A stretch of DNA of 41,818 nt. It comes from an uncultured Chitinophagaceae bacterium. Lineage in GTDB: Bacteria; Bacteroidota; Bacteroidia; Chitinophagales; Chitinophagaceae. This document shows positions 1-41,818 of this stretch, in pieces. A model generated the notes under the pieces. That model was not told the DNA's origin and searched no databases. It worked only from the letters and a program-made list of their open reading frames with translations. The translations under genes and the position numbers were made by a program. Positions within the stretch are counted from its first letter, which is position 1; each line of letters begins with the position of its first letter. The stretch spans positions 1 through 41,818 of the forward strand of contig CAIVCF010000152.1 of assembly GCA_903904335.1 (NCBI GenBank), given 5' to 3'.

Positions 1-170
1 ATGCTCTGGTTGTGTATTACATCTATTTTTATCAGAAAATTAAAAGTTTAAACAAGTTCATTCTAAACTTTCTGTAGAAGAGGCCTTTATATACAATAGT
101 TGAGATTTTATATAGAGATTCATTGCTTCTTTCTATTCAAGTTAAGAAATGAATAAAGGATGTGCATATA

Positions 171-201
171 AAAAAACCGATTCATTTGAATCGGTTTTTT
201 T
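171..201. terminator. Bidirectional rho-independent terminator
   Basis: A near-perfect hairpin has arms AAAACCGATTC and GAATCGGTTTT around an ATTT loop, flanked by A and T tracts, so it works in both directions. It lies 21 bases past the ahcY stop on the minus strand. Upstream of it, bases 1-170 hold no gene I can support. Confidence 0.85.
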
Positions 202-221
202 ATATCCTTAAACTAATTGAA

Positions 222-1547
222 TTAATAACGATACAATTCAGGTTTGAACGGGCCGTTCTTAGGTATACCTAAATATTCAGCCTGCGCATCAGTCAACACA
301 TCTAATTCAACCCCAATTTTTGCAAGGTGTAAACGTGCAACTTTCTCATCCAATACTTTTGGCAACACATATACTTTGTTTTCGTAAGCAGCGTGGTTGG
401 TCCACAATTCAATCTGCGCCAATGTTTGGTTAGAGAATGAATTACTCATTACAAAACTTGGATGTCCTGTTGCACAACCTAAGTTTACCAAACGGCCTTC
501 AGCTAAGATGATCACATCTTTGCCTTCGATATTATAAATATCAACCTGTGGTTTGATGGTATCTTTTGTATGACCGTAATTCTTATTTAACCAAGCGATA
601 TCAATTTCAATATCGAAGTGACCGATATTACAAACGATGGCTTTGTCTTTCATGGCACGGAAATGCGGTTCTGTGATCAAATCACGACAACCTGATGCAG
701 TAACAATGATATCAGCTTCTGCAACAGCTTTGATCATTGGTTTTACTTCAAATCCGTCCATAGCAGCTTGTAAAGCGCAAATAGGATCGATCTCAGTAAC
801 GATCACTCTGCAACCTGCACCTTTCAATGAAGCAGCTGAACCTTTTCCAACATCACCATAAGAACCCACAACAGCAACTTTACCGGCCATCATTACATCA
901 GTGGCACGACGGATCGCATCAACCAGAGATTCTTTACAACCGTATTTATTATCGAACTTAGATTTAGTAACTGAATCATTCACGTTAATGGCTGGAATAG
1001 GCAAAGTTCCTTTCTGCATTCTTTCGTATAAACGGTGAACACCTGTTGTGGTTTCTTCAGATAAACCGCGAATTCCTTTTACAAATTCAGGATATTTATC
1101 AAATACCATATTGGTCAAATCACCACCATCATCCAAGATCATATTCAAAGGACGATCAGCTGCACCAAAGAACAAAGTTTGTTCGATACACCAATCTGCT
1201 TCTTCCTGTGATTGTCCTTTCCATGCAAATACACCGATACCTGCAGCCGCAATAGCAGCAGCAGCCTGATCTTGTGTAGAGAAGATATTACAAGAACTCC
1301 ATTTTACTTCAGCACCTAATGCAACTAATGTTTCAATTAAAACAGCAGTTTGAATGGTCATGTGTAAACAGCCCGCAATTCTTGCACCTTTCAAAGGTTG
1401 AGTTGCAGCATATTCGGCACGGATGCTCATTAAGCCGGGCATTTCAGCTTCGGCCAAACGAATTTCTTTACGACCCCATGCAGCTAAGCTGATGTCGGCT
1501 ACTTTGTAAGGGAGTTTAAAATCAATGGAATTTGTAAGTGTTGACAT
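222..1547 (-). CDS. ahcY: Adenosylhomocysteinase (SAH hydrolase)
   Basis: The protein has 441 residues and hydrolyses S-adenosylhomocysteine to homocysteine and adenosine with bound NAD, in the cytosolic methyl cycle. Visible family blocks are GCLHMT (His62), DDGGD (Asp140), the SEETTTG segment (about 163-169), NDSVTK with Lys195, KYGCKES with Cys204, the NAD loop GSYGDVGKG (228-236) and the C-terminal [10 protein letters not shown]. The open frame continues 53 codons upstream, but that part is low-complexity and hydrophobic and runs past the -7 box at 1568-1575. The MSTLTNS start therefore fits the promoter and the family length. It is divergent from the Lrp-type regulator, which may control it. 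It ends in a strong terminator. Confidence 0.97.
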
Positions 1548-1567
1548 ATTTGTGTTTTTATGAAGTG

Positions 1568-1575
1568 CAAAGATA
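1568..1575 (-). promoter_or_regulatory. Bacteroidota -7 element of ahcY
   Basis: The minus strand reads TATCTTTG, an exact match to TAnnTTTG, with G 21 bases from the ahcY start codon. Transcription would start near 1564 and leave a leader of about 17 bases. No good -33 TTTG is seen at 19 bases. Confidence 0.55.
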
Positions 1576-1664
1576 AAAAACAGAATAAACAAACAGTAAA
1601 CTAATTTAATTTGGAACAGAATGATACTATTGGCTATTTTTAAAGAACAAATAAGCATTAACCT

Positions 1665-2165
1665 ATGGCAAAAGCAGGAAAAACAGAACAATCCACTAAA
1701 GAACATTTATTGATGGATGAGATTGACTTCTCTATTTTGAAATTATTACAGCAAAATGCAAGGGCAACGGTGAAAGAAATTGCTGATAAAGTACATTTAA
1801 GTACAACGCCGGTTCATGAAAGGATCAAGTGGATGGAAAAGGCAGGAGTGATCAAACAATACGCAACATTGGTGGATCATTCAAAAGTGAAGAAGGGATT
1901 AATGGTGATCTGTTATGTTTCACTGAAGCAACATAATAAGAACGCAGGATCAAAATTCATTAAAAGTATTTTGGAAATGAATGAAGTGATCGAGTGTTAT
2001 AATATTTCCGGTGAATTTGATTTTATGTTGAAAGTGGTTGCAGAAAGCATGGATGCCTATTATGATTTTCATGTGAACAAATTAAGTCAGGCAGAAAATA
2101 TAGGTCATGTGCAAAGTGTGTTTGTGATGGGAATCATTAAGCAGACACATGTATTGGTTTATTAA
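1665..2165 (+). CDS. Lrp/AsnC-family transcriptional regulator
   Basis: The protein has up to 166 residues. An N-terminal AsnC winged helix-turn-helix (about residues 17-70, [16 protein letters not shown] then [18 protein letters not shown]) is followed by a C-terminal RAM/ligand-binding domain (about 85-160, with GEFDFMLKV). Proteins of this family bind amino acids or similar small molecules and control nearby and distant genes as dimers or octamers. A second ATG at 1713 (MDEIDF) gives the usual family N-terminus, so the first 16 residues may not be made. The gene is divergent from ahcY across 117 bases, which makes ahcY a candidate target; that is inference. A heptad repeat array starts on the last base of its stop codon. 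Confidence 0.9.
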
Positions 2166-2218
2166 GATTTGAAATTTGAGATTTTTAATTTATGATTAGT
2201 GTGAAGCAATTTCAAATC
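2165..2218. repeat. Heptanucleotide repeat array with inverted partner
   Basis: From 2165 the sequence runs in 7-base units (AGATTTG, AAATTTG, AGATTTT, TAATTTA, TGATTAG). An 11-base stretch, GATTTGAAATT at 2166-2176, returns inverted as AATTTCAAATC at 2208-2218. The array begins on the last base of the lrp stop and lies between convergent genes, so the hairpin may also end transcription. Confidence 0.6.
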
Positions 2219-2229
2219 ACAAGGATCAA

Positions 2230-2727
2230 TTATAAATCCTTTTCCATCACATAATCATGCATATAGAAATTATGGCCGAGATCAATATCGTCTTCTTTGA
2301 TGATCACAAAGCCCATCTTTTCATAAAACAATAATGCTTTGTTATGCCTGTTCACATTGAGTTGTAATTTTTTTGCGCCGAGTGCCTTTAAACGATCAAT
2401 CACTTCCATCAGTAAAACTTTACCTGAACCTTTTTGTTGAATGGTGGGCAATACATAAAGCTTTTGTAATTTGTATGTTTTATCTGCAATGAAATTGTAT
2501 GCAGCAAACCCAATCGCTTCGTTATTGTATTCTGCAATTAAAAATGTATGACCTTTGTTCATTTGTTCTTTCAATGAATTTTCATTGTAGAACAGGTCAA
2601 GCATATAATCCAATTGTTCCTGCGACAGAATAGCGCTGTATGCAACCGGCCAGGTACTGAAAGCAATATATTGGATAGAGAAAATATCTTCAATTGTTGC
2701 AGGTCGTATAGAAATATCGGAATCCAT
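2230..2727 (-). CDS. GNAT-family N-acetyltransferase
   Basis: The protein has 165 residues and a single GNAT fold that transfers an acyl group from acyl-CoA. The acetyl-CoA pyrophosphate loop is seen as QQKGSGKVLL after the LQKLYVLP strand (about 85-100), followed by LNVNRHNKALLFYEKMGF near the C-terminus, the usual GNAT motif B. The substrate is not predictable. The start MDSDISIRPAT was chosen because the preceding 57 codons are the PAP2 gene read in another frame. Its ATG overlaps the PAP2 stop as TAATG, a translational coupling, so the two genes form an operon. Confidence 0.9.
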   Translation of the reverse strand: MDSDISIRPATIEDIFSIQYIAFSTWPVAYSAILSQEQLDYMLDLFYNENSLKEQMNKGHTFLIAEYNNEAIGFAAYNFIADKTYKLQKLYVLPTIQQKGSGKVLLMEVIDRLKALGAKKLQLNVNRHNKALLFYEKMGFVIIKEDDIDLGHNFYMHDYVMEKDL

Positions 2728-3317
2728 TATTTTTTCTTCTTTGAGAAATATTTTTTGTTCAACCAGTGTGCAAGGTATGCACTTCCTGCTCCAACAAATA
2801 CGCCTGCAATAACATCGGTAGGATAATGTTGTCCCAAATACATCCTGGAGTATGCTACGCTTGTTGCCCAAGCATAAGCAGGCACGGCGATATACCATTT
2901 TTTTGTGGTGAGCATAAGAGAAGTAGCTGTTGAAAATGCTAAAGAGGTATGTGCTGATGGAAATGATTTACCTGATTCATAAGAATCAGGATGAATATCA
3001 TTCGGGTAAGTTTCGTAAGGTCGTGGTCTGTTGTTGATGATCTTTAAACTTTCTGTTACTGCCGCTGTAATGATCAACCCCCCTGCAGTTTCATAAGCAT
3101 TCATTTCCAATTTGTGATTATCAGTAATTAGCGCAACGGCTGCCATACCCAATGGCACAGCTACTGCTAATGGTTCTGCAGTGGACGATATCGTTCTCCA
3201 AGTATTATTGGTGGGATATTGAGGATTTATTTTTTTTAAAGTATTGATATCCCAGTTCTGTGCATGTATTGTTTGAAAAGCAATACAACTCAACAGGAGC
3301 ACAATGATCAGTTTCAT
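2727..3317 (-). CDS. PAP2-family phosphatase, secreted or membrane-bound
   Basis: The protein has 196 residues, starts with a signal peptide or anchor (MKLIIVLLLSCIAFQTIHA) and carries all three phosphatidic-acid-phosphatase type 2 motifs: K92-x6-RP (KIINNRPRP), PSAH (120-123) and SR-x5-H-x3-D (167-178). The family dephosphorylates lipid phosphates such as undecaprenyl pyrophosphate or phosphatidate on the periplasmic side. It has several hydrophobic helices and a Lys-rich tail. An in-frame ATG six codons earlier (3335) lies one base past the valS stop and could be used through coupling; MKLIIV gives the cleaner leader. It is in an operon after valS and before the GNAT gene. Confidence 0.9.
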   Translation of the reverse strand: MKLIIVLLLSCIAFQTIHAQNWDINTLKKINPQYPTNNTWRTISSTAEPLAVAVPLGMAAVALITDNHKLEMNAYETAGGLIITAAVTESLKIINNRPRPYETYPNDIHPDSYESGKSFPSAHTSLAFSTATSLMLTTKKWYIAVPAYAWATSVAYSRMYLGQHYPTDVIAGVFVGAGSAYLAHWLNKKYFSKKKK

Positions 3318-3336
3318 ATTTTTTAATACTATCATC

Positions 3337-6033
3337 TTACAAATTAGCTAATGATTCTTCAATGGTTTTTATTCTTGCTTCTGCATCGGTCTGTTTTTTT
3401 TGTTCCAATGCGATCACTTCGGGCTTTGCATTTTGAACAAAACGTTCGTTGCTTAATTTTTTAATAACAGATTGAAGAAAACTTTTTTGATGTTCGAGGT
3501 CTTTTAATAGATCTGTTTTTAATGAAACCGAATCTAATTGTTTTTCCGATTCAATATAAAACTTATCTTTTTCAACGGCAACGACAATTGTGTTTGCTAC
3601 AGATTCTGAAACAATAGTGATTTGTTTCGCATTGATTTGTTTCGCTAAAATAGATTGTATGCTTTGATACATTTTATTTTCTGCTGTTTGCAGATGAAGT
3701 GTGATTTGATCCTTCGGCTTAATCTGATTTTTATTTCTCGCATCACGGATAGCAGTGATCACTTCTTTCAATAGATTTCCCTGTGCCAAAATTGTTGACT
3801 GTGGACTATTGACCCTTGATTGTTGTTTCACACAGAGATCATCATCCTGTTCTTTCAATAAATGATAGATCTCTTCTGTAACGAATGGTATGAAAGGATG
3901 TAACAATTGAAGTAATTCATTAAAATATTCCACTGTTTTATTGTAAACAGAAGCATCTATGGGTTGCTCAAATCCGGGTTTTATCCACTCCAAATACCAA
4001 CTGCAGAAATCATCCCATACTAAAGAATAAATAACTTTTAATGCTTCACTTAAACGGAATTGTTTCATTAATCCATTCACTTCAATTTTTACTTCATTCA
4101 ATCTATTCTCAAACCAAGTCACAGCAAAATCGTTAGTCGTGAATCGTGAATCGCCAGTATGTTGTTGTGACTCGCGATTATCAATTACCGATTGACGGCT
4201 TTCCCATAATTTCACCAACTTCAAGGCATTCCATAATTTATTATTGAAGTTTCTTCCTTGTTCCAAACTGCTTTCATCAAACATCAGATCATTTCCTGCA
4301 GGAGAGGAGAACATGATGCCGAAACGCACTGCGTCTGCTCCGTATTTATCGATCAACTCTAATAAGTCAGGTGAGTTGCCTAATTGCTTGCTCATCTTTC
4401 TGCCCAACTTATCACGAACCATTCCCGTGAAGTACACATCTTTAAATGGCAATTGATGTTTGTATTCATATCCTGCCATGATCATCCGCGCTACCCAGAA
4501 AAAAATGATATCCTGACCGGTAACCAATGTTGTGGTTGGATAATAGTATTCAACATCATTATTTCCCGGATTACTGATGCCCTTGAAAACTTCCATCGGC
4601 CAAAGCCAAGATGAGAACCAGGTATCTAAGCAATCTTCGTCTTGTTTCAAAGGACTGTGGACTGTAGACGGTTGACCGTATTTGACTTGATATAATTTCT
4701 CTGCTTCTTCTTTATTTGATGCAACAACATAATTTCCATCCTCATCATACCATGCAGGAATTTGTTGTCCCCACCAAAGCTGACGGGAGATACACCAATC
4801 CTTAATATTATTCAACCAATGACTGTAAGTGTTCTTTGTTTTTTCGGGATGAAATTTAATTTCATCATTCATCACAGCAGATAAGGTTTCAGGATTTCTG
4901 TTCAGGAATTCTTTCATGTTCATGAACCATTGCAAACTCAATCGACTTTCAATCACAGCACCTGTTCTTTCGCTGGTTCCAACCTGTCCTTTGTAATCTT
5001 CTATTTTTTCGATCTGACCTAGTGCATGAATATCTTCAACTATTTTCTTTCGCAAGGCAAATCTGTCAACACCATTATAAGAAAGAACCAAAGGAGATGG
5101 ATGATCGTCAATTAATTCTTCAGCAGTAAATTTTCCTTCAGCATCCAATGTATTCAATGCTTTCAGATTATGTTTCTTGCCTAATTCGTTATCGTTTTTA
5201 TCATGTGCAGGCGTGATCTTCAACGCACCAGTTCCAAATTCCGCATCTACATATTCATCAGCAATAATGGGAATTTTTCTATTGATGATGGGAACGATCA
5301 CTTCTTTGCCGATCCATTTTTTATAACGTAGATCGTTTGGATGAACACAAATAGCAACATCTCCCAAGATCGTTTCCGGTCTGGTGGTAGCAACCATCAT
5401 GAATTTGCTGCTGTCATCAACAAAGGGATATTTTACAAAATATAATTTGCTGTCGATATCTTTAAAAATAACTTCTTCGTCACTTAGTGCAGTTTTACCA
5501 ACAGGATCCCAGTTCACCATTCTTAATCCGCGATAAATGATTCCTTTGTTGTAGAGATCAATAAACACTTTGATCACACTCTTATAATAATCCTCATCCA
5601 TAGTGAATGATGTCCTGTTCCAATCCAAACTGCAACCCAATTTTTTCAATTGCTGTAAAATGATACCACCGTATTTCTCTTTCCATTCCCATGCATATTT
5701 CAAAAATTCCTCTCTGCTTAATGATGACTTTGCAATTCCTCTTTCACGCAGCATCGCTACAACCTTTGCTTCTGTTGCAATAGATGCATGGTCTGTTCCC
5801 GGAACCCAGCATGCATTTTTGCCTTGCATTCTTGCCCTGCGGATCAAAATATCTTGAATAGTATTATTAAGGCAGTGCCCCATGTGTAATACTCCGGTAA
5901 CATTAGGCGGGGGAATTACAATTGTATAAGGTTCGCGTTCATCAGGTGTGCTGTTGAAATAACCTTTTGCCAACCAGTGTTCATACCACCTGGTTTCTAT
6001 TTCATTGGGTATATAATTCTTGCTTAGTTCCAT
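3337..6033 (-). CDS. valS: Valine-tRNA ligase
   Basis: The protein has 898 residues and charges tRNA-Val. A class I catalytic core carries HMGH (50-53, HIGH motif) and KMSKQ (546-550, KMSKS motif). In between lies the editing domain, with TTRPETILGD and GTGALKITPAHD. WFSSWLWP and the anticodon-binding helices follow, and the C-terminal arm (about 830-898) is coiled coil. Three linkers are encoded by heptanucleotide repeat arrays (4652-4679, 4130-4198, 3789-3823), giving low-complexity Ser/Gln/Thr/Asn peptides such as HSPLKQD and DSRFTTND. They sit between conserved blocks, and the frame is open throughout, so the enzyme should be functional. It heads an operon with the PAP2 and GNAT genes. 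Confidence 0.97.
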   Translation of the reverse strand: MELSKNYIPNEIETRWYEHWLAKGYFNSTPDEREPYTIVIPPPNVTGVLHMGHCLNNTIQDILIRRARMQGKNACWVPGTDHASIATEAKVVAMLRERGIAKSSLSREEFLKYAWEWKEKYGGIILQQLKKLGCSLDWNRTSFTMDEDYYKSVIKVFIDLYNKGIIYRGLRMVNWDPVGKTALSDEEVIFKDIDSKLYFVKYPFVDDSSKFMMVATTRPETILGDVAICVHPNDLRYKKWIGKEVIVPIINRKIPIIADEYVDAEFGTGALKITPAHDKNDNELGKKHNLKALNTLDAEGKFTAEELIDDHPSPLVLSYNGVDRFALRKKIVEDIHALGQIEKIEDYKGQVGTSERTGAVIESRLSLQWFMNMKEFLNRNPETLSAVMNDEIKFHPEKTKNTYSHWLNNIKDWCISRQLWWGQQIPAWYDEDGNYVVASNKEEAEKLYQVKYGQPSTVHSPLKQDEDCLDTWFSSWLWPMEVFKGISNPGNNDVEYYYPTTTLVTGQDIIFFWVARMIMAGYEYKHQLPFKDVYFTGMVRDKLGRKMSKQLGNSPDLLELIDKYGADAVRFGIMFSSPAGNDLMFDESSLEQGRNFNNKLWNALKLVKLWESRQSVIDNRESQQHTGDSRFTTNDFAVTWFENRLNEVKIEVNGLMKQFRLSEALKVIYSLVWDDFCSWYLEWIKPGFEQPIDASVYNKTVEYFNELLQLLHPFIPFVTEEIYHLLKEQDDDLCVKQQSRVNSPQSTILAQGNLLKEVITAIRDARNKNQIKPKDQITLHLQTAENKMYQSIQSILAKQINAKQITIVSESVANTIVVAVEKDKFYIESEKQLDSVSLKTDLLKDLEHQKSFLQSVIKKLSNERFVQNAKPEVIALEQKKQTDAEARIKTIEESLANL
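3789..3823. repeat. Intragenic heptad array C in valS
   Basis: There are five 7-base units on the plus strand (AAATTGT, TGACTGT, GGACTAT, TGACCCT, TGATTGT), consensus NGACNGT. They encode a Ser/Gln/Asn-rich linker just before the anticodon-binding region. The units are of the same type as those at 4652-4679. Confidence 0.6.
4130..4198. repeat. Intragenic inverted heptad array in valS, 69 bases in frame
   Basis: Four plus-strand TCGNNAR units (4130-4157: TCGTTAG, TCGTGAA twice, TCGCCAG) are followed by a 6-base spacer and five units in the opposite orientation (4164-4198, including CTCGCGA and TTACCGA). The total is 69 bases, 23 codons, so the valS frame is kept. The unit type and polarity match the arrays around the four-helix-bundle gene at 29557-30051. 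Confidence 0.75.
4652..4679. repeat. Intragenic heptad array B in valS
   Basis: Four 7-base units on the plus strand (GGACTGT twice, AGACGGT, TGACCGT), consensus NGACNGT. They encode the variable linker directly before the conserved QDEDCLDTWFSS block of ValRS. Confidence 0.65.
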
Positions 6034-6060
6034 ACTGATGCGTCAATAAATGAAAGTTTG

Positions 6061-6068
6061 CAAAAGTA
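6061..6068 (-). promoter_or_regulatory. -7 element of valS
   Basis: The minus strand reads TACTTTTG (TAnnTTTG), 27 bases from the valS ATG, with a TTG 22 bases upstream at 6091-6093. The predicted leader is about 24 bases. Confidence 0.5.
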
Positions 6069-6202
6069 AGGAAATGATAGCCCTTTAGAGCAACAGGGAA
6101 TTCTCAATACAATAAAATGTACAGGTAAGCTGCCAATTAGAAGTGCAGACTTCTTCAGTCCACCTTAAAAGGAGGAAGAAAAAATGAAATATGAATCAGT
6201 AA

Positions 6203-6319
6203 TTATAATTTACCGGTCCATTGCAAGTAAGATACCAGAACAATCAATCCGAAAAGAACAACAACAATCAATTTTGCTCCGAGTCGATTTTCATGGTCGT
6301 TGAGTTGAGTTTTTTCCAT
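6203..6319 (-). CDS. Small single-pass membrane protein, 38 residues
   Basis: The sequence is a charged polar N-terminus (MEKTQLNDHENRLGAK), one clean hydrophobic helix of about 17 residues (LIVVVLFGLIVLVSYL) and a short tail QWTGKL. This is the textbook layout of a small inner-membrane protein. I do not recognise a family. It is transcribed in the same direction as valS, from its own region. An antisense 39-residue ORF (6184-6303) covers the same DNA but has no protein-like composition. The call rests on composition only. Confidence 0.5.
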   Translation of the reverse strand: MEKTQLNDHENRLGAKLIVVVLFGLIVLVSYLQWTGKL

Positions 6320-6529
6320 ACAAACATTTTACAGATAAACAATTAAGTTTTGCCTGGCTTTGGTAGGATGATGGAAGCAATTTTAATAACAGTAATAATG
6401 GCTAAGGGTATATATCCAGACTGTAAAATTTCCTTGAGTGGCCACAAGTTACAAACGATTTGTTGGAAATGCAAGATGATTTTTATCATTTTTTAATAAT
6501 TGGAAAGACTGAATTAACTTGTTGCCCTA

Positions 6530-7849
6530 ATGTTCGCGATCGTTGATATAGAAACTACAGGTGGTCATGCTTCCGCCAATGGGATAACAGAGATTGCCAT
6601 TGTTTTGCATAACGGGCATGAAATTGAAGGGAAATACGAAACCCTGATAAATCCTCAGATCCCCATTCAGAAATATGTACAATCACTTACAGGGATCACT
6701 GATGAAATGGTCTCAAAAGCACCTTTATTCTCTGTTGTGGCTCCACAAATTCATAACCTTTTAAAGGATCGGGTATTTGTGGCCCACAATGTAAACTTTG
6801 ATTATTCTTTTGTAAAACATCAACTGAATCAGGAAGGATTTGATCTGGATATTGCGAAACTCTGCACCATTCGTCTGGCGAGGAAGGTTTTTCCGGGTCT
6901 TCCGAAATATGGATTGGGTTCTATTTGCAGAGAATTCAATATCGGTAATGCCGACCGTCACCGGGCCATGGGTGATGCGTTGGCGACTTCACAATTATTT
7001 GAATTATTGGTTCAGCACGATAAAAGTGGTGAACTGAATAAGATGATGAAGCGAAGAACGGTGGAACAATACATCCCGCCGAATGTGCATGAAGAAAAAA
7101 TAAAGAACCTTCCTTATTCACCAGGTGTTTATTATTTTTTGAATAAAAAAGAGAAAGTGATTTACGTCGGCAAGGCAAAGAATTTAAAGAAAAGAGTGAC
7201 CAGCCATTTTTCGAATAACAAACCTTCCAAACAGAAACAGGAATTTTTACGAGAGATTTACGACATCAAATACGAAATATGCGGCAGCGAATTGATGGCT
7301 GCCTTATTTGAAACTATTGAAATAAAAAGATTATGGCCTGTTTATAATAAAAGTCAGAAACACTTTGAACGGTCCTACGGTATTTTTTTATTTGAAGATG
7401 CCAGAGGTTATCTGCGTTTGGGCATTGACAATAAAAAGAAATATTTAAAACCATTGGCATCTTTTCATATCATGGCAGATGCACACCGAAGTCTTTGGAA
7501 ATTGGTGAATGAATTTGAATTGCATCCGGCACTGTGTTATTTAGATAAATCTGAGAAAAGTTTAAAAGATCTTCCCGATGCAAACGAATACAATCAACGT
7601 TTACAGCAAGCCGTTGAAAGTATCAAAGCAGAACAAAGAACTTATTTAATCAAGGACGGCAACAGCAATTATATTTTAGTGGAAGAAGGAAAATTCTACG
7701 GTATGGGAACTGTTGAAGAAGATATTAATGCCAATGACCTGGAACAATTAAAAGCATTGTTGAAACCTTATCCTGAAAATGAAGTGCTACGTGCCATGCT
7801 GCGCAGTTATGCAGAACGTTATCCGAAACAAGTGATTGAATTAGGATAG
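6530..7849 (+). CDS. DnaQ-like exonuclease fused to GIY-YIG nuclease (UvrC/Cho-like)
   Basis: The protein has 439 residues. Residues 1-160 are a DEDDh 3'-5' exonuclease: Asp6 and Glu8 in DIETTG, Asp91 in NFDYSF, His144 and Asp149 in HRAMGDA. Residues about 194-275 are a GIY-YIG endonuclease: GVYYF, YVGKAKNLKKRV with Arg222, and a Glu near 261 in LFETIEIK, as in the N-terminal domain of UvrC and in Cho. The last 160 residues have no clear domain. The architecture matches the epsilon-Cho type proteins known in several phyla and suggests DNA-repair nicking with end processing. No UvrA or UvrB is nearby. The start agrees with the conserved N-terminus. Confidence 0.9.
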   Translation: MFAIVDIETTGGHASANGITEIAIVLHNGHEIEGKYETLINPQIPIQKYVQSLTGITDEMVSKAPLFSVVAPQIHNLLKDRVFVAHNVNFDYSFVKHQLNQEGFDLDIAKLCTIRLARKVFPGLPKYGLGSICREFNIGNADRHRAMGDALATSQLFELLVQHDKSGELNKMMKRRTVEQYIPPNVHEEKIKNLPYSPGVYYFLNKKEKVIYVGKAKNLKKRVTSHFSNNKPSKQKQEFLREIYDIKYEICGSELMAALFETIEIKRLWPVYNKSQKHFERSYGIFLFEDARGYLRLGIDNKKKYLKPLASFHIMADAHRSLWKLVNEFELHPALCYLDKSEKSLKDLPDANEYNQRLQQAVESIKAEQRTYLIKDGNSNYILVEEGKFYGMGTVEEDINANDLEQLKALLKPYPENEVLRAMLRSYAERYPKQVIELG

Positions 7850-7944
7850 AGTTTGTCAACAAATAATCTTTGCACATTTAATTTAAAAAATTTTTCCTTT
7901 TCATTTCTGCATCTATATTCGCCGCCCCTAAATCAAGAGATGAT

Positions 7945-10182
7945 ATGTCAGAATTTTCAGCAACGATCGCATCCGCATTGAACATTAAGGCCGCACAGGT
8001 GGAAGCCGTATTGAATTTATTGGATGAAGCAGCCACCATTCCTTTCATTGCACGATACAGAAAAGATAAAACAGGCGGACTGGATGAAGTGCAGATACAG
8101 CAGATCCAGGATCAATCAAAATTGTTGAAAGAATTTAGCGAACGGAAAACTTTCATTGAAAAAACGATCACAGAACAAGGCAAGATTACGGATGCTTTGC
8201 AATTAGCAATAAACAAGGCAACCACACTTGCAGAACTCGAAGATATTTATCTGCCCTATAAAACCAAAAGAAAGACAAAAGCGCAAACAGCAAAAGAAAA
8301 TGGCTTGGAACCATTGTCGGCATTGCTTTTGGAACAGAAGGATATTGACATCTTAGTTGAAGCCAATGCTTTTATCAATGAAAAGATTAAATCTCCTGAT
8401 GAAGCTTTGCAGGGTGCCAGAGATATTATTGCAGAGTTGATAAATGAAGATGCAATCGTTCGTGCCAAGCTTCGAAAATTATTTGAAGACACAGCAAGTT
8501 TACAAAGCAAAGTACTGACGGATAAAGAAACAGAAGCTATTAAATACAAGGATTATTTTGATTTCAGTGAAGCGATATATAAGATCCCGTCACACAGAAT
8601 TTTAGCTGTGCTGCGCGGATTCTTAGAAGGATTTTTAAGAATGAGCATTGCACCATTGGAGGAAGATGCATTGGCTTTAATTGAAAAACAATATATCACT
8701 GCAAGTTTGAACAGTTCAGTTGAGCAAGTGAAAAAAGCGATCAAAGATGCTTACAAAAGATTATTGCAACCAAGCCTGGAAACAGAATTCAGGACTGCAT
8801 TAAAAACAAAAGCGGATGAAGAAGCCATCAACGTGTTTGCAGAAAATCTGAAACAATTATTGTTAAGTTCTCCATTGGGAAGTAAAAGAATTTTGGCACT
8901 CGATCCCGGTTATAGAACCGGTTGTAAAGTTGTTTGTCTGAATGAAAAAGGCGACCTGCAAACAAATGATGTGATCTACATTCATGAAGCGAATAAGAAA
9001 TACGATGCTGAATATAAAATAAAAGAGCTCGTTGCAAAATATGATATCGAAGTATTTGCCATTGGAGATGGAACGGCGGGAAGAGAAACAGAACAATTCA
9101 TCAAACAAATGCAATTAGGCAAACCCATTTTTTTAGTGAATGAGGATGGCGCATCAGTTTATTCAGCATCAGAAATTGCAAGAGAAGAATTTCCTGAATA
9201 CGATGTTACCGTTCGTGGTTCGGTTAGTATTGGCAGAAGATTAATGGATCCATTAGCTGAGTTGGTGAAGATAGATCCAAAAAGTATTGGCGTTGGACAA
9301 TATCAGCACGATGTAAATCAATTTCGATTAAAAGAAAGATTAGATCAAACGGTGGTGAGTTGTGTCAATCAGGTAGGTGTTAATTTGAATACGGCATCTA
9401 AACATTTACTGAGTTATGTGAGCGGCATTGGCGCAACATTGGCGGAAAATATTATCAAACACAGAAATGACATCGGAAAATTTACTGATCGCAGTCAACT
9501 ATTAAAAGTGCCGAGGCTTGGTGGCAAAGCATTTGAGCAATGTGCAGGTTTTTTACGGATCAAAGAAGCGAATAATCCTTTGGATGCAAGTGCTGTACAT
9601 CCTGAAGCGTATAAGATTGTTGAAAAGATCGCAAAAGATTTGAACACAGAAATAAGATCATTGATCGGAAATGAAAATTTATTGAAACAAATTGAGCCCA
9701 AAAAATATATCACTGAAGAAATAGGGGAGTTGACCATCAAAGATATTTTGAATGAATTGAAAAAGCCGGGATTGGATCCGCGAAGCGAATTGGAACAATT
9801 CGAATATGCGAATATCTTTTCAATGGAAGATGTAAAAGTAGGGATGGTGGTGCCCGGTGTTGTTACGAACATTACACGCTTTGGTGCATTCGTTGATATT
9901 GGTGTAAAACAGGATGGATTGGTGCATGTAAGTGAGATCGCACATCAATATATAACCGATCCAAGCGAAGTATTAAAATTGAATGATAAAGTACAGGTAA
10001 AAGTTTTGGAAGTGGATACTGCAAGAAAAAGAATTGCATTATCCATCAAACAAACACTGGAAGCTCCAAGCAGAAGTAAGAAAGCAGAAGTTAGAAGTAC
10101 GAAACCCTCACCACAAAAGGATTTAAGCGAATTGAATTTGAATGATGCATTAAGTGCGTTGAAGAATAAGTTTAAGAGTTGA
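7945..10182 (+). CDS. tex: Tex-family RNA-binding protein (S1 domain)
   Basis: The protein has 745 residues, normal for Tex/YhgF, a nucleic-acid-binding protein linked to transcription and stress survival. In order it has an N-terminal helical Tex core (PFIARYRKDKTGGLDE), a YqgF/RuvC-like domain starting at about 315 (ILALDPGYRTGCKVV), helix-hairpin-helix repeats (about 480-550, LLSYVSGIGATLAENI and LLKVPRLGGKAFEQCAGFLRI) and an S1 domain (about 633-705, GMVVPGVVTNITRFGAFVDIG) with a Lys/Ser-rich tail. A TATATTCG at 7914-7921 may be its -7 element. It stands alone on this strand and converges on the DUF885 gene. Confidence 0.96.
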   Translation: MSEFSATIASALNIKAAQVEAVLNLLDEAATIPFIARYRKDKTGGLDEVQIQQIQDQSKLLKEFSERKTFIEKTITEQGKITDALQLAINKATTLAELEDIYLPYKTKRKTKAQTAKENGLEPLSALLLEQKDIDILVEANAFINEKIKSPDEALQGARDIIAELINEDAIVRAKLRKLFEDTASLQSKVLTDKETEAIKYKDYFDFSEAIYKIPSHRILAVLRGFLEGFLRMSIAPLEEDALALIEKQYITASLNSSVEQVKKAIKDAYKRLLQPSLETEFRTALKTKADEEAINVFAENLKQLLLSSPLGSKRILALDPGYRTGCKVVCLNEKGDLQTNDVIYIHEANKKYDAEYKIKELVAKYDIEVFAIGDGTAGRETEQFIKQMQLGKPIFLVNEDGASVYSASEIAREEFPEYDVTVRGSVSIGRRLMDPLAELVKIDPKSIGVGQYQHDVNQFRLKERLDQTVVSCVNQVGVNLNTASKHLLSYVSGIGATLAENIIKHRNDIGKFTDRSQLLKVPRLGGKAFEQCAGFLRIKEANNPLDASAVHPEAYKIVEKIAKDLNTEIRSLIGNENLLKQIEPKKYITEEIGELTIKDILNELKKPGLDPRSELEQFEYANIFSMEDVKVGMVVPGVVTNITRFGAFVDIGVKQDGLVHVSEIAHQYITDPSEVLKLNDKVQVKVLEVDTARKRIALSIKQTLEAPSRSKKAEVRSTKPSPQKDLSELNLNDALSALKNKFKS

Positions 10183-10191
10183 TTTTGTTTT

Positions 10192-10250
10192 GCCACAGAG
10201 GCACAGAAAAACACGGAATTAATTTCTGTGTCACGCTGCGCTTCTGTGGC
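10192..10250. repeat. Imperfect palindrome after tex
   Basis: GCCACAGAGGCACAG at the left end pairs with CTGCGCTTCTGTGGC at the right end (13 of 15 positions complementary), with weaker inner pairing. It lies 9 bases after the tex stop and could form a terminator-like hairpin. A third partial copy, GCGCCTCTGTGG, occurs at about 10370-10381. Confidence 0.6.
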
Positions 10251-10395
10251 AATAAATAGTTTTGTGGTTTATTCTTTCCAAAATCCGAAGGATTTTACGC
10301 TACGTTCTTAAATAAATTTTTCAAAAAAAAGCAGTACACATACAAATATGACAAACTCTTTGCGGCTCAGCGCCTCTGTGGTAAAACTATTTATT
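10251..10395. repeat. 145-base segment bounded by 13-base perfect inverted repeats
   Basis: AATAAATAGTTTT at 10251-10263 recurs inverted as AAAACTATTTATT at 10383-10395. The right copy overlaps the last codons and stop of the DUF885 gene. No ORF is inside. It may be a remnant of a small inverted-repeat element or simply the shared end of two convergent genes. Confidence 0.45.
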
Positions 10396-12099
10396 ATAAA
10401 ATCTCCAGCTCGCTGAATAATCTCTTTTTAGTTTTTGATTGGTGAGAATAGCTCTCACTAATTCAACCGGCATACAATTTTCTTTCAGAATGGCATCATG
10501 AAATTGTTTGTAGCTCATCTTCTTTGTATCAACCAATTCTTTTTTCAATGCATAAAATTGCAAAGCGCCTGTCATATATGCCAATTGATACAATGGCCCA
10601 TAGCCACCGGTAAAAGATCTTCTCACTTCGCCTTCTGCATTGGCTCTTTCATGACCAACTCTGTCAACCAAAAAATCAATGCATTGCTGCGGCGTCCAAT
10701 TACCTAATTGATAATTCAGCGAAAAAATAATCCTTGCACAACGGTGCATACGCCAGAATAACATGCCGATGCGGTCTTCAGCGTTACGTGGAAAGTTCAT
10801 ATCCCACAAAATAAATTCCCAATATAAACTCCATCCTTCGATCCAGAAAGGCGTAAAATAATTCCGGTAAGGTTTATAACGTTCATTCATAAAAAATTCA
10901 AGGCAATGTCCGGCTATCAATTCATGATGCACGGTTGCTCTGGAAAAATGCGGATTATTGCCACGCATGCTCATCAGCTTGGCATCATCATCCATTGTAT
11001 TGGTTGGATATGCGATCAATAATTGTTCACCACCCAAGAAGAATGGACTTACTAATTGTTGTCTTGGCGACATCATCGTCATTCTCCATGTTTCTTCTGC
11101 CAATGGCGGAATAGTGATGAGATCACGTTTCTTGATAAAATCTACGGATTGATTATACAGGTCCATGATCATTTCGGGTTGATGGCCTTCGGGAACATAA
11201 CTCTGTTTTACTTTTTCCAAAGCAGCTTTCCAGTTATCACCAAAACCCAAATCCCTTGAGGCTTTCAGCATTTCAGCATCGCACCAGGCAAATTCTTTGT
11301 TGGCAATGTCAACCAATTCTTCGGGTGAATACGGAATGAATTCATATTGCAGTTGACGCAATAATTCTTCTCTGCCGATAGGATGTCCCACAATACCGCT
11401 GGCATCTTCCTTTTGTGAACTTGCTTTATTGGCTTTGCTTTTTAATAAGGAAGCATAAGCTGTTAATGCACTGTCTGTTTGCAAATAAGGCTTTTGCATC
11501 CACCATGTAAATTGCGGGTCATAACCGTAATAAAAATCATAGACAGATTTTAATGCAGCCTGCAAACCCTTCACCGTATTCTCAGCACGTTTTGAAAGAT
11601 CATCTTCGATCAAAGGCTCCTGTGCAACTGATTTTGAAAGTGATTGTATTTGTTTATTGATGGAATACAATTGATGTGAAATAGATTCGCTTTTTAAAAA
11701 TGCTCCACGGCGACGCAATTTTTCCCATTGATAAATGGAATCAGCAAACGGAATATATTTTGCAATTTGAGAAAATTCTTTTTCTTCTTTATCCAATAAA
11801 TGCAGTTCGGTTTTTAATGTGCGTTGGAATAAAATATAATCGACCTGAGAACTGGTCTTCATCTTATCAAAATCCAATTTCTCTAATTCCTGCAAGTATT
11901 CCTGATTGAGTTTCTTGAACCGTTCTCTTCTTTCCGGGGAATTGGCAATGGTATAAAAACGGGTCAATCCTCCTTTATCGGCTTCATAATTCACCAATAT
12001 GGGTTGAACTTCATTGGTTTGATAATAGGTATCAAATGCTTTCTGGGAAAGTGTTTGAAAGGAAACAAACAATAGTAAACTAAACAATAAGATTCTCAT
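10387..12099 (-). CDS. DUF885-family secreted metallopeptidase
   Basis: The protein has 570 residues. A signal peptide (MRILLFSLLLFVSFQTLS) is followed by a mainly helical domain typical of DUF885. The zinc site is seen as HHELIAGH, with His392, Glu393 and His398 (the family form is HE-x3-GH), followed by LEFF. The family is likely to be metal-dependent carboxypeptidase-like enzymes acting in the periplasm; the substrate is unknown. The frame is open 16 codons further, but MRILL gives the leader. It lies 44 bases after purB, probably in one operon. Its stop overlaps the inverted repeat at 10383-10395. Confidence 0.9.
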   Translation of the reverse strand: MRILLFSLLLFVSFQTLSQKAFDTYYQTNEVQPILVNYEADKGGLTRFYTIANSPERRERFKKLNQEYLQELEKLDFDKMKTSSQVDYILFQRTLKTELHLLDKEEKEFSQIAKYIPFADSIYQWEKLRRRGAFLKSESISHQLYSINKQIQSLSKSVAQEPLIEDDLSKRAENTVKGLQAALKSVYDFYYGYDPQFTWWMQKPYLQTDSALTAYASLLKSKANKASSQKEDASGIVGHPIGREELLRQLQYEFIPYSPEELVDIANKEFAWCDAEMLKASRDLGFGDNWKAALEKVKQSYVPEGHQPEMIMDLYNQSVDFIKKRDLITIPPLAEETWRMTMMSPRQQLVSPFFLGGEQLLIAYPTNTMDDDAKLMSMRGNNPHFSRATVHHELIAGHCLEFFMNERYKPYRNYFTPFWIEGWSLYWEFILWDMNFPRNAEDRIGMLFWRMHRCARIIFSLNYQLGNWTPQQCIDFLVDRVGHERANAEGEVRRSFTGGYGPLYQLAYMTGALQFYALKKELVDTKKMSYKQFHDAILKENCMPVELVRAILTNQKLKRDYSASWRFYNK

Positions 12100-12143
12100 A
12101 GCAGTAGTTTGTGCTATGAAAATAAGTATTTGTTTGCAAGGAA

Positions 12144-13490
12144 TCAATATTCAGGGTTAACACCAACGTAATTCCACGGCGTAATTGCTTTCAATTCTTT
12201 TTTTATGGCGTTACTGACTTTTAAAGAAGAGATGAATTTATGAATGGATTGTTTGGTTATTTTATCCTTGCCTCTGGTCAGATTTTTCAACGCTTCATAA
12301 GGATTGGGATAATTCTCTCTGCGCAAAATTGTTTGAATGGCTTCCGCAACAACCGCCCAATTATTTTCCAGATCTTCTTTCAATTTAGCTTCATTCAATA
12401 CCAATTTATCCAAACCTTTAATCAAAGATTTTATGGCTAATAAAGTATGTGCAACAGGAACGCCGATATTCCTTAATACAGTACTGTCAGTCAGATCACG
12501 TTGCAAACGCGAAACTGGTAATTTTGCTGAAAGGTGCTCCAACAAAGCATTTGCCATGCCAAGATTACCTTCGGCATTTTCAAAATCAATTGGATTTACT
12601 TTGTGCGGCATGGCAGAAGATCCCACTTCACCTTTCTTAGTTTTTTGTTTGAAATAATCCATGCTGATATAAGTCCACACATCTCTGCACAGATCAATTA
12701 AAATAGTATTGATGCGTTTGATATTATCGAATTGTGCAGCAAGATTATCATAATGTTCAATTTGTGTGGTGAACTGCATACGTTGCAATCCTAAAACATT
12801 CTCAACAAATTCATTACCTAATTTAACCCAGTCCTTTTTCGGAAATGCAACATGATGTGCATTGAAATTTCCGGTGGCACCGCCAAATTTTGCAGCATAC
12901 GGAATTTTTGAAAATAAATTTATTTGTCCGTCAATTCTTTCAGCATAAACCATGAACTCTTTTCCAAGTATTGTTGGAGATGCAGGCTGTCCGTGTGTTC
13001 TGGCCAATAAAGGAATTTTTTTCCATTCTTTTGCTAAAGCAAATAAATGATTGTGCAGATTAACGATAGACGGTAAATATTCCTGTTCCATACTGTGTTT
13101 CCAACTTAACGGAATAGAAGTATTATTAATATCCTGCGATGTTAAACCAAAATGCACCCATTCTTTTACAACGCCTAATCCAACTTTATCCAATTGTTCT
13201 TTGATAAAATATTCGACCGCTTTTACATCGTGATTGGTCGTGGCTTCAATTTGTTTGATCTGTTGTGCATCGCTTAAATGAAAATCATCTGCAATTCTTT
13301 TTATCTGTAGTTTTTGTTTAGGCGTTAATTTGAAAAATTTCTTATCAGATAAAAACAAAAAATATTCTATCTCCACCAACACACGATATTTGATCAAAGC
13401 ATATTCGGAAAAATATTCGTCGAGATGGGATAGTTGTTTGCGGTAACGTCCATCAATCGGGGAAATAGCGGTTAAGTGATTCAGCTCCAT
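12144..13490 (-). CDS. purB: Adenylosuccinate lyase
   Basis: The protein has 448 residues, close to E. coli PurB (456). It catalyses two fumarate-releasing steps of purine synthesis (SAICAR to AICAR, adenylosuccinate to AMP). The fumarase-superfamily loop is seen as SSAMPHKVNPIDFENAEGN (Ser291-Lys297 onward), with TTNHDVKAVE and LTSQDINNT as earlier active-site blocks. The start MELNHLTAISPIDGRY matches the conserved PurB N-terminus and lies about 19 bases after the predicted transcription start. It is divergent from mqnA over an unusually small interval and followed by the DUF885 gene. Confidence 0.97.
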   Translation of the reverse strand: MELNHLTAISPIDGRYRKQLSHLDEYFSEYALIKYRVLVEIEYFLFLSDKKFFKLTPKQKLQIKRIADDFHLSDAQQIKQIEATTNHDVKAVEYFIKEQLDKVGLGVVKEWVHFGLTSQDINNTSIPLSWKHSMEQEYLPSIVNLHNHLFALAKEWKKIPLLARTHGQPASPTILGKEFMVYAERIDGQINLFSKIPYAAKFGGATGNFNAHHVAFPKKDWVKLGNEFVENVLGLQRMQFTTQIEHYDNLAAQFDNIKRINTILIDLCRDVWTYISMDYFKQKTKKGEVGSSAMPHKVNPIDFENAEGNLGMANALLEHLSAKLPVSRLQRDLTDSTVLRNIGVPVAHTLLAIKSLIKGLDKLVLNEAKLKEDLENNWAVVAEAIQTILRRENYPNPYEALKNLTRGKDKITKQSIHKFISSLKVSNAIKKELKAITPWNYVGVNPEY

Positions 13491-13500
13491 GAAAAAGTCT

Positions 13501-13520
13501 TTTCTTTGCACACAAAAGTA
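13501..13520. promoter_or_regulatory. Back-to-back -7 elements of purB and mqnA
   Basis: The minus strand at 13513-13520 reads TACTTTTG (exact TAnnTTTG) and leads to purB. The plus strand at 13501-13508 reads TTTCTTTG (one mismatch) and leads to mqnA. The two boxes are 4 bases apart and each transcript would start inside or beside the other promoter. Confidence 0.55.
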
Positions 13521-13526
13521 ATTGAA

Positions 13527-14270
13527 TTGGACAAGAGAATACGCGTAGGAGCTGTAAGTTATTTAAACACGAGGCCATTGATCTTTGGTGTAAAGCGCAG
13601 CGGACTGATGGACAGGATCGATTTAATAGAAGATTATCCTTCAAAAATCGCCGCCATGTTATTAAATGATGAAATCGACGTGGGACTGATCCCTGTGGCA
13701 GTAATTCCTCAAATGAAACAACATTTTATTGTCACTGATTATTGTATTGGCGCCGAAGGGGAAGTGGCTTCTGTGGCCCTGTTCAGTGAAGTGCCGATGG
13801 AGCAAATTGAAAAAGTGGTGTTGGATTATCAGAGCAAAACTTCTGTAAGCCTTGCGAAAATATTATTGAAGGAATACTGGAAAAAGAATGTTGTGTTCGA
13901 AGATGCCAAAGAAGATTTTATTGACCATATTAACGGTACAACCGCTGCTGTTGTGATTGGGGACAGGGCTTTGCAATTGACTCATCATTCAAAATATGTG
14001 TATGATCTTGGATTGGCATGGAAATCCTTTACAGGAATGCCTTTTGTGTTTGCAGCATGGATCGCCAATAAACCACTGGATGAAGCTTTTCTGGATGCAT
14101 TTAACCGAGCCAATGCTTACGGCATAAAACATATGGAAGAAGTATTGGCCGAGGTTTCTTTCGCAGATTACGATTTGAAAAAATACTACACAAAGAATAT
14201 CAGTTACGAATTAACGGATCAGAAAATAGAAGCATTACAAAAATTTATTTCAATGCTTCCAGTGCTTTGA
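13527..14270 (+). CDS. mqnA: Chorismate dehydratase (futalosine menaquinone pathway)
   Basis: The protein has about 247 residues and a periplasmic-binding-protein-like fold. MqnA converts chorismate to 3-enolpyruvylbenzoate, the first step of futalosine-type menaquinone synthesis. The diagnostic N-terminus RIRVGAVSYLNTRPL is followed by IDLIEDYPSKIAAMLLNDEIDVGLIPVAVIP and the later GDRALQL and WKSFTGMPFVFAAW blocks. I prefer a TTG start at 13527, 15 bases after the predicted transcription start. An in-frame ATG at 13476 would lie upstream of the promoter and inside purB. Its last 26 bases overlap the end of the opposing glycosyltransferase gene. Confidence 0.92.
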   Translation: MDKRIRVGAVSYLNTRPLIFGVKRSGLMDRIDLIEDYPSKIAAMLLNDEIDVGLIPVAVIPQMKQHFIVTDYCIGAEGEVASVALFSEVPMEQIEKVVLDYQSKTSVSLAKILLKEYWKKNVVFEDAKEDFIDHINGTTAAVVIGDRALQLTHHSKYVYDLGLAWKSFTGMPFVFAAWIANKPLDEAFLDAFNRANAYGIKHMEEVLAEVSFADYDLKKYYTKNISYELTDQKIEALQKFISMLPVL

Positions 14271-15201
14271 GTTTTAGGAAAGTAATCAGTGATTTGAGAT
14301 ATGCAATACATCCATGAAAAGAAACAATAAGGGTTTGATACAGTTTTAATGCCGGAACATAACAGATCGTGATCAATGCTTCTTTTTTTGAAATAGCTGA
14401 TAACTTTTGAATATAGAAATCGTATTTGACAGTATCATTCTTTTGCACTGCAAAATAGACGGCAAATTTTCTGTATAATAATGCCACTTCATGTTCATCC
14501 AATTTTTTTTCCAGGCCTGATAATTGTCTTTCTAAAAATATTTTGGATACATCTTTTATGGCACTGCTTTGCGTGCTGGTCAATGATGCAGCATGTTCGC
14601 GATAAAAATAAAGATCAGTTTGCGGCAAATAGTTGAACTGATATTTTAAAAAGGCACGGACAAAAAAATCATAGTCCTCAATTAAAAAAGCAGCAGGGTT
14701 ATAACCGTTCAATGCTTTATGTATCTCTGCTTTGTATAAAAAGCAGGCACCACAGCCAAGCCAATTAAAAAAACTGAAATAGACATTGTTGAATATCCTT
14801 GTCCCTGTTACGTTTCCTGCATCATCGATGATCGTATAATTGGCATAGACAAGATCGGTTGTATGCTGATCATTCTCAAATTCATTCAACATGGTTTGCA
14901 ATGCATTCGGAGCATAATAATTATCATCGGATGTCCAGGTAAAATATTTCCCTTTTGCAGCTTCAAACCCTCTGTTTAATGATAGCGGTAGTTTTTTGTT
15001 ATGTCTGTTTTTTAGAACCTTTATTCTTTTATCTTGTAATGCATATTCTTTAAGAATGGAAGCTGTATCATCAGTTGAACAATCGTTTACGATGATCAAT
15101 TCAAAATCAGTGAATGTTTGTTGCAGGCAACTATCGATCGAAGTGCGGATAAACTTCGAGCCATTATAAGTTGGTAATACAATGGAGATGGTTGGTTGCA
15201 T
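14245..15201 (-). CDS. Family 2 glycosyltransferase
   Basis: The protein has 318 residues and a GT-A fold. The start ISIVLPTYNGSKFIRTSIDSCLQQTFTDFELIIVNDCSTDDT is the classical GT2 nucleotide-sugar-binding region, with the metal site near TSDDN (the DxD equivalent) at about 95-99 and AAFLIEDYDFFVRA as the acceptor/base region. Hydrophobic segments near the C-terminus suggest membrane association. The sugar and acceptor are not predictable. Its ATG overlaps the wecB stop as TAATG, so it is the last gene of the minus-strand glycan operon. Its 3' end overlaps mqnA tail to tail by 26 bases. Confidence 0.92.
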   Translation of the reverse strand: MQPTISIVLPTYNGSKFIRTSIDSCLQQTFTDFELIIVNDCSTDDTASILKEYALQDKRIKVLKNRHNKKLPLSLNRGFEAAKGKYFTWTSDDNYYAPNALQTMLNEFENDQHTTDLVYANYTIIDDAGNVTGTRIFNNVYFSFFNWLGCGACFLYKAEIHKALNGYNPAAFLIEDYDFFVRAFLKYQFNYLPQTDLYFYREHAASLTSTQSSAIKDVSKIFLERQLSGLEKKLDEHEVALLYRKFAVYFAVQKNDTVKYDFYIQKLSAISKKEALITICYVPALKLYQTLIVSFHGCIAYLKSLITFLKLKALEALK

Positions 15202-16313
15202 TATGATTGCTTTGCTAAGATTGAAATGATTTGTTCGGCAGTAGTCCCGTCGCCATAAGGATTCACTGCTTTTGACATGGTTTGATAATGAATATTATCA
15301 TCTAATAATTTACTTGCCTCCTCAATGATCTTTTCTTTGGAAGTGCCCACCAATAAAGCAGTTCCGGCAGTTACGCCTTCCATTCTTTCAGTAACATCAC
15401 GCATCACCAAAACAGGTTTTCCCAATGATGGTGCTTCTTCCTGAATGCCGCCGGAGTCGGTGATAACAAAATAACTTTTATCCATAATCCATATCAGGTG
15501 CGGATAATCCAACGGATCAATTAAAAATATATTGTTTTTATTACTTAATCTTTCTTTTACAACCGACTGTACATTTGGATTCAAATGCACCGGATAAACA
15601 ATTTGCACATCCGGATATTTTGAACCGATAAAGTTTAATGCATCACAAATATTCTCAAAAGGCTTTCCGAAATTTTCTCTGCGATGCCCGGTAACTAAAA
15701 TTATTTTTTTATTCAAACTGATAAAATGAAAAGGCTTTGCATACACATCAGTTGCCCTTATTTTTTGAACGCCCCATAATAAAGCATCTATCACCGTGTT
15801 GCCCGTAACAAAAACATTCAGGTTAATATTTTCTTTCTCTAAATTTTCGGCAGCTGCTGTTGTGGGGCAAAAATGATAGTCTGCTATTGTGCCAACCATC
15901 TTGCGGTTGATCTCTTCGGGGAATGGGGCATATTTATCATGACTTCTCAATCCTGCTTCAATATGTGCCACTTTTATTTTTTTATAGTAAGCAGCCAATG
16001 CACCAACAAATGCGGTGGTAGTATCTCCCTGCACTAAAACAATATCCGGTTCAAATTCATTCAGCACTTTTTCCAATCCTCTGATGGCATCTGCAGTAAT
16101 ATCAAACAGTGTTTGATTCGCTTTCATTAAAGCCAGATCTACATCAGCTTTCAGCTCAAAGAAATCCATCACACTGTGCAGCATTTCTTTATGCTGACCG
16201 GTTAAACAAACCTTTACATCAAATAATTCAGAATGTTTCTTTGCCGCATGAATGATAGGAGCCATTTTAATGGCTTCAGGCCTTGTACCAAAGACAAATA
16301 ATAATTTTTTCAC
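15201..16313 (-). CDS. wecB: UDP-N-acetylglucosamine 2-epimerase (non-hydrolysing)
   Basis: The protein has 370 residues, the family length, and interconverts UDP-GlcNAc and UDP-ManNAc in the cytosol. Motifs are FGTRPEAIKMAPI (about 8-20), HIEAGLRS and EEINRK (two catalytic acidic residues), TGHRRENFG (the catalytic-region His) and TDSGGIQEEAPSLGKPVLVMR, all typical of WecB/MnaA. A UDP-ManNAc dehydrogenase (wecC) is not in this window, so the product may be used as ManNAc directly or oxidised elsewhere. It is in an operon with a GT4 gene 9 bases upstream and a GT2 gene with a one-base overlap downstream. Confidence 0.95.
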   Translation of the reverse strand: MKKLLFVFGTRPEAIKMAPIIHAAKKHSELFDVKVCLTGQHKEMLHSVMDFFELKADVDLALMKANQTLFDITADAIRGLEKVLNEFEPDIVLVQGDTTTAFVGALAAYYKKIKVAHIEAGLRSHDKYAPFPEEINRKMVGTIADYHFCPTTAAAENLEKENINLNVFVTGNTVIDALLWGVQKIRATDVYAKPFHFISLNKKIILVTGHRRENFGKPFENICDALNFIGSKYPDVQIVYPVHLNPNVQSVVKERLSNKNNIFLIDPLDYPHLIWIMDKSYFVITDSGGIQEEAPSLGKPVLVMRDVTERMEGVTAGTALLVGTSKEKIIEEASKLLDDNIHYQTMSKAVNPYGDGTTAEQIISILAKQS

Positions 16314-16322
16314 GAAGGCAAT

Positions 16323-17459
16323 TTAAGAACTAATTAAATGCAATAAGGTTTTTCCTGCATGAGAATCGTATAGTTGCATAGCTTTCTCATGTGCTGCTTT
16401 ACCGATCGTTTTCCAATCATCCATTTGATGAAAAGCTTGCTGCATGGCTTTGTTGAAAGATTCTGTATTTGCTTCTGCAGCAATAAAACCATTTACGTTA
16501 TTGTCGATCCATTCTGCGATACCACCAACATTGGTAACTACTGCAATACGTCCACACAGCATGGCTTCCACTAATGCCAATGGCATTCCTTCCATTCGCG
16601 AAGGCATTAGCAACAAATGATTCTCTTTCCAGATCGCTCTGATATCATTTACTTTTCCGTGAAAAGTTACCAAATCATTTAAACCTAAATCAGCTGTCAG
16701 TTGTTTCAAATAATCCTCATCCGGTCCTTTGCCATAAATATTCAAATGCCAATGCTGACTTTCATTTTTTTCTTTGGCAAGAATCTTTAAAACAATATCC
16801 TGTCCTTTGTGAACAGTGATGAGATTGCCTACCATGGCCATTTGTACTGTTTCAAAAGCAGGCAATTCAATCAATGAAACTTCAGCAAGATTAACAGGAT
16901 TACGAACAATAACTGCGTTATTGATCAATCTTCCCAACTGTTTTTCTGCAACATGTTTCGTTCTTTCAGATACAAAGAAAATTTTTGAACAACGGTCATA
17001 AGCTTTGCTAACTTTTTTCTTTACTTGAGATGAAAGATGACTGTTTGTTTCATCTGTAAAATGACCGAGAATATAAAATTTACAACTGCTGTTTGATAAA
17101 TAGTGCAATAATTTCTTTTCTGAAGTAACAGAATAGCAAGTGCCGTTGTACAAAACAATATCCGGTTCTCCTTTGAAAATCTCTTTTATGGCACTGTTTA
17201 TTCTTTTTTGAAAAAAGAAAATTGTTTTTGCAAAGAATCTTGAAACAATATTTTGTGGTGCGGAATGGAAAGAAGGCCGCTGATATTCTTTCATCCCTAA
17301 GCCGATCAACTCTTTTGTTTTTGGATGTTGCTCATCAAAAGCATAGGAGAGATGTGAAACGGAATGTCCTTGCTGCAAAGCTTCTTTGGCCATTTCATAC
17401 CAAAGTTCTTCACTACCGCCCCAGGCTTCTCGAATCATGGATATGACGGCGATCTTCAT
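16323..17459 (-). CDS. Family 4 glycosyltransferase
   Basis: The protein has 378 residues and a GT-B fold. The N-terminus KIAVISMIREAWGGSEELW has the acceptor-domain glycine loop. The C-terminal nucleotide-sugar domain has AMVGNLITVHKGQDIVLK, IYGKGPDEDYLK and the E-x7-E region PSRMEGMPLALVEAMLCGR, followed by NVGGIAEWI. This is a retaining transferase; the donor is not known. The start overlaps the methyltransferase stop by 4 bases (ATGA), showing coupling in the glycan operon. Confidence 0.93.
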   Translation of the reverse strand: MKIAVISMIREAWGGSEELWYEMAKEALQQGHSVSHLSYAFDEQHPKTKELIGLGMKEYQRPSFHSAPQNIVSRFFAKTIFFFQKRINSAIKEIFKGEPDIVLYNGTCYSVTSEKKLLHYLSNSSCKFYILGHFTDETNSHLSSQVKKKVSKAYDRCSKIFFVSERTKHVAEKQLGRLINNAVIVRNPVNLAEVSLIELPAFETVQMAMVGNLITVHKGQDIVLKILAKEKNESQHWHLNIYGKGPDEDYLKQLTADLGLNDLVTFHGKVNDIRAIWKENHLLLMPSRMEGMPLALVEAMLCGRIAVVTNVGGIAEWIDNNVNGFIAAEANTESFNKAMQQAFHQMDDWKTIGKAAHEKAMQLYDSHAGKTLLHLISS

Positions 17460-18178
17460 GATACTGGTTTTATTTTTTTTGCAACAAGGATATTGTTGAG
17501 ATAAAGATCTTTTCTATCAGGCAATACCTTACTGAAAAGAACAGCAAAACAATTCAATACAGTATACGTAAACAGTTTAAATACTGTTCTTACAACGGGA
17601 ATATTTTTGATATAAGGAAGAATGTGCTGATGGATATACATTGTCCATAATTGAAAGACCACTTCCACACTGTTTCCTGTTTTATCCTGATGAATGATCT
17701 CAAAACCATTCTTTTCAAAAAAATATTTTAATGCAAAAGAAGTATAACGTGCATAATCAATGGGCACTTCATGTTCACAAATGGAGAAGGGGCAAGTCAT
17801 TAAAATAATGCCTCCGGTTTTCATTACACGGTTGATCTCTTTAATGATCTCATCCAAATTAAAAATGTGTTCGAATACTTCAGAAGTAAAAACAGCATCA
17901 AAATGTTCATCTTCAAACGGAATATGTTTGCCATCGTAATACACATCGATTTCTTCATTCAAATGTGGATGGCCGGGGCTTTCATAATCAACGCCAACAT
18001 ATTTATCAACCGTAAATAATGATCGATAGGGTTTGGCACCGCAGCCGAAATCCATCAACTCGCCTTTTAATAACGGGATATATTTTGCAATGCCATTCAA
18101 CAACCTGTTGCGGGTTAAATAATTCGGGAAAGTCAATCCCGGATTGAATTCTGTAGCAATACCTTTGTAATCCATCAT
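17456..18178 (-). CDS. Class I SAM-dependent methyltransferase
   Basis: The protein has 240 residues and a Methyltransf_11-type Rossmann fold. The SAM-binding motif I is LMDFGCGAKPYRSLF (about 40-55). FDAVFTSEVFEHIFNLDEIIKEINRVMKTGGIILMTCPF (about 108-150) covers motifs II-III. Hydrophobic helices at about 180-215 may hold it at the membrane. A role in methylating a sugar or glycan intermediate is inferred from its place between a TylF-like methyltransferase and GT4 genes, with 4-base overlaps at both ends. Confidence 0.9.
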   Translation of the reverse strand: MMDYKGIATEFNPGLTFPNYLTRNRLLNGIAKYIPLLKGELMDFGCGAKPYRSLFTVDKYVGVDYESPGHPHLNEEIDVYYDGKHIPFEDEHFDAVFTSEVFEHIFNLDEIIKEINRVMKTGGIILMTCPFSICEHEVPIDYARYTSFALKYFFEKNGFEIIHQDKTGNSVEVVFQLWTMYIHQHILPYIKNIPVVRTVFKLFTYTVLNCFAVLFSKVLPDRKDLYLNNILVAKKIKPVS

Positions 18179-18936
18179 GCTTGTTTTATGGCTATTCTTC
18201 CGGTTGCATCGATCCTGTTCAACAATATTTTTATATGGTGTTCGGCAAGATATTCATCCACTGCTTTTTTTGCGCCTGCCCAATGTCCGTAATCATCTAA
18301 GATCAAAACACCATTAACGCTTAATAAAGGGAATAAGTGGATCAATTCATGTTTGGTCGATTCATACCAATCTGTATCTAATCTCAGAATAGCAATTTGA
18401 GAAGGAATATTTGCCGGGATAGTATCTTCCACTTTTCCTTTGATATAATTTATTTTATCGGTCGGATAAGCAGTTGACTGCATTCCTTTCTTCACGGTAT
18501 CCAATGCTGAGTAAGCCCAAACTAAATTCTTTTCTTTATCGGAATCAGTTTCCATTAACTGTTTCGCATCATCGCCTTTAAAAGTCTTATCATGTTCTGT
18601 TGGCTCGCTCATTCCTTCGTATGTATCGTAAAAATAGAGGCTTCTCTTATTACTTTTAAAATATTGTAATGTTTCTGCAACTGCCATCATGCTGCCACCT
18701 TTCCAAACACCACATTCTACAATATCTCCTTCAATATTATTTTTTTCAACGTATGTAACCGCTTCAATCAAACTATAAATGCGCTCGGGGCTTGTCATGG
18801 TATTATTGCAAACCTTTTTATAAATACTCAAATGCAGGTCTTCGAAATCAGTTGGAATTTTATCGGCGTTCACTCCATAAACCTTTACCAATTCATAATT
18901 AAACTTCCTTAATAAATTTATTATCAATTTTTTCAT
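18175..18936 (-). CDS. TylF/MycF-like macrocin O-methyltransferase
   Basis: The protein has 253 residues. The TylF family of metal-dependent O-methyltransferases acts on sugar hydroxyls. Visible blocks are SPERIYSLIEAV, EGDIVECGVWKGGSMMAVAETL (SAM motif I, about 75-95), LYFYDTYEGMSEPT, and LRLDTDWYESTKHELIHLFPLLSVNGVLILDDYGHW with the metal-binding Asp residues. The start MKKLIINLL was chosen over an 8-codon longer frame because the longer one runs into the likely promoter (TATCTTGC on the minus strand near 18958-18965). It is the first gene of the glycan operon, divergent from a GT2 gene. Confidence 0.92.
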   Translation of the reverse strand: MKKLIINLLRKFNYELVKVYGVNADKIPTDFEDLHLSIYKKVCNNTMTSPERIYSLIEAVTYVEKNNIEGDIVECGVWKGGSMMAVAETLQYFKSNKRSLYFYDTYEGMSEPTEHDKTFKGDDAKQLMETDSDKEKNLVWAYSALDTVKKGMQSTAYPTDKINYIKGKVEDTIPANIPSQIAILRLDTDWYESTKHELIHLFPLLSVNGVLILDDYGHWAGAKKAVDEYLAEHHIKILLNRIDATGRIAIKQA

Positions 18937-18993
18937 ATCAAAACCTAACTTTAGCCGCAAGATACTTATTCATTCATAAAACCGGAAGACGGA

Positions 18994-19998
18994 TTGAAAC
19001 TCTCTATCATCATTGTCAATTATCGTTCATCAAAATACATTCTGGATTGTATGCAGAGTGCGCTGGAATGCAATGCCGTCAACCCTTTTGAATGGATCGT
19101 TGTAGATAATGCTTCTGGCGATAACAGCCATTCCATCATCACAGAAAGATTTCCTTTTGTACGTTGGATCGACATGAATTATAATGCCGGATTTGCCAGA
19201 GCCAATAATGAAGGTATCCGCCAATCAACTGGAGAAGTTGTTTTGTTGCTGAATCCGGATACTATTGTTCAGAACAATGCATTGGAAAGATGTTTTCAAA
19301 AATTTATTTCTACTGATGATGTGGCTTGTGGTATTCAATTATTAAATCCCGACGGAACGCCACAAATTTCAGGTAATTTTTTCATGAAAGGCGGCATCAA
19401 TCATTTACTGGCATTGCCGTATTGGGGAAATTTTTTGAGATGGATCGCATTTGCCATTAAAACCCCAAAGCCAAATGTTTTAATTGCTGGCAGTGAAGAA
19501 AAAGTTGACTGGATAAGCGGCGCATTTTTGATGGTTAAAAAATCTGCCATTGAAAAAGCCGGAATGATGGATGAAGATTTCTTTTTGTATGCCGAAGAAA
19601 TTGAATGGTGCAGCCGCTTAAAAAAAGTAGGAGAGTTAAGTATTTACGGCGATATAAAAATGATTCATTTATTGGGAGAAACTATTAAAGATGCAACTCA
19701 AACCGATGATAAAACTTATTTTAATTTCTTCGATAAAAAGGGTTTGCAGTTATTAGTTTCCAATCATGTTCGCATCAGAAAGCAATTCGGCGTATTTTGG
19801 TTCTTTGTTCAGCTATTGAATTGCAGTTTCGGTGTTCCTGTATTTTTTGTTTGCAGTATCATCGATCATTTGATTCATTTGCAAAACCCTTTTGCTGACA
19901 GCAAACGGATTAAAGGATTAGCGAAAAATATGTTTGAGGTTTGGAAATTAACACCGACCATCCTGCACAACCAGCCTCATTTCTATAAAATTCTTTGA
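18994..19998 (+). CDS. Family 2 glycosyltransferase, rhamnosyltransferase-like
   Basis: The protein has 334 residues. KLSIIIVNYRSSKYILDCMQSAL, NAGFARANNEGIRQSTGEVVLLLNPDT (the DxD-type site in NPDT) and DWISGAFLMVKKSAIEKAGMMDEDFFLYAEEIEWCSRLKK are typical of WbbL-like GT2 enzymes that add rhamnose or related sugars to polysaccharides. A hydrophobic segment at about 270-292 may anchor it. No in-frame ATG precedes the conserved start, so TTG at 18994 is used. It is flanked on both sides by minus-strand glycan genes and is alone on its strand; it ends 6 bases before the convergent GT2. Confidence 0.92.
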   Translation: MKLSIIIVNYRSSKYILDCMQSALECNAVNPFEWIVVDNASGDNSHSIITERFPFVRWIDMNYNAGFARANNEGIRQSTGEVVLLLNPDTIVQNNALERCFQKFISTDDVACGIQLLNPDGTPQISGNFFMKGGINHLLALPYWGNFLRWIAFAIKTPKPNVLIAGSEEKVDWISGAFLMVKKSAIEKAGMMDEDFFLYAEEIEWCSRLKKVGELSIYGDIKMIHLLGETIKDATQTDDKTYFNFFDKKGLQLLVSNHVRIRKQFGVFWFFVQLLNCSFGVPVFFVCSIIDHLIHLQNPFADSKRIKGLAKNMFEVWKLTPTILHNQPHFYKIL

Positions 19999-20004
19999 GT
20001 AAAA

Positions 20005-20922
20005 TCAATACCATAATCTCGCTTCAACCGCTCTCAAATAGTCAAGTGAAGATTGAGAGATAGGGCTTCTTTTTTCTTTGTTTGGTATGGATAGAACATC
20101 TTTCCATCCTTTGAAATACCCGACCATATTGAATTTCGTCTCTTTCAGGTATTGCAGACTCCACATCAGCGAAGTGCTGTAATAATAAAATTTAGGTAGA
20201 TAGCGCCATGCCACTTTTGCTTTATTCACCCACATCATTCTTAATTTTTCTTCTTTTGTTTTTCTGCCGAGCGGAGATTCTTTATGCAGCATCACAATAT
20301 TACTGTCGTATTTGATACAGTACCCTTTATCGATGATCCTGTAACTCAGGTCATATTCTTCCATGCCGTAAAAAAACTCTTCCGGTAAATTGCCCGTTTC
20401 CAATAATACTTTTCTTTGAATGGCATGAGCGCCGCCGGCAAAATAATACGTAAAGAATTTTTCTTTGTTTTTATATCTTTCAATTCGTTTATGCGGTAAA
20501 CCGTTGATCTGCATTTGCAAATTTGAATAATACAAAACCTTAAACGATACAATAGCAGTTTCTCTGTTTTCAAAACCCTGTTCATCAAAACTGCGAAGCA
20601 ATTGAACCAATGCGTCTTTATTTTGAAGAATGCAATCATCATCTAAAAAAACCAAAATATCAGCACTAGCATATTGCAATGCCAAATTTCTTCCGCCCGT
20701 AACACCTAAATTTTGAGGTGAATCAATGTATTGAAAACGAACTTCAGTTGGTGGAACAAGGAATTTTCTAACTGAGCTGTAGTCTGCGGTAGATGCATTA
20801 TTTACAACAATTACGCTTCGTAATAACGTAGCTGCATCATCCAACTGAATAATATTCTGTAATAATTCCAGCATATCATCAGGCCTGTTGTAAGTAATGA
20901 TCACGAACTCGATAGATTTCAT
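20005..20922 (-). CDS. Family 2 glycosyltransferase
   Basis: The protein has 305 residues and a GT-A fold. SIEFVIITYNRPDDMLELLQNII starts the nucleotide-binding domain, SPQNLGVTGGRNLALQYASADILVFLDDDCIL holds the DDD metal site (about 93-97), and YFAGGAHAIQRKVLLETGNLPEEFFYGMEEYDLSYRI is the acceptor-side region of WcaA/WbbL-like enzymes. The donor is unknown. It is the last gene of the yfhO-GT4-GT2 operon, 22 bases after the GT4 gene. Confidence 0.92.
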   Translation of the reverse strand: MKSIEFVIITYNRPDDMLELLQNIIQLDDAATLLRSVIVVNNASTADYSSVRKFLVPPTEVRFQYIDSPQNLGVTGGRNLALQYASADILVFLDDDCILQNKDALVQLLRSFDEQGFENRETAIVSFKVLYYSNLQMQINGLPHKRIERYKNKEKFFTYYFAGGAHAIQRKVLLETGNLPEEFFYGMEEYDLSYRIIDKGYCIKYDSNIVMLHKESPLGRKTKEEKLRMMWVNKAKVAWRYLPKFYYYSTSLMWSLQYLKETKFNMVGYFKGWKDVLSIPNKEKRSPISQSSLDYLRAVEARLWY

Positions 20923-20944
20923 AATGCAATGTATAAAAAAGCGA

Positions 20945-22075
20945 TTATTCGATTTGGGTTAATTTGATCAAAGATTTTTTTGCTCCTGCAACAATATTTA
21001 CCCAATAAAAACTTTCATAAAATGAATCAGGTGTAGTGAAATGTTTTTGCAATCTTATTTTCATCATCTCGGATGAAAAGCCTTTACAGTCATTATTTTC
21101 AACTAATATCATTTTTTCTTTGACTATCTTTTCATCAATTCCTCTGGCACCGCCAATTGTTGAAATAACAGTCAGATCATTTGCCAATGCTTCTACCAAT
21201 TTGGTTTTGATGCCTGTTGCTAAAACAGAGGGGTTAAGGAATGCATCAGCAGCTTTAAAATACAAATTGATATCAGTCACATAACCTGTGAAAATAATTT
21301 CAGGAACTTTTTTTATTTCTGTAGCCAATTGTTCTGATAAGAAATCTCCGCAAATAATGATGCGGTATTTAAAATCAGTTTGTTTTAGTACAGGGATTAA
21401 GTACTGTGTAATAATGTAAACACTCTCAATATTGGGCGCATAGTTCAATGAACCATTGAATAAAAAAATGGTTTCATTTGGCTCGATAGAATGAGCCTTC
21501 AATATTTTTTCTCTGCACATTCTTTTTTCATCAGCATCGGGAGCTTTCTGAATATTTGTACCATAGGGAACGACAATACATTTTTCAGATTTGATATTCC
21601 ATTGTTCCCTTGCCCAATCTCTATCCTCCTCACATTTAAAAAAATTAAGATCAGCTTGCTGATGAACAAATATTTCATATCGAACATACCATCGCCACCA
21701 CTTTCTTCCTGCCACTTTAAAGCGATGTGATTCGATATTATGTGAGTGAATTACATAAGGTTTGCCTGTAAATAACCTGAGTAAGATTCCTATCCATCCA
21801 AAATAACTGTGTTCTATCAAAACAGCGTCCACCTTATATCTCCTGATGATGCTGATCAGTTTGGGTATATAAATAAAATTCAGAAAACCTTTCCAATGAT
21901 TGAACAGAAAATTATAAATTTTATATTCAGCTTCACTTTTTATTTCATTATCGGAAGAAGTGACCAATATAATTTCCGATTCTTTTGAAAGATATTGATA
22001 AAAGTCGGCAATGCCTTTTTGCCCGCCCAACCGTGCAGGAAAGATTTTGTACGACACAATGCCGAGCAATACCAT
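20945..22075 (-). CDS. Family 4 glycosyltransferase
   Basis: The protein has 376 residues and a GT-B fold. The N-terminal LGIVSYKIFPARLGGQKGIADFYQYL contains the glycine-rich acceptor loop. VDAVLIEHSYFGWIGILLR and KPYVIHSHNIES lie in the N-domain. FLFNGSLNYAPNIESV, FTGYVTDINLYFKAADAFLNPSVLATGIKTKLVEALAND (the ExxxxxxxE-like donor region) and TIGGARGIDEK follow. The retaining mechanism is inferred from the family. Its ATG follows the yfhO-like TAG stop with no spacer, so the two are translated together. Confidence 0.92.
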   Translation of the reverse strand: MVLLGIVSYKIFPARLGGQKGIADFYQYLSKESEIILVTSSDNEIKSEAEYKIYNFLFNHWKGFLNFIYIPKLISIIRRYKVDAVLIEHSYFGWIGILLRLFTGKPYVIHSHNIESHRFKVAGRKWWRWYVRYEIFVHQQADLNFFKCEEDRDWAREQWNIKSEKCIVVPYGTNIQKAPDADEKRMCREKILKAHSIEPNETIFLFNGSLNYAPNIESVYIITQYLIPVLKQTDFKYRIIICGDFLSEQLATEIKKVPEIIFTGYVTDINLYFKAADAFLNPSVLATGIKTKLVEALANDLTVISTIGGARGIDEKIVKEKMILVENNDCKGFSSEMMKIRLQKHFTTPDSFYESFYWVNIVAGAKKSLIKLTQIE

Positions 22076-24556
22076 CTAAACTTTTTGTTTCTCTTTTCTG
22101 AATGATTGAATCACCGCTGCGATCAATAATAACCAAACCAATGCAGATGCGATGAATGCCGCTTTTGAACTGTTATAAAATGATGTCGGTTTGAATTCAA
22201 ATGTGATCTTATGATTGCCTGCGGGAACAGCCAAGCCACGCAAAACATAATTGGTTTGAATGATCGGTGATTCTTTTCCATCGATATAGGCTTTCCATCC
22301 TCTGTCGTAATAAATTTCACTGAAAACCGCATACTGATTGGTTTTGCTCGCTGATCTATATTCGATGAAATCATTGTCATTGTTCACCAATGCGATGGAT
22401 GCAGTTGAATCTAGCTGGATTGAACTGTTTATTTGTGATCTGTTTGTTTCTTCTATTAAAGCTGTGTCTTTAGGATTGAAATTATTCATGTCTTTCATTA
22501 CAGCAGCAGGACTTTTTTCAAACTGTATGGCTTTTACAAACCATACCGGGCCTAATGCTTCAGGATTTATCTGCGGAATAGCCTGGTGTGTTTGCGGGTT
22601 TTCAGTAAGGATATATTTTGTGTTGAGCATGTTCAACACTTTTAAATTGATCGGTTGTTTGCGTAACTGATAATTGAGCAGATCCTCAACGATGCTGAGT
22701 TTGGCAGGATGATAACCGCCAACAGAATGAAAATGATAGGAAGTGATGGCATCATTGAAAACATCCTGTGTTAAATTCAATACACGATAATAAGACGTGT
22801 CTTTTAAAATAGTTGTTTCGGCAGGAGTGGGCTTGAAATAATTTTCATTCATATCCGCTTCATCCTGAAAATTATTTTCATTCAGGTATCTTCTGCCAAC
22901 AGTCAATACATCCAATGAACTTAATATTACCAATGCTGCTAAGGCATAGGTAGTTTTCAATTTGTCTTTGACGAACAACCATAAAACAAGCAATGTTCCG
23001 AGTAAAAATAAAATGGTACGTATTAAGTCTTTTCCAAAGATGGTTTGCCTGTCTTGTTTAAATGCTTCATACAGTGAATTGCTTTCTCCTGCATTGCCCT
23101 GCATCAGTTGTGTCAAATAGGTTTTCAATTGCACATCCGTGAGACCTGTATAATCCAGACTGATGTATATCAATCCCAGCAAGGCGATCAATCCGCCAGT
23201 AATGTATGCAGTAAGCTTGAATTTTTTGAATGCTGCTGCTTTATCTGTATCATCAAATAAAAATTGTTGAAGTCCTAATATGGCAACTACAGGAAATAAT
23301 AATTGCGGGATCACCAATGTCATCGTCGGCACCCTGAACTTATTATATAATGGCAGATAATTAAATAAGAAAGTATTGAATGCGCTGAAATTTTTGCCCC
23401 AGCTCATTAATATGGCAGCAACACAAGCAGCCAATATCCACCATTTATGCGGTGATTTAATATAAACGATTCCGAATAAAAATAACAAACATATCACTGC
23501 TCCCAGATAAACTGGGCCGCTTGTAAATGGTTGAGCACCCCAGTAAGTTCCCATTTGTCCGGCTATTTGTTGTGCCTGATCTTCCGATGCACCTTTCTCT
23601 GTTAATTTCTGGATGAAGTTTGAATTTTCAGGAAAACGATCACCACCGCCACCGCCATAAATGCCCGGTACAACTAAGGTGAATGTTTCTAATTTTCCAT
23701 AACTCCAGTTAAAAGCATAATCGATCGGCAGACCCGAGGATTGCCTTGTACCGGTTGCTGTTGTTGAATCCAATATCAATGAACCATTGCGCATGGTGGC
23801 TTTGCTGTAGTCGCTTGTCGTTGCCAATGTTACCATATTACAAGCTGCACCGATGCCGCCTGAAACAATGGCAATACTTAATGCAAGTATCAGGTGTTTA
23901 TATTCTTTTGCTTTGATCCATTGAATGATAAATCCAATGCTCATGAATAAAGCAACAATTAAAAAGTAATAAGTGATCTGTAAATGGTTTTGTGCGATCA
24001 ACAAACAACTGAACAATGCTGTGAGTGCTGCGCCCCACCAATATTTTTTTTGATAAATCAACCAAACCGCTGCCAACAATGCAGGAACGTAACCCAATGC
24101 CAGCATTTGTGTATCGTGACCAACAGCAACGATGATCTCACTGAAAGTTGAATAGGCATAAGCGATACTTCCTAAAATACCCAGCCATGGCCGCACTTTC
24201 AAGACCTGACTTAAAAAATAAAATGAAAGGCATAATAAAAAGAAGTAACCGACAGGTTTTGTAAGGAATAACATGAACAGGGGATGAAAATATCCGACTG
24301 TGATCGGGTTACTTGTTTCCAATATTACCTGGTAAGCAGGCATGCCGCCGAAAAGATTATTATTCCACAAGGGGTAAGTGCCGTGTTTCTCTTTGTATTT
24401 CACAAGATCCTGTGCCATTCCTTTCCAATGGATCACATCACTTTGCTGCAAAACTTTCCCGTCAAATGCGGGTTTACAATAGATAATTGCGATCAATGCA
24501 AATACAGCAACAGCAATTAAATGGGGCAGGAGGGATTTCCATTGAAAATTTTTCAT
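22076..24556 (-). CDS. YfhO-family large membrane protein
   Basis: The protein has 826 residues with about 12-14 hydrophobic helices: several between 10 and 400, more between 430 and 560, and one at the end (AAFIASALVWLLLIAAVI). The arrangement matches the YfhO family (GT-C-like integral membrane proteins). Near the C-terminus a soluble periplasmic part includes the family-typical YYDRGWKAYIDGKESPIIQTNYVLRGLAVPAGNHKITFEFKP. YfhO proteins of Gram-positive bacteria have been tied to lipoteichoic-acid glycosylation. A lipid-linked sugar transferase role here is inference from the family and the downstream GT4 and GT2 genes. Confidence 0.9.
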   Translation of the reverse strand: MKNFQWKSLLPHLIAVAVFALIAIIYCKPAFDGKVLQQSDVIHWKGMAQDLVKYKEKHGTYPLWNNNLFGGMPAYQVILETSNPITVGYFHPLFMLFLTKPVGYFFLLCLSFYFLSQVLKVRPWLGILGSIAYAYSTFSEIIVAVGHDTQMLALGYVPALLAAVWLIYQKKYWWGAALTALFSCLLIAQNHLQITYYFLIVALFMSIGFIIQWIKAKEYKHLILALSIAIVSGGIGAACNMVTLATTSDYSKATMRNGSLILDSTTATGTRQSSGLPIDYAFNWSYGKLETFTLVVPGIYGGGGGDRFPENSNFIQKLTEKGASEDQAQQIAGQMGTYWGAQPFTSGPVYLGAVICLLFLFGIVYIKSPHKWWILAACVAAILMSWGKNFSAFNTFLFNYLPLYNKFRVPTMTLVIPQLLFPVVAILGLQQFLFDDTDKAAAFKKFKLTAYITGGLIALLGLIYISLDYTGLTDVQLKTYLTQLMQGNAGESNSLYEAFKQDRQTIFGKDLIRTILFLLGTLLVLWLFVKDKLKTTYALAALVILSSLDVLTVGRRYLNENNFQDEADMNENYFKPTPAETTILKDTSYYRVLNLTQDVFNDAITSYHFHSVGGYHPAKLSIVEDLLNYQLRKQPINLKVLNMLNTKYILTENPQTHQAIPQINPEALGPVWFVKAIQFEKSPAAVMKDMNNFNPKDTALIEETNRSQINSSIQLDSTASIALVNNDNDFIEYRSASKTNQYAVFSEIYYDRGWKAYIDGKESPIIQTNYVLRGLAVPAGNHKITFEFKPTSFYNSSKAAFIASALVWLLLIAAVIQSFRKEKQKV

Positions 24557-24608
24557 ACTTCTCTTTTATGCGATTGGCAAATTAATGCTATTTTGAACAA
24601 AAAATTTT

Positions 24609-24887
24609 ATGCGTTGGCTTTTATTTATCAGCAGAGTTGTTTTATTGTGCAATGTTTGTTTTGCATTAACAATGGCAATCCGTTATTCACACAATTTTAT
24701 TCAGAGTGAAGCGCTTAATCATTATATCATCATTTTGGGATTTATCATTGCATTTCCGCTCAACTTTATTGTAAATATTTTGTTGTTAGTGACGATGTTC
24801 AGCAAGAAAGATATTGGAGTACCAAGCTGGTTATCGATCACAAATTTTATTTTTCTCATTGCACAAATGATCATATTCTTAATTTGA
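24609..24887 (+). CDS. Small membrane protein of unknown function
   Basis: The protein has 92 residues and three hydrophobic helices (about 3-23, 38-63 and 73-92) with a short positively charged loop around FSKKDIG. I do not recognise a family. It lies 4 bases before the queuosine-precursor transporter gene, so the two are almost surely cotranscribed, but that alone does not define its role. An earlier in-frame start is possible but would fall close to the divergent yfhO start. Confidence 0.75.
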   Translation: MRWLLFISRVVLLCNVCFALTMAIRYSHNFIQSEALNHYIIILGFIIAFPLNFIVNILLLVTMFSKKDIGVPSWLSITNFIFLIAQMIIFLI

Positions 24888-24891
24888 CATC

Positions 24892-25701
24892 ATGATACAC
24901 AATATTCTGAAAGATAAACCCACCAAGCTTTTTATTGGATTCGCCGCATTCTTTGTTGCCAATGCGCTGATCGCAGAATGCATTGGCGGAAAAATATTTT
25001 CCTTCGAGAAATTATTCGGTGGAACACCTTCCAATATCACCATTTTCGGTCAATCCGGTTTGGCTTTTAATCTCACCTGCGGTGTGTTATTATGGCCGCT
25101 GGAATTTATTTTGACAGATATTGTAAATGAGTTTTACGGACCAAAAGCGGTACGTCGCATTAGTTATACTGCAGTTGTGTTGATCGGTTATGCATTCATT
25201 ATGTTTTATGCAGCTATGAAAGTTCCGCCTGCCGATTTCTGGATCGGCTCTAAAAAGGACAGCGGTATTCCCGATATGCAGAATGCTTTCAACAGTATTT
25301 TCGGACAAGGGTTATGGATCATTCTGGGAAGTTTAACTGCATTCTTGGTCAGCCAGATCGTTGATGTGACTGTCTTTCACAAGATCAAAAAAGTAACAGG
25401 CGAAAAATGGGTATGGTTACGCGCAACAGGTTCAACATTGGTTTCTCAATTGGTGGACAGTTTCATTGTTCTATTCATTGCATTTAAAATTGGCAATGGC
25501 TGGAGCTGGCAATTGGTATTGGCGATTTGCTTTGTGAATTATACATACAAATTTGTAATGGCGATCATTCTTACGCCATTGATCTATTTGATCGAAGGTT
25601 GGATAGAAAAATATGTTGGTCACGAAACCGCCATGAAGATGAAACGTGCTGCCATGGGTGAAGATGCAGATGCGTTTGCAAATATTCCAACGGCGGGGTA
25701 A
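24892..25701 (+). CDS. yhhQ: Queuosine precursor transporter (VUT/YhhQ family)
   Basis: The protein has 269 residues and about six membrane helices. The VUT-family core is visible: ANALIAECIGGKIFS, GLAFNLTCGVLLWPLEFILTDIVNEFYGPKAVRR and a later LRATGSTLVSQLVDSFIVLFIAF block. Characterised members import preQ0/preQ1 for tRNA queuosine synthesis. It is longer than E. coli YhhQ (221) because of a loop near 105-130 (WIGSKKDSGIPDMQNAFN) and a C-terminal tail, both common in Bacteroidota. No queuosine genes (tgt, queA) are in the window. Confidence 0.9.
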   Translation: MIHNILKDKPTKLFIGFAAFFVANALIAECIGGKIFSFEKLFGGTPSNITIFGQSGLAFNLTCGVLLWPLEFILTDIVNEFYGPKAVRRISYTAVVLIGYAFIMFYAAMKVPPADFWIGSKKDSGIPDMQNAFNSIFGQGLWIILGSLTAFLVSQIVDVTVFHKIKKVTGEKWVWLRATGSTLVSQLVDSFIVLFIAFKIGNGWSWQLVLAICFVNYTYKFVMAIILTPLIYLIEGWIEKYVGHETAMKMKRAAMGEDADAFANIPTAG

Positions 25702-25712
25702 GGTTGAAGAAT

Positions 25713-25777
25713 ATCAGCTTTCATTAAAACTATATCTTTAAGTAGTAATATTAAGAATGTAAGTTTTAATAGCTGAT
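25713..25777. repeat. Inverted repeat spanning the -7 region and start codon
   Basis: ATCAGCT at 25713-25719 plus ATTAAAAC at 25723-25730 pair with GTTTTAAT (25763-25770) and AGCTGAT (25771-25777), giving 15 pairs with a 3-base bulge. The right arm covers AT of the ATG at 25776. A possible -7 box, TATCTTTA (25733-25740), lies in the loop. Confidence 0.5.
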
Positions 25778-27020
25778 GAAAAAAATTATTGTTATCACCA
25801 TTCTGCTTCTCTGCTGTAACACAATTTTCTCACAAACGCTTACAGGAAAAATAATTAATGCTGATAGTAAAGAACCATTGGCATCTGCATCGGTTTACCT
25901 GAGTAATACATCGATTGGCGTCAATACCAATAAACAGGGGATCTTTAATCTATCTGTTGCCGGTGGTGGCAAATACAAGCTGGTAGTGTCTTATATCGGG
26001 TATGAAACATTTACAAAGCTCATCAATTTCTCTCATTTGCCCGATGATCTGATCATTACCTTAAAACCAAAACTGAATAAATTAGACGATGTTGTGTTGG
26101 AGCCTTATGAAACAAACGGTTGGGAAAAATGGGGCAGGTTCTTCACGAATTATTTTATCGGCACATCTTCTTATACATGGGATTGCGTTATTAAGAATCC
26201 TGAGATCATTAAATTCAGGAACAGCAAAAAAGATAATAAGTTATATGCTTATGCCTTTGAACCTTTGATCATCAAAAATAATTCGTTGGGTTATGAGATA
26301 CACTATTCAATGGAAGAATTTGAATTTGATTTCACCTCAAAACTATTAATATTCAATGGGTATCCATATTTCAAGGATCTTGCATTAGAGCATCCGGCAA
26401 AGGCAAGACGGTGGCAGGAAAAAAGACAGAATGTGTATTACGGTTCGCTCAAGCATTTCATGCGTTCATTTTTTGTAAATAAATTGGAAGAGAACGGATT
26501 TGAAATGAGAAGCCTGGCTTATATACCTAATACTCTAAAGTATAGAGCTGTAGAACTGTTTAAAAGAAATAAAGATACTGTGATCATAAAAAAAGTTGAT
26601 TCTTTTTATCGAACATCATCAGGCGGTATTGGACAGATCACTATCACAGAAGATTCAACCACGGTTTATAAATCTGCTTTGTTGCAGGATGATTCGCTGA
26701 TCAGTCATGTCTTGATTTCGGCAGACAGTATCGGTTTTGCCATCGACAGTTCAACTGCAGGTTTATATTCTAAAGATTCATTGGAAGTCAGTTATTTATT
26801 AAAAGAAGTACCCAGTGAGTATAAAAAACTAAGTGTGAAAACAAGACAGAAAAAATTTCCTGTTTCCCAATTTACTTTCATTGGTAAAAAGGCAATTGAG
26901 ATATCAAGCAATGGAAATTATTACGGTCCGCACGATTTAAAAATATCCGGTTATTGGGCTTGGTGGGAAACTATATCAACCATGCTGCCCTTTGATTATT
27001 GGCCTCCTAAAAAAGAATAA
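25776..27020 (+). CDS. Secreted CarboxypepD_reg-like domain protein
   Basis: The protein has 414 residues. A signal peptide (MKKIIVITILLLCCNTIFS) is followed by a CarboxypepD_reg-like beta-sandwich (about 20-95: LTGKIINADSKEPLASASVYLSNTSIGVNTNKQGIFNLSV, then VVSYIGYETF), the domain found at the N-terminus of TonB-dependent SusC-like proteins and of DUF5686-type proteins. The rest has no TonB plug or clear barrel and resembles uncharacterised Bacteroidota envelope proteins. Its place is likely the periplasm or outer membrane; function unknown. The long inverted repeat around its start could affect expression. Confidence 0.85.
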   Translation: MKKIIVITILLLCCNTIFSQTLTGKIINADSKEPLASASVYLSNTSIGVNTNKQGIFNLSVAGGGKYKLVVSYIGYETFTKLINFSHLPDDLIITLKPKLNKLDDVVLEPYETNGWEKWGRFFTNYFIGTSSYTWDCVIKNPEIIKFRNSKKDNKLYAYAFEPLIIKNNSLGYEIHYSMEEFEFDFTSKLLIFNGYPYFKDLALEHPAKARRWQEKRQNVYYGSLKHFMRSFFVNKLEENGFEMRSLAYIPNTLKYRAVELFKRNKDTVIIKKVDSFYRTSSGGIGQITITEDSTTVYKSALLQDDSLISHVLISADSIGFAIDSSTAGLYSKDSLEVSYLLKEVPSEYKKLSVKTRQKKFPVSQFTFIGKKAIEISSNGNYYGPHDLKISGYWAWWETISTMLPFDYWPPKKE

Positions 27021-27036
27021 CAGTAAATGCTTTGAC

Positions 27037-27492
27037 TTAATTGTTCTTCAACATTTTCACTACCACTTTGTCTATCGGCAAAGAAACAGTGGCTTCATTC
27101 AGATTATTCCATTCTATCCAACGGAATACTTCGCTTTCACCGTTCGCATCTGCAACCTGATGCGGAGAAAAAAGAAACGGAATATCATGTGTGATTAATT
27201 CTATCGGTTCATCTGCATGAGCAAAATAATAAATGCTTAAGATCTGATCTGTATTATTGAATGCGGAGATCTGAAAAAAATCGGTAGTGTAAATATGCTC
27301 CCCGATTGTTACATCTAAATTCGTTTCTTCCTTGAATTCCCTTTTTAAACAATCTCTTGTGCCTTCGCCGAATTCCAATCCGCCGCCGGGAAATTTGGTA
27401 AAATAATTTCCACGAATGAATTCATCACTCACTAAAACCCTTTTCTTGCTGTCTATTAAAATTCCGTACACTCTTACATTAAATAACGGCAT
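27037..27492 (-). CDS. NUDIX hydrolase
   Basis: The protein has 151 residues. The Nudix box is seen as GGLEFGEGTRDCLKREFKEETNLDV (about 37-61), matching G-x5-E-x7-REUxEExGU apart from TN at the end of the helix, where the catalytic Glu pair in KEE is intact. The family cleaves nucleoside diphosphates linked to another group; the substrate is not predictable. A heptad repeat array begins 4 bases upstream of its ATG and would form most of its leader, an unusual position for the ribosome-loading region. Confidence 0.93.
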   Translation of the reverse strand: MPLFNVRVYGILIDSKKRVLVSDEFIRGNYFTKFPGGGLEFGEGTRDCLKREFKEETNLDVTIGEHIYTTDFFQISAFNNTDQILSIYYFAHADEPIELITHDIPFLFSPHQVADANGESEVFRWIEWNNLNEATVSLPIDKVVVKMLKNN

Positions 27493-27495
27493 GTG

Positions 27496-27537
27496 TAATT
27501 CTTAATTCTTAATTATCAATTCATAATTATTATTCAT
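27496..27537. repeat. AT-rich heptad array between NUDIX and VOC genes
   Basis: Six consecutive 7-base units on the plus strand: TAATTCT twice, TAATTAT, CAATTCA, TAATTAT, TATTCAT. The array reaches from 4 bases before the NUDIX start to the stop codon of the VOC gene, filling the whole gap. Confidence 0.75.
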
Positions 27538-27992
27538 TCTTTATCATGTGCAGCCTGCAGATCCTTGATGATGATTTTTTTCATCTGCATCATGGCCTGC
27601 ATGGCATTTTTTGCTTTAACAGGATTGGGATCCCCTAAATATTTTCCTAAGGCTGATGGAATGATCTGCCAGGATAAGCCATATTTGTCTTTTAACCAGC
27701 CACATCTTCCTTCTTCGCCACCATCTGCAATAAGTTTCGCCCATAATTCATCCACTTCTTCCTGTGTTGCACAATTCACAAATAAAGAAATGGCAGGAGT
27801 GAAGCTGTATTGCGGACCGCCATTCAATGTTTTGAATTCCTGTCCTTCAATTTCAAGTGAACCTCCAAACACTTTGCCGTCTCCTTGCTTCATAAGATGC
27901 AGAATCTTTGCATTTTTAAATGTTGCCACATAAAAATTCATGGCTTCTTCTGCATTGTCATTGAACCAGAGAAATGGTGTTATTTTTTGCAT
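27534..27992 (-). CDS. VOC-family protein, PhnB-like
   Basis: The protein has 152 residues. A PhnB-type glyoxalase/VOC fold is indicated by ITPFLWFNDNAEEAMNFYVATFKNAKIL at the start, SLEIEGQEFKTLNGGPQYSFTPAISLFVNC in the middle and GRCGWLKDKYGLSWQIIPSAL near the end. Such proteins are often annotated as 3-demethylubiquinone methyltransferase-like, but no methyltransferase fold is present; the function is unproved. It starts 3 bases after the DUF1801 stop in a compact run of small genes. Confidence 0.9.
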   Translation of the reverse strand: MQKITPFLWFNDNAEEAMNFYVATFKNAKILHLMKQGDGKVFGGSLEIEGQEFKTLNGGPQYSFTPAISLFVNCATQEEVDELWAKLIADGGEEGRCGWLKDKYGLSWQIIPSALGKYLGDPNPVKAKNAMQAMMQMKKIIIKDLQAAHDKE

Positions 27993-27995
27993 AGT

Positions 27996-28367
27996 TTATT
28001 TTTTCTTTGATTTGGCTTTTTCAAGGTTTTGTTTCACCCTGAATTGAATAATCTTTTTAATCAGTGTAACAGGCAGTGATTTGTTATGAGGAAATTGTAC
28101 TGTTCCTTTTGAAGTTTCATATTTTGTCAATTCATCTTTAAATGCTTCGATGCCTGAAGCCATAGGATATAGGCCAATATGATTTTTATGTGCGGCAAAA
28201 TACAAAAGCATGCCATTTAATTTATAAGCGGGCATATTATAACTGATTACTTCTAAAGCATCGGGTGCATTGTCTTTGATCAGCTTGCGCAATTGATTTA
28301 ATTTCCCTTGAATTTCTATCGGCTGAAGAGAAATATAATGATCAACATTTTTTACATTCTTCAGCAT
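27996..28367 (-). CDS. DUF1801-family protein
   Basis: The protein has 123 residues. DUF1801 features are YISLQPIEIQGKLNQLRKLIKDNAPDALEVISYNMPAYKLNGMLLYFAAHKNHIGLYP (about 10-70) and TSKGTVQFPHNKSLPVTLIKKIIQFRVKQN. The fold is related to YdhG-type frataxin-like proteins, some of which have been called iron chaperones; no metal ligand set is obvious here. It is embedded between the DoxX-like and VOC genes with gaps of 5 and 3 bases. Confidence 0.88.
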   Translation of the reverse strand: MLKNVKNVDHYISLQPIEIQGKLNQLRKLIKDNAPDALEVISYNMPAYKLNGMLLYFAAHKNHIGLYPMASGIEAFKDELTKYETSKGTVQFPHNKSLPVTLIKKIIQFRVKQNLEKAKSKKK

Positions 28368-28372
28368 AAAAA

Positions 28373-28750
28373 TTATTTTCCTTTTGAAGATTGAATTTTA
28401 TGATAGCTGATATACGATAATAAAAGAATTGCAAAAGCAATCAATGGTGCAAAAGATTTTGGAACTGCACCATCAACAGCAACCATTGCAACAACTGCTG
28501 AAAGCATATCAATGCCCACAGCTACGTAAGCCCATTCCTTTATTCTGTTTGGAATGAATGGAAAAAGCAGGATCAATCCTCCAATAAATTTGCCAATACT
28601 TATTTCATAACTAAACCAAATAGGTAGCCCTAAATGTTTCATGCCATCAATTGCTTGCTGACTATTGAGAAAAAAAACGCCGGGCATAATGAGTAATGCC
28701 ACTAATACAGTTGATACCCAGAAAATGATCTTAGCAGTTTTAATGTTCAT
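28373..28750 (-). CDS. DoxX-like membrane protein
   Basis: The protein has 125 residues and four hydrophobic helices (about 8-27, 45-65, 70-93 and 95-115). GLPIWFSYEISIGKFIGGLILLFPFIPNRIKEWAYVAVGIDMLSAV matches the DoxX-like family (DoxX/SURF4-related). Function is not established. It follows dapF by 24 bases on the same strand and precedes DUF1801 and VOC genes, a combination often seen as small accessory operons in Bacteroidota. Confidence 0.85.
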   Translation of the reverse strand: MNIKTAKIIFWVSTVLVALLIMPGVFFLNSQQAIDGMKHLGLPIWFSYEISIGKFIGGLILLFPFIPNRIKEWAYVAVGIDMLSAVVAMVAVDGAVPKSFAPLIAFAILLLSYISYHKIQSSKGK

Positions 28751-28774
28751 GGTGTTAGGTTTATGGTTTGAAAA

Positions 28775-29554
28775 TTAAATTTCTATTTCTCCCTTAAATA
28801 CAAATGTTGCCGGTCCGCAAAGCCATACATCTTCAAAACTTGTTTCACCGGTTTTATTGAATGCAACTGCTAAATTTCCTCCTAAGGTTTTTATGTCAAT
28901 CCGATCTGTACCGATTTTTTTTTGAGCAAAAACCAATGCAGCAGCGGTTACACCGGTGCCGCAACTGAATGTTTCATTTTCTACACCACGTTCGTAAGTG
29001 CGGACTGTGATTTTATTTTTATCAGTTTGTTCTACAAAATTCACATTGATCCCTTCGGCTGCAAATTCTTTGCTGTAACGTATTTCATGACCTTGTTTGT
29101 AAACATCCATATCCATCACATGGCTGACTGATTTTATAAAATGCGGAGAACCTGTATTTAATATAAATGAATCCTGATATTTTTTAATTTCGGTTACATT
29201 CTTCATTTTTAAATTGATCCAGCCATTTTCTGCAAATTCAGATTCATGATCTCCGTCTATAGCAATGAATTTGTATTTCTCTTTTTTGATGCCCCTGTCA
29301 AAAGCGAATTTTGTCAAACATCTGCCACCGTTACCGCACATACTGCTTTCATTCCCATCGGCATTATAATATTTCATTTCAAAATCATAACCGTCTTTCA
29401 GATTCAACAACATCAAACCATCTGCACCAATGCCAAATCTTCTGTCGCAGAGTTTATTGATCTGTTCCATATTTAATGAGATCGGATGTACTCTGTTATC
29501 GAGAATAACAAAATCATTTCCTGTTCCTTGATATTTATAGAAATTTAGTTGCAT
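28775..29554 (-). CDS. dapF: Diaminopimelate epimerase
   Basis: The protein has 259 residues and converts LL- to meso-diaminopimelate for lysine and peptidoglycan. Both active-site cysteines are present: Cys73 in SMCGNGGRC and Cys198 in FSCGTGVTAAA. The N-terminus MQLNFYKYQGTGNDFVILDN is the conserved start. Upstream, the first TCGNNAR heptad array begins 2 bases from the ATG, so the normal leader and ribosome-entry region is built from repeat sequence. It leads the run DoxX, DUF1801 and VOC. Confidence 0.96.
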   Translation of the reverse strand: MQLNFYKYQGTGNDFVILDNRVHPISLNMEQINKLCDRRFGIGADGLMLLNLKDGYDFEMKYYNADGNESSMCGNGGRCLTKFAFDRGIKKEKYKFIAIDGDHESEFAENGWINLKMKNVTEIKKYQDSFILNTGSPHFIKSVSHVMDMDVYKQGHEIRYSKEFAAEGINVNFVEQTDKNKITVRTYERGVENETFSCGTGVTAAALVFAQKKIGTDRIDIKTLGGNLAVAFNKTGETSFEDVWLCGPATFVFKGEIEI

Positions 29555-29556
29555 AA

Positions 29557-29584
29557 TCGTAAGTCGTGAATCGAGAGTCGCAAG
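29557..29584 (+). repeat. Left heptad array (TCGNNAR x4)
   Basis: Four units in perfect 7-base phase: TCGTAAG, TCGTGAA, TCGAGAG, TCGCAAG. It begins 2 bases upstream of the dapF start codon. Confidence 0.75.
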
Positions 29585-29604
29585 TTTTGCAGCTTCAATT
29601 TTTA

Positions 29605-29964
29605 TTATTCTTTTGTTTTTTCAATCATTTTACTCAACATCATAAATGAACGTTCCAGGTAACTTTCTAATTCTTTAATATGATTGTTCTGTAAATATTG
29701 TAATATAAATGATATTTCAAGTTGTGTATCTATCTCAACAAGAGAGCTTCTTGAAATTTCGAAGAACCTCACTTTCTCAGTTTTTGATTTTCTTGCACAG
29801 CCTTCAGCGATATTGCTGCAAACTGAAATGGCCGCCCTTCGTAATTGATTGGTCAAAACATATCTTTCATTAACAGGAAACTGTTCTGTTTGCTTATAAA
29901 CTTCTTCAACAAGTTTTATCGAAATCTGATAAACATCTAATCTTTTGTGAGACAATTTCAGCAT
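29605..29964 (-). CDS. Four-helix-bundle protein (23S rRNA intervening-sequence/S23 family)
   Basis: The protein has 119 residues, all helical. HKRLDVYQISIKLVEEVY, NQLRRAAISVCSNIAEGCARKSKTEKVRFFEISRSSLVEIDTQLEI and the closing helix match the family first found as ORFs in 23S rRNA intervening sequences and related to the Avd accessory proteins of diversity-generating retroelements. It is probably a homo-oligomer binding nucleic acid; the role of chromosomal solo copies is unknown. No rRNA gene, reverse transcriptase or template repeat is in the window. It is bounded by inverted heptad arrays and interrupts an otherwise ordinary metabolic gene run. Confidence 0.93.
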   Translation of the reverse strand: MLKLSHKRLDVYQISIKLVEEVYKQTEQFPVNERYVLTNQLRRAAISVCSNIAEGCARKSKTEKVRFFEISRSSLVEIDTQLEISFILQYLQNNHIKELESYLERSFMMLSKMIEKTKE

Positions 29965-30023
29965 AAAATATAGCAGTTTATCTCATAAAAATAACTAATA
30001 GACTTTACAAAGAACGGTCACTA

Positions 30024-30051
30024 CTTGCGATTTCCGATTTTCGACTCGCGT
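30024..30051 (-). repeat. Right heptad array (inverted TCGNNAR x4)
   Basis: Four units in 7-base phase on the plus strand: CTTGCGA, TTTCCGA, TTTTCGA, CTCGCGT. These are inverted copies of the left array. The last base is the final base of the phosphorylase stop codon. Confidence 0.7.
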
Positions 30052-30923
30052 TATATTCCTTCAATGATATTTAAACTTTTAACGATCAACTTTTCAACCG
30101 CTGCTTTCCCATCCTTACTGAATTCTTTTTTTACACGATTCGCAATAATAGCATTCAAACTTAAACAAGAATGTCCCAACAATTTCCCCAAGCCATAAAT
30201 GGCACTCGTTTCCATTTCGAAATTACTGATAAAATGATTGCCGAAACGAAAGCTGGATAAGCGTTCTATTAATAATGGATTGGCTAACCCCAAACGAAGC
30301 ACTCTTCCTTGCGGACCATAAAAACCCGGGCATGTAGCAGTAATGCCATGATGAAACCCATCCACAAAATGTTTTTTTACTGAAGCACCTGCAGTAACAA
30401 CATAAGGCTCGATCTTTCCGCTCAGTTGCGTATGCGCAATGAATTGCTGCAACATCTGTTGTTCTTCTTCATTACTTTCAAAACGATAAAAGTGCAACAG
30501 ATTATCCAATCCCAAACCATGTGTGCCTGCAACAAAACTGTCAACCGGAATATCTGCCTGCAAAGAACCCGATGTACCGATACGCAAAATAGTAAGATGT
30601 GTAAGATCACTCTTCACGAGTCTTGTTTCAAAATCAATATTCACCAATGCATCCAATTCATTTAATACGATATCAATGTTATCCGGACCAATGCCTGTTG
30701 AAATAACAGTGATCCTTTTTTTGCCTACATAACCGGTTGCCGAAACAAATTCGCGGTGCTGTTGCTCCACTTCAATGGAATCAAAATGTTTGCTTATTTC
30801 TTTTACTCTGTCAGGGTCGCCTACAGTAATAATAGTATTCGCCAATTCATCGGGCCTGAGATTCACATGGTACAATGCACCACGGTCATTAATGATCAAT
30901 TCTGATTCTGCAATTCTGCTCAT
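30051..30923 (-). CDS. Nucleoside phosphorylase (uridine phosphorylase-like)
   Basis: The protein has 290 residues of the PNP/UDP family, which split nucleosides with phosphate into base and ribose-1-phosphate. VGDPDRVKEIS (about 34-44, phosphate site), STGIGPDNIDIVLNEL, ILRIGTSGSLQADIP (about 112-125) and ISNFEMETSAIYGLGKLLGH (substrate ribose/base site) are seen. Length and blocks suit uridine phosphorylase-like enzymes, but base specificity is not certain. The start MSRIAESELI replaces a 25-codon longer frame with poor composition. The cassette with the four-helix gene abuts its stop codon directly. Confidence 0.9.
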   Translation of the reverse strand: MSRIAESELIINDRGALYHVNLRPDELANTIITVGDPDRVKEISKHFDSIEVEQQHREFVSATGYVGKKRITVISTGIGPDNIDIVLNELDALVNIDFETRLVKSDLTHLTILRIGTSGSLQADIPVDSFVAGTHGLGLDNLLHFYRFESNEEEQQMLQQFIAHTQLSGKIEPYVVTAGASVKKHFVDGFHHGITATCPGFYGPQGRVLRLGLANPLLIERLSSFRFGNHFISNFEMETSAIYGLGKLLGHSCLSLNAIIANRVKKEFSKDGKAAVEKLIVKSLNIIEGI

Positions 30924-31034
30924 ACAAAAATTTTGAACGGTGAATTTATGCAAATGTGCAGATATAAAAGTTGTAAAAAGATGAATGGCAATGACCACAA
31001 GTCATAAAAACATTTGATGATTCCTATTATCAAA

Positions 31035-31065
31035 TTTGTTCATTACCTGAATTGCGTTATTTTCG
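31035..31065 (+). promoter_or_regulatory. Promoter of tRNA-Cys
   Basis: TTTG at 31035-31038, exactly 19 bases, then TATTTTCG at 31058-31065 (TAnnTTTG with one mismatch). The first tRNA base follows 13 bases later. Confidence 0.65.
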
Positions 31066-31077
31066 CAGCTTAAACAA

Positions 31078-31151
31078 GGTCCGGTGGCCGAGTGGCTAGG
31101 CAGAGCTCTGCAAAAGCTTCCACAGCGGTTCGAATCCGCTCTGGACCTCCA
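31078..31151 (+). tRNA. tRNA-Cys (GCA)
   Basis: The cloverleaf folds by hand. The acceptor is GGTCCGG with CTGGACC (one G-U pair), the D stem is GCC/GGC, and the anticodon stem GAGCT/AGCTT holds the loop CTGCAAA with anticodon GCA. The T stem is AGCGG/CCGCT with loop TTCGAAT. Base 73 is U, as expected for tRNA-Cys identity, and CCA is encoded (31149-31151). A promoter precedes it and a terminator follows. Confidence 0.95.
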
Positions 31152-31157
31152 ATCAAT

Positions 31158-31186
31158 AAGGATTACAGCCGTAATCCTTTTATTTT
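31158..31186 (+). terminator. Rho-independent terminator of tRNA-Cys
   Basis: A perfect 9-base stem, AAGGATTAC / GTAATCCTT, surrounds an AGCC loop (31158-31179) and is followed by TTATTTTT. The T tract runs to within 2 bases of the ATG of the next gene. Confidence 0.85.
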
Positions 31187-31187
31187 T

Positions 31188-31589
31188 ATGAAGTATTCGC
31201 AACAAATAGGCATCATTGCATCAGCGCTCGTCATTGCCATTTGCTTTTTACCTTGGGTAGAAGTGCCATCACTGCATTTAACACTGAACGGCATTCATGG
31301 TAAAGTGAATGATGGGCTTACATTCGGTACACAAATAAAAGCACACAGTTTTTTTTGCATCATCATGATCGCTTTATTTCTGATTCCAAAGCTCTGGGCA
31401 AAACGCACCAATATTTTCTTTGCAGTATTGCATTTGGGATGGGTCATTAAAAATTATATCATCTTCTCTATGTGCCGCCAGGGAGAATGCCCCGAAATAA
31501 AGCCTGCTTTATATTTATTGGTAACTCTTGCAGTAATCATTCAATTCATGACATTTCTCCCGAATCTGGAGATAAAAGAATCCGAATAA
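31188..31589 (+). CDS. Membrane protein of unknown function
   Basis: The protein has 133 residues and four hydrophobic helices (about 7-25, 50-65, 70-93 and 105-124). Between the first two lies a polar loop, VEVPSLHLTLNGIHGKVNDG, likely outside. No family recognised; similar small proteins are common in Chitinophagaceae. The ATG at 31188 was chosen because the longer open frame runs back through tRNA-Cys. The tRNA terminator ends directly before its start, so it depends on read-through or on a promoter not seen here. Confidence 0.75.
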   Translation: MKYSQQIGIIASALVIAICFLPWVEVPSLHLTLNGIHGKVNDGLTFGTQIKAHSFFCIIMIALFLIPKLWAKRTNIFFAVLHLGWVIKNYIIFSMCRQGECPEIKPALYLLVTLAVIIQFMTFLPNLEIKESE

Positions 31590-31696
31590 TAATTAGTGTT
31601 TATTTTTAGGTTACAGGCATTTCTATTTCATGGCATCAGTTGTTGCGTCGCACACTTGTACTTTCTGAACATTGTGAAGCATTTAAAAAAAATTAC

Positions 31697-32644
31697 ATGA
31701 AGCAAATTTTGATCATCATTTTTTGGGTTCCGCTATTTTCCTCAGCACAATTGCAATGGAAAAATGTTGATTCGATGTATCAGCCTTTACCAAAAGGGAC
31801 GCATATATTTTTTACGAACGACAGCATGGAAGGCAAACCCAATATTGCTTATTATTTCATTGCTGATCTGAAAAACAAGCAACTCGATTTTATTGCTGAT
31901 GCGAAGAACGGAACAAGATTAACGCCCACGCAATATTTTGAAAAAGACAATCATCCTTTATTGATAGTGAATTGTACCTTCTTTGAATTTGTTCATAACA
32001 GTAATTTGAATCTTGTTGTGAATGATGGAAAAGTTTTGGCAAACAGTATGCAATCCATTGCAAACAGAGGAAAAGATACATTTACTTACAAACATGTTTT
32101 CAAATCTGCCATCTCAATAGATAAACATAGAAATGCTGATGTGGCTTGGGTTTTCAGCGATACGGCAAAGCAATATGCTTATGTTTCCCAAACAGCCATT
32201 ACTTCTTTTAAAGATTCAACTGCATATTATTCTTTGAAAGAGATCAAATCAAAAAATATTGCATTGAACAAATGGAAAGTTAAAACAGCAGTGGGAGGAG
32301 GACCTGTTATCATTCAGGATTCGCAAATAAAAATAAGCAATGAAGAAGAACAGATGTTTACAGGCAAAGCCATCAACGATAAACATCCGAGAACTGCAAT
32401 GGGTTATACGAGTGATGGAAAATTAATTGTGCTGGTCATTCAGGGAAGATTTCCAAACAAAGCAGAAGGTGCAACACTTTTACAGGAAGCAAAAATATTG
32501 CAGGACTTACACTGCAAAGAAGCAATGAATCTCGATGGCGGGGGTAGCAGTTGTATGCTCATCAACGGCAAACAAACTATTCAGCCAAGTGATAAAGAAG
32601 GGCAACGTCCCGTGCCTGCAGTTTTCATTGTTCGGGAAAAATAA
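31697..32644 (+). CDS. Secreted phosphodiester glycosidase-family protein (NAGPA-like)
   Basis: The protein has 315 residues. A signal peptide (MKQILIIIFWVPLFSSA) precedes a phosphodiester glycosidase domain. The C-terminal half carries the family blocks AVGGGPVIIQD (about 197-208), HPRTAMGYTSDGKLIVLVIQGR and EAMNLDGGGSSCMLINGK. In animals the related NAGPA removes GlcNAc from a phosphodiester; bacterial members act on envelope or exopolysaccharide phosphodiesters, the substrate here being unknown. It probably has its own weak promoter, TACTTTCT at 31659-31666. It ends directly at a strong bidirectional terminator. Confidence 0.9.
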   Translation: MKQILIIIFWVPLFSSAQLQWKNVDSMYQPLPKGTHIFFTNDSMEGKPNIAYYFIADLKNKQLDFIADAKNGTRLTPTQYFEKDNHPLLIVNCTFFEFVHNSNLNLVVNDGKVLANSMQSIANRGKDTFTYKHVFKSAISIDKHRNADVAWVFSDTAKQYAYVSQTAITSFKDSTAYYSLKEIKSKNIALNKWKVKTAVGGGPVIIQDSQIKISNEEEQMFTGKAINDKHPRTAMGYTSDGKLIVLVIQGRFPNKAEGATLLQEAKILQDLHCKEAMNLDGGGSSCMLINGKQTIQPSDKEGQRPVPAVFIVREK

Positions 32645-32679
32645 AAGAGTTGCCAACTTTTGTAAAGTTGGCAACTCTT
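32645..32679. terminator. Bidirectional terminator
   Basis: A perfect 16-base stem, AAGAGTTGCCAACTTT, with a TGT loop lies between the convergent glycosidase and VIT genes. T-rich flanks are present on both strands (CTTAATATT and, on the minus strand, CTTTTATTTTT). Confidence 0.92.
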
Positions 32680-32695
32680 AATATTCATTCAAAAA

Positions 32696-33403
32696 TTATC
32701 TTCCTTCAATCAGTTTTGCAATACCAAATGCAGCAGCAGCAGCAGCAGCACCGATCAACATTACTTTTAATCCGCCTGTAAATGGATTCACGCCTGTGAT
32801 CTTGCTTTTAAAATAACCGAATATATACAAACAGATCAAAGTAATGATGGCAGAAACTTTTAAGCCATCCAATGAATTTTGTATAAAAAAATACGGACTT
32901 AACGGAACCAAGCCACCCACAATATAAGAGACACCGATATTAAATGCACTTCTGCTCGCTCGTTTTGGATCGGGTTTATCCAAACCCAATTCATGTTTCA
33001 TCATGAACTCAACCCAACGGTCTTTGTCTTTGATGATCTCAGATGTGGCTTGTTCGATCAGTTCTTTACTCAATCCCCATTCACGAAAAACTTCACGCAC
33101 TTCTTCTTTTTCAAATTCGGTTTTATTTTCAATCTCATCATATTCTCTTTTCAGTTCACTGCTGTAATGATCCTGTTCTGTTTTACCAGCCAGATATCCC
33201 CCTAGACCCATTGCAATCGAACCTGCTGCTATTTCTGCAATGCCCGCAATGATGATCACTGATGTAGAATCCACAGCACCGCTTAAACCCGCTGCCAGTG
33301 CGAATGGTACGGTCAATCCATCACTCATCCCGATGACAATATCCGTTAAGAGATCTGAACTTTTTAAATGTTCTTCGTGATGATGCAGATGTGTATCAGC
33401 CAT
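32696..33403 (-). CDS. VIT1/CCC1-family iron/manganese transporter
   Basis: The protein has 235 residues. The first helices hold the family block DIVIGMSDGLTVPFALAAGLSGA (about 21-43) and EIAAGSIAMGLGGYLAGKTEQDHY. A cytosolic acidic helical segment (about 85-140, EREYDEIENKTEFEKEEVREVFREWG style) is the metal-binding region, and three helices complete the membrane domain. Members move Fe2+ or Mn2+ out of the cytosol. An N-terminal His cluster (DTHLHHHEEH) could bind metal. The last helix contains a run of seven alanines from a (GCA)7 tract. Confidence 0.92.
   Translation of the reverse strand: MADTHLHHHEEHLKSSDLLTDIVIGMSDGLTVPFALAAGLSGAVDSTSVIIIAGIAEIAAGSIAMGLGGYLAGKTEQDHYSSELKREYDEIENKTEFEKEEVREVFREWGLSKELIEQATSEIIKDKDRWVEFMMKHELGLDKPDPKRASRSAFNIGVSYIVGGLVPLSPYFFIQNSLDGLKVSAIITLICLYIFGYFKSKITGVNPFTGGLKVMLIGAAAAAAAFGIAKLIEGR
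32730..32750. repeat. (GCA)7 triplet repeat
   Basis: Seven perfect GCA units on the plus strand lie inside the VIT transporter gene and encode its C-terminal alanine run. Length change by slippage would stay in frame. Confidence 0.9.
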
Positions 33404-33432
33404 TTCAATTGGTTTAAAATATAAAAATAAAT

Positions 33433-33448
33433 CCCGTCAATGGACGGG
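33433..33448 (-). terminator. Terminator of rocD
   Basis: CCCGTC / GACGGG with a 4-base loop, followed on the minus strand by ATTTATTTTTA. It lies 9 bases past the rocD stop and 30 bases upstream of the VIT start. Confidence 0.8.
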
Positions 33449-33456
33449 ACTAATTT

Positions 33457-34689
33457 TTAAGAAAGAATTTTTAATGAACGGTGAATGATGTCAACACATT
33501 CCAGGATTTGTTCTTTATTGATGGTCAATGGCGGCGCAAAACGGATCTTATCACCATGTGTTGGTTTTGCCAATAAGCAGTTTTCTTTTAGCTCCATACA
33601 AAATTCCCATGCAGCATCAGGATTCGAATGATTGATCACAATGGCATTTAAAAGACCCTTTCCGCGAATGGTTGCGATAACATGAGAATTTAATTTTGCT
33701 AATTCTTCTCTTAATAAGTTACCCATTGCTGTTGCATTCTCCGCCATCTTTTCATCTTTCAAAACCTGTAATGAAGTGATAGCAACTGCACATGCCAATG
33801 GATTACCGCCGTAAGTACTTCCGTGTTCTCCGGGTCTGATGTTCAGCATGATCTCATCATCACATAACACAGCACTGATGGGTAATGTGCCGCCGCTCAA
33901 GGCTTTGCCGAGAATTAAAATATCAGGGCGCACTTCTTCATGATCGCATGCCAGCATTTTTCCTGTTCTTGCCAATCCGGTTTGGATCTCATCGGCAATA
34001 AATAAAATATTATATTCTTCACATAATGATTTAACTGCTTTCAGATAACCTTCATCGGGAAGAACAACACCGGCTTCTCCCTGAATGGGCTCTAATAAAA
34101 TAGCGGCCACATTCTTATCCTGAAATGCTTTTTCAATCGCAACAATATTATTGTAGGCAACGATTTCAAAGCCCGGCATGAAAGGGCCAAACCCACTGAA
34201 GGAAGAAGGGTCTGAGCTGAATGAAATGACTGCACTGGTTCTCCCATGAAAATTATTTTCACATACAATGATCTTAGCCTGATTAGCTGCGATCCCTTTT
34301 ACATCATAAGCCCATCGGCGAGCTAATTTCAACGCGGTCTCAACAGCTTCAACACCTGTATTCATCGGTAATACTTTGTCGTAGCCGAATAAGGAGGTGA
34401 TATATTGTTCGTATTCGCCCAACAGATTATTATGAAATGCCCTTGAAGTTAAAGTCAGTTTTTGGGCTTGCTGAATTAGTGATTGAATGATCTTGGGATG
34501 GCAATGGCCTTGATTTACCGCAGAGTAGCCGCTTAAGAAATCATAATACCGTTTGCCCTCCACATCATATAAAAAAACACCTTCACCTCTTTCCAGCACA
34601 ACAGGAACAGGGTGGTAATTATGAGCACCAAATTGGTCTTCTAACTGCAAATAAAAGGCAGTTTTCTCAGACAAAGTATGAGTTAACAT
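33457..34689 (-). CDS. rocD: Ornithine aminotransferase
   Basis: The protein has 410 residues, a class III PLP enzyme converting ornithine and 2-oxoglutarate to glutamate semialdehyde and glutamate. Visible are [49 protein letters not shown] at the start, [27 protein letters not shown], the PLP-ring aspartate in [12 protein letters not shown] and the Schiff-base Lys262 in LGKALSGG. The YSAVNQGH and [11 protein letters not shown] signatures favour ornithine over acetylornithine or 4-aminobutyrate. It is monocistronic with its own terminator. Confidence 0.95.
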
Positions 34690-34904
34690 GTTGAATAATA
34701 ATTAAGAAATTGAATTGAAATAGAGTGTAATGTTGCTGATCAAGCAAAAAATGATATTCCCTTTGCGGGATGATCCAGAAAATCTAAATTTTGAAGAAGA
34801 AATTTCATATCGTTTCAATTCGGCTACAAGATAAAAAATATTTCCGGCTTTTTACTATTTAAGAACTGAATCTTATCTCACGCTACTATCAACCATCTGG
34901 TAAT

Positions 34905-34939
34905 TATATAGGGAGTAAATAGCAAGTATATAGGGAGTA
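34905..34939. repeat. Two 13-base direct repeats, 22-base spacing
   Basis: TATATAGGGAGTA occurs at 34905-34917 and again at 34927-34939, start to start 22 bases, about two helical turns. The spacing is what a dimeric regulator binding one face of DNA would need. It is located about 150 bases upstream of the rpmB promoter. Confidence 0.7.
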
Positions 34940-34976
34940 TGCGACAGTTTGTCATCACATTTCGTTTGCATAAATT

Positions 34977-34985
34977 TGTGGATAA
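34977..34985 (-). other. DnaA-box-like 9-mer
   Basis: TGTGGATAA is the exact complement of TTATCCACA. A partial match, TTATCCTTG, follows at 35015-35023. Two boxes are too few to call an origin. Confidence 0.35.
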
Positions 34986-35061
34986 CATACCATTTCTTCT
35001 CAACCAAATACAAATTATCCTTGCGGTGTGAAGAAATAATCTAAAAAACTCTGTTTTTCTA

Positions 35062-35091
35062 TTGCTATTTAGTGCACGTTCCCTACCTTTG
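35062..35091 (+). promoter_or_regulatory. Promoter of the rpmB operon
   Basis: TTG at 35062-35064, 19 bases, then TACCTTTG at 35084-35091, an exact TAnnTTTG. Transcription would begin near 35095, leaving a leader of about 19 bases before the rpmB ATG. Confidence 0.75.
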
Positions 35092-35113
35092 CCGTCCCGA
35101 AAAAATCAGAGTT

Positions 35114-35350
35114 ATGGCAAGAGTATGTCAGGTTACAGGAAAAAAGCCGCAAACGGGTAATAGTGTTTCTCACTCAAACATTAAGACCAAACGTCGCTTT
35201 TTACCTAATTTACAGACCAAACGTTTCTTTTTTGCAGAAGAAGACCGTTGGGTAACATTGAAAGTTTCTACTGAAGCGATCCGTACCATCAATAAAAATG
35301 GTTTGAATTCAGTAATCAAAAAATTAAGAGCCGAAGGTTCTAAAATCTAA
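35114..35350 (+). CDS. rpmB: 50S ribosomal protein bL28
   Basis: The protein has 78 residues. [39 protein letters not shown] is the conserved bL28 N-terminus, followed by [27 protein letters not shown]. It is a basic protein of the large ribosomal subunit near the E site. The ATG at 35114 lies about 19 bases after the predicted transcription start; the longer open frame would start inside the promoter. It is first in the operon with rpmG and the DUF4295 gene (5-base gap to rpmG). Confidence 0.97.
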
Positions 35351-35355
35351 TTACA

Positions 35356-35538
35356 ATGGCAAGAAAAGGAAACAGAGTTCAGGTGATCATGGAATGTACC
35401 GAACACAAAGCAAGTGGCAAACCGGGTACAAGCCGTTATATTACTGTAAAGAACAAGAAAAATTCTCCTGAAAGACTGGAGTTAAAGAAGTACAACCCAA
35501 TTTTGAAAAAAGTAACTGTTCATAAAGAAATTAAATAG
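35356..35538 (+). CDS. rpmG: 50S ribosomal protein bL33
   Basis: The protein has 60 residues. [57 protein letters not shown] matches bL33. Only one cysteine is present (in MECTEH), so this is the zinc-independent form without two CxxC pairs. It lies 5 bases after rpmB and 2 bases before the DUF4295 gene. Confidence 0.96.
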
Positions 35539-35540
35539 TC

Positions 35541-35711
35541 ATGGCAAAAGCAGCAAAAACAGCGATCAAGACCAAAGACCAAAAGGCCGCCGCTGAAGCA
35601 AAAAACTGGACAAAAGTTATTAAGGCTGTTCGCAGCCCTAAAACCGGTGCATACACTTTTAAAGAAGCGATCGTGCACAAGGATAAAGTAAAAGAATTCT
35701 TAGCAAAGTAA
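35541..35711 (+). CDS. DUF4295 protein, likely Bacteroidota ribosomal protein
   Basis: The protein has 56 residues: MAKAAKTAIKTKDQKAAAEAK, then NWTKVIKAVRSPKTGAYTFKEAIVHKDKVKEFLAK. It is very basic and matches DUF4295, a short protein that regularly follows rpmG in Bacteroidota. I recall a ribosome structure from this phylum in which an extra large-subunit protein was assigned to this family, but cannot verify that here. Position and composition strongly favour a ribosomal role. It starts 2 bases after rpmG and ends 20 bases before the operon terminator. Confidence 0.9.
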   Translation: MAKAAKTAIKTKDQKAAAEAKNWTKVIKAVRSPKTGAYTFKEAIVHKDKVKEFLAK

Positions 35712-35731
35712 TTTGCCGATGAAATAATAAG

Positions 35732-35766
35732 AAGCTGTTTCGACTTTATGTTGAGACAGCTTTTTT
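35732..35766 (+). terminator. Terminator of the rpmB operon
   Basis: AAGCTGTTTCGAC and GTTGAGACAGCTT form a 13-pair stem with two G-U pairs, followed by TTTTTG. It separates the ribosomal genes from ftsY. Confidence 0.85.
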
Positions 35767-35854
35767 GTTATTTGTATCCTTTTGCAGCAGGCATTGTAAC
35801 TTTATTCTGCTGTTGTTGCCTTCAATTCCTTCAAACTTCACTAATCTTATTGAC

Positions 35855-36811
35855 ATGGGTTTCTTCGATAAATTATTCGGAAAAAAAGAAAAGCAAAGTC
35901 TGGAAGATGGTTTACAAAAAACCAAAGAAGGATTCATTGCAAAGCTCAGCAAAGCCATCGCAGGTAAAACCACAGTCGATGAGGAAGTGTTGGATAATTT
36001 GGAAGAAGCATTGGTAAGTGCCGATGTGGGCATTGAAACAACCATTCAAATCATTGATAGAATTGAAAAAAGAGTTAAGCAGGATAAATATATTAATACC
36101 AATGAATTAAATAAATTATTACAAGAAGAAATTGAAGCAGTTTTGATTGATGCGGATGATCAGTCCTATAAAAATTTTGAGATACCTGCCGGTAAAAAAC
36201 CTTATGTTATTCTAATCGTAGGTGTGAATGGAGTTGGCAAAACAACGACCATTGGTAAATTGGCCCATAATTATAAAAAAGCTGGTCATAGTGTGATATT
36301 GGGTGCAGCCGATACGTTTCGTGCAGCCGCAGTGGATCAACTGACTATCTGGAGTGAAAGAGTAGGTGTGCCCATCGTCAAACAAAATATGGGAAGCGAC
36401 CCGAGTGCTGTTGCTTTTGATACTGTTCAAAGTGCCATTGCAAAAGGATCTGAAATTGTAATTATTGATACCGCCGGGCGTTTGCATAACAAAGCACATT
36501 TGATGGAAGAGTTGACAAAAATAAAAAGAGTGATCGGAAAAATATTACCGGATGCACCTCATGAAGTGATGTTGGTTTTGGACGGGTCTACCGGACAAAA
36601 TGCTTTAGAGCAAGCCAAACATTTTACTGCGGCAACAGATGTTAATTCCATCATCATCACAAAATTAGACGGTACTGCCAAAGGAGGTGTTGTTCTTGCC
36701 ATTGCCAATCAATTTAAGATACCAGTGAAGTTTATCGGCATCGGAGAGAAGATAGATGACCTGTTGATATTCGACAAACATGAGTTTGTTGACAGCCTTT
36801 TTAAATTATAG
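35855..36811 (+). CDS. ftsY: Signal recognition particle receptor FtsY
   Basis: The protein has 318 residues and is the SRP receptor GTPase that docks ribosome-nascent chains at the membrane. An N domain with helices (about 10-100) precedes the G domain: GVNGVGKTT (G1, 123-131), DTFRAAAVDQL (G2), DTAGRLHNK (G3), TKLDGTAKGG (G4) and the closing GIGEKIDDL. The long acidic A domain of E. coli FtsY is missing; instead a short basic MGFFDKLFGKKEK amphipathic start is seen, as in many phyla. The start at 35855 is preferred over a frame that begins in the terminator. Confidence 0.97.
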   Translation: MGFFDKLFGKKEKQSLEDGLQKTKEGFIAKLSKAIAGKTTVDEEVLDNLEEALVSADVGIETTIQIIDRIEKRVKQDKYINTNELNKLLQEEIEAVLIDADDQSYKNFEIPAGKKPYVILIVGVNGVGKTTTIGKLAHNYKKAGHSVILGAADTFRAAAVDQLTIWSERVGVPIVKQNMGSDPSAVAFDTVQSAIAKGSEIVIIDTAGRLHNKAHLMEELTKIKRVIGKILPDAPHEVMLVLDGSTGQNALEQAKHFTAATDVNSIIITKLDGTAKGGVVLAIANQFKIPVKFIGIGEKIDDLLIFDKHEFVDSLFKL

Positions 36812-36848
36812 CATCATTTTTTTTATCAAATCATAAATATTATTATTA

Positions 36849-36869
36849 TTGTAAAAAACATTTTTACAA
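36849..36869 (+). promoter_or_regulatory. Hairpin abutting the start codon
   Basis: TTGTAAAAA / TTTTTACAA forms a perfect 9-base stem with an ACA loop; its last base is the A of the ATG at 36869. It could occlude ribosome entry or serve as a protein-binding palindrome. Confidence 0.45.
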
Positions 36870-37270
36870 TGAAAAAAATATTGATCGGATTATTCTTTGC
36901 ATTTGCAGTAAGCACATCGGCCAAAGCTCAATTAGGAAGTTTAGGCGATTTAGCAAAAACAGCAGGAGCTGCAGGTTTTGATGTAAACAAACTGACTTCA
37001 GGCATTATGGGCAAATTAACACCAGGCCTTAACCTCACAAGCGCACAACAACCGCAGGTAACAGATGCAGTTACAGGATTTTTAACTGATAAATCAAAGA
37101 TCCTCCCATTACAAACCAGCGATAAAGCTGCTTATACCAGTAAATTCAATAGCTTGTTCGGTGGATTAAAAACCAAATTAAGCGGAATATTATTGAAAGA
37201 TCAGATGACAAAGTTCTTGGGAATGAAAACAACTGATCCCACAAATGTGCTCTCGCAACTATTTCATTAA
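36869..37270 (+). CDS. Small secreted protein of unknown function
   Basis: The protein has 133 residues. A signal peptide (MKKILIGLFFAFAVSTSAKAQ) is followed by a Gly/Ala/Leu-rich helical mature part (GSLGDLAKTAGAAGFDVNKLTSGIMGKLTPGLNLTSAQQPQVTDAVTGFLTDKSKILPL). There are no cysteines or clear motifs. Related short periplasmic proteins occur in Bacteroidota without assigned function. It is monocistronic, between a start-codon hairpin and a strong terminator. Confidence 0.8.
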   Translation: MKKILIGLFFAFAVSTSAKAQLGSLGDLAKTAGAAGFDVNKLTSGIMGKLTPGLNLTSAQQPQVTDAVTGFLTDKSKILPLQTSDKAAYTSKFNSLFGGLKTKLSGILLKDQMTKFLGMKTTDPTNVLSQLFH

Positions 37271-37285
37271 TATCATCAACCAAAT

Positions 37286-37320
37286 AAAAAAAGACTCTGA
37301 AATATTTCAGAGTCTTTTTT
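37286..37320. terminator. Bidirectional terminator
   Basis: GACTCTGAAA / TTTCAGAGTC with a TA centre, flanked by A6 and T6 runs, serves the convergent genes on both sides. Confidence 0.93.
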
Positions 37321-37322
37321 AT

Positions 37323-37805
37323 TTAAAAAGCATACCGGATTGCCAAACCTCCCCAACCACCTTCAAAATAATTGGTGCCAATGAGATTGAAGGAAGGCTG
37401 CCAATCAAAACTTATATCAATCGGAGCGCCTTTGATCTTATAATCCAAACCAATCACCCCGTCAATCCCAATATCCACTCCATTTTGGCGCGTTGGATAA
37501 TCGGTTGCATATTTTGTATTATAAAAACCGATATGTGCACCAGGGCCCAGATACCATTTTAATCCTTCCACACCATTGATATTGGCCGTTATTTCATATA
37601 GAGCGGTTGCCCTGAAACCGTATTGCCAGAAATAGCCCAAAGCTTCCACTGCTGTATTGGATTTGATGAAATGCTTTACGTCCAATGCACCGGGATAAAC
37701 TTTTACACCAACGGCGGTGCTGTAATCGGTACCTGTATTAATTTCCTGACTGAAACTGAGGGTGCTGATGCAAACAAATGCAAAAGCGAGGATGATCTTA
37801 TTCAT
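37323..37805 (-). CDS. Outer-membrane beta-barrel-like secreted protein
   Basis: The protein has 160 residues. A signal peptide (MNKIILAFAFVCISTLSFS) leads into alternating polar/hydrophobic strands (STAVGVKVYPG, GYFWQYGFRATALYEI, LKWYLGPGAHIGFYN, VDIGIDGVIGLDYKI, IDISFDWQPSFNLIG) and a C-terminal GGLAIRYAF that ends in Phe, as outer-membrane barrels do. It probably forms a small 6-8 strand barrel. Function unknown. It faces the small secreted gene across the shared terminator. Confidence 0.82.
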   Translation of the reverse strand: MNKIILAFAFVCISTLSFSQEINTGTDYSTAVGVKVYPGALDVKHFIKSNTAVEALGYFWQYGFRATALYEITANINGVEGLKWYLGPGAHIGFYNTKYATDYPTRQNGVDIGIDGVIGLDYKIKGAPIDISFDWQPSFNLIGTNYFEGGWGGLAIRYAF

Positions 37806-37912
37806 AAGATTAATTTAAAACAACATTACTCAAAATCATGCCAAAATATTCCCACCGATTTCATAAAAAACAGTTAGAAAAATTATTTTAAACTTTCTTT
37901 TAGTTTTCTGAT

Positions 37913-37920
37913 TAGGTTTG
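37913..37920 (+). promoter_or_regulatory. -7 element of the polyprenyl synthase gene
   Basis: TAGGTTTG (exact TAnnTTTG) ends 4 bases before the ATG at 37925. Transcription would start at or next to the start codon. Confidence 0.5.
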
Positions 37921-37924
37921 CGCT

Positions 37925-38890
37925 ATGCATTCATTCAACGAACTGGTAAAAATATTTGCTGAAAGATTTGCAATTGAGCATTTCCCGAAGCATCCCGATA
38001 CTTTATATGAACCGGGGAATTATTTTTTGGCATTAGGCGGAAAAAGGATCAGACCTGTGATCTGTTTGATGGGAAACGAATTGTTTGATGAGATCAATCC
38101 CGATACTTATCATGTTGCATGCGCCATTGAGCTGTTTCACAATTTTACTTTGATACATGACGATATCATGGATGCAGCAAGCTTGCGCCGTGGCATGGAA
38201 ACAGTGCATAAAAAATATGGTGATAATACTGCATTGCTTAGCGGAGATGTCATGCTGATTAGATCTTACGATTATATCAATAAGATCAATATTACTTACC
38301 TGCCTCGAATTTTGGGACTGTTTAATAAAACTGCAAGAGAAGTTTGTGAAGGTCAGCAACTCGATATGGATTTTGAGAAGAAAGAACATGTTCTGATGGA
38401 TGAGTACATTGAGATGATCAGTTTAAAGACTTCAGTTTTATTGGCCGCAAGTCTGGAAATGGGAGCAATACTCGGTGGTGCAAGCGAACATAATTGCAGG
38501 CATATCTATGAGTTTGGAAAAAATCTCGGCATTGCATTTCAAATTCAGGATGATTATTTAGATGCATTCGGTGATCCTGAAAAATTCGGGAAAGATGTGG
38601 GCGGAGATATTCGTCAGAATAAAAAAACCTTTTTGATGCTGCATACTTTAGCAACTGCTTCTGCAAAACAAAAAGAAGAATTACGGGAATTGATCAAAAC
38701 AAATCCAAGTGATAAGGTAGAAAAAGTTCTGGCCATTTATAAAGCATGCAATGTGGATGCATGGGCCAATCAACTGAAAGAAAAATATCTGCAAACTGCC
38801 ATGCAGCACCTCGAAGATATTGCTGTGTTATCAGTAAGAAAAAAATCATTGGTTGAATTAGCAGCATTTTTAATACAACGGGATTATTAA
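37925..38890 (+). CDS. Polyprenyl synthetase (FPP/GGPP-type)
   Basis: The protein has 321 residues. This isoprenyl diphosphate synthase condenses isopentenyl diphosphate with allylic primers. The first Asp-rich motif is DDIMD (79-83) followed by LRRG; the second is QDDYLDAFGD (about 207-216). GGKRIRPV and GQQLDMDFE are also typical. The first motif lacks the two-residue insert of E. coli IspA, and a Phe is five residues upstream (Phe74), which limits chain length; FPP or GGPP is more likely than a long-chain product. The product is not certain. Confidence 0.93.
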   Translation: MHSFNELVKIFAERFAIEHFPKHPDTLYEPGNYFLALGGKRIRPVICLMGNELFDEINPDTYHVACAIELFHNFTLIHDDIMDAASLRRGMETVHKKYGDNTALLSGDVMLIRSYDYINKINITYLPRILGLFNKTAREVCEGQQLDMDFEKKEHVLMDEYIEMISLKTSVLLAASLEMGAILGGASEHNCRHIYEFGKNLGIAFQIQDDYLDAFGDPEKFGKDVGGDIRQNKKTFLMLHTLATASAKQKEELRELIKTNPSDKVEKVLAIYKACNVDAWANQLKEKYLQTAMQHLEDIAVLSVRKKSLVELAAFLIQRDY

Positions 38891-38929
38891 TTTTTGTTGT
38901 TATCTTCCCATTCCATCAAAATAATTCGC

Positions 38930-40621
38930 ATGTCGCTTTTCAGAAAGAAGTCTATTGAAAAAATAGTTGCTGATACAGAAGCAGGATTAACTGATGGGCA
39001 CACGCATCAGTTACATAAAGTATTGGGTGTACGCGATCTCACTTTCATGGGCATTGCTGCGATCATTGGTGCAGGTATATTTTCAACGATTGGTACAGCT
39101 GCATTTAACGGCGGACCGGGTATTGCTTTTCTTTTTATCATTACGGCCGTTACCTGTGGATTCAGTGCATTGTGTTATGCAGAATTTGCAAGCCGTGTTC
39201 CCATTGCAGGCAGTGCTTACACTTATGCGTATGTTAGTTTTGGAGAAATAGTGGCATGGATCATCGGTTGGGCATTGATATTGGAGTATGCGATCGGTAA
39301 TATTGTTGTTGCGATCAGTTGGAGCGGATACTTTGATAATTTATTGCAAGGATTAGGTATTCATCTGCCTTCGTGGTTATTATCCGATCCCATCACTGCC
39401 TCCAAAAATTTTGATGAAGCAATAGCTGCAAGTAACGCACATCAACCATTGACTGAGGTGATGCAATATGCCATCGCTGCATGGAATCATGCGCCTGTAT
39501 TTTTTGGTAAACATGTATTCATTAACCTTCCAGCATTTGTGATCGTTGTATTGATCACGATACTTGCATACATCGGAATTAAAGAGAGTAAAAAGACCAC
39601 CAACTTCATGGTGATCTTTAAAATTGTGGTGATCTGTTTAGTAATTGCCATCGGTTTTTTTTATGTAAATACAGGTAACTGGCATCCCTTCATGCCCAAT
39701 GGTTTTGGTGGTGTGCTGGCAGGTGTATCGGCTGTATTTTATGCCTACATTGGTTTTGATGCGATCTCCACAACTGCGGAAGAATGTAAGAACCCGCAAC
39801 GTGATCTGCCGAGAGGAATGATCTATTCATTGATCATCTGCACTGTGCTTTATATTTTAATTGCACTGGTATTGACAGGAATGGTACGATATTCTGAATT
39901 AAAAGTAACAGATCCCCTGGCTTATGTGTTCGATAAATTGAATTTAAAATGGATCGGTTATATCATTTCCATCAGCGCCGTGGTTGCAACGACCAGTGTG
40001 ATGTTGGTGTTTCAATTAGGTCAGCCGAGAATTTGGATGAGCATGAGCCGTGATGGATTATTACCCAAAAAATTTGCAAAGATCCATCCCAAATTTCATA
40101 CACCTGCATTCGCGACAGTGATCACCGGATTCTTAGTAGGCATTCCTTCATTAGTGATGCCGAGCAGTTTAATGACAGATCTTACAAGCATTGGAACGCT
40201 ATTTGCATTTGTTTTGGTTTGCTTTGGTGTATTGGTATTACCGCGATTGGAAAACACAACACAGGGAAGATTTAAGTTGCCCTACATCAATGGAAAATAT
40301 ATTCTGCCATTGATTGCTATTGCATTTATCTGGTTGTTCCATCAAAGGTTGCAGGATGCATTTTCTAATTATTCAACAGAAGGTTATCAGGAATTTTTAT
40401 TTATTATTTTTTTGGTGATCACTGTTATTGTGTCCACACTAAGTTTCATCAGAAACTACTCATTGATCCCTAATCTGGGTGCATTGTGTTGCTTGTATCT
40501 GATGATCGAAATACCTGCCATCAGTTGGTTATGGTTCTTTGTTTGGATGACAGTGGGATTGACCATTTATTTTTTATACGGAAGAAAGAACAGTAAATTA
40601 TTAAAGGATTCCAGAGAATGA
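38930..40621 (+). CDS. APC-family amino acid permease
   Basis: The protein has 563 residues and about 12-14 membrane helices. GVRDLTFMGIAAIIGAGIFSTIGTAAFNGGPGIAFLFIITAVTCGFSALCYAEFASRVPIAGSAYTYAYVSFGE is the APC signature (unwound helix 1 GAGIF), and AYIGFDAISTTAEECKNPQRDLPRGM lies in helix 6 and the following loop, as in CAT/YfnA cationic amino acid transporters. A longer loop at about 155-200 sits between helices 4 and 5. The substrate is not assigned. It follows the synthase after 39 bases and overlaps the next gene by 4 bases (ATGA). Confidence 0.94.
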   Translation: MSLFRKKSIEKIVADTEAGLTDGHTHQLHKVLGVRDLTFMGIAAIIGAGIFSTIGTAAFNGGPGIAFLFIITAVTCGFSALCYAEFASRVPIAGSAYTYAYVSFGEIVAWIIGWALILEYAIGNIVVAISWSGYFDNLLQGLGIHLPSWLLSDPITASKNFDEAIAASNAHQPLTEVMQYAIAAWNHAPVFFGKHVFINLPAFVIVVLITILAYIGIKESKKTTNFMVIFKIVVICLVIAIGFFYVNTGNWHPFMPNGFGGVLAGVSAVFYAYIGFDAISTTAEECKNPQRDLPRGMIYSLIICTVLYILIALVLTGMVRYSELKVTDPLAYVFDKLNLKWIGYIISISAVVATTSVMLVFQLGQPRIWMSMSRDGLLPKKFAKIHPKFHTPAFATVITGFLVGIPSLVMPSSLMTDLTSIGTLFAFVLVCFGVLVLPRLENTTQGRFKLPYINGKYILPLIAIAFIWLFHQRLQDAFSNYSTEGYQEFLFIIFLVITVIVSTLSFIRNYSLIPNLGALCCLYLMIEIPAISWLWFFVWMTVGLTIYFLYGRKNSKLLKDSRE

Positions 40622-41640
40622 AATATCAAATTGGTGACGAGATTTTAGTGCTGCATAGTAATGAAGAAGGCAGGGTAGTGGAGATCATGAATGATAATAT
40701 GGTGATGATAGAAGTGCGGGGTGTAAAATTTCCAGCTTACATGGATCAGATCGATTTTCCTTATTTCAAAAGGTTTACAGAAAAGAAATTGGTGGAAAAG
40801 AAAAAAGAAAAAGTTTTTATCGATAATATCCCCAAAGAAAAACCAACACCTACCAAAGTAAAAATGGCAGATGGCGTTTGGTTATCTTTCATTCCTAAAT
40901 TCTCATTGGATGAATTCAATGATGAAGTGGTGGACTTGTTGAAAATTCATTTACTCAATCACACCGATAAAAATTATGCATTTCACTATGCACAGAAATT
41001 CACGAATGAAAGTGATTTTGAGCTGAATGCAGAGATCCAGTCCTTCCATGATTTTTATCTGCATGATATTTCTTTTGCTTCGGTGAATGACAGTCCTTCT
41101 TTTCATTTTGATTTCAGTTTACTGAATCCCGAAAAAAAGAAAGCGCCTCATTTTGAAACATCGCTCAAACTAAAGCCCAAACAGGTCTTTCAGCGTATCG
41201 AGGAAATGAAACAAAAGAATGAACCAACCATTCCTTATAAACTCTTTGATGTGTATCCTGATAAAATGGAGGACGATAAATTCGAATTAACAGGACTTGC
41301 TGCTAAGGGGTATAAAGTATATGAAGCCAATAAGATCCGTCAGAATTTAGAACCGGCCCGAACAGTGGTGGATCTGCATATGGAAAAGCTTTCGGACAAC
41401 TGGAAGCACATGAGCAATTTTGAGATCCTGTCCATGCAGTTGGATGAATTTGAAAAATGGTATCATCTGGCGGTGGCGCATCATCAGGTTTCGCTGATCA
41501 TCATTCATGGTGTGGGTAGCGGAAAACTGCGGGATGAGATCCATGATATCTTAAAGACAAGAAAGGAAGTGAAGACCTTCATCAATCAATATGATGCACG
41601 TTTTGGTTATGGTGCAACAGAGATATTTTTTCAGTATTAA
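40618..41640 (+). CDS. DUF2027 and Smr-domain protein
   Basis: The protein has 340 residues. The N-terminus YQIGDEILVLHSNEEGRVVEIMNDNMVMIEVRGVKFPAYMDQI (about 1-48) is a small Tudor/SH3-like barrel, followed by a charged linker and DUF2027. The C-terminal Smr domain (about 245-340) carries DLHMEKL and IIHGVGSGKLRDEIHDIL, the MutS2-type nuclease motif. It is a Bacteroidota-typical architecture, annotated as DUF2027 domain or Smr/MutS family protein; the nucleic-acid target is unknown. Cotranscribed with the permease (4-base overlap). Confidence 0.9.
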   Translation: MKYQIGDEILVLHSNEEGRVVEIMNDNMVMIEVRGVKFPAYMDQIDFPYFKRFTEKKLVEKKKEKVFIDNIPKEKPTPTKVKMADGVWLSFIPKFSLDEFNDEVVDLLKIHLLNHTDKNYAFHYAQKFTNESDFELNAEIQSFHDFYLHDISFASVNDSPSFHFDFSLLNPEKKKAPHFETSLKLKPKQVFQRIEEMKQKNEPTIPYKLFDVYPDKMEDDKFELTGLAAKGYKVYEANKIRQNLEPARTVVDLHMEKLSDNWKHMSNFEILSMQLDEFEKWYHLAVAHHQVSLIIIHGVGSGKLRDEIHDILKTRKEVKTFINQYDARFGYGATEIFFQY

Positions 41641-41652
41641 GTTCCTGTATGG

Positions 41653-41818
41653 ATGGCCAAATTTTCAGCAGATAAGATCATCGTCATATTTACGGTTGTT
41701 TCTGCTGCATTGCTGCAACTGATCGATACTTCCATTGTAAATGTTTCGCTTACCCAAATGATGGGAAACCTGGGTGCAACTTTTGAAGAAATTGGTTGGG
41801 TGATCACGGGGTATGCCG
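41653..41818 (+). CDS. MFS transporter, DHA2 (EmrB/QacA) type, 5' part only
   Basis: The window cuts the gene after 55 codons. MAKFSADKIIVIFTVVSAALLQLIDTSIVNVSLTQMMGNLGATFEEIGWVITGYA shows helix 1 with the LxDxTIVNVxLP-like block (LIDTSIVNVSL) and the start of helix 2 (WVITGYA), diagnostic for DHA2 drug:H+ antiporters. ATG at 41653 lies 12 bases after the Smr gene stop, so it belongs to the same operon. Confidence 0.88.
   Translation, partial: MAKFSADKIIVIFTVVSAALLQLIDTSIVNVSLTQMMGNLGATFEEIGWVITGYA

Follow-up and report, generated by a model that had tools for sequence, protein, structure and literature searches.

The window analysed here, a stretch of 41,818 nucleotides from an uncultured Chitinophagaceae bacterium, raises the question of why a single small gene between dapF and a phosphorylase gene is framed by repeats with a period of seven bases. 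All elements of this locus are encoded on the minus strand. A gene for a protein of 119 residues (29605..29964), the single open reading frame (ORF) between the repeats, is bordered by a downstream arm (29557..29584) and an upstream arm (30021..30050), with dapF (28775..29554) as the downstream host gene and a uridine-phosphorylase-like member of the nucleoside phosphorylase superfamily (30051..30998) as the upstream host gene. The downstream arm reads, in plus-strand letters, TCGTAAG TCGTGAA TCGAGAG TCGCAAG, with TCG at 29557, 29564, 29571 and 29578, exactly 7 nt apart. The upstream arm is its inverse, with the minus-strand heptads AGTCGAA, AATCGGA, AATCGCA and AGTAGTG, and CGA, the inverse of TCG, recurs on the plus strand at 30028, 30035 and 30042. 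In 60-nt stretches both sides score 17/28 in self-match at lag 7 (p = 0.002 for the downstream arm and 0 of 1000 for the upstream arm in dinucleotide shuffles), and the inverted match between the two arms is 19/24 (p = 0.001 in dinucleotide shuffles). The downstream array begins 2 nt ahead of the dapF start codon and the upstream array extends to, and abuts, the phosphorylase stop codon (30051-30053). The coordinates agree with the initial annotation, in which the arrays were said to fill the space from the dapF start to the phosphorylase stop. The heptad is better written AATCGNR, along the sense strand of the enclosed gene.

The enclosed protein matches PF05635 (E-value 1.6e-33) and TIGR02436 (8.5e-31), which identifies it as a four-helix-bundle protein of the S23, or 23S rRNA-intervening-sequence, type. 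Its match to the Avd model of diversity-generating retroelements (DGRs), DivGenRetAVD, is far weaker (E-value 9.1e-5, 22.7 bits against a model cut-off of 80). The family is common and, to our knowledge, has no known function. As RNA, the two arms are predicted to form a closing stem in which about 5 bp alternate with small internal loops every 7 nt, the mismatches between the arms being themselves periodic and recurring at lags 7 and 14. The predicted fold of the whole cassette is only modestly unusual (z -2.2). The best reading of the data presented below is that this cassette is probably one copy of a widespread insertable element, similar to the intervening sequences (IVSs) of rRNA, that consists of an S23 (PF05635) gene with two inverted arrays of degenerate heptamers as its ends, and that such elements form the wider family behind the rRNA IVSs.

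The same architecture recurs throughout the host genome (G000; other sampled genomes are numbered G001 and so on, and loci carry L numbers). This assembly (3.11 Mb in 261 contigs) contains eight PF05635 genes, and inspection by eye places 8/8 of them between inverted heptad arrays, each with a heptad of its own (AGCTNTA, GTTTCAG, GTTCAAG and ATTTGAG among them). A lag spectrum was calculated for 147 S23 loci from order-level relatives, a phylum sample and 80 named contigs, the last from Bacteroidota, Planctomycetota, Chloroflexi, Acidobacteriota, Verrucomicrobiota, Omnitrophota, a Ruminococcus, an archaeon and others. Peaks are confined to lags 7, 14 and 21 and appear on both sides of the gene and in all three samples: the mean best match at these lags is 0.57-0.66, 0.51-0.58 and 0.46-0.53, respectively, compared with 0.38-0.49 for other lags and for controls 1 kb away, the latter being flat. 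Within these loci, 62% of same-locus arm pairs reach an inverted match of at least 18/24 versus 2% of pairs from different loci, and 8% of same-locus arms reach this level when matched directly instead of inverted.

A larger set of 185 S23 loci, covering many phyla as well as plasmids and relatives, was compared with 302 other genes from the same S23-bearing genomes. Arrays or matching inverted arms are present by any measure at 85% of the S23 loci and 10% of the control genes, and an inverted match of at least 18 at 67% and 3%, respectively. Flanking arrays are therefore far above background among homologs in both samples, the outcome on which the initial annotation had made its proposal depend, and the placement of an S23 gene between inverted arrays holds across phyla. 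By eye, cyanobacterial plasmids and viral contigs display the same array-S23-array anatomy. About 15% of S23 loci have no array by the tests applied, several of these lying in tight plasmid operons. In RNA duplex pairing, a locus's own arms are the best of six at 105/186 loci, against 31 expected. Ordinary leader or terminator hairpins were rejected as an explanation, given the restriction to lag 7, the absence from controls and the lack of any Rfam match on the arms. A conserved motif was likewise rejected, since the heptad differs from one S23 locus to the next. Thus, of the cassette proposed at the outset, the gene with its arrays and the filled, gene-less and empty sites described below stand, whereas TCGNNAR as a single family-wide motif does not; the heptads are locus-specific and drifting.

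The origin of rRNA IVSs has been unclear for decades. The IVS of Coxiella burnetii 23S rRNA contains an S23p ORF enclosed by terminal inverted repeats, which pair as a 28-bp stem, with three tandem heptamers (GACAGAT) upstream of the ORF whose copy number differs between strains; the ORF is subject to decay and the IVS has been termed selfish or parasitic (PMC4990558). The window cassette likewise encodes an S23/IVP (PF05635) protein, and its ORF lies between terminal inverted repeats that can pair as a stem. However, known IVSs reside in rRNA genes, whereas the S23 cassettes described here lie between protein genes and, without the gene, inside valS; they have locus-specific heptad arrays as both arms and occur in many phyla, on plasmids and in viral contigs. 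The window cassette is flanked by dapF and the phosphorylase gene, and an Rfam scan of the window and 19 loci returned no rRNA. Since the protein and stem features of an IVS are present and the rRNA location is not, the cassette is termed IVS-like rather than a member of the IVSs. Internal stop codons indicative of decay, like that reported for the Coxiella IVS ORF, were seen in several S23 genes (L002:1501-1815 and other loci).

Other repeat systems share part of this anatomy. MITEs, REPIN-RAYT systems and Rickettsia palindromic elements are short hairpins, intergenic or in frame, with a presumed trans-acting protein; they resemble the S23 cassettes and gene-less pairs in these respects and differ in having a fixed palindrome in place of variable heptad-array ends, while no link to a Y1 transposase is found here. 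The STRR sequences of cyanobacteria are another known case of heptanucleotide repeats. The TAACTGA repeats of Beggiatoaceae, Cyanobacteria and Bacteroidetes are seven-base tandem repeats that are also mostly intergenic, near start codons, but they are direct repeats of one fixed heptamer, for which translational regulation was proposed and an S23 or four-helix protein was not mentioned (PMC4679880). In the open-access literature, coverage of which is incomplete so that an earlier report is possible, the Coxiella paper (PMC4990558) was the only one found to link an S23 or four-helix protein with heptamer repeats, and no paper was found that ties S23 genes in general to heptad arrays.

Comparison with relatives shows that one and the same site can be empty, gene-less or filled in related species. 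The phosphorylase-dapF junction is conserved in the 13 genomes searched. Its gap measures 4 nt in one species of the same genus and 8-16 nt in four other family members, and it is 499, 520 and 602 nt long and contains an S23 gene in G000, G003 and G007, respectively; in G014 it contains an inverted pair without a gene. The S23 protein of G007 is 66% identical and sister to those of G000 and G003, with arms that use a different heptad. The hisA-hisF junction is filled in G000 only and is empty in three species of the same genus (hisF 95-96% identical). The empty hisA 3' ends read ATTTCTG ATTTGAA, which are two 7-spaced units of the heptad found in the element at this site in G000, suggesting homology-guided insertion or templating from the target. 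Empty counterparts in same-genus species also exist for the MCM-enoyl-CoA hydratase, pyrR-pyrB and ABC operon junctions, and at pyrR-pyrB G003 retains arrays of the same heptad from which the S23 gene is gone. The argC-argD junction is occupied by one S23 clade in G001, G012, G015 and G008 and by another in G003, G018 and G014, and the ABC operon junction likewise hosts unrelated S23 clades. The gene order is therefore not fixed: sister species show clean empty junctions, a state that the initial annotation had suggested looking for. No clear target-site duplication was visible by eye in the filled and empty pairs (phosphorylase-dapF, hisA-hisF and the other junctions) or in the paralogous cassettes described next. 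S23 cassettes from four genomes (L029, L268, L281 and L293), representing at least two S23 clades, were also observed at a junction upstream of an apparent pssA (PN.FTLLNLFFG near its start).

Copies at two loci of one genome show the unit together with its inverted ends. Two paralogous cassettes of G009 at unrelated loci (L297 and L299) share homology from AAGTGAGAGG to about TCTCAC, including both arms, and the homology stops outside these limits; the coding part looks more diverged than the arms and leader. The viral contigs L396 and L397 differ by a recent tandem duplication that runs through the arrays of an S23 cassette. In one of them, two S23 copies that are ∼99% identical are joined by a hybrid array, and the other has a single copy followed by the same downstream sequence, the repeat unit being 423 nt. 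Four related viral cassettes all keep the heptad core TCGGC unchanged and vary at its two spacer bases. S23 copies within one genome are mostly old and divergent; movement would therefore be slow or bursty.

The window also contains gene-less arrays, to which no strand is assigned. An inverted heptad pair at 4130..4198 lies in frame within a linker of valS (3337..6033, minus strand), as the initial annotation had recognized in describing the same arrays without the gene. It shares the AATCGNR heptad of the window cassette (L004), which is its best heptad match among 87 loci, and its hairpin has an RNA fold z of -2.8. Other species carry other heptads at the same position in valS. A resident S23 locus matches the valS heptad in G000, G003 and G002, as does the S23 locus L283 in G007; no resident match was found for that of G018. 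An ATTTGAR array between two genes (2162..2201) has the same heptad as the hisA-hisF S23 locus of the host genome (L005). A further array, AATTCTT/AATTATC, fills an intergenic gap (27487..27534), and no resident S23 with this heptad was found.

Counted in sampled 20-kb stretches and the window, with a few of the counted arrays being S23 arms themselves, period-7 arrays are present in 7/9 S23-bearing and 0/7 S23-free genomes (Fisher p 0.003; 490 kb of S23-free sequence), at densities of 0-32 per 100 kb in the former. In these stretches, gene-less derivatives are thus found only in genomes with S23 genes. An S23 locus of the same genome is the strictly best heptad match for 13/30 gene-less arrays from eight genomes, against 3.8 expected (binomial p 3e-5), where the 30 include the valS arrays and are not fully independent as many G014 arrays copy one heptad. 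G014 also has a large gene-less AATTAAG family without a matching resident S23. The restriction of gene-less arrays to S23-bearing genomes and their frequent sharing of a resident heptad are consistent with S23 recognizing or propagating the heptads. The stretches of G014 (L221-L225) contain an exceptional number of gene-less inverted heptad hairpins (32 arrays per 100 kb) with unrelated interiors, in a few heptad families, GTTGAAA, AATTAAG, AGAGTTG and AACGCCT. In one of them (L222:16915-17573), inverted AATTAGG arrays surround a different small ORF, whose product is NTF2-like by eye and starts MKDVSVFIQNLYQLF; this may be a form of the element that carries cargo.

Arrays without genes could also be generated passively, by replication slippage and fold-back synthesis at operon junctions, with S23 as a bystander or tolerated in the loops. 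Heptads that vary freely at two or three positions and the capacity of recombination within arrays to give tandem change would fit such an origin. It is nevertheless improbable given the strong, phylum-wide association with one protein family, the occurrence of period 7 and neither 6 nor 8, the absence of arrays from 490 kb of S23-free genomes and the invariant core with variable spacer kept by the viral cassettes.

An IVS-like element could operate as follows. It lodges for the most part between operon genes of the same direction, in many cases directly at the stop codon of the upstream gene. Its arms, as RNA or single-stranded DNA, may pair into a stem that is interrupted every 7 bp by a small internal loop. 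S23, predicted to be a homopentamer with the fold of 2GSC, may bind the heptad stem of its own locus, with a specificity that would co-drift with the heptad. A host-supplied polymerase or strand-transfer activity might, together with S23, help the element and matching gene-less copies to persist and spread; we know of no catalytic domain for strand transfer in S23. In mRNA the stem could also be processed by RNase III, like that of the rRNA IVS. Solved structures related to the family include 2GSC and 2RLD, and a toroidal homopentamer is described for the structure of Xanthomonas S23p (Lin et al., 2006, as quoted in PMC4990558). The Avd protein of DGRs is a homologous four-helix protein (PMC10053308) that is recruited together with a reverse transcriptase to structured RNA, which by analogy makes nucleic-acid binding by S23 likely without proving it.

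This homology could be taken further: S23 might itself partner a reverse transcriptase, of the kind for which Avd is an essential partner in DGRs, with element RNA copied into cDNA and integrated by heptad homology. The co-directional bias of S23 loci and the two 7-spaced heptad units at the empty hisA 3' end would be expected of such a route. We consider it very doubtful, as neither G000 nor G001, each with 8 S23 genes, gave a PF00078 (RVT_1) match, and no pair of template and variable repeats was seen. Membership in the DGRs was rejected on the same absence of a reverse transcriptase from both genomes, and the window protein scores well below the Avd cut-off. Dependence on a RAYT/Y1 transposase was also rejected: G001, with 8 S23 matches, gave no Y1_Tnp match, and the one in G000 is on contig C75, not the contig of the window.

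A more far-reaching version of the IVS-like element is advanced tentatively, as a possibility to which we would give somewhat less than even chances. S23/IVP may be the protein half of very widespread minimal mobile elements with self-designed heptad-array ends, each S23 recognizing its own drifting heptad; the array would be copied or taken from the target, as hinted at by hisA-hisF, and gene-less and cargo-bearing copies would be mobilized in trans, without a known transposase or reverse transcriptase. The rRNA IVSs would then be a small known corner of this family. Tying the S23 family to inverted heptad arrays suggests a testable role for S23 and for rRNA IVSs, namely that the protein should have the heptad stem as its ligand and that movement of the unit is to be expected. 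Many bacterial heptanucleotide repeats and small in-frame inserts such as that in valS could be explained in the same way, and the unit provides a minimal element, made of a protein and repeats, whose recognition motif is of its own evolving.

The position of the cassettes within operons bears on a last alternative. The upstream neighbor is co-directional in 136/150 S23 loci and both neighbors are in 119/150. This orientation bias would also suit a domesticated regulatory or RNA-processing module, in which the stem tunes the operon mRNA through RNase III cleavage or attenuation, S23 autoregulates via the stem and apparent mobility is mostly vertical inheritance with losses. The better pairing of own arms, the apparent conservation of the arms and leader of L297 and L299 over coding DNA and the frequent occurrence of one S23 clade at one junction (phosphorylase-dapF; argC-argD clade 1) lend it further weight. 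We regard this explanation as rather unlikely, because the unit is absent in same-genus species (gaps of 4-22 nt), unrelated S23 clades share one junction (argC-argD; the ABC operon) and gene-less pairs with species-specific heptads lie within the valS coding frame.

For the IVS-like element, selection against gene disruption accounts for part of the position bias. Among the 64 loci with an assignable stop and a clear array, the array starts no more than 3 nt from the upstream stop codon in 37, and for 13 of these 37 the heptads run in phase with the stop codon (5.3 expected, p 0.001), which gives modest support, as a hint, to the host stop codon being the point of array nucleation. Stop codons in all three frames as the reason for period 7 are weakly indicated (43% versus 27% antisense and 14% shuffled). 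At L009, L010 and L020, the downstream heptad array seems to cross the argD start codon, and the second codon of argD is ACT, compared with AAA in L013 and L025.
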